A DNA stretch of 26,481 nt from a virus, in IMG/VR virus record IMGVR_UViG_3300042924_003291, positions 1 to 26,481 of that record; one strand, given 5' to 3'. Below, piece by piece: positions 1-26,481 of this stretch. The notes under the pieces were generated by a model that saw only the letters and a program-made list of their open reading frames with translations, was not told the DNA's origin and ran no database searches. Numbering within the stretch: the stretch's first letter is position 1; each line of letters begins with the position of its first letter. The translations under genes and the position numbers were made by a program.

Positions 1-18
1 GGGAAGCGGTGGCATGTA

Positions 19-606
19 CTAGGCCGCTTCGGCCTTCGGCGGACGCCCACGGCGCGGCATGTTGTTCGCCGCTGCGAGCTTGTCCATGTTCTCGATGACT
101 TCCGCGAGTTGCGCGCGTAGGTCCGCAATCTCTGCGTCCTTCTGCGCCATAGCTTCGGCGAGCGGGGCCGTGTCTTTCTTTGCCGCAACGAACGCGCGTG
201 CCTTATCGCGGAGGGCGAGCGCACCCATGCCGACACGGTTCATGTCCGCATCGTTCATGCCCGCAACATCCTCAACCGTGCGAAGATGCAGCGCCTTGAG
301 CCGATCCGCCTGTGCGGGATTTACCCCGGGCCATGCCGAAAGCGGGGTGCCGTCAACCGGCTCCTCCTGGCCCTTGAGCCACGACTTGTATGCAGGCTCG
401 ATAATCTCCCGCATTGCGTCGGACTTGATCGAGCGGGCGACCTTCTCGCAGGTTGTCGCGCCGTTCGTGCCCTTCTTGACCCACTCAACCATGTGGACTT
501 CACGAGGCTCGCCGGGCTTTCCCGCCACATCCTCGTATTCGATCCAAAAGCGGAGAACGGCGATGTTCGGGCGTTCTCGGTTGTACGCGCTGTTGTCGAT
601 GTCCAT
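19..606 (-). CDS. Phage head-region protein with coiled coil and C-terminal AT-hook-like motif
   Basis: This is a 195-aa ORF. The N-terminal half is soluble and mixed. Residues about 95-125 (starting near PGVNPAQADRLKAL) look like a helix-hairpin-helix segment. Residues about 140-178 form a heptad-rich coiled coil, and the C-terminus reads PRRGRPPKAEAA, an RGRP core of the AT-hook type. It is the last gene of the visible head operon, downstream of the capsid and decoration genes and behind a terminator, so it is probably expressed at a lower level. I do not recognise a named family. A structural or head-completion role is inferred from position only, and the AT-hook reading suggests contact with DNA. 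Confidence 0.8.
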   Translation of the reverse strand: MDIDNSAYNRERPNIAVLRFWIEYEDVAGKPGEPREVHMVEWVKKGTNGATTCEKVARSIKSDAMREIIEPAYKSWLKGQEEPVDGTPLSAWPGVNPAQADRLKALHLRTVEDVAGMNDADMNRVGMGALALRDKARAFVAAKKDTAPLAEAMAQKDAEIADLRAQLAEVIENMDKLAAANNMPRRGRPPKAEAA

Positions 607-621
607 GGTTTCGGTTCCCTC

Positions 622-658
622 CGAAAAAGAAAAAGGCGGGAGGCCGAAGCCCCCCGCC
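622..658 (-). terminator. Rho-independent terminator (leftward) after the decoration gene
   Basis: Read leftward, a stem (GGCGGG then GG, positions 658-650 pairing with 643-635) is followed by T5-C-T5. The A641/C652 mismatch on the plus strand becomes a G-U wobble in the leftward RNA, which supports use in that direction. Because a gene continues leftward, it probably reduces rather than abolishes readthrough. Confidence 0.85.
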
Positions 659-668
659 CGTCAGCCCG

Positions 669-1151
669 TTACTCCGGGCAAGTCAGAAGCACGATCTTCG
701 CCGTAGCGTCGATGCAGATCGCGCAGATATGGTCAGTGACAGCCGCCGACACGTCGAGCGCGCCGTCGGTCGAACCGACCGCAGTAAGCGCGTTGCCGTC
801 CGCACCTGCCGTAAGTGCGAGAGCGAGAGTTGCCGGGCCGCTGATCTGAATCCAGGCGTACTCGTTATCAGCCGGGGCCGACAGGAGCATACCAGCGCCG
901 ACGCCAGCCGAATCCGACAGGTCGGACGTGACCACATTGGTCGCACCCGCCGACACACCGCCCGGCGCGTAGTAGTACGCCATCTGGTTGGCAACGGCGG
1001 CAATGCCACCAGCGCCCGTGTCGTACTGCACGAGCTTGTACTTGATGCCCGCGCCGTCCGTGTAAATGTCACCGAGCGAGAAACCCGCGCCCGGCGTGTT
1101 GCCGTTGAGAGACGTATACGTCTCCGTCAGCTTGGCTCCAAAAGTCGCCAT
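669..1151 (-). CDS. Probable capsid decoration (head) protein
   Basis: The 160-aa product is rich in Ala, Gly, Thr and Val with almost no charged stretches. This composition is typical of small beta-rich capsid decoration or cement proteins. It contains a YAWIQISGPATLAL segment (about residues 98-111) followed by an ADGNAL...GSTDGAL region that I associate with phage head proteins encoded directly after the capsid gene. It lies immediately downstream of the major capsid gene and is bracketed by two strong leftward terminators, as expected for a highly expressed structural protein. The decoration role is inferred from composition and position; a head-tail connector protein is the alternative. 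Confidence 0.7.
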   Translation of the reverse strand: MATFGAKLTETYTSLNGNTPGAGFSLGDIYTDGAGIKYKLVQYDTGAGGIAAVANQMAYYYAPGGVSAGATNVVTSDLSDSAGVGAGMLLSAPADNEYAWIQISGPATLALALTAGADGNALTAVGSTDGALDVSAAVTDHICAICIDATAKIVLLTCPE

Positions 1152-1169
1152 GTGTGTTTACCCTTTCCG

Positions 1170-1202
1170 AAAAGAAAAGGGCGAGGCCCGAAAGCCCCGC
1201 CC
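1170..1202 (-). terminator. Rho-independent terminator (leftward) after the major capsid gene
   Basis: Stem 1202-1194 pairs with 1187-1179 around a 6-base loop and is followed leftward by TTTTCTTTT. Position A1184/C1197 is again a G-U wobble only in the leftward RNA. It is built like the terminator at 622-658, including the loop-proximal GG/CC pairs and the interrupted T tract. Confidence 0.85.
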
Positions 1203-1221
1203 CTGTTGGTTTACGCAGCTA

Positions 1222-2187
1222 TTAGGCCGCGTCGATGAGGATGCCCTGAAGCGCGCGGTTGGAGCAGACAAGCTGGCCCATCCACAGAACAGGGATCACA
1301 ACGCCGTCCTGATTGACCGAGAACTTCTCGTCCATCGTCGTCCACTTCGCATCGCGGTGCTCGACGAGTTCGAGATAGTTGGTGTTCAGGAAGTACATGC
1401 GCTCGCCGGTCGTGGCGAAGTTCGTGTTCGAATCGAAGATCACATCCGAGTCCACGTACTTCAGCGAGCGGAAGCCCGCCGTGGCGCTGTCGCTGTCGGC
1501 GTAACGCTGCAAGTCCTGAAGGCTCTCCCAGTACATCGCGAAGAAGTCATGGGTCGAGACCACGAGGTCCGGCTTGTCCGCGCCGCGAACGAGGTCGAGA
1601 TAAAGGGTGTTCATAAAACCCTTGATGTTCGACTTCGTGACGAGGTTCGTGCCAGTGGCTTCGAGGAACTTGTTGCGCCAGAACGTGTAGGTGCCCGAGA
1701 CGATACCGCCGACCGTACCCTGGCCGTTCGTCTGGATGATGTGCGCGAGACCGCCCATCTGGTTCGTCAGAGCGCCCGACGAATACAGATCGACGCTCAT
1801 GTTGTTGGCGGCGGTACGCATGGCGTTCTTCAGGCGAGCGGCAGCCAGATCAATAAGCTGCTCCTTGCCGGAGTTCATGCGGAGTTCCTTACCCGAAGCC
1901 ACGATGTTGATCGCAGCCTGCACCCAGTCGTACTTGGCGGCGGTCAGAACGTCCGACGCATTGACGTTCAAGGTATCAAATCCTGAATAGCGCTGAAAAG
2001 TGCTATTTTCCGCATAATCCAGTGGGCGAACAATCTCATAGCCGCCCGAAAGCGACTTGATCTTGCCGCGCTTCTTCAGGCGCGAGTACAGGGCGTTGTT
2101 GGTCGAGACGTTGTCCGACACTTCCGTCGGATGGTTCCGAAGCGTCGTGGTGACGATTTCGGTAAACGTGCTGTTGGGGCTAGGCAT
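1222..2187 (-). CDS. Major capsid protein
   Basis: At 321 aa, the length and internal features match phage major capsid proteins of the HK97-fold superfamily. It starts with MPSPNSTFTEIVTTTLRNHP, then NALYSRLKKRGKIKSLSGG. A central VRGADKPDLVVSTHDFF motif (about residues 201-217) is the 'grid of antigen' type segment common in this capsid family. It ends in a hydrophobic, beta-rich region (VLWMGQLVCSN...). It lies directly downstream of the scaffold gene and is followed by a strong terminator, as expected for the most highly expressed late gene. Family assignment is from recognised sequence style and context. Confidence 0.88.
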   Translation of the reverse strand: MPSPNSTFTEIVTTTLRNHPTEVSDNVSTNNALYSRLKKRGKIKSLSGGYEIVRPLDYAENSTFQRYSGFDTLNVNASDVLTAAKYDWVQAAINIVASGKELRMNSGKEQLIDLAAARLKNAMRTAANNMSVDLYSSGALTNQMGGLAHIIQTNGQGTVGGIVSGTYTFWRNKFLEATGTNLVTKSNIKGFMNTLYLDLVRGADKPDLVVSTHDFFAMYWESLQDLQRYADSDSATAGFRSLKYVDSDVIFDSNTNFATTGERMYFLNTNYLELVEHRDAKWTTMDEKFSVNQDGVVIPVLWMGQLVCSNRALQGILIDAA

Positions 2188-2211
2188 GGCCTATGTCCTT
2201 ATGAGGTGGGG

Positions 2212-3351
2212 TTAGGCCGCGCTGTAGATACGATCAGCCGCTTGGCGGATCGTTTCTTCCATTGACTTGGGCGTGGACGGGGAAGCCCCCACGGTGCCGC
2301 GCGTGGCAACATTGGTCTGCGCGACCCGTCGTGCTTCTGACGCCTTCTTCTCGGCTTCTGCTTTGCGTGCGGCTTCCTGCGCGGTCTGCTGTGCGGCAAA
2401 GACCTTTGCGCGGGTTTCCGGGTTGGCGTGAACCGCCCGGTCGTAAGCCTCTTTCAAGACCTGATCGGGCGACAACTCAGGGCGCGTTGCCTTGAGATGC
2501 GACACCATCGGAAGCATGTCGGCTTCGACCGCTTCATAGTGTTCATTCGCCGGATCGGACTTGAACCGCTCGATAAGCGAGAGGATGTGCGTCTGCTTTT
2601 CCTGCTGCTCGGCCTGTAGGCGCGAGTTGAGGAAGCGTTCCGTCTGCTCAAGCCGCTGCTGTAGCGCGGCTAGATTGGGGTCCAGTGGGGCTTGATAGCC
2701 CTGCTGTGCCCCGGCTTGGACACTGCCGAGGTCGATCCCGTACATGCGTGCGATTTCTCGAATCGCTTGCTGCGGGTTGGTCCTAAGCGCCTCATCTGCC
2801 GCTGCGAGATTGGACACGTATTGCGCGGGGTGAATGTTGTTCACCTTCAGACGCGCTTCCACGGGTCGCAACGCTTCCGCAATCGGAGCGAGATTGCCTA
2901 GTTTGCCTTCGTACTCGGCCTTGAGTTTTGCAACGCCGTCCTGCTGCTGTTTCTCGCGCAACGCGACATAATCGCGAAGAGCGGGATCGGCTTTATCCAG
3001 GAGTGCGCGCTTGTCTGCCGCCCAGCTTGTCGGTGCCGACACAACGGGCTGCGGTTCCGCCTTTGTAGGGGCGGGATTCGGTTCGACGGGAGCGGCCACA
3101 GAGGGCGCTTCTGCCGTTTTGGTTTTCTCGATAAACTTGCCATCGGGGCCGCGTAACCTGTCCGGGTTGGACGAAGGAACGGGCTGCTCGCTCTCATGCT
3201 CGACCGATGGAAGGCCCGCGCCCTCAGGGAGGGACTCTGCGGGGGCGGACGCCTCGAAAGCCGTGATCTTGTCGAACGCGGCGCTCATGGTTTCTTCGAT
3301 AGAAGGCTTCTCGGCGGGCGTTGTCGCGCCCCCGTTGGCAACGTCGGTCAT
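2212..3351 (-). CDS. Phage scaffolding protein
   Basis: This 379-aa protein is strongly charged and Ala/Glu/Gln/Pro-rich. Residues 1-110 are disordered and Pro/Ala-rich. Residues about 110-170 (WAADKRALLDKADPALRDYV...) and 225-255 are helical with coiled-coil character, and the tail is Ala/Lys/Glu-rich (AARKAEAEKKASEARR). This is the profile of internal scaffolding proteins that are removed after prohead assembly. The gene sits immediately upstream of the major capsid gene, the classical scaffold position. No protease motif is visible, so fusion to a maturation protease is unlikely. Confidence 0.85.
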   Translation of the reverse strand: MTDVANGGATTPAEKPSIEETMSAAFDKITAFEASAPAESLPEGAGLPSVEHESEQPVPSSNPDRLRGPDGKFIEKTKTAEAPSVAAPVEPNPAPTKAEPQPVVSAPTSWAADKRALLDKADPALRDYVALREKQQQDGVAKLKAEYEGKLGNLAPIAEALRPVEARLKVNNIHPAQYVSNLAAADEALRTNPQQAIREIARMYGIDLGSVQAGAQQGYQAPLDPNLAALQQRLEQTERFLNSRLQAEQQEKQTHILSLIERFKSDPANEHYEAVEADMLPMVSHLKATRPELSPDQVLKEAYDRAVHANPETRAKVFAAQQTAQEAARKAEAEKKASEARRVAQTNVATRGTVGASPSTPKSMEETIRQAADRIYSAA

Positions 3352-3364
3352 TTGGTCCCTCTGG

Positions 3365-3667
3365 TTAAGCGCCGATAGTCGTCGGCAATCTCACCGGCTT
3401 GGCGAGCGGATCACCGCCAACTTCCAAACCGCGTTTCTTCGCAAACTCTGCATTCCGATAGACCGGCTTGAATTCGGAGGGGTCAACCTCACGCGAGCCG
3501 GAACGCTTCAAATCTTCACGTCGAGCAGCGCGGCCATCCACCGCTTTGCCCGTGACAGGCGAAATGTACGTTGGCGTATCACTGATAATGAAAGGCCCGA
3601 CGCGCGGTGCCTTTTCCAGAGTTGCCACGTCCACCCAATCATCGCCGCCCCATATATATTTGGTCAT
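3365..3667 (-). CDS. Conserved phage head-module protein, function unknown
   Basis: This 100-aa protein contains a central SPVTGKAVDGRAARREDLKR segment followed by EVDPSEFKP (about residues 36-68). This 'VDGR.ARR..L' pattern recurs in small proteins of phage head modules, and I recall no assigned function. It overlaps the upstream 144-aa gene by 4 bases and precedes the scaffold gene. It is basic overall and has no signal or membrane segment. Confidence 0.75.
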   Translation of the reverse strand: MTKYIWGGDDWVDVATLEKAPRVGPFIISDTPTYISPVTGKAVDGRAARREDLKRSGSREVDPSEFKPVYRNAEFAKKRGLEVGGDPLAKPVRLPTTIGA

Positions 3668-4098
3668 GACAGCAGCAGAATCGCCTCTTCGTCGTCGAGT
3701 TCGCGCAAGTAGTTGTCGCGTGCGATAATGGCCGCTTCATATGCAGCCAGAACCACGCGCGTTGCTTCTATGTCCGCAGCCAGCGCCGCGAAGTCGATTG
3801 CCGATACCGGCGGAAGTCTCGTGTCCGATGCCGCAGCGTGCGGGGCGACGGCGGCGCGGATTTCCGCAACGTCCGCAACATCGATAAGCTCGCCATTCAG
3901 GATGGCGTAGGCCCGCTGTAATTCGGCCTTCCAGTCTAGGTCTTTACGTTCCCACTCAAGGCCGCGCTTCTTGCGCTCGCCCTTCGCATACGGGATGAAG
4001 CCGCCCGTGCCAGTCGTCGGCGGGGTCGGCGGAGGAATGTATATCTGGAAGGCGTCAACCTGAAACGCATCAGCCTGAAACGCCGTCGAGAAAGTCAT
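3664..4098 (-). CDS. Phage structural-module protein with repeated AFQ motif
   Basis: The 144-aa product begins with a short repeat, AFQADAFQVDAFQI, a motif seen at the N-terminus of many small phage virion-module proteins. It is followed by a Pro/Thr linker (IPPPTPPTTGTGG), a basic WERKDLDWKAELQ helix, and a long Ala-rich helix to the C-terminus. The start codon shares its A with the stop of the 46-aa gene upstream (TAATG). The function is not known; a virion or assembly role is inferred from position. Confidence 0.75.
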   Translation of the reverse strand: MTFSTAFQADAFQVDAFQIYIPPPTPPTTGTGGFIPYAKGERKKRGLEWERKDLDWKAELQRAYAILNGELIDVADVAEIRAAVAPHAAASDTRLPPVSAIDFAALAADIEATRVVLAAYEAAIIARDNYLRELDDEEAILLLS

Positions 4099-4238
4099 TA
4101 CTCAATCCCGCAGAAAACCGCTTGTTCCTCGTCAATCCTGCGATAGATCAAACCGCTAAACACACGCTCCGTGCCGATGACCCATCCGTCGCCGTCAACC
4201 ACAGTGCCTCCAAGTTCGCCCGCCGAGAGGTGGACCAT
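4098..4238 (-). CDS. Small hypothetical protein (46 aa)
   Basis: An ATG at 4238-4236 opens a 46-aa frame beginning MVHLSAGELGGTVVDGDG and ending FCGIE, with the stop overlapping the next ATG by one base (TAATG). Only 5 bases separate it from the stop of the 486-aa gene upstream. Without it there would be the only sizeable gap in this otherwise gap-free stretch. The product is acidic with no recognisable domain. Such short 'G-W-I-tER' proteins occur between structural genes in other phages, but I cannot name a family. Confidence 0.65.
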   Translation of the reverse strand: MVHLSAGELGGTVVDGDGWVIGTERVFSGLIYRRIDEEQAVFCGIE

Positions 4239-4243
4239 CGGAC

Positions 4244-5704
4244 TTACTCGAAATAGCCGTTGATCGTGATCATGCCGCGAATGACTTGCGAACCCGTCGC
4301 CGTGCCAATCGGAATGCGGACGATGCCGTTGACGCGCGTACCGGGGGCGACGACCACGGGGGCGTCAAGGTTTAAGGCAATCACCGGACCTTGTGCGCCA
4401 GCCACAGCACCCACAATGAACGACTGAATGCCAAGCGGGATGCGTCGATAAGCGCGCGTTGCTGCCGTCAAGCTGTCTGCCGTAGCGAGGTCCGCCGCCG
4501 TACCGCCGACGCCCAAGGCCCAAAAGAGCGTCGTTGCCGTGGTCGCAACGGCAGCACCCGTGTTCACCGTATCGATGCGAACGCCGCTAATGACGAGGTT
4601 TTTGCCGGGCTGCGTAACCGAGCCAGCCGGAACCGTGTATGTGAAAATTACAAAGTCGGTCTCAGCGCCAGCCGGGGCGGCAAATTGGAACAAGCCGCCA
4701 AGTGTGGTGAGCGTGTTAGCGCCCGCACCGTTGTTTGCGAGAACGATTGAAGCGGGGGCGGCAGAGTTGCCCCACGTCGCGGACTGCGCTGCCGTAGCGC
4801 CGGGCGGGATCTGGTGCGCGCCCAGTTCCATTCCGGCCATCTGCGTATCCCAAGGGCGGTTTGTCGCAATGTCGCCCATGCTAATCGACACTTCGGCAAG
4901 ACGAAGCGACTTAGCCGCACCCGCGATGCCGCTATTGAACAAGCGAGCGACAAAGGGGAGTGCGGGCGAGCGCGTGACGCCGTGGCCGGTGTAGGTCGTG
5001 ACGGCGGTTAGACGGGCGCGGAAGATACCGTCGATCCAGAATTCGACGTCCTCATCGTTCATAACGATGAGGTATTCGCCACGCTCGTTGTCGGAGATCT
5101 TCGCAAGCGCCGAGGTCTCGGTTTCGACCGAGTTGTTGCAAAGCACGCCGACCAGATCGCCGTTGAGCTTCCAGCGGAAGAACACGCCGTCGGTCGGTGC
5201 CGCCGTGGTCAGCGCATAGCCGAGGCCGATATCGCATTGCGCGTTCACTGCCGTCTGGTTCACGCCGATGGCGGCAAAATACAGATAAGTCGGGGCGGCG
5301 TTAATGACCGGGAACGTGCGATAGGTACGCAGGACAACGTGGTTGCCCGTCGCCGTGACGCCGCTCGCGTTGAGCGTCAGAAGGCCGGTGTTCGTGGACT
5401 GGTCAATCGTCATCGTAGACGTGATGACGCCGTAGGCCGACGCATTGATCGGCGTGTAAGAGAACACGTCCTGCCAGAGCATCGTGTCGACGCCGACGCG
5501 CTGGCGGAAGTCGGCGGAAACGTCAAACTCGCGCCGGATGCCGTTCGTGACGACGGTGCCGGGATCGACAACGCTCATTGCCGACTGATAGCCGGCCTCG
5601 GCAAGTGTCGCCTCATTCGAGACAACCAGCGCGACCTCGCCGCCGATACCCGCCTTTGCATCCGGCAACAGACCAGACGCGCCACCGCGAAGAACAACTG
5701 ACAT
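4244..5704 (-). CDS. Large head-module structural protein, beta-rich
   Basis: The 486-aa protein is dominated by Thr, Ala, Val and Gly with predicted beta structure throughout. The middle (about residues 100-280) looks like a jelly-roll or lectin-like domain: alternating hydrophobic strands plus EDVEFWIDGIFRARL, a typical concanavalin-type 'W-x-D-G' strand. The C-terminal third is a second beta region (VISGVRIDTVN...IPIGTATGSQVIRGMITING). It lies between the portal region and the scaffold gene, an unusual place for a fibre, so a head-surface appendage, decoration or head fibre is the best inference. No enzymatic motif is visible. Confidence 0.75.
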   Translation of the reverse strand: MSVVLRGGASGLLPDAKAGIGGEVALVVSNEATLAEAGYQSAMSVVDPGTVVTNGIRREFDVSADFRQRVGVDTMLWQDVFSYTPINASAYGVITSTMTIDQSTNTGLLTLNASGVTATGNHVVLRTYRTFPVINAAPTYLYFAAIGVNQTAVNAQCDIGLGYALTTAAPTDGVFFRWKLNGDLVGVLCNNSVETETSALAKISDNERGEYLIVMNDEDVEFWIDGIFRARLTAVTTYTGHGVTRSPALPFVARLFNSGIAGAAKSLRLAEVSISMGDIATNRPWDTQMAGMELGAHQIPPGATAAQSATWGNSAAPASIVLANNGAGANTLTTLGGLFQFAAPAGAETDFVIFTYTVPAGSVTQPGKNLVISGVRIDTVNTGAAVATTATTLFWALGVGGTAADLATADSLTAATRAYRRIPLGIQSFIVGAVAGAQGPVIALNLDAPVVVAPGTRVNGIVRIPIGTATGSQVIRGMITINGYFE

Positions 5705-5707
5705 TCT

Positions 5708-6073
5708 CTAAAGCCCCACAGCGTTGAATGTGTACTGGCCCCATGTCCCGTTCGGAGCATGTGCCGTGATAGTGAAGCCGACGCCCGCCGACAGGGCGGT
5801 GACGCTGGCCGTGATCTGTTCGAGTAGCGCGTCCTCTACGTCGTGGTCTGCCGTTGCAGCGCCGGGAGATACGACGATGATCGAGGATGCCGTGACCCAC
5901 GTTGCCGCGACACTTACGGACGCATCGCCGCTGCCCTCGGTCGTCCCGAAGTCAACCGTGCCCGATGCCTTCTCTAGCGCGCCCTCGTGCGTGTCGTTCC
6001 AGTTTGACGGCTGAACAATTGTCGTATCGCCGCTGTCTGGGATAGCGGAAACGAATTTATGCGTTACGGCCAT
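5708..6073 (-). CDS. Phage virion-module protein (VTHKF...PSNWN type)
   Basis: The 121-aa protein starts MAVTHKFVSAIPDSGD and continues VQPSNWNDTHEG. This N-terminal signature ('THKF.S..PD....V.PSdWN..H') is common to small and large phage structural proteins encoded near the head or fibre genes. The rest is beta-rich with alternating Val/Thr/Ser (about residues 38-121). The start overlaps the portal stop by one base, so expression is coupled to the portal. A virion role is likely, but the specific function is unknown. Confidence 0.75.
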   Translation of the reverse strand: MAVTHKFVSAIPDSGDTTIVQPSNWNDTHEGALEKASGTVDFGTTEGSGDASVSVAATWVTASSIIVVSPGAATADHDVEDALLEQITASVTALSAGVGFTITAHAPNGTWGQYTFNAVGL

Positions 6074-8271
6074 TACTGGACCCCGATAGCCCGACCGTCA
6101 GGCCCGCGCACGATCTGCTTGGGCTTCGTCACAACCTCACGAAGCGCGTTCACGGCCTCGATGATTGCCGCCTGCGTCTGTCGGTTGCTTTCGACCGTGC
6201 CGCCGACAATCTCGCGCGTGAGTGCCGCAAGGTCCGCGACGGACTGCTTGGCGTCTATCTCGGGCTGGACCACGGCCATTTCCTGTTCGCGCTGTTCCTG
6301 CCGCGCCGATTGCCCGTCTTGCAGCTTGGCAACCTCGATGCTTGTCCGTGTCTCGGCTTCGCGTTCCTTTAGCGCCGCCTCACGTTCACGGATGGCAAGT
6401 TCGCGTTCTTTAAACTGCGCTTCCATCGCAAGGCGCTGCTGTTCAAGCTGCGTCTTGCCCGCGAGGTCTTGGCCCTGCATCTGCAAGCGGGCCTGCTCGA
6501 TCTGGCCTGCTTGTGCGAGTTCCGCCTGCTTGGCCTGCATATCCATCTGCGCCTTGACCACAGCCGGATCAGGCGGCGGGGGCTGCGGAGGTTGGGCCTT
6601 CTGCTCTTCGATCTTCTGCGTGGTCTGCTGTTCCCACCCGTCAAGCGCATCCTCGGCCTGCTTGCCGAGTTTGAACGGACGCGCAAGACCCATGAATAGT
6701 TTAATCGCCACGTCCGGGGGCATCGCACCCGACTGGATGACGGGGCCGATAGCTTGGAAGAACGTTCCCGCACCCTGTATGAACTGCCCGGCCTGCTGCT
6801 GTGCCTTCTGTACGTCCGCCTGAATAGTCGAGTCCGTCTCGATATCAATCCGGTACGAGCGCACGATATCGGAACGGAGGATTTGCTCCATTTCCGGCGT
6901 CACCTGTACGCCCGTCATGTTCGACAGGGTTTCAGGGCTAAAGCGCGTGGCGATAATCTCCGCCTTGATGCGGAACAGGTCACGCACGTAGCGCTGTACG
7001 TCGGCCTGCTGCGCCTGAAGTCGGAGGCTTCCCCACTGGGATTTAAGCTGCTGCGCGCCAAGCGTCTCGCCTGCGTCGGTCTGACCGCGCATGACGTCCG
7101 CAACGCCCGTGATTTCGAAGATGACCGCCTTGATTTGCTCGCGGGCGAGGTAAAGCTCTTTGACCACCCCGATAATCGCATCGAGCGGCCATTGCCAAAC
7201 GGCGTTATCAAGCCCACCCTGTAGAAACGCCTGGATGTTGTCGGACGGGACGTATTCGCCGTCCTTCGCGTCCTTCACGAGCGAGAACGCGTCCGACAGG
7301 TCTGAGGCATACACGCCACGGGCCTTCAGAACCTTCGTCAGCGCGGTAATGCGTCGAGTGATGATGTCGAGTTCTTCAGCCTGATCCTTGTACAGGCGAT
7401 AAGGCTCAATCGGCGTCTGTGTGTCCGGTGTTTCCACCGCCAGCATCGGGCGCGGAACGTCGAAGAAGCCTTCCAGCTTCAGAATGTCGGACTCTTTCTT
7501 GAGTGGAGCCTGCTTGTACGAAGGCGCGATAAAAAGAATTTCCCGCGCTTCCTTGTCCCAAATCTCCCACACCATAAGACGCTTGAACACGTCCGGGGCG
7601 CGGTTATCGTCATCGTCCTTGTCGGACTTACCGTCAACTCGGCTGTCGAGCGGGATCGTTGCGCCAATCTGCTCGTTAAGCCCGATAACTTGTTCGCGGG
7701 TCAGGTAATGGCGATAGGCAATCCACGGGGTTTTCGACCAGATACGTGCGGGACCGATGCGGAAGTCCGCCCAATCCACCGGCTCACAGACGACGGCTTC
7801 ATAGACCACGTTGTTTTCGGCGTCGAACTTCGGCTCGTACCGAACGCGGGTAACGGCACGACCCGGCAACAGCCGATCCTTGACCGCAGCGCGCATGGTC
7901 CCGTCAAAGTCGTAGGTATCGACCGAGTACGACAGCGCCCGCTCGATGACCTGCGAAACCTGCTTATCCAGCGGGTTGCCCGACATATACCGGGGGCGAA
8001 CGTCGGGGATCGGTACCGAGTTATAGAGCGCGGGGGCAAGCGTCTCAGTGTTGGCGTACAGGATGTTATACGCCTTGTCCTTGCGTTCGGCGTGCTTGCT
8101 ATCCCGATAGGTGTCGATGCTCGATTGAGCAGCCTTGCGCCAATCTTCCTCTGTGCGCGACGACAGGTCGAGCGCTTCGAGCCAGAGCTTGACCAGCCCT
8201 TCTTCGCCCGGCCCAGCGTCCTTGCGGGTATCGAATACCGCGCCGGATTCTGTCGTGTCGTCAGCGGCCAC
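6073..8271 (-). CDS. Portal protein
   Basis: The product is 732 aa, the size of podovirus or P22-like portals. The N-terminal part has the portal-type layout: helical SSRTEEDWRKAAQSSIDTYR, then PDVRPRYMSGNPLDKQ, AVKDRLLPGRAVTRVRYEP, and an SYKQAP/DIITRRITALTKVL region. The middle contains VIFEITGVADVMRGQTDAGE, the conserved portal stem segment near residue 390. From about residue 500 the protein becomes a Gln/Glu/Ala-rich coiled coil with a Pro-rich hinge (QPPQPPPPDP). The portal forms the dodecameric DNA channel and docks the terminase. The gene follows the large terminase with one small gene between, the expected order. Confidence 0.9.
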   Translation of the reverse strand: MAADDTTESGAVFDTRKDAGPGEEGLVKLWLEALDLSSRTEEDWRKAAQSSIDTYRDSKHAERKDKAYNILYANTETLAPALYNSVPIPDVRPRYMSGNPLDKQVSQVIERALSYSVDTYDFDGTMRAAVKDRLLPGRAVTRVRYEPKFDAENNVVYEAVVCEPVDWADFRIGPARIWSKTPWIAYRHYLTREQVIGLNEQIGATIPLDSRVDGKSDKDDDDNRAPDVFKRLMVWEIWDKEAREILFIAPSYKQAPLKKESDILKLEGFFDVPRPMLAVETPDTQTPIEPYRLYKDQAEELDIITRRITALTKVLKARGVYASDLSDAFSLVKDAKDGEYVPSDNIQAFLQGGLDNAVWQWPLDAIIGVVKELYLAREQIKAVIFEITGVADVMRGQTDAGETLGAQQLKSQWGSLRLQAQQADVQRYVRDLFRIKAEIIATRFSPETLSNMTGVQVTPEMEQILRSDIVRSYRIDIETDSTIQADVQKAQQQAGQFIQGAGTFFQAIGPVIQSGAMPPDVAIKLFMGLARPFKLGKQAEDALDGWEQQTTQKIEEQKAQPPQPPPPDPAVVKAQMDMQAKQAELAQAGQIEQARLQMQGQDLAGKTQLEQQRLAMEAQFKERELAIREREAALKEREAETRTSIEVAKLQDGQSARQEQREQEMAVVQPEIDAKQSVADLAALTREIVGGTVESNRQTQAAIIEAVNALREVVTKPKQIVRGPDGRAIGVQ

Positions 8272-8274
8272 TTG

Positions 8275-8583
8275 TTAGCCCGTCTGTCCGCGACGGATCG
8301 GCGCGAAGTTGACAGTCGTGGGACCAGCGCCCGACCCGATGGCCGCAACGCGGTCAACCAGCGGATTGGCGGGGAGATACGCCACGCCCAGCGGGGGCAG
8401 CACCACATCGGTCGTCAGCACGGCAGTCTGCGCGCCTGTGCCGATGCGGACGCCAACGTGAAGGGTCGCGGACGTATTCGCCACACGGACGGTATCGCAG
8501 CCGGTGCAATCAATCGTGCCGCCGACACTCGATGCCGTGGCCGAGACGTTCACCGCCGTGCCGGGTACAACTGCGTCAATCAT
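8275..8583 (-). CDS. Small hypothetical protein between terminase and portal
   Basis: The 102-aa product is Val/Thr/Gly-rich and probably all beta. It has one CTGCDTVRVANTS segment carrying two cysteines and a C-terminal TVNFAPIRRGQTG. It is 3 bases from the portal gene and 1 base from the large terminase stop, so it is co-translated in the late operon. No family is recognised; a minor head protein is possible. Confidence 0.7.
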   Translation of the reverse strand: MIDAVVPGTAVNVSATASSVGGTIDCTGCDTVRVANTSATLHVGVRIGTGAQTAVLTTDVVLPPLGVAYLPANPLVDRVAAIGSGAGPTTVNFAPIRRGQTG

Positions 8584-8584
8584 G

Positions 8585-10060
8585 TCAATCCTCAGCTTGT
8601 CTGGAGCGCTCTTTGCGCTTGATGATTTCGCTAAACGTCAGGCCCGAAGTAATCGAGCCGTCCTGCTTGGCGATGAAGTCGTAAACGGGCTTTCGGTCGC
8701 CCGGCTTGTTGCGAATGAACGGGCGCGACATGCAGGCGTATCGAGCCTCGTCGGGCGCGTGGTCCTCGCCATCCGTATCAACGTCCTCGGGCCTGTCCGG
8801 GTCGTGCTGTAGTGCTGGAAGCGTGCGGATCAAGTCTCTGCACGTCGAGAACAGCAGAAGCCCCGGCCCTGTCTCGTCGCCCTTAAGCCGTTGCCGCACT
8901 TGGTCCCAACCACCCAACGCACCGGACTGCGAAACACGCTTGTTGTCGGCCCGTCGCCAGCCCTTGCAGCCAGCCTTACCAATGCGCTCGATGATCGAGG
9001 GCCCGCCGTCCTCCGAGAACGTCGCGGGGTCAGCCACGCCATACGTGATCGTGTCACCGTCCTCACGCTCTAGAATGCCGTGCGCGACTTCCTCAGCGGT
9101 TAGCTTCAGGCCGACGTTCGGTTCGCCGTTCGATCCATACCACTCGCGGTAACGAACCAGACACCCGCGCGGGATGTCGGGCAATTCGCCGTCGCTGATA
9201 GCCCACCAGCCGACAGAGAACGGCCTAGCCGATCCCCAGTCGAGCGAGCGGAACCGCGTCCAATGCTTCGGCAACTCGATAGGCGCGATGACGTGGCGCG
9301 ACATGGAAAACTCGGGGAAGTACGCCCCCGTGATTACCGACCAGTCGCCCTCAAGCCACGCACGCACAAGCTCGGGAGAGCCAAGGCCCCTCAGCCTGCC
9401 CTCGTATCCAGGATCGTTCGCCGTCAGTAGTTTGTTGTCGTGTAACTTCGCCGGTACGAATATCCGCTCCATCTTGGTTGCGGGGTCGCGGATCGGCACG
9501 TAACCAGTCGGCGCGGGGTCGATGAAATACCCCTTAACCCAATGATGTCCCACGCCACCCGGGTTGGCCGCTGATCGTATGCGCTTGGTCGGAACAGGCT
9601 GGCTAGACCGAAGGCGGGCGCGCAGGAACTTGTAAGCGAAGCTAGACGCCCACTGCGTTAGTTCATCCCATCCCAACCATGTGTACTGATGGCCCTGATA
9701 CCTCGTCGCGTCTCTGTCAGCCTCAAGAAACCGCATCTTGAGGTTTGCGCCGTTCGGCCAGAGCCAAGTCTTTTTCTGTTCGTTCCACTCAGCGCCGCTA
9801 GGCCGATAAAGCTCATGCGCGCGGGAAATTAATTCTTCTAGTTCAGGATACGTGCGGCGGAAGATAGCCCCGCGCCACGCACTGCCGTAGGTCGGAACGT
9901 CTTGCAGGAAGTCGCCAAGCAGATAGTCAGACTTACCGCCACCAGCCGCACCGCCGTAGAAAAGCTCGGGGCACCAGTCTAGGGCTATCGCGTCACTCTG
10001 CGGCCCCGGCTGGGGTGCCCATGAGCGCTGCGGCTCCAAGTTCTCGCTTGCGTCGGTCAA
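8585..10060 (-). CDS. terL: Terminase large subunit (packaging ATPase/nuclease)
   Basis: This 491-aa protein is the ATP-driven DNA packaging motor with a headful or site-specific nuclease. The Walker A motif is at residues 36-44 (GGAAGGGKS) and Walker B at about 128-133 (WLGWDE). A coupling/adenine region follows, then the RNase H-like nuclease domain beginning RFRSLDWGSARPFS, whose aspartate is the first catalytic acid, with further acids at GVADPATF and in DGEDHAPDEARY. The start is a TTG at 10060 with a GAGG Shine-Dalgarno 6-7 bases upstream, overlapping the small terminase gene by 68 bases. No later start precedes Walker A. Confidence 0.93.
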   Translation of the reverse strand: MTDASENLEPQRSWAPQPGPQSDAIALDWCPELFYGGAAGGGKSDYLLGDFLQDVPTYGSAWRGAIFRRTYPELEELISRAHELYRPSGAEWNEQKKTWLWPNGANLKMRFLEADRDATRYQGHQYTWLGWDELTQWASSFAYKFLRARLRSSQPVPTKRIRSAANPGGVGHHWVKGYFIDPAPTGYVPIRDPATKMERIFVPAKLHDNKLLTANDPGYEGRLRGLGSPELVRAWLEGDWSVITGAYFPEFSMSRHVIAPIELPKHWTRFRSLDWGSARPFSVGWWAISDGELPDIPRGCLVRYREWYGSNGEPNVGLKLTAEEVAHGILEREDGDTITYGVADPATFSEDGGPSIIERIGKAGCKGWRRADNKRVSQSGALGGWDQVRQRLKGDETGPGLLLFSTCRDLIRTLPALQHDPDRPEDVDTDGEDHAPDEARYACMSRPFIRNKPGDRKPVYDFIAKQDGSITSGLTFSEIIKRKERSRQAED

Positions 10061-10352
10061 GCCATTCCTCTCGCGTCTCGCGCGGCGGCCTGTCTACCGG
10101 ATCGCCCTTCATGCCGATTTCGCCGCTGTGCTTCTGTTCGACGCTCGATAGCTTGGCGTGGACGTAGGGTGCAGCAGCCACCGCAGCGTCAAACCGCGTC
10201 TTTTTGTCCGTGTCGGTGTCGCGAAGAAGGGTCAGCAGATAATCGAGTGGCATAATGCCGCCCTCTGCCGCCGCTTTCCGCGCTTCCTCGTTCAATTTCG
10301 TGGACTGGCCCGGCTTGCGCCCTGCCCCTGTCCTAGCCCCGCCGCGTGACAT
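9993..10352 (-). CDS. terS: Terminase small subunit
   Basis: The product is 119 aa. It opens with the basic, Gly-rich MSRGGARTGAGRKPG that is very common at the N-terminus of phage small terminases, followed by a helical region ending near AAAPYVHAKL (about residues 65-75) and a charged PRETREEWLDRRKREL tail. It recognises the packaging site and hands DNA to the large subunit, whose gene overlaps its 3' end by 68 bases. The ATG has no clear Shine-Dalgarno; the 5' flank is instead a tandem repeat. Confidence 0.85.
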   Translation of the reverse strand: MSRGGARTGAGRKPGQSTKLNEEARKAAAEGGIMPLDYLLTLLRDTDTDKKTRFDAAVAAAPYVHAKLSSVEQKHSGEIGMKGDPVDRPPRETREEWLDRRKRELGAAALMGTPAGAAE

Positions 10353-10367
10353 GTTTGAATGTTTGAA
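10352..10367 (+). repeat. Tandem 8-bp repeat at the small terminase start
   Basis: Two perfect copies of TGTTTGAA lie head to tail (10352-10359 and 10360-10367), followed by the related TTTGTTTCAA. They directly adjoin, by one base overlapping, the small terminase start codon on the minus strand and occupy the place of its ribosome binding site. A regulatory or packaging-site role is possible but unproven. Confidence 0.5.
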
Positions 10368-10381
10368 TTTGTTTCAACCGG

Positions 10382-10420
10382 TCAGCACTTGCGACCGCCG
10401 CCCTTTTTCTTCTTCGACAT
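10382..10420 (-). CDS. Possible lysine-rich 12-aa micropeptide
   Basis: ATG at 10420-10418 opens MSKKKKGGGRKC, preceded by GAGGG 5-6 bases upstream and closed by TGA. Very short Lys/Gly-rich ORFs are sometimes found before terminase genes. It could be a leader peptide for the small terminase gene 30 bases downstream, or chance. Confidence is limited by its size. Confidence 0.3.
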   Translation of the reverse strand: MSKKKKGGGRKC

Positions 10421-10440
10421 GATGCCCTCAGAAATTAAAT

Positions 10441-10623
10441 TTATTTCGGAAGCCAAACCGGACCAGTTGCCAGTATCAGAAGATTTCCCATGTCGCCGCC
10501 GCATGGTGATGGGTTTGGATAGGACGGGATATCACCCCATACGCGGGCAGCTTCAAAATCAGGAATGCCGAAGGAATACCGCGCCGCCGACTTGAATGTG
10601 CGGTGTTCGTCTTTTTCCAGCAT
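10441..10623 (-). CDS. Uncertain 60-aa ORF downstream of the early terminator
   Basis: ATG at 10623-10621 lies directly after the T tract of the leftward terminator and opens a 60-aa frame beginning MLEKDEHRTFKSAARYSFG and ending TGPVWLPK. A longer reading from a GTG at 10719 would span the terminator hairpin and is less likely. There is no strong Shine-Dalgarno and no recognised family. The frame may be real because it fills otherwise empty space and has phage-like composition, but the evidence is weak. Confidence 0.3.
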   Translation of the reverse strand: MLEKDEHRTFKSAARYSFGIPDFEAARVWGDIPSYPNPSPCGGDMGNLLILATGPVWLPK

Positions 10624-10630
10624 GGGCACC

Positions 10631-10665
10631 AAAGAAAAGCCCCGCCGCCGGTTAAAGCGCGGGGC
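10631..10665 (-). terminator. Rho-independent terminator ending the leftward early operon
   Basis: The stem GCCCCGC (10665-10659) pairs with GCGGGGC (10645-10639) around a 13-base loop and is followed leftward by TTTTCTTT. It lies 54 bases beyond the stop of the DUF6362/T5orf172 gene and separates early from late leftward transcription. Confidence 0.8.
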
Positions 10666-10718
10666 CAAGTTGGGGAGGAGACACACCATCAAACGGAAAC
10701 CGCCGACGATGACACGCA

Positions 10719-11489
10719 CTATGCGGCTAAAGTGTTGCGCCTCAAAGCCTCAAGGTGTTGCAACACTTTATCAGCGTGATCCATTTCACGCATTGCCTTG
10801 ACCGCATCGAGTACCAAGCCCTCGGGGCGGAACCATTCGCCGTTTGCGCGGTGCGGCGATAGATGCGCGTGCATTAGGCGTTCTTGGGCCGGTGTCCCGT
10901 ATACCCAAGCGTAAAGCTCTAACTTGTCGGGATTGGCCGTCTGAAGGCTCGTCAGCCGTTCCTCGGGGACATACGAAAAGCCAATCTTGAATACGTTTAC
11001 CGTGGTTGCGCGGATTGCGTAGACCTTGGGCGTGGCACGCTGGACGACCGTCTCAGCGCGCATCTTCTTTAGAAAGCCCTGTTCGCAGGCGATCAACTTC
11101 ATAACTGCCATTGTGTAGATGCGCCAAGCCGTCGTGCGGTCGAAGCCGTGGACGGATTGAATGACCTTCCAGGGCTTCCGGAAGGCGCGCGCCCAAACCA
11201 CCTTACGCTCGTTTAGGTCTAGGGCTTTGTTGATAAGCAGGCAAAGCGCGTCTAGATCGTCAATTGCGCGGGATGATGGGGCTTCACCTGGCACCCCCTC
11301 AAACGCCGTGCCGTAGGATTCCCAATAGTCTCTGACAACCTCGGGCCAGTATGCCTGATCGCCCTTCGGCCTAGTCCCGTGGGATGGCAGGCGGCGGATC
11401 GTCATTGCAGCCAATTCGAGGCGCTGGCGCATCCTCACGGCATCGGGGTTTTGTTCGCGCGGGTCAACATTTTGCGTATGTCGCTGCAT
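10719..11489 (-). CDS. DUF6362-like HTH protein fused to a T5orf172/MUG113 GIY-YIG-type domain
   Basis: The product is 256 aa. Residues about 20-140 resemble DUF6362 (LAAMTIRRLPSHG..., YWPEVVRDYWESYG, then a helix-turn-helix-like FDRTTAWRIYTMAV). Residues about 155-230 resemble the T5orf172/MUG113 branch of GIY-YIG nucleases: VYAIRATTVNVFKIGFS corresponds to the GIY...KIG strand pair, then EERLTSLQTANPDKLEL, and ERLMHAHLSPHRANGEWF with the H...GEWF signature. DUF6362 proteins are usually found alone near terminase genes, so the C-terminal nuclease-like domain is the notable part. The ATG at 11489 has GGAGG 6 bases upstream; an in-frame TTG directly before it is less well placed. Copies of an 18-bp dyad flank the gene at both ends, suggesting autoregulation. 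Domain names are from recognition, and nuclease activity is inferred. Confidence 0.8.
   Translation of the reverse strand: MQRHTQNVDPREQNPDAVRMRQRLELAAMTIRRLPSHGTRPKGDQAYWPEVVRDYWESYGTAFEGVPGEAPSSRAIDDLDALCLLINKALDLNERKVVWARAFRKPWKVIQSVHGFDRTTAWRIYTMAVMKLIACEQGFLKKMRAETVVQRATPKVYAIRATTVNVFKIGFSYVPEERLTSLQTANPDKLELYAWVYGTPAQERLMHAHLSPHRANGEWFRPEGLVLDAVKAMREMDHADKVLQHLEALRRNTLAA
10729..10769. repeat. AAAGTGTTGCAACACTTT-type sites at the 3' end of the DUF6362 fusion gene
   Basis: A nearly perfect 18-bp dyad (AAGGTGTTGCAACACTTT, 10752-10769) and a half site (AAAGTGTTGC, 10729-10738) lie in the last codons of the gene. They match the site in its upstream region at 11541-11558. Confidence 0.6.
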
Positions 11490-11495
11490 CAAATA

Positions 11496-11558
11496 CCTCC
11501 GAATACACTATACCCTGATTGCAACACTTAACTAAGCCCTAAAGTGCGACAACACTTG
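11496..11558 (-). promoter_or_regulatory. Candidate promoter and operators of the DUF6362 fusion gene
   Basis: Leftward, a TATAGT -10 (11512-11507) precedes GGAGG (11500-11496) and the ATG. The 17 bases upstream of the -10 contain the half site GCAACACTT (11521-11529). A full site, AAAGTGCGACAACACTTG (11541-11558, 14 of 18 matching the consensus dyad), lies just beyond. The -35 (TTAGTT) is poor. This layout fits a repressed, possibly autoregulated internal promoter. Confidence 0.5.
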
Positions 11559-11603
11559 TTTAATCGTCGCAATAGCTTCTGCAATCTCAATCGCTGTTTT
11601 CAT
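11532..11603 (-). CDS. Possible 23-aa small protein
   Basis: ATG at 11603-11601 opens a frame that begins MKTAIEIAEAIATIKQVL and ends SHFRA, with GGAGG 11 bases upstream. The predicted product is one amphipathic helix. It lies in the only gap of the leftward early operon, just before the operator-bearing promoter, and its 3' codons contain one copy of the dyad. It may be a small helical protein or an accidental ORF. Confidence 0.35.
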   Translation of the reverse strand: MKTAIEIAEAIATIKQVLSHFRA

Positions 11604-11636
11604 GTTCTCACGGCCTCCAAAGAAAAAGTTTTGTTG

Positions 11637-11876
11637 TTAACCTTTGGACTCGTCCGGCAGGGCGAACGTGTCGGTATCGTTCAAGTCGTTGACGGCCCTC
11701 GTAAAGCAGTCCAAGCAATGCGGTCCAACCCCCGTCTCAAACCACGGCGTCATGCACTCGTTATTGATGGCGTGGACCATGGCCGTGCACTCGACGCAAT
11801 AAATGCTGCGGTATGCGTCGGGGTGTTTGTCTGGAAGAACATCCGTGATCCAGGAGTGGAATATCGGTTCTCTCAC
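11637..11876 (-). CDS. Small Cys-rich, probably zinc-binding protein
   Basis: The 79-aa product starts at a GTG that overlaps the upstream stop (GTGA). Two CxxC pairs, CVEC (about residues 27-30) and CLDC (about 54-57), with a His and further Cys nearby, suggest one zinc ribbon or finger. The C-terminus is acidic (NDLNDTDTFALPDESKG). No named family is recognised; a DNA- or protein-binding accessory role is possible. Confidence 0.65.
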   Translation of the reverse strand: MREPIFHSWITDVLPDKHPDAYRSIYCVECTAMVHAINNECMTPWFETGVGPHCLDCFTRAVNDLNDTDTFALPDESKG

Positions 11877-12034
11877 CGTGTATCTCCATTCAGCTTGCGG
11901 CGTAGGGCCATGCGCCAGTCGGCAAAGGTGCTGCGTTTGGGCTTCTCGTCAATGAAAGCGAAAACCCACCAATCATCCTCCACTATCCAATAGGGCTTTC
12001 CCTTGAAATGATCCGGCTCGTATCTGATCTTCAC
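11873..12034 (-). CDS. Small hypothetical protein (53 aa)
   Basis: A GTG start at 12034 overlaps the upstream stop by GTGA, and its own TGA overlaps the next GTG in the same way. The product reads VKIRYEPDHFKGKPYW, then a Trp-rich EDDWWVFAF strand and a basic DWRMALRRKLNG helix. The compact alpha/beta layout and both couplings support a genuine gene. The family is unknown. Confidence 0.6.
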   Translation of the reverse strand: MKIRYEPDHFKGKPYWIVEDDWWVFAFIDEKPKRSTFADWRMALRRKLNGDTR

Positions 12035-12216
12035 TCCCGCCTCCCGTATCTCTCATTCGCCCAATTGATGACAGCCTGCTTGAACCAATCGTCCGATAGC
12101 TTGTCGACGTGGATACAGGCCACCCCGTCAAACATCCACGCGCGGCGGCGGAACTCGTCCATTTCCCATTCAGGTGTTTGGGGACGGGGGACGGTGCGGG
12201 AGAGGGAACTACGCAC
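12031..12216 (-). CDS. Small hypothetical protein (61 aa)
   Basis: The GTG at 12216 has GGAG 8 bases upstream and overlaps the DUF551 gene's 3' end by 8 bases. A longer reading upstream would run antiparallel to nothing and is just the alternative frame of the DUF551 gene, so it was rejected. The conserved-looking part is the C-terminal MDEFRRRAWMFDGVAC...WFKQAVINWANERYG, a basic and aromatic helical segment. The first 18 residues are low in complexity, and an internal ATG (MDEF) could be the real start. Function unknown. Confidence 0.55.
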   Translation of the reverse strand: MRSSLSRTVPRPQTPEWEMDEFRRRAWMFDGVACIHVDKLSDDWFKQAVINWANERYGRRE

Positions 12217-12430
12217 GGGGCGGCTCCGGGAGCGGTTGCCAGTGCGTCGGCCAGTCGTGGGCATCCGGGCCAAAGTCGCCGTCGTCATCCATCCAAACGC
12301 CGATCTTTTTGGATTTTGACGACGCGAAGAACTCCTTGCTCCACGCACCGACAGAAGCCCACCCCTTTTTCCCGAGCAAGATGCGCGTTCCGTCACGCGG
12401 CGCTGTTTCGATTGGTTGCCACTCCGTCAC
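12209..12430 (-). CDS. DUF551 family protein
   Basis: This 73-aa protein begins at a GTG (12430) overlapping the stop of the replication gene (GTGA). It has the DUF551 signature at both ends: WQPIETAPRDGTRILLG near the start and DWPTHWQPLPEPP at the end, with VGAWS and VWMDDDGDFG between. DUF551 proteins are very common in phages and prophages, but their function is not established. Longer upstream readings of this frame lie inside the replication gene and were discarded. Confidence 0.82.
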   Translation of the reverse strand: MTEWQPIETAPRDGTRILLGKKGWASVGAWSKEFFASSKSKKIGVWMDDDGDFGPDAHDWPTHWQPLPEPPRA

Positions 12431-13320
12431 GCCACTTCCCCCTTCTGTCCGATACCGTGTTGCTTGCGCCATGCGATCACAAGAGGCGCGGGAATCTTCC
12501 ACGGGCCTTCGCGGTCGGGCCTTCGCCCCCAATCGTCCGGCCAAAATTTCTTGTCCGGCGTAAATCGCGCCAGGATGCCCGCCCAATCGCTTTCGGACTT
12601 GTCCCGCGTCGGGACTACCGCACCGGATGCGCTCGCAGCCGTAGCCCCATTCCCCGCTTGATTGCGGGCCGGTTTAAAATCGTCCGAACGTCGCAGCCAG
12701 TTCCGCCACGTCGCTTGCCAGTCCAGTTTCGTCGCGTCCCTGCCCGACTTCGCTTTCCAGAAATCTCGGAACTTCGGAAGTTCGCGCGCGATCTGTTGAG
12801 CAGGGAAGTCCTCGGGTTCTGGATTCCAATCATCCGAAAGCCGACAAGCCTTCGGGCGGGGCGCTGCCGTAGGCGGCGCGGCCTCTATCTCTTTCTCTGT
12901 CTGTATGTCTGTATGTGTGTCTGTCTGTATGTCTGTAGCGTTCGCGAATGGTCGCGTATGTTCGCGAACGTCGGTTTGTTCGTTTCGTTCGGCCTTGCTC
13001 TTGCGCCACTCTTTCGCGCGCTCCGCATTGGTAAGGTTCTGACGATCCTTCCACTTTGCGATGTGGTCGCCCTCGATCATGCCCTTGTCCCGCATGGCGA
13101 CGATGACCGCCTCGATCTCGGATGCGGTGAATCCAAGCGCTTCCTCCGCGCAATCTGCGTCGTAAGAGGCTATCGAGCCGCGTTCTTTGGTCCCGCCCGC
13201 CAACTCCAACAGGTACGCCCACACGGCTATGACGCAGCCGGTTTGCGTGTGCGCGAGTTTGGCGATGACGCGGAACTTCGGGTCCGTCACCGTACCGACG
13301 TGCCAGCAAAGCCAGTTCAT
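12427..13320 (-). CDS. Phage replication initiation protein (replisome organiser type)
   Basis: The product is 297 aa. The N-terminal part (residues 1-100) is a winged-helix-type domain (NWLCWHVGTVTDPKFRVIAKL, then VWAYLLELAG and GFTASEIEAVIVAMRDKGMI), typical of phage replication proteins that bind the origin. A basic helix KDRQNLTNAERAKEWRKSK follows, then a low-complexity linker (about 115-150) encoded by a microsatellite and iteron-like repeats. The C-terminal part has the recurrent LSDDWNPEPEDF...FRDFWKAKSGRDATKLDW and WRNWLRR segments found in phage O-like proteins. It overlaps the DnaA-domain gene (ATGA) and is probably the functional counterpart of lambda O. Confidence 0.82.
   Translation of the reverse strand: MNWLCWHVGTVTDPKFRVIAKLAHTQTGCVIAVWAYLLELAGGTKERGSIASYDADCAEEALGFTASEIEAVIVAMRDKGMIEGDHIAKWKDRQNLTNAERAKEWRKSKAERNEQTDVREHTRPFANATDIQTDTHTDIQTEKEIEAAPPTAAPRPKACRLSDDWNPEPEDFPAQQIARELPKFRDFWKAKSGRDATKLDWQATWRNWLRRSDDFKPARNQAGNGATAASASGAVVPTRDKSESDWAGILARFTPDKKFWPDDWGRRPDREGPWKIPAPLVIAWRKQHGIGQKGEVA
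12897..12937. repeat. TGTC/TGTA microsatellite inside the replication gene
   Basis: About 40 bases consist of alternating TGTCTGTA and TGTC/TGTG units on the plus strand. They encode Thr/Asp/Gln/His-rich linker residues (TDIQTDTHTDIQTE) of the replication protein and give strong purine/pyrimidine strand asymmetry next to the iteron-like repeats. Confidence 0.7.
12941..12970. repeat. Three 10-bp iteron-like repeats inside the replication gene (candidate origin)
   Basis: Three direct units, TTCGCGAATG, GTCGCGTATG and TTCGCGAACG, abut one another. The first and third contain the palindrome TTCGCGAA, spaced exactly 20 bp apart. They lie in the linker-coding part of the replication gene, as the lambda origin iterons lie in gene O. 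Confidence 0.55.
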
Positions 13321-13652
13321 GCCGCAATCGCCTCCACCTGCTTGACTACCGACCGTTCCGCAACCCTCTCGGAAACCCGCTTGCGGACCTCCAGGTACTT
13401 GAACTCGACTCCGTGCTTGGCCGCCCTAGCGGGCCATGTCCGGTAAGCGTGTAGGACGCTCGTATGGTCAGCGCGGCCCCATGCGCGGGCGACCTTGGCG
13501 GACCCGAACCGGGTAAACTCTTTCGTGAGGTTCATTGCCATGTGACGGGCCAGCACAATCGGCCCCTCGCGGCGCTCGCTGAGAAGGTCGCGGATCGAAA
13601 CCCCCATGACCCTTGTTACCTCTTGGGCGATGATCGTCACCGTGTTCGTCAT
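13317..13652 (-). CDS. Stand-alone DnaA domain IV-like DNA-binding protein
   Basis: The 111-aa protein matches only the C-terminal DNA-binding domain of DnaA. It shows the VSIRDLLSERREGPIVLARH basic-loop/helix pattern (about residues 19-38), AMNLTKEFT, and AWGRADHTSVLHAYR (about 56-70), which corresponds to the DnaA signature GGRDHTTVLHA. There is no AAA+ ATPase region. DnaA domain IV reads DnaA boxes, so this protein may mark the phage origin, recruit or displace host DnaA, or act as a regulator. The ATG at 13652 overlaps the upstream stop (ATGA); longer upstream readings are in the neighbour gene. It directly precedes the replication gene. Confidence 0.85.
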   Translation of the reverse strand: MTNTVTIIAQEVTRVMGVSIRDLLSERREGPIVLARHMAMNLTKEFTRFGSAKVARAWGRADHTSVLHAYRTWPARAAKHGVEFKYLEVRKRVSERVAERSVVKQVEAIAA

Positions 13653-13858
13653 CCTTCGCCCTCCGATAGAGCGGCGTCGATCATGGCGCGCCAAATATCG
13701 CGGGCTTCTACTGGAAAAATGTCATCAGGAGCGCCGGCCATTTCCTGCGTCGGTTCCCGCATGGCCTTGATCGCGGCTCGGGCCATTGCGTCGTAGTCGG
13801 GATGATGCAAGTCAGCAGCCCCCGCTATCGCCCGCGCCACTTCCTCTACCTTGGTCAA
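13649..13858 (-). CDS. Small hypothetical protein (69 aa)
   Basis: The best start is a TTG at 13858 with GGAGG 6 bases upstream, forming a TTGA overlap with the DUF1064 stop. An ATG far upstream would lie deep within the DUF1064 gene. The product is helical and Ala-rich (LTKVEEVARAIAGA, AMARAAIKAM, IWRAMIDAALSEG). This general 'V..VARAI...D....ARAAI.AM' pattern is common in small proteins of alphaproteobacterial phages with no assigned role. Confidence 0.65.
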   Translation of the reverse strand: MTKVEEVARAIAGAADLHHPDYDAMARAAIKAMREPTQEMAGAPDDIFPVEARDIWRAMIDAALSEGEG

Positions 13859-14217
13859 GACTTCCTCCCCACCTGTTGCCCGTTCACGAAGATTCCGACG
13901 TTCGGGTGCATGTTGTAGAAAACGTCTCGCTTGAACTTCCACTCATCGAGCGTCATCCCCTTGGTGTCGTCGTAGACCATCTGGTCGTGCGTGAAGTAGC
14001 GGAAGTCCCAGATCATCTTGCGCGGTCGCCATGTATCGACGTTGAGGATCGGCCCGTGCATTCCGTGGAGGATGACGGGGACCTGGCGTTCAAGGCGCGT
14101 TATCTTACCGGCCCTTTCAAGCCATTGAAGCTCCTGCCAGCGATGGGCTTCCGCCTTGGAATGGAAGCTGATGCCGTCCAATTCGGTGCGGACCGCGTTG
14201 TACTTCTGGCGCTTCAT
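13855..14217 (-). CDS. DUF1064 family protein, nuclease-like
   Basis: The 120-aa product shows the DUF1064 pattern: YNAVRTELDGISFHSKAEA at residues 6-24, RLERQVP, IWDFRYFTHDQMVYDDTKG (D...D.KG), and an LKR-equivalent KFKRDVF helix. DUF1064 proteins are small phage proteins with a restriction-endonuclease-like fold, proposed to be junction or branched-DNA nucleases. The E23, D90-region and D/K (YDDTKG) residues fit the PD-(D/E)XK layout. It overlaps the methyltransferase stop by 4 bases. A role in replication or recombination is inferred. Confidence 0.8.
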   Translation of the reverse strand: MKRQKYNAVRTELDGISFHSKAEAHRWQELQWLERAGKITRLERQVPVILHGMHGPILNVDTWRPRKMIWDFRYFTHDQMVYDDTKGMTLDEWKFKRDVFYNMHPNVGIFVNGQQVGRKS

Positions 14218-14999
14218 GCGGCACCGTCCAAGAGGTTCGCTTGAACGGGCTTAGGTGCTGGCTCGGCAAATAGGCGGGGCTGCTTGTAGGCGTCGTCAAT
14301 TCGACGGCAGGCTATGTCGAAGTATTTCGGCTCTAGCTCAATGCCGATGAACTTCCGCCCGAGCTTCGCGCACGCGACGCCTGTGGTACCACTGCCCATG
14401 AAGGGGTCGGCCACGGTCTGCCCAACGCGCGTAAAATCAGAGACAAGGTCAGACATAAGCGCGACCGGCTTTTCCGTCGGATGCGAGCCGTGCCTGTCGC
14501 CCCCCCCCGTGTTATGGGTATAGACGCCCTTCTTGCCCCCAGCCTGCCATACCGACCGACCGCCGCCGCACCATGCGGTGACGAAAGCCTCCGCGCCGAT
14601 GCCGGGGCGGTCGCCGGAAAACTGCGGCATAGCGTCGGGCTTAATCCATAAGCACGGGCGCTTGTATTTAATGCCCTCTTGCGCCTCGATCTCTTTCGCC
14701 CATTCCGCCACACCCTCTATTGTGCAGAAGGCAATGAACCAGCCTTGCGCGGCGTCAGCAGAGACGCGAACCACCTTTGCGCGGATCTCGTTAATTCCCT
14801 CAAAGCCAAACGCCCGAAACGGATTCCGCTTGTCACGCAAAGCGCCGCCTTGCGCGAGCGCCTTGTTGCTTTCATGGATCGCCGCCTCATACGGTGGGTC
14901 GCAGATCACATGGTCAACGCGCCCAAGCGTCGGCAGTATCTCTAGGCAATCTCCGAGGATAAGCCGAGCGTCTCCGATAATTTCCTCTCGGTAGGTCAC
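14214..14999 (-). CDS. DNA methyltransferase, DPPY/amino type (N6-adenine or N4-cytosine)
   Basis: The product is 261 aa. Motif IV (CDPPYEAA, DPPY at residues 34-37) precedes motif I (DPFMGSGTTGVACAKLGRKF), followed by FIGIELEPKYFDIACRRI, giving the beta-class order of amino methyltransferases. It transfers a methyl group from S-adenosylmethionine to an exocyclic amine of A or C. No cognate restriction enzyme lies nearby, so it most likely protects phage DNA or times replication and packaging. The gene contains a run of nine G on the coding strand (14500-14508) encoding Gly-Gly-Gly. It overlaps both neighbours by 4 bases. Confidence 0.9.
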   Translation of the reverse strand: MTYREEIIGDARLILGDCLEILPTLGRVDHVICDPPYEAAIHESNKALAQGGALRDKRNPFRAFGFEGINEIRAKVVRVSADAAQGWFIAFCTIEGVAEWAKEIEAQEGIKYKRPCLWIKPDAMPQFSGDRPGIGAEAFVTAWCGGGRSVWQAGGKKGVYTHNTGGGDRHGSHPTEKPVALMSDLVSDFTRVGQTVADPFMGSGTTGVACAKLGRKFIGIELEPKYFDIACRRIDDAYKQPRLFAEPAPKPVQANLLDGAA

Positions 15000-15247
15000 T
15001 CCACCAGCACCTTCTCGACCGTCTGGACCTCGCGGCTGATTAGGTCGCTGATCTTCAATAGGGCCGCGTCCAAGTCAGACCCGCGCGCGTGCTTGTATTG
15101 GATGCGAACGCCGACAACGCGGCCAACTGCGAAGCCATCGGGGCTTTCACGATCTACCGAGACATAGAAACTCGCGCCCGCATCTTCGCGGGGCTTGATC
15201 TTGAACGTCTCGCAGACCGTGCGGTTGGGCGGGCGCTTGCGGGTCAT
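14996..15247 (-). CDS. Hypothetical protein (83 aa)
   Basis: The product is basic at its N-terminus (MTRKRPPNRTVCETFKIKPRE), then beta-rich (ASFYVSVDRESPDGFAVGRVVGVRIQY) with a C-terminal helix (AALLKISDLISREVQTVEKV). The ATG has GAGGAG upstream and overlaps the stop of the 40-aa gene (ATGA). Its layout suggests a small alpha/beta protein. No family is recognised. Confidence 0.7.
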   Translation of the reverse strand: MTRKRPPNRTVCETFKIKPREDAGASFYVSVDRESPDGFAVGRVVGVRIQYKHARGSDLDAALLKISDLISREVQTVEKVLVE

Positions 15248-15366
15248 ATCAAGCTCCTCGCCGTCGCCATCACCAGCCGCCTAAATGCCCGGACCCTTCC
15301 GTGACCGTAGGAGCGGCGGTACTTGGTACGTGCGTCGTTTAGGTCTGCCCACGCAAACAACGTCAC
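15244..15366 (-). CDS. Small basic protein (40 aa)
   Basis: A GTG at 15366 overlaps the upstream stop (GTGA), and the frame's TGA overlaps the next ATG (ATGA). The product (VTLFAWADLNDARTKYRRSY, then RVRAFRRLVMATARSLI) is rich in Arg and aromatic residues and could bind nucleic acid. Coupling on both sides is the main support. Confidence 0.5.
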   Translation of the reverse strand: MTLFAWADLNDARTKYRRSYGHGRVRAFRRLVMATARSLI

Positions 15367-15668
15367 TCTGCCGCCTCCATCTTCGGGGCTTCGGGTGCGC
15401 GCAACCGCATGTAAGCATCAGCGAAAGCGTGCTTGGCTTTCAGCTTCTCCACACGGTCGCCACCGTCTTCGGCGTCCTGTAGTGCCGCCTTTTCCATGCT
15501 CTTAATGAACTGGAATCCGTCAAAGCCGTCGTCGGTAAACTGCTTGCGGAGTTCCGACCAGTCGGCGCTAAGCTCAAGCTGGCTTTTCATCAGGTTGGCG
15601 ACACGCGCACCGTAGGCCGCATACGCCTGCTCGCTGCCGTTGGAAAAATTATTATTTTCTTTGCTCAC
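15363..15668 (-). CDS. Hypothetical helical protein (101 aa)
   Basis: The N-terminus is polar (MSKENNNFSNGSEQAYAAYG), followed by helices around LMKSQLELSADWSELRKQF, FIKSMEKAALQDAE and RVEKLKAKHAFADAYMRL. It is probably all-helical and cytoplasmic. It overlaps the 131-aa gene by 4 bases. No family is recognised. Confidence 0.7.
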   Translation of the reverse strand: MSKENNNFSNGSEQAYAAYGARVANLMKSQLELSADWSELRKQFTDDGFDGFQFIKSMEKAALQDAEDGGDRVEKLKAKHAFADAYMRLRAPEAPKMEAAE

Positions 15669-16060
15669 ATCCGGCTCCCTGCTGTCCAGTCAAAACGACC
15701 CTCGCCGTACACACTTGAAACACCGCTTGAGAACATCGGCTCCCGCGACCGGCGAAGCGCGACCGTGTTTGCGTATGCGCGGGAATGGCTGAACGGTGGG
15801 TCCGTGGGTTCGTTCTCGTAGCGGATATCCCGCGCACACCATTTCGCCAGCGAGGTGCGCTCTCGGTTCTGCTGTTCGAGATCGGGGCGCGGCGCGTTCT
15901 TCGCCTTCTCCGCGATCTTTCGGGCTGTCTCCGCTTTGCGGCGGGACATGATTTCAGCGCGGGTAAAGACCTGTGACAGGGGGACGCGGAAGTAAAACGC
16001 GACCTGATGCGGGGATTTGCCGAGCCTGAGCGCGGCGTCGATTGTGGCGGCTGTGGTCAT
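15665..16060 (-). CDS. Hypothetical protein with N-terminal helix-turn-helix-like segment
   Basis: The product is 131 aa. Residues 1-35 (TIDAALRLGKSPHQVAFYFRVPLSQVFTRAE) have the spacing of a helix-turn-helix, followed by a strongly basic helix (MSRRKAETARKIAEKAKN). The remainder is polar. A DNA-binding role is possible. It overlaps the cytosine methyltransferase stop by 4 bases and the next gene by 4. Confidence 0.7.
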   Translation of the reverse strand: MTTAATIDAALRLGKSPHQVAFYFRVPLSQVFTRAEIMSRRKAETARKIAEKAKNAPRPDLEQQNRERTSLAKWCARDIRYENEPTDPPFSHSRAYANTVALRRSREPMFSSGVSSVYGEGRFDWTAGSRM

Positions 16061-16824
16061 GCGGTCATTCCTTCGGCTTGGGCGATGGCGCGGCCAATGA
16101 GTTCGGGGATTTGCGGGACGACGCTGTTGCCGAGGGCCTTAAGGCGGTGTGATCTATCGGGAACCCCATCAGCCACTCCACCGCTTTTACCGGCGGGTAC
16201 AGAAACCCGAAGTTGATCTTGAACCAGTCCCTCAAATTGTTGCTCGGGCCACGCCCGACACGCAGCCGGCCGGAGCCTTTGTGGTCGCAAGCTGTCGGTG
16301 TCGGAATAAGCGGTGATCCAGACGCGGCCGCGGTGGTGTCGCGCACCAAGGGCGGACGCCGGTAGGTAATCCCATTCCGCATCAAACCCGATTTCGGCCA
16401 GGTCTCCGAGTACTCGGCCGAACCAAGCCCCTGGCTTGAATTCTGGGCCAGCCAGCAAGTTTGCGACGTTCTCCACAATCGCGACCCGCGGTCGTATCTC
16501 GCCAATAAGTCTGTGAAAGTGGGACCAGAGGCCGGATCGCTCACCCTCAAGCCCCGCGCCTTTTCCGGCAACGCTGATGTCCTGGCAGGGGAACCCGCCG
16601 CAGATTGCGTCAACGGCAATTCCATCTGCGGCAAGTCTGTCTGCGGTAAGGGTGCGAATGTCATCGTATTGCGGAACCTCGGGCCAGTGTTTCGCCAGCA
16701 CCTTTCGGCAGAAGGGGTCTATCTCGCAGAAGGCGACCGTCTTGAACGCACCGCTGCGCTCCAGGCCGAGGGAAAAGCCCCCGATACCCGAGAAAAGGTC
16801 GAGCAGGCGAAACGGCTGTTTCAT
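16057..16824 (-). CDS. C5-cytosine DNA methyltransferase (Dcm-like)
   Basis: The product is 255 aa, short for the family. Visible motifs are I (DLFSGIGGFSLGLE, residues 9-22), II (FCEIDPF), IV (GGFPCQDIS, catalytic Cys80), VI (VENVANLL), VIII (RHHRGRVWITA, in place of the usual QRR) and X (RLKALGNSVVPQ). The target recognition region between VIII and X is only about 50 residues. It methylates C5 of cytosine with S-adenosylmethionine; no restriction partner is nearby, so protection of phage DNA is likely. The ATG at 16824 overlaps the HTH gene stop (ATGA); upstream extension of this frame lies in that gene. Most of its 3' part also carries a long ORF in a second frame. Confidence 0.92.
   Translation of the reverse strand: MKQPFRLLDLFSGIGGFSLGLERSGAFKTVAFCEIDPFCRKVLAKHWPEVPQYDDIRTLTADRLAADGIAVDAICGGFPCQDISVAGKGAGLEGERSGLWSHFHRLIGEIRPRVAIVENVANLLAGPEFKPGAWFGRVLGDLAEIGFDAEWDYLPASALGARHHRGRVWITAYSDTDSLRPQRLRPAACRAWPEQQFEGLVQDQLRVSVPAGKSGGVADGVPDRSHRLKALGNSVVPQIPELIGRAIAQAEGMTA
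16065..16664 (-). CDS. Out-of-frame ORF nested in the cytosine methyltransferase gene
   Basis: A 199-aa frame, shifted by one base on the same strand, runs uninterrupted from 16664 to 16065, ending 8 bases before the methyltransferase stop. Its product is not random-looking. It carries SPARTSALPEKARGL, SETWPKSGLMRNGITY, LIPTPTACD and EWLMGFP, which I recognise as segments of proteins commonly annotated beside or over phage Dcm genes. These segments correspond to the shifted reading of Dcm motifs IV, VIII and X, so the family could be a real overprinted gene or a widespread annotation artefact created by conserved Dcm codons. The start ATG lacks a strong Shine-Dalgarno. Confidence 0.4.
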   Translation of the reverse strand: MTFAPLPQTDLPQMELPLTQSAAGSPARTSALPEKARGLRVSDPASGPTFTDLLARYDRGSRLWRTSQTCWLAQNSSQGLGSAEYSETWPKSGLMRNGITYRRPPLVRDTTAAASGSPLIPTPTACDHKGSGRLRVGRGPSNNLRDWFKINFGFLYPPVKAVEWLMGFPIDHTALRPSATASSRKSPNSLAAPSPKPKE

Positions 16825-17180
16825 CCCCTCACCTTCGCAAGCAGCTTGTGGATCTGATCCAGTACGGCGGCGGGATGCTCGCCGGAGTCTCCGGTTTCCG
16901 CGTTGACGAGGGACAGGACAAGAGCGCGGACGCCGGGATACTGACGGGCCAGCGCGATCAATGCGGGCGCGGATATCGGATGCTCTTTGCGCTTCAGCCC
17001 GTCGATTGTCCGCTTGGACACACCGGCCCGGAACGCGAGCACCTTCGCAGGCTCGTGCGTGCGCTCTAGGACGCGCGGCAGCATGTTTGCGAGGTCGTCT
17101 CGGATCGCTAGGGCTGCGCTCATGTCGCGCCCCGCATTGCCGACCTGTTGAAACGGTTTGCAAACTCGTTCTTGGGACAT
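16821..17180 (-). CDS. Helix-turn-helix regulator (119 aa), early operon
   Basis: The core AKVLAFRAGVSKRTIDGLKRK (about residues 45-65) is a helix-turn-helix in which VSKRTID is the recognition helix start, followed by a helical region (ALIALARQYPGVRALVLSLV). The ATG at 17180 has AGGAG 8 bases upstream. An internal ATG at 17123 (MSAALAIRDD) overlaps the stop of a minus-strand ORF (ATGA) and would give a 100-aa protein that fits the coupling style of this operon, so the start is uncertain. By position (after cro, before replication genes) it could be the counterpart of lambda CII. Confidence 0.75.
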   Translation of the reverse strand: MSQERVCKPFQQVGNAGRDMSAALAIRDDLANMLPRVLERTHEPAKVLAFRAGVSKRTIDGLKRKEHPISAPALIALARQYPGVRALVLSLVNAETGDSGEHPAAVLDQIHKLLAKVRG

Positions 17181-17434
17181 TCTTGCCTCTCCTGGCGCAT
17201 GGTTAGGGCGACAGAAAGGGCCTCCGCATGGCGAAGAAGCGAGGATGTATCCGAAAGAACGCGGTCAACCGGGCGGAAGGTCGCGTCCATTTGATTAGCA
17301 AAAGAGAACCGGACGACGTTCGATTCGCAGTCGGAAGTCAGTCCGGTAGCGGTCCCGCAAGCGGGAGCGCGCGTGGGTTGCGACCTATCGGGGAGGCCGT
17401 GTTCCGGGTTGTCTCTGGTCTTCGGCGCGGGCAT
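17120..17434 (-). CDS. Uncertain 104-aa ORF upstream of the HTH regulator
   Basis: The frame opens at an ATG at 17434 and ends in an ATGA overlap with an internal ATG of the HTH regulator gene, which resembles the coupling seen throughout this operon. The product (starting MPAPKTRDNPEHGLPD) has no recognisable domain. It competes for the same DNA with a plus-strand ORF at 17228-17467, and at most one of the two is likely to be real. Confidence 0.35.
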   Translation of the reverse strand: MPAPKTRDNPEHGLPDRSQPTRAPACGTATGLTSDCESNVVRFSFANQMDATFRPVDRVLSDTSSLLRHAEALSVALTMRQERQECPKNEFANRFNRSAMRGAT

Positions 17435-17467
17435 TATGTGAAGCCCACAACCGGAGAGGAAACATGA
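17228..17467 (+). CDS. Uncertain 79-aa ORF preceding the lipoprotein gene
   Basis: ATG at 17228 follows AGAAAGGG, and the frame ends in an ATGA overlap with the lipoprotein start. The product is basic (starting MAKKRGCIRKNAVNR) with a Ser/Gly-rich middle and no recognised domain. It is antisense to the 17120-17434 ORF. The coupling favours it; the lack of family resemblance does not. Confidence 0.3.
   Translation: MAKKRGCIRKNAVNRAEGRVHLISKREPDDVRFAVGSQSGSGPASGSARGLRPIGEAVFRVVSGLRRGHYVKPTTGEET
17409..17437 (+). promoter_or_regulatory. Candidate promoter for the lipoprotein gene
   Basis: TTGTCT (17409-17414) and CATTAT (17432-17437) are separated by exactly 17 bases, each matching 4 of 6 consensus positions. 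Transcription would start near 17444, ahead of a GGAGAGG ribosome site. This would let the gene be expressed independently of the phage operons. Confidence 0.4.
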
Positions 17468-17820
17468 TCCGCAGAAATATTTTTCTTTTCGCAGCCCTGC
17501 TCGCCCTGACGGCGTGCGCTCAACCCGCCGCGACCGGATACAACCCCGATGTTTCCGATGCTGATCGGGAATTCGCCGGTAACTCCCTGTGGGGAGCCGA
17601 TGCGGAGTGCATTGGCGAGGCGGCCTCCAAAGGCGTGCCCCGTGACCGAGCGGCGCTTGTGTGCGCCTGCGTCAAGGGCGTGATGACCTCCAAGATATCG
17701 AAGGCCACCGTGGACTTCATCGTTACGCGCCGCCCGCAGACCGGCGACCCCATGCCCGAATTCGTCAGAACCGACGCGGACTTCGCGTTGTCCGAAGGCT
17801 TGAGGATTTGCGCGAGGTGA
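17464..17820 (+). CDS. Small secreted lipoprotein, possible lysogenic-conversion (moron) gene
   Basis: The 118-aa product has a lipoprotein signal: basic MIRRN, hydrophobic IFLFAALLA, then lipobox LTAC with the lipidated Cys at residue 18. The mature part has two further Cys regions (AECIGEAA, LVCACVKG) and a C-terminal RICAR, suggesting disulfides in the periplasm. It has a GGAGAGG ribosome site and its own candidate promoter. It is the only plus-strand gene within the leftward early region and ends 2 bases from the Cro-like gene's stop, tail to tail. An isolated envelope gene beside the repressor is typical of genes expressed in lysogens. No specific family is recognised. Confidence 0.8.
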   Translation: MIRRNIFLFAALLALTACAQPAATGYNPDVSDADREFAGNSLWGADAECIGEAASKGVPRDRAALVCACVKGVMTSKISKATVDFIVTRRPQTGDPMPEFVRTDADFALSEGLRICAR

Positions 17821-17822
17821 CA

Positions 17823-18035
17823 CTAGGCGGCCCGCCGATCTTTGGGGGCCATTTGAGCCAGCTTGGCGACGGTCACCTTGGGCGCTAGTGCGCGCTCCAC
17901 ATCAAGCCAATGGGCCGAAGGAATGCGGTTCTTGAGCCGCCAGCGGCGCACCGTGTCGGCCTTCTGCCCAAGCCTGCGCGCGGCCTGTATGGGGCCACCG
18001 AGCATCTCGATTACGTCGTTATGTGTGTGAACCAT
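17823..18035 (-). CDS. Cro-like antirepressor (YdaS/carph-isopro type HTH)
   Basis: The 70-aa protein reads DVIEMLGGPIQAARRLGQKADTVRRW, then RIPSAHWLDVERAL. This is the YdaS-type Cro pattern with the helix-turn-helix at about residues 13-33 (IQAARRLG...TVRRWRLKN). The ATG lies 7 bases after the -10 of the leftward early promoter, so the mRNA is probably leaderless. It is divergent from the repressor and first in the leftward operon, the classical cro position. It should bind the same 15-bp operators and lower repressor synthesis during lytic growth. Confidence 0.85.
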   Translation of the reverse strand: MVHTHNDVIEMLGGPIQAARRLGQKADTVRRWRLKNRIPSAHWLDVERALAPKVTVAKLAQMAPKDRRAA

Positions 18036-18042
18036 TCCCGGA

Positions 18043-18088
18043 AGAATATGGGATATACCTTCCCTAAGTCAATGGGAAATATGTTCCC
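18043..18088 (-). promoter_or_regulatory. Leftward early promoter (PR-like) with two operators
   Basis: Read leftward: operator GGGAACATATTTCCC (18088-18074), one base, -35 TTGACT (18072-18067), two bases, operator GGGAAGGTATATCCC (18064-18050), one base, -10 TATTCT (18048-18043). The -35/-10 spacing is 18. Both operators are dyads with GGGA/TCCC arms and the second occludes the spacer, so repressor binding should block transcription of cro and the leftward operon. Confidence 0.8.
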
Positions 18089-18117
18089 CGTCCAAGCTAT
18101 TGACATTGTGGTATAAT
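18074..18117 (+). promoter_or_regulatory. Repressor promoter (PRM-like) with extended -10
   Basis: TGGTATAAT (18109-18117) is a perfect extended -10. No good -35 is visible. The shared operator 18074-18088 is centred about 43 bases upstream of the expected start near 18124, the distance at which a phage repressor can contact RNA polymerase and activate its own promoter. The GTG of the repressor gene is 6 bases after the -10. Confidence 0.7.
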
Positions 18118-18123
18118 TGCCAC

Positions 18124-18414
18124 GTGGCAAAGAAAGCAGACCGACCATTAGCACTTGAATATAAGCAAGCCGTGGGCGCGAGATTGCGCGAGTGGCGGCT
18201 GAAAACCGGTCGTGTACAAACAGAAGTCGCGCAACTTCTAGACATATCCAGGGATCGGTACGCTAATTATGAGGACGGCGGCTCCGAGATGCCGTACTGG
18301 ATTCTAGCCAAGCTGGACTTGCTCGGGGTCGATCTGCGCTGGCTCATTACGGGCCGCACAACTAAGAATTCGACCCTGCCGGTTGCACCGTTTCGCGTTG
18401 CACAGGGGGATTAA
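18124..18414 (+). CDS. cI-like repressor, XRE-family HTH, single domain
   Basis: From the GTG at 18124 the product is 96 aa. The helix-turn-helix spans about residues 17-50 (GARLREWRLKTGRVQTEVAQL, then LDISRDRYANYEDG), followed by PYWILAKLDLLGVDLRWLITG, typical of XRE repressors. It has no S24/LexA-type cleavage domain, so RecA-driven self-cleavage is not expected and induction must use another route. An upstream TTG at 18100 would read through the promoter itself and is rejected. It should maintain lysogeny by binding four operators (two left, two right). The TAA is followed at once by a C16 run. Confidence 0.85.
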   Translation: MAKKADRPLALEYKQAVGARLREWRLKTGRVQTEVAQLLDISRDRYANYEDGGSEMPYWILAKLDLLGVDLRWLITGRTTKNSTLPVAPFRVAQGD

Positions 18415-18430
18415 CCCCCCCCCCCCCCCC
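18415..18430 (+). repeat. C16 homopolymer directly after the repressor stop codon
   Basis: Sixteen consecutive C follow the TAA without a gap. The five preceding G (18405-18409) could fold onto them around ATTAA, placing the stop codon in the loop. Homopolymers of this length are unusual and their length is uncertain in many sequencing methods. Confidence 0.85.
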
Positions 18431-18482
18431 ACGAATCGCTGTAAACATTCCGTAAACATGACCGCATAATTTATTTAGCGGT

Positions 18483-18527
18483 GGGAAGTTGTTTCCCCTT
18501 GCTTTGGGATAAAACGTCCCATATTAT
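18483..18527 (+). promoter_or_regulatory. Rightward early promoter (PL-like) with two operators
   Basis: In order: operator GGGAAGTTGTTTCCC (18483-18497), one base, -35 TTGCTT (18499-18504), one base, operator GGGATAAAACGTCCC (18506-18520), one base, -10 TATTAT (18522-18527), with a 17-base spacing. The arrangement matches the leftward promoter element for element. Transcription should start near 18534 and serve the recombination operon. Confidence 0.8.
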
Positions 18528-18573
18528 CTCTCCATACACAGCGGCACCGACGCCGCCAATGGAGGGACAGAAG

Positions 18574-18783
18574 ATGGAAATCAACCTCGACAAGCTGGGC
18601 CGCATCGCAGAAGGCACCCCCGCCGTATTCTTCCGCGTTGAAACGTGGAACACGGGCGCCCGCGTTGCCGATTTCACGACCGAGGGCGAGGCCGCTGCTT
18701 TTGCCATTGCCGACGCTTCGGCCAAGCGCTGCCGCTTCGACCACAAGGTTTCCCGCATCACGATGGTTCGGGGGCGCGGCTAA
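18574..18783 (+). CDS. Small hypothetical protein (69 aa), first gene of the rightward early operon
   Basis: The ATG at 18574 has GGAGGG 7 bases upstream; a longer in-frame reading would begin inside the operator region and is rejected. The product alternates helix and strand (MEINLDKLGRIAEGTPAVFF, VADFTTEGEAAAFAIADAS, VSRITMVRGRG). Transcribed first from the repressor-controlled promoter, it may counter host defences or regulate early events, but that is inference. No family is recognised. Confidence 0.7.
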   Translation: MEINLDKLGRIAEGTPAVFFRVETWNTGARVADFTTEGEAAAFAIADASAKRCRFDHKVSRITMVRGRG

Positions 18784-18965
18784 TGCCCCGCCACGATTAC
18801 AAGCTCGCCTACTCCGAAGCCTTCTATGCGGCATTGGACGAAGGCGCAACCGAGGCTCAGGCCGACATAGCGGGCCGTGACGCACAACTCGGGCACATGG
18901 AGCGGATCATTGATGCCGCTGACGACGCGAGACACGAACGCAAGCTGTGGGGGAATGGACGATGA
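18783..18965 (+). CDS. Small hypothetical protein (60 aa)
   Basis: The ATG shares one base with the preceding TAA (TAATG). The product is helical and charged (YKLAYSEAFYAALDEGATEA, QLGHMERIIDAADDARHERK). Its TGA overlaps the next ATG. Role unknown. Confidence 0.65.
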   Translation: MPRHDYKLAYSEAFYAALDEGATEAQADIAGRDAQLGHMERIIDAADDARHERKLWGNGR

Positions 18966-19141
18966 CGATTTCACTGGAAACCCTGCCGACCTATTCGGTC
19001 CCCGCCCGCGACATGCGCGAAATGCACAAGCGCATGTCGGCCCTGTGTGCGTGGCGCGCGACGAACGCTCGGAGCAAGAGGGACCGCGCCGAGTTCAAGG
19101 ACGCCGCCAAGCAATATGCCGCAAAAGCGGAGGGCCGGTAG
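18962..19141 (+). CDS. Small hypothetical protein (59 aa)
   Basis: It starts in an ATGA overlap. The N-terminus is neutral (MTISLETLPTYSVPARD) and the rest a basic helix (REMHKRMSALCAWRATNARS, KDAAKQYAAKAEG). It is probably a helical nucleic-acid or protein-binding accessory. No family is recognised. Confidence 0.65.
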   Translation: MTISLETLPTYSVPARDMREMHKRMSALCAWRATNARSKRDRAEFKDAAKQYAAKAEGR

Positions 19142-19480
19142 ATGCTCCACGATTACGAAGGCTTCCTCGAAATCCCGTTTCGCACCGCCCTGCCCCACGG
19201 CGACACGTACACCGAGGTCGAGATACTCGCGGAGTACGAATACACGGCACCCTTTCGTGGATCGCGGGATGAGCCGCCGCACGGGGGCGAGGTTGAGATT
19301 GTCTCCGTCAAGTTCCGCCGCATGAACGGGACCAAGTGGCGGAATCTCCCGAAGCGCGCGTTTAGCTACGTCGCGCTCGCGGATCAGATTTTTGACGAAC
19401 ACGAATCCTGCGACGACGGATGGGCTGATTACCGATACGAGCAGATGCGCGAAGAGTGGATGGAGGCGCGTCATGGTTGA
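19142..19480 (+). CDS. Hypothetical protein (112 aa), acidic
   Basis: The ATG follows the preceding stop directly. The product has a beta-rich first half (TEVEILAEYEYTAPFRG, GEVEIVSVKFRRMN) and an acidic C-terminal helix (IFDEHESCDDGWADYRYEQM). Such short acidic phage proteins with an N-terminal beta domain are common in early operons, some acting as DNA mimics, but nothing specific supports that here. Confidence 0.65.
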   Translation: MLHDYEGFLEIPFRTALPHGDTYTEVEILAEYEYTAPFRGSRDEPPHGGEVEIVSVKFRRMNGTKWRNLPKRAFSYVALADQIFDEHESCDDGWADYRYEQMREEWMEARHG

Positions 19481-19724
19481 TATCGTCCTGTTCTCCGAAG
19501 CCGCCGAAGCCCGCGCGAAAACCCTCCGCAAGCAATCGTATCTGCTGAACGACCTTGGCGGATACGCGGAAGCAAGCGCACTTCTCGCGAAGTCTCGGGA
19601 GTTGGAGTGTACGGCATCGTTCGCGCGGCCCCAGCTGGTCACGCTCTCTCGCGTCTGTCCGGTTCCGGCGTTCCCGAGGCTGATACCGATTAAGAGCCAG
19701 ACTTCGTTTGGGGGTGCGCTGTGA
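19473..19724 (+). CDS. Hypothetical protein (83 aa)
   Basis: It overlaps the previous gene by 8 bases, with GGAGG about 7 bases before the ATG. Residues 8-45 form a helical hairpin (EAAEARAKTLRKQSYLLNDL, AEASALLAKSREL), resembling a short tetratricopeptide-like pair. The C-terminus is Pro-rich and unstructured. Function unknown. Confidence 0.6.
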   Translation: MVDIVLFSEAAEARAKTLRKQSYLLNDLGGYAEASALLAKSRELECTASFARPQLVTLSRVCPVPAFPRLIPIKSQTSFGGAL

Positions 19725-19951
19725 TTTGTGCGCTCATCATCTGCGCCTTGGTTGCCGGTTCCGGCCAGTGCGACCGCGACAAGACCCCCGAGATTGTGGA
19801 CTACCCCGCGATAACTCGGGCCGTCGATTGCCAAGACTTCGCGTCCTTCATCCGGTCGGGCGGTCTGCCGATACCGGGGAACTTCAAGGTCATGCGGGCA
19901 GAGATGATCCAGGCACCCCAAACGCAAACCGCACAGGAGCCGCGCCGATGA
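19721..19951 (+). CDS. Small protein with N-terminal hydrophobic segment
   Basis: A GTG start overlaps the preceding stop (GTGA). The first 14 residues are hydrophobic (VICALIICALVAGSG), followed by a Cys and a polar remainder, so it may be exported or anchored at the inner membrane. The charged region before the hydrophobic stretch is missing, so secretion is uncertain. Role unknown. Confidence 0.55.
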   Translation: MICALIICALVAGSGQCDRDKTPEIVDYPAITRAVDCQDFASFIRSGGLPIPGNFKVMRAEMIQAPQTQTAQEPRR

Positions 19952-20670
19952 TCGACTACAAGCACCACTCGGTAGCAAGGGCGAACAAGTTCCGCGAAGC
20001 GCCGGACGCCTTTGTCGGGTCGTATCTCTTGGGCTTCCGCGATGAGGTCAACGGGAAGATGGCGGCGGGATCGGCGGTTGAGAAGGCCACTTGGAACGCG
20101 CTTATTGACCCGAACGTCGCGCCGCTGCCCGTTGCGGAAGCCAACTTCGATTCCGAAATGAAGGGCGAGGTCACAAAAGAGCGTGGCGACCTTGGGCCGC
20201 TTTGCGAACAAGCATTTGAGGCCCTTTTCCAGTTCGGCAAGCCCCTCACCTACCAAGCCCCGATCAAACTGGCACCGGGCGAGCGGTTCGGCCTGCGCTA
20301 TGGCGTGACCGGATACACGGATTTTGGATACGGGGACGCTTTCGATATTGACCTAAAAGTCACATGGGCGCTGCCGTCCAAGCCGAAGTTCTCGCACGTC
20401 TGCCAAGTCGGGACGTACTCGAAACTTCGCGGGGATAAGCCGCAGAAGCTCTGCTACGTCACGCCGAAGAAATTCGCGATCTACGACGTGTCGCCGGAAG
20501 AACTGGACATGGGCTGGCGCACCACGCTTGCGACGTGGAAGCGCATTGAGACGATGCTTTCGATCATCGAGACGCCCGCAGATGCGTGCGCGCTGTATCC
20601 GCTCAACCTGGATTCCTTCTACTGGTCCGAAACCACGAAACCCCGCGCTATGGAGGCTTGGGCAATCTAA
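19948..20670 (+). CDS. PD-(D/E)XK exonuclease, RecB-like, phage recombination
   Basis: The product is 240 aa. RecB-family landmarks are E45 (GSAVEKA), D125 (GYTDF), D135-L-K137 (FDIDLKVT, the DxK catalytic pair), and Q153...Y157 (CQVGTYSKL, the QxxxY motif). It would degrade one strand of duplex ends to make single-stranded DNA for the annealing protein encoded next. The ATG overlaps the preceding stop (ATGA). Its partner is the ERF protein, and the pair plays the role of lambda Exo and Beta. Confidence 0.82.
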   Translation: MIDYKHHSVARANKFREAPDAFVGSYLLGFRDEVNGKMAAGSAVEKATWNALIDPNVAPLPVAEANFDSEMKGEVTKERGDLGPLCEQAFEALFQFGKPLTYQAPIKLAPGERFGLRYGVTGYTDFGYGDAFDIDLKVTWALPSKPKFSHVCQVGTYSKLRGDKPQKLCYVTPKKFAIYDVSPEELDMGWRTTLATWKRIETMLSIIETPADACALYPLNLDSFYWSETTKPRAMEAWAI

Positions 20671-21347
20671 TGAAAACCTCGGAAGCCATTGACCAGATCG
20701 CGACCGCGCTTGCCGTCGCACAGTCGAAGATGAAGCCCGCAGTCAAGGACTCAACAAACCCGCACTTCAAGTCCAAGTATGCGGACCTGACGAGCGTTTG
20801 GGAGTCCTGCCGCGAAGGGCTGACGGCAAACCACGTCGCCACCGTCCAGAACGTCGAGACGGTAGACGGTCGGGTACTCGTCACAACGCGGCTCATTCAC
20901 AAGTCGGGCCAGTGGATCGAGTTCGGCCCCCTCTCCGTTCCCATGCAGAAGGTCGATGCACATGGCGTCGGGTCGGCGGTGTCCTATGCCCGTCGATACG
21001 CCCTTAGTGCCGCTGTGGGCGTCGTGACGGACGATGACGACGGGAACGCCGCAGTGTCCGGTGAAGCCGCCCCCGCCAACGCCCCCGCGATGAAGAACAA
21101 GCTCGCCGCCGTCACGTCGGGCGCGAAGGTTCCCGAACCGAAGATCGAACCGCCCGCCCAACTCAGCGAGGCCGCGCTGAAAGAGGCCGCGAAGATGATC
21201 CGCAAGGAACTCGACAAGGCCCCCGACATGGCGACGGTCGAGGAAATCAAGACCCACCACGCCACGACACTGACCGCAATCAAGGCGTCCAGCCCGAAGC
21301 TGCACGCATGGACCCTGGAATCCGCAACGGCAATGGAGGCCGCATAA
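20670..21347 (+). CDS. erf: ERF family single-strand annealing protein
   Basis: The product is 225 aa. The N-terminal core (residues 1-130) shows the ERF pattern: IATALAVAQSKMKPAVKDS, NPHFKSKYADL, TTRLIHKSGQWIE, and GVGSAVSYARRYALSAAVGV followed by DDDDGN. The C-terminal half is an Ala/Pro/Lys-rich linker and a helical tail. ERF proteins form rings that anneal complementary single strands in phage recombination. The gene overlaps the exonuclease stop by one base (TAATG). Confidence 0.9.
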   Translation: MKTSEAIDQIATALAVAQSKMKPAVKDSTNPHFKSKYADLTSVWESCREGLTANHVATVQNVETVDGRVLVTTRLIHKSGQWIEFGPLSVPMQKVDAHGVGSAVSYARRYALSAAVGVVTDDDDGNAAVSGEAAPANAPAMKNKLAAVTSGAKVPEPKIEPPAQLSEAALKEAAKMIRKELDKAPDMATVEEIKTHHATTLTAIKASSPKLHAWTLESATAMEAA

Positions 21348-21348
21348 C

Positions 21349-21618
21349 ATGGAAAAGTACGACAACTCTGGCGCAATCTTCGTCAACGAGCGCAAGGAAA
21401 AGGATTCGCACCCGGACCGCACCGGCACGGCGACAATCGACGGAACAGAATATTGGGTTTCCGGCTGGCTCAAGAAGGGTGCGAAGGGTCCGTTCCTGTC
21501 GCTTGCGTTCAAGCCGAAGGACGCCAGCACGAAGCCGGAAAACGGCGGACTGTCTGGTTCGCGCCCGCGTGCGTCGGCCCCCGATGACTCCGATATACCG
21601 TTTGCTCCCGAGTTCTGA
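21349..21618 (+). CDS. Recombination-cassette protein with SSB-like C-terminal tail
   Basis: The product is 89 aa. Residues 1-58 are a compact beta domain (YDNSGAIFVNERK, HPDRTGTATIDGTEYWVSGW, GPFLSLAFKPKD), a layout often found in small proteins next to ERF or RecT genes. The C-terminus is disordered and acidic with DDSDIPF followed by APEF. SSB proteins end in a similar D-x-D-I-P-F tail that recruits repair partners. An SSB-like or SSB-mimic role is inferred; an OB fold was not demonstrated. Confidence 0.7.
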   Translation: MEKYDNSGAIFVNERKEKDSHPDRTGTATIDGTEYWVSGWLKKGAKGPFLSLAFKPKDASTKPENGGLSGSRPRASAPDDSDIPFAPEF

Positions 21619-21956
21619 TGACCCTCCCCCGCAAGATCGAACGACAGCCGCGCTTCAACATGGCGAAGCGCATCCGCTCACCGGGTCACTTGGCTTGGAT
21701 ACGGGAACACGGGTGCTGCGTTCCGTCCTGCGGGGGAATGCCTATCGAGGCCGCGCACGTAAGGACGGGTACGCAAGCGGGAGTTGGAATCAAACCTGAC
21801 GACTGCTGGGCAATCTCGCTGTGTTCCGACCATCACCGGATGCAGCACCAGATAGGCGAACGGGCATTCGAGATAAAGCACGGCATCGACATGAAGGCGC
21901 TGGCGAGAGAGTTCGCGAGCAAGAGTCCGCACAAAGCAAAGTTCAACCGGCCATAG
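21618..21956 (+). CDS. HNH-type recombination protein (DUF968/YbcO-like)
   Basis: The product is 112 aa. Key segments are CCVPSCGGMPIEAAHVR (a Cys pair then the AAH histidine), DDCWAISLCSDHHRMQHQIGE (C and HH with a further H) and FEIKHGIDMKALAREFASKSP at the C-terminus, the usual layout of DUF968/YbcO-type phage nucleases related to HNH enzymes. It probably acts on recombination intermediates with the exonuclease and ERF protein just upstream. The ATG shares its A with the previous TGA. Confidence 0.82.
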   Translation: MTLPRKIERQPRFNMAKRIRSPGHLAWIREHGCCVPSCGGMPIEAAHVRTGTQAGVGIKPDDCWAISLCSDHHRMQHQIGERAFEIKHGIDMKALAREFASKSPHKAKFNRP

Positions 21957-21967
21957 GAGGGCCAAAC

Positions 21968-22222
21968 ATGAAGAAGGCAGTAGCAATCAAGGGCAGTAAC
22001 GTCGTGAGCGTGGTGCGTACCAGCGAAGGTCTGCGTGACGCACTATTCGAAGAACTGGATATGCTCCGCAAGGGCGACAGCACGCCGCAGCGCGCGGGGG
22101 CCGTGTCCAAGCTGGCAATGACCGTGATCGACGCGGCGCGGCTGGATATCGAGTTCGTCCGGTTCGCCAAGGCGTCGGGTAAGAACAAGCCGCAGCCTCT
22201 CAAGCTTGGGCGGGCCGCTTGA
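21968..22222 (+). CDS. Hypothetical protein (84 aa)
   Basis: The ATG at 21968 has AGGAGG 6-8 bases upstream; an upstream in-frame reading overlaps the HNH gene and is rejected. The product is helical and basic (TSEGLRDALFEELDMLRKG, GAVSKLAMTVIDAARLDIEF) with a Lys-rich C-terminus. Such small two-helix proteins are common in phage recombination or replication operons. No function is assigned. Confidence 0.7.
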   Translation: MKKAVAIKGSNVVSVVRTSEGLRDALFEELDMLRKGDSTPQRAGAVSKLAMTVIDAARLDIEFVRFAKASGKNKPQPLKLGRAA

Positions 22223-22743
22223 GCGAGTGGATGGGAAACATCGGCACCAGCCGTCGCGGGGAACTGCGGCGGTTGGGGGCCGTCATCAGGGACATTATCG
22301 CCATGCGTGCCTATCGCTTTGAATCGCCCGCGCGCATCAGGCGGCTGCTTAAGCCCGATTGGCATATTGGGCCAGTCTATTGGGAGGTTGCGGTTGCGGA
22401 TCGTAGAGGCGACTCGTTTTGGCTCCCCCCTCTCCATTGGGGCGAGAACCCGACGCGCATCAAGCACGCCAACAAACACCGCGCGGCAAACGGGAAGCAC
22501 CCGCACCCGTGGCGAATTATCGCAGTTACGACACACTCCCCGGCTGAACTTGCGCGCCGTCTGAATCTGCGCCCGCGATGCTCTTTGTGCGGCTCGTATG
22601 CGGTTCACGGCAGGGACTATTGCAAGACACATGACCGCGAGATTTCACGCGCACGCCGAGCGCCCCACTACGATTGGGATGTTGCCGAAATGACCGTCAT
22701 CAGCAAAACGCTAGACAAAAAGCGAAAGGAATTGCGCGCATGA
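22219..22743 (+). CDS. Hypothetical protein with C-terminal zinc motif
   Basis: The product is 174 aa from a TTG start in a TTGA overlap with the upstream gene. It opens with a basic helix (RRGELRRLGAVIRDIIAMRA) and has a middle region rich in Trp and Pro. Residues about 118-138 hold CSLCGSYAVHGRDYCKTH, a C-x2-C...C-x2-H arrangement typical of a small zinc finger. The C-terminus is a basic helix. Nucleic-acid binding is probable; the family is not recognised. Confidence 0.7.
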   Translation: MSEWMGNIGTSRRGELRRLGAVIRDIIAMRAYRFESPARIRRLLKPDWHIGPVYWEVAVADRRGDSFWLPPLHWGENPTRIKHANKHRAANGKHPHPWRIIAVTTHSPAELARRLNLRPRCSLCGSYAVHGRDYCKTHDREISRARRAPHYDWDVAEMTVISKTLDKKRKELRA

Positions 22744-23171
22744 CCGACCGCGCCGCCTTCACCGCCGAGTTTGTGGATATTCGGAACATCAAGGGCCGCA
22801 AGGTTATGCAGCTTGTGTTCGAGATACCCGTAGAGGGGTCTTGGAAGCGGGTTGACAACCTGGGCGGAACGCCACACCCCGGACAGCCCGTCACGGTCGC
22901 CATCGCAAGGTTGGAGACGCAACCGGCGAAGGTCGAGAAGCCCAAGGGACCGACACCCTCGCAAAGGGCGTGGGCGCTGTGTCAGTCGCAGCGGTTCGGC
23001 AAGTATCTGCTAGGTAATGCGGCGGGGCATCAAGATATGCCGCCCGACGAGATCGCCGTGTGTCTGCGTCGATACTTGGACATCACATCGCGCGGAGAGT
23101 TGGACGCGAACCCCGAAGCCCGCGCCCGCTTTGAAACCCTCGAACGCGAATACCAGGAGGCACACCGATGA
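22740..23171 (+). CDS. Hypothetical protein (143 aa)
   Basis: The ATG overlaps the previous stop (ATGA). Residues 1-60 are beta-rich (FTAEFVDIRNIKGRKVMQLV, EIPVEGSWKRVDNLGG, PVTVAIARLE), a layout like a small OB or SH3-type barrel. The C-terminal half is helical (PSQRAWALCQSQRFGKYLLG, IAVCLRRYLDI). It may bind DNA, but no family is recognised. Confidence 0.7.
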   Translation: MTDRAAFTAEFVDIRNIKGRKVMQLVFEIPVEGSWKRVDNLGGTPHPGQPVTVAIARLETQPAKVEKPKGPTPSQRAWALCQSQRFGKYLLGNAAGHQDMPPDEIAVCLRRYLDITSRGELDANPEARARFETLEREYQEAHR

Positions 23172-23548
23172 CCGAGAGACTTAGCCCAAGCCAGTGGCGC
23201 GACCTCGCGACGTTCTGGGCATACTGGGTCGGAGACGCAAAAGTCGCGGGGTACATGATGGATCACGCGGGCCATATGGAGGGTGCCTCCGCTGGTGAGG
23301 ACAAGCCCGCCCCTGCCGCCGACGATCTGGTGCAGGCCGCACTCGATGCGCGGTTCTCAATCGAACAACTGGAGGAGGACAAGACGGCGCTACAGGCCCG
23401 CGTGGCTGAGGCCGAGGCCGCGCTGGCCGCGTGCAGGGCCAAGACCATCGAGGAGTGTATAAAATATGTTGAAAGCTGCGATAGCGGGGATAGTGCTGCG
23501 TCTATCGCTTCCGGGTTGCGCGCACTCGCAAAGGAGGCCAAGACATGA
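23168..23548 (+). CDS. Hypothetical coiled-coil protein (126 aa)
   Basis: It overlaps the previous gene by 4 bases (ATGA). After an aromatic N-terminal helix (WRDLATFWAYWVGDAK) comes an acidic linker, then a coiled coil at about residues 63-95 (FSIEQLEEDKTALQARVAEA) that likely mediates oligomerisation. The end, IEECIKYVESC...IASGLRALA, is the kind of C-terminal helix found in many short phage proteins. Function unknown. Confidence 0.7.
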   Translation: MTERLSPSQWRDLATFWAYWVGDAKVAGYMMDHAGHMEGASAGEDKPAPAADDLVQAALDARFSIEQLEEDKTALQARVAEAEAALAACRAKTIEECIKYVESCDSGDSAASIASGLRALAKEAKT

Positions 23549-23583
23549 CGCAACCGCGCCTTATGCGCCTCTACTCAATATGA
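23545..23583 (+). CDS. Possible 12-codon coupling ORF
   Basis: ATG at 23545 has GGAGG 8 bases upstream and overlaps the preceding stop (ATGA). After 12 codons (MTQPRLMRLYSI) its TGA overlaps the ATG of the next gene in the same way. It may act mainly to hand ribosomes to the downstream gene. Confidence 0.35.
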   Translation: MTQPRLMRLYSI

Positions 23584-23966
23584 AACGCAAGAAAGGAAAG
23601 AGAATGGTCGGAGAGTCACCCGTACAGCCCTACTACGCCAAATCCCCCGCCGACGAGATGGGTTTCAAGCGTCTAGACCCGCTTGCCGAGTGGATGGTGG
23701 GTGGTCGGAGGGAATGCCGGATCAACGTCCCGCTCGTGTCGCGCTACGACTGGCGCGTGGTCGCGGAGTGCCTTCGGGGGCTGGCGACGATCCTGGATAT
23801 CGAAAGCCGCCGAACGGATAATCGGGACTCGTCATCCCTCTTCCGCGTGCAGGGAGAGGTAAACCTGATTAACCGGCGAATCCGAGAACATTACACGCCG
23901 ATATACGAGCAACTAAGAATAGAACAACCGTCGCGCGGGGGGCGTCCTAGAAACGATGAAACCTGA
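23580..23966 (+). CDS. Hypothetical protein (128 aa), last compact gene of the rightward operon
   Basis: The start at 23580 is coupled to the 12-codon ORF (ATGA). A second ATG at 23604 has an AGGA-type site 7 bases upstream and gives a 120-aa protein (MVGESPVQPYY...). The body is helical and basic (RYDWRVVAECLRGLATIL, VNLINRRIREHYTPIYEQL) and the C-terminus (SRGGRPRNDET) has an AT-hook-like GRPR. Nucleic-acid binding is possible; function unknown. Confidence 0.65.
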   Translation: MKRKKGKRMVGESPVQPYYAKSPADEMGFKRLDPLAEWMVGGRRECRINVPLVSRYDWRVVAECLRGLATILDIESRRTDNRDSSSLFRVQGEVNLINRRIREHYTPIYEQLRIEQPSRGGRPRNDET

Positions 23967-24221
23967 ATCTAGGCATACTGGAAATTGCAGGAACCTACTA
24001 AATCAGGTATGGGAGGCTAAGTAATTGGAGATGTTGAATACTATATAATATGACATCTTATCCAGATACCATACGATTGAAACTTTATTACCCGCCCCAT
24101 TTCTCACGCAACTTTATTGCTATGTTCTATATATGTTTTGATTTTGTTCGCTAATTTCCCCGAATCATGTATAGTATGTCCGCGTCGTTTGACGCGCCCC
24201 GAAACCAACCTGGAGCGCCCT
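23967..24221 (+). promoter_or_regulatory. AT-rich untranslated island before the HNH gene, with 5' hairpin
   Basis: This 255-base stretch is strikingly AT-rich against GC-rich neighbours and has no convincing gene. It contains TATAAT at 24044 and TATAGT at 24170, both with poor -35 elements. A perfect hairpin (CGCGTC, GTTT loop, GACGCG, 24181-24196) lies where a transcript from 24170 would begin, 26 bases before the GTG. This looks like an acquired leader carried with the HNH gene. Confidence 0.5.
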
Positions 24222-24572
24222 GTGAAGCGCGGAAATTCAAAGACCCTCGCCCAAGTCCTCGATAATTACGAAGTCTCTGAAACCGGATGCTGGAATTGGA
24301 AAGGCGCTAAGAACGCCTACGGATACGGCATCTTGAATAGGCCCGCCAAGGACGGCCCCCACGCCCCGCGCGTCATCCGGGGCGCTCATAGGGTCGCCTA
24401 TACCCACTGGTGCGGCGAAGTGCCCCCGAACATGAACGTCATGCACACATGCGACAATCGGGCCTGCATCAACCCCGCGCACCTTCGGATCGGCACCCAT
24501 GCCGATAACCTCAAGGACATGACGGACAAAGGGCGGGATCGGCGGGGCTTGCGGTACAAGGATGCCGCATGA
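24222..24572 (+). CDS. Freestanding HNH endonuclease (homing type)
   Basis: The product is 116 aa from a GTG with GGAG 7 bases upstream; a longer reading from 24117 would translate the AT-rich leader. It has an N-terminal GCWNWKGAKNAYGYG (typical of phage HNH proteins), RGAHRVAYTHWCGEVP, and the HNH core VMHTCDNRACINPAHLRIG (H75, N84, H87). The C-terminus, NLKDMTDKGRDRRG, is the usual phage-HNH tail. Such enzymes cut DNA and move between phage genomes. It sits at the end of the rightward operon next to foreign-looking AT-rich DNA, consistent with recent acquisition. Confidence 0.85.
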   Translation: MKRGNSKTLAQVLDNYEVSETGCWNWKGAKNAYGYGILNRPAKDGPHAPRVIRGAHRVAYTHWCGEVPPNMNVMHTCDNRACINPAHLRIGTHADNLKDMTDKGRDRRGLRYKDAA

Positions 24573-24628
24573 CCAGATTCAACATCTAGCTTTCGGACCC
24601 CAAGATTGAACTTCCGGCAAAATGAAAA

Positions 24629-25162
24629 TTATTTCTTGGCGAGCATGTGGACCGTATCGTCCTTCGCTTTCGAGGATGCCGACGACCCGAAGTAATACGA
24701 CACGACCTGATCGGCCTTTGCACTAGCGTACCCGATAAGCGAACCGACCATGCCCGCTGTAAGGGGGTCTTTGATGCCCTCTACGGCCCCGAACATCACC
24801 GCCCCGACGCAGGCGAAGAACCCGCCAATCACGACGGTCGCAAGCACCCGGGGCGTCCACACGTCGCCGGTCTTGGTTTCCCGTTCGCGTGCCGATCCCC
24901 GATCCGTGGCGGCGATCTCCTCCCGCTTTAGCCCAAGCTGCTCCATAGCCTCGGCGTGCCGGTTGTCCTCGGCTTTCAGGGCGAGCAGTTGTTCCGGCGT
25001 GGCGTTCTGAACCGCCTTGGCGATCTGCGCTTCCGAGGCTCCGCTATCGAGGCCGAACACGCCCAGGATTGCGGATATGGCCGTGCCCGCGAGAGGCCCG
25101 CCAAGCATCGTCCCGAGGGTGGGGGCGACGGTCGAAACTGCGGCTTTCCAGTCGAAGGCCAT
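24629..25162 (-). CDS. Holin, GTA-type three-transmembrane family
   Basis: The product is 177 aa. It has an N-terminal hydrophobic region (VAPTLGTMLGGPLAGTAISA), a charged middle (ALKAEDNRHAEAMEQLGLKR), a second hydrophobic segment (LATVVIGGFFACVGAVMFG, about residues 106-124) and a third (AGMVGSLIGYASAKADQV). This matches the GTA holin three-helix family, which is common in alphaproteobacterial phages and gene transfer agents. It forms the membrane lesion that releases the endolysin. It is the last gene of the wrapped-around late operon, converging with the rightward early genes. Confidence 0.85.
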   Translation of the reverse strand: MAFDWKAAVSTVAPTLGTMLGGPLAGTAISAILGVFGLDSGASEAQIAKAVQNATPEQLLALKAEDNRHAEAMEQLGLKREEIAATDRGSARERETKTGDVWTPRVLATVVIGGFFACVGAVMFGAVEGIKDPLTAGMVGSLIGYASAKADQVVSYYFGSSASSKAKDDTVHMLAKK

Positions 25163-25168
25163 CTTGAT

Positions 25169-25447
25169 CTAGTCCTTATGCGCTGGTAGAATCTTGGGGT
25201 TGCGGCATCGAAAGGTGAGGCGGTAATTCACGGCACGACGGCAAGCTCTGGACTCGCGAGCATCTTGCCAGAGCCGTCCCACTCCGTTGTCAGGTCGCAC
25301 CTGACCCGCAACGATGACGACCCCGGCGTGGCAAAAACGGATTGGGGGATTTTCCCGGTCGGGCCACGCCGAATTCTCATACAGGCCCGCGTTGGGCTGG
25401 GTCGGGAATAGGCCCCCCGACTGTCCCCCGCCTCTGTCGCAAGACAT
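25169..25447 (-). CDS. Hypothetical protein between endolysin and holin
   Basis: The 92-aa frame fills the space exactly, overlapping no gene and ending 6 bases before the holin. It starts MSCDRGGGQSGGLFPTQPN, has FCHAGVVIVAGQVRPD in the middle, and ends RLTFRCRNPKILPAHKD. An alternative frame (25228-25461, 77 aa) overlaps it. Spanin pairs are often encoded in overlapping frames at this position, but neither frame shows a signal peptide, lipobox or membrane segment. The choice between frames is not settled. Confidence 0.45.
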   Translation of the reverse strand: MSCDRGGGQSGGLFPTQPNAGLYENSAWPDRENPPIRFCHAGVVIVAGQVRPDNGVGRLWQDARESRACRRAVNYRLTFRCRNPKILPAHKD

Positions 25448-25462
25448 GCGGGGGATTTCATT

Positions 25463-25855
25463 TCAGGCGTAGGACCATATCGTCGGCCTCGGCTGCATCG
25501 CCGCCGCAGGGCATGTATCCAAGTGAATGAACCGCCCCGCGTGTGGCCCGTGCTGCTTCACCCCTACCCCGGTGAAACCTAAGTCCAGCGCCAGCCCGAT
25601 AAGCCTCAGAGCGTCACCACCGGTTATGGCAACGTCCACCGCCCGCCCCTGTACGTGCGCGCCTGACGTGCCCTTATTCGCTTCTACGGGGTGCGTCCGA
25701 TCCCGGTATCCCGACGTTATGACCATCGGATGATTGAACCGCTCGCGGAGCCCGATAAGGCGCTCCATAAACGCGGGGTCCATCTCGCATTTTCCGGTGT
25801 GCTTGCAGGCGAGTTCGGCGCGAGAAAAATATTTGTTTGCGGGGAAGTCGCTCAT
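25463..25855 (-). CDS. Endolysin, M15-type peptidase
   Basis: The product is 130 aa. Metal ligands of the M15 family are visible: H67 and D74 in SGAHVQGRAVDVAI, and H111 in RFIHLDT. The TSGYRDRTHP segment (about residues 47-56) is the usual M15 substrate-binding loop. It hydrolyses peptide crosslinks of peptidoglycan and would need the holin for access, since no signal peptide is present. It overlaps the upstream gene by 4 bases. Confidence 0.9.
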   Translation of the reverse strand: MSDFPANKYFSRAELACKHTGKCEMDPAFMERLIGLRERFNHPMVITSGYRDRTHPVEANKGTSGAHVQGRAVDVAITGGDALRLIGLALDLGFTGVGVKQHGPHAGRFIHLDTCPAAAMQPRPTIWSYA

Positions 25856-26049
25856 AGTTCCGCCTTCACGGCCTTATCGAGACAGGCCGACATGATTGCC
25901 AAATCCCCGAGGTCCGCAGACCACTGAGCGTAGGTGTTCCCGTCTTTCTCGATGGCGACGAACACGAACGATTCGATTGCGTCCGCGCCACTACGAAGCG
26001 CGTCTAGAACGTCTGCCGGAGTTCGCTTTAGCTTTACGATTTCGCCCAC
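25852..26049 (-). CDS. Small hypothetical protein (65 aa) upstream of the endolysin
   Basis: A GTG at 26049 with GGGGG close upstream opens the frame, and its stop overlaps the endolysin ATG (ATGA). The product (IVKLKRTPADVLDALRSGAD, FVFVAIEKDGNTYAQWSADL, LAIMSACLDKAVKAEL) is a small alpha/beta protein of a type common beside lysis genes in phages, with no known function. It overlaps the 79-aa gene by 59 bases in another frame. Confidence 0.65.
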   Translation of the reverse strand: MGEIVKLKRTPADVLDALRSGADAIESFVFVAIEKDGNTYAQWSADLGDLAIMSACLDKAVKAEL

Positions 26050-26230
26050 GCTTCCCCCGTTTGTCTTGTCCCGGCGTTATGTCGAAGCCCAACGGCCCCC
26101 GGAATGGTTCGTAGGGCTTGCCGGGCGGGTCTTTGTCCGAGAGTTGCGATATATGCCCCATGCCGAAATGCCCGAGATGCCACGCCCATTCGGGGTCCGC
26201 GTCGTCGTCATCCGAGCGGCGCTTAGGCAT
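25991..26230 (-). CDS. Hypothetical basic protein (79 aa)
   Basis: The ATG at 26230 overlaps the metallophosphoesterase stop by 8 bases. The N-terminus is MPKRRSDDDDADPEWAWHLG, followed by HFGMGHISQLSDKDPPGKP, and the last 25 residues are strongly basic (DKRGKRGRNRKAKAN...). Upstream extensions lie in the neighbour gene. The C-terminal 59 bases overlap the next gene. Function unknown. Confidence 0.55.
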   Translation of the reverse strand: MPKRRSDDDDADPEWAWHLGHFGMGHISQLSDKDPPGKPYEPFRGPLGFDITPGQDKRGKRGRNRKAKANSGRRSRRAS

Positions 26231-26481
26231 AAAGCTGCTCCAGCTCAAGCATCGAAACGAACTTGGCGCTTTCGATATGCCCGCCTCGGATGAACAGCTC
26301 ATACACGCCCCACGTCCACCCGCTCAGGCTATCGCGTGCGTAGTCCTCGACGTGTCCGTCCGGTAGAGCGCACCCGAGATTGAGTACCGTAACGTGATTG
26401 TAGGGGCCGAGCTTGGGCTGTCGGATCTGTCGCGCGACGTGGGAATGTCCGATGACGATATCGTGGACGGCATCGTTGGCG
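26223..26481 (-). CDS. Metallophosphoesterase, partial (C-terminal part)
   Basis: The frame enters from the right edge and ends at TAA (26225-26223), giving 85 visible residues. It begins ANDAVHDIVIGHSHVARQ, where GHSH is the metal-binding motif that ends calcineurin-like phosphoesterase domains. It then shows NLGCALPDGHVEDYA and a GWTWGVYELFIRGGHI strand pair before the C-terminus. The N-terminal metal motifs lie outside the window. Such enzymes in late operons may act on nucleotides or nucleic acids; the substrate is unknown. Confidence 0.75.
   Translation of the reverse strand, partial: ANDAVHDIVIGHSHVARQIRQPKLGPYNHVTVLNLGCALPDGHVEDYARDSLSGWTWGVYELFIRGGHIESAKFVSMLELEQLYA

Follow-up and report, generated by a model that had tools for sequence, protein, structure and literature searches.

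A predicted lambda-like repressor-operator switch with paired operators in a virus genome fragment

Introduction

Lambda supplies the reference for operator spacing and for a leaderless repressor promoter in phage immunity regions, and its CI protein activates the repressor promoter, PRM, from the OR2 position. Activation of PRM by CI from such an operator position has also been described elsewhere (PMC8630535). Several other phages show how this plan varies. In PY54 the cI and cro mRNAs were demonstrated to be leaderless (PMC4488713), and in CP-933P the YdaS protein was shown to be a Cro analogue that opposes the CI analogue (PMC8630535). Phage 933W lacks an OL3 site, and binding at OR1 is not cooperative with binding at OR2 (PMC5977221).

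Here we describe a locus of this familiar kind, of which it is a new example, in a 26,481-base IMG/VR virus record (the window, meaning the whole stretch of DNA that was analysed), which is classed as linear and is probably a fragment. A single-domain repressor gene, a divergent Cro-like gene and four operators arranged two to a promoter make up the region, and they are compared below with a prophage locus and with two related phage contigs.

Results

The repressor gene (P0001, 18124-18414, plus strand) and a gene for a Cro/YdaS-like regulator (P0002, 17823-18035, minus strand) diverge from a shared operator region. The repressor is a 96-residue protein with a single HTH domain of the XRE/Cro-CI type (34.2 bits to HTH_31, cut-off 27), and its best match among solved structures is the 434 repressor. 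Pfam and PHROGs searches matched only the HTH and found no C-terminal dimerisation or self-cleavage domain; the domain behind the cooperativity of lambda CI is absent. The 70-residue Cro-like protein matches two profiles below their cut-offs (YdaS, 28.4 bits vs a cut-off of 30; P22_Cro, 21 vs 30.2), the same below-cut-off picture given by the Cro-like proteins of the related contigs G001 and G003, and its best match among solved structures is the Cro protein 3bd1. The gene layout and these family matches bear out the initial annotation of a repressor gene with a divergent Cro-like neighbour. AlphaFold predictions, with mean pLDDT of 50 and 59, were too poor in quality to be used.

Profile searches placed replication genes on the cro side of the region and recombination genes on the opposite side, which is the division found in lambda, in mirror image. 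The leftward operon encodes a replication initiation/primosomal protein (12427-13320, minus strand), DNA methyltransferases and a Holliday junction resolvase-like protein. The rightward operon begins with a gene for a 69-residue protein of no known family (18574-18783, plus strand) and includes an Erf-type single-strand annealing protein (20586-21347, plus strand). Just upstream of the C5 methyltransferase gene, a small ORF (16821-17180, minus strand) has a weak HTH_3 match and a counterpart in G003 (39750-39851); it had no match in the Pfam or PHROGs scans and is possibly a methyltransferase regulator or a CII-like factor. Directly past the repressor stop codon is a run of 16 C (18415-18430), and the sequence GGGGG-ATTAA-CCCCC spans the stop codon itself. 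The C run may load Rho, be prone to slippage or mark a weak point in the assembly.

Four 15-bp dyads are associated with the two early promoters. On the leftward, cro-side promoter, GGGATATACCTTCCC (18050-18064) lies inside the -35/-10 spacer and GGGAAATATGTTCCC (18074-18088) lies one base upstream of the -35, while on the rightward promoter GGGAAGTTGTTTCCC (18483-18497) lies one base upstream of the -35 and GGGATAAAACGTCCC (18506-18520) fills the spacer. Each is supported by its sequence, by the matrix and motif-blind searches described below, and by a counterpart in the prophage locus. The initial annotation gave the dyads the form GGGAW-N5-WTCCC; the coordinates of all four held and three fit exactly, but the dyad at 18506-18520 has a G instead of W at position 11. 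Because of this one mismatch, the form common to all four is GGGA-N7-TCCC.

The distribution of these sites is not random. GGGA-N7-TCCC occurs five times in the record and four of the occurrences are the operators (shuffled sequences averaged 0.51, with a maximum of 4 in 300). A matrix scan of the whole record, as the initial annotation had proposed, ranked the four sites best at 15.3-17.8 bits with the next best site at 9.8, so that the 26.5-kb record does not hold the many equally good sites that would have spoken against them. The scan found no third like site on either side, leaving two operators per side. Since the matrix was built from the four operators themselves, its scores are partly circular, and motif-blind tests were added for this reason. 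All 4-base half-sites, with every gap from 0 to 9, were tried on the two intergenic regions, and in 3000 shuffles none was present four times. A search for related 15-mers in the two promoter regions, run without a given motif, returned exactly these four sites, and none of 400 shuffles gave a result as good.

Taken as one unit, operator, -35, operator and -10 make up a double element that occurs twice within 480 bp in the window. A search for it in IMG/VR gave no matches, and 257 Gb of genomes gave one, upstream of a signal-recognition (ffh-type) gene, which is apparently a chance site. Scans of IMG/VR with operator pairs returned other repeats rather than this switch.

The leftward early promoter (minus strand) has TTGACT at 18072-18067, an 18-base spacer and TATTCT at 18048-18043. 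Its -10 ends seven bases before the cro-like ATG at 18035, and its predicted +1 (18036) is one base ahead of that ATG. The rightward early promoter (18499-18527, plus strand) reads TTGCTT-17-TATTAT with a predicted +1 at 18534, and is followed by a 40-base leader and then by a gene with a Shine-Dalgarno sequence at 18574. At both promoters we find an operator, one base and the -35, then an operator, one base and the -10, in agreement with the placement first proposed. The two promoters had also been said to align element by element, which is correct for the layout of operators, -35 and -10 but not for the spacers, at 18 bases on the left vs 17 on the right.

A third promoter, absent from the initial annotation as were the leaderless starts, is predicted for the repressor gene at 18090-18117 (plus strand), with a weak -35 and an extended -10, TGG-TATAAT, whose hexamer is at 18112-18117. 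Its predicted +1 is the repressor GTG at 18124. With predicted transcript starts at or beside the start codons, the repressor and Cro-like mRNAs are both predicted to be leaderless. In G003, -10 hexamers lie six bases before both start codons, despite a different repressor in that slot. Relative to the repressor promoter, the centre of the operator at 18074-18088 lies at -43, the place of lambda OR2.

Three further elements were seen near these promoters. A perfect 14-bp palindrome, TTGCCACGTGGCAA (18117-18130), covers the repressor start and is a speculative candidate site for the Cro-like protein; it is one of two perfect palindromes of at least 14 bp in the record, where shuffled sequences have 2.9 per record on average. 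A GCGGC-N6-GCCGC hairpin in the 5' leader of the rightward transcript (18534-18576) is conserved in G001, at about -10 kcal/mol in both, and is a possible antitermination or stability element. At 18439-18460, 40-60 bp upstream of the rightward -35, the direct repeat GTAAACAT-NNC-GTAAACAT has an 11-bp period and is a possible activator site or UP element. An Rfam search gave no matches.

When alphaproteobacterial genomes were searched, a single homologue of the repressor came up, 51% identical, at a locus in genome G255 that we call L107. Its contig is phage DNA with a terminase gene adjoining. The homologue has R, D and N, identical to the window repressor, where the proteins align with the base-contact residues Gln28, Gln29 and Gln33 of the 434 repressor, and these are its predicted contact residues. 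The leftward -35 of L107 lies exactly 52 nt from the repressor start, the same distance as in the window, and its rightward promoter, 3' of the repressor gene, likewise has TATTAT as its -10. When the L107 intergenic DNA was searched without a motif, four similar 15-mers were found, two per promoter (3 of 400 shuffles were as good). These sites, GGGAGTTTTTATCAT, GTGATAAAAACACAC, ATGATATTTTGTCCT and GTGGTTTAATATCAT, occupy matching places 2 bp off the window register. At that register, picked among five shifts, they score 20 of 32 against GGGA-N7-TCCC, compared to 11 or less at the other registers, and none of 4000 letter shuffles or 20,000 random quadruples scored as well. A 5-base centre for the L107 sites was rejected, as the 7-base register was far better. 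The four-site arrangement is conserved around a homologous repressor.

The rule common to the window and L107 sites is RKGA-N7-TCMY. L107 half-sites are RKGA, best ATGA/GTGA, vs GGGA in the window, though the predicted contact residues are identical, and therefore these residues do not fully explain specificity. No Cro-like gene adjoins the L107 repressor, and the gene to its left encodes a DUF6456 protein. The lack of a Cro-like neighbour ties the sites to the repressor, in a comparison that rests on a single homologue: samples at the order, class and phylum levels returned no L107-type repressor other than L107 itself, and no close repressor relative was found in IMG/VR with the repressor, the Cro-like protein or an alignment of the two repressor sequences as queries. 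Distant repressor matches in phages and plasmids (31-52% identity) lie in other contexts and were set aside.

G001 and G003 are metagenome contigs. G001 is the nearer, with a 97% identical portal and 91% identical DNA over the structural genes. Its Cro-like gene, of the same family, faces the rightward operon across only about 115 bp (L091 1701-1816), and the contig has no repressor, no GGGA-N7-TCCC, no HTH_3 match and no integrase, absences to be taken with caution in an assembly of this kind. Similarity to the window DNA resumes at 18521, the rightward -10, immediately past the last operator, and both this -10 and the leader are conserved. As G001 has neither the repressor nor the sites, operators and repressor come and go together, and G001 is possibly a virulent form. 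G003, whose portal is 73% identical, encodes a small HTH repressor at this position, unrelated to that of the window, along with a tyrosine integrase; its repressor region holds no significant repeated 15-mer (29 of 60 shuffles were as good). The contents of these two contigs, together with the edge of similarity at the operator, indicate that the region behaves as an immunity cassette that can be exchanged. Neither a tyrosine nor a serine recombinase was found in the window, including the stretch where G003 has its integrase, in a record that seems to lack about 11 kb relative to G001 and G003. An HNH endonuclease gene (24117-24572) is in or near the place of that integrase.

Discussion

The gene layout, the promoter positions, the family matches and the four-site arrangement at L107 support the initial annotation of the locus as a lambda-like switch. 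We consider it very probable, for the proposed mechanism as a whole, that the locus serves as the immunity region of a phage that is apparently temperate and built on the lambda plan. From sequence we infer that the repressor binds the sites, represses the early promoters and activates its own gene, that the phage enters lysogeny, and what part the Cro-like protein plays. In the proposed mechanism, a dimer of the 96-residue repressor would bind each of the four GGGA-N7-TCCC sites, one dimer sitting just upstream of the -35 and another between the -35 and -10 at each early promoter. The bound dimers would block RNA polymerase from the leftward cro/replication operon and the rightward Erf/recombination operon. 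At 18074-18088 the repressor probably also raises its own expression, in the manner of lambda CI at OR2, since this operator is at -43 of a leaderless promoter whose -35 is weak and whose -10 is extended. The Cro-like protein probably counteracts the repressor, through the same operators or through the palindrome that covers the repressor start.

Lambda Cro shares its operators with CI and the Cro-like gene (18035-17823) adjoins the sites, so the four sites could instead serve mainly the Cro-like protein, with the repressor binding elsewhere or acting as a minor partner. We regard this as improbable, because L107 has the four-site arrangement and a homologous repressor without a Cro-like neighbour, while in G001 a Cro-like protein from this family occurs without the repressor and without these sites. 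The same two comparisons make it very unlikely that the sites serve a host regulator controlling the phage early promoters. Phages do sometimes borrow host regulators such as LexA, but at L107, in an unrelated genome, related sites accompany the repressor gene, and the close relative without a repressor also lacks the sites.

The right-hand dyads could also be RNA hairpins acting as terminators after the repressor gene, their likeness to the left-hand dyads being incidental; a pattern scan flagged both as terminator-like. We give this almost no credence, as shuffled sequences average 1.0 such match per region, the stems have only three G-C pairs, and terminators leave unexplained both the left pair and the identical placement in the two promoters. 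There is likewise only a slight chance that the switch is a relic, or that the contig is a chimaera joined at the 16-C run after the repressor. This run is the longest homopolymer in the record, and the nearest relative, G001, has no repressor. Against this reading, both flanks match that same relative, one motif is common to the operators on both sides of the run, and the repressor frame is intact.

The repressor-operator switch thus favoured is clean and very compact, and comes from an uncultured phage group without a close relative among sequenced phages. From it comes the rule RKGA-N7-TCMY for the operators of a small repressor family whose predicted contact residues are fixed. Its close relatives differ in the presence of the repressor and so offer a natural test of the gain or loss of lysogeny, and the symmetric two-plus-two layout suits the study of switching without lambda-style cooperativity. 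A more tentative idea, which we hold as doubtful, is that a stripped-down lambda switch of a single-domain repressor and two operators per promoter runs the choice between lysis and lysogeny, and that repressor and operators together, as a movable cassette, turn temperate phages of this group into virulent ones and back. The movable cassette is suggested by the relative that has a nearly identical portal but lacks the repressor and operators.

Among known systems, the lambda and 434 immunity regions share with the window their gene order and directions (here in mirror image), operators that precede and lie within the early promoters, a centre-to-centre operator spacing of 23-24 bp, and a leaderless repressor promoter with an operator near -42. 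The window operators, 15-bp GGGA-N7-TCCC sites, are unlike those of lambda and 434. Compared to lambda, the 96-residue repressor is single-domain without a C-terminal domain, there are two operators per side instead of three, the operator pairs are only about 430 bp apart without rex genes, and no integrase was found in the incomplete record. The window switch is thus lambda-type in the broad sense and, as the two-domain repressor and third operators are absent, is not a strict lambdoid CI system.

Like the window, the immB regions of N15, phiKO2 and PY54 have divergent repressor and cro genes. In N15 the OR sites fall between cB and cro and there are two sites at OL, and the leaderless cI and cro mRNAs of PY54 match our prediction for the window (PMC4488713). 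Unlike the window, N15 and phiKO2 have three OR sites, N15 has its OL upstream of repA, and PY54 has a single operator. In the PaaR2/YdaS/YdaT region of CP-933P, YdaS resembles the window Cro-like protein, whereas a YdaT/CII-like protein was not recognised in the window; a further difference is that PaaR2 octamerises and heads a toxin-antitoxin operon. Phage 933W is a precedent for switches without strong cooperativity, although it retains the OR3 that the window lacks. L107 differs in having no adjacent Cro-like gene, in its RKGA half-sites and in its leftward DUF6456 gene, but it shares with the window a homologous repressor, two flanking promoters and four related sites in matching places.
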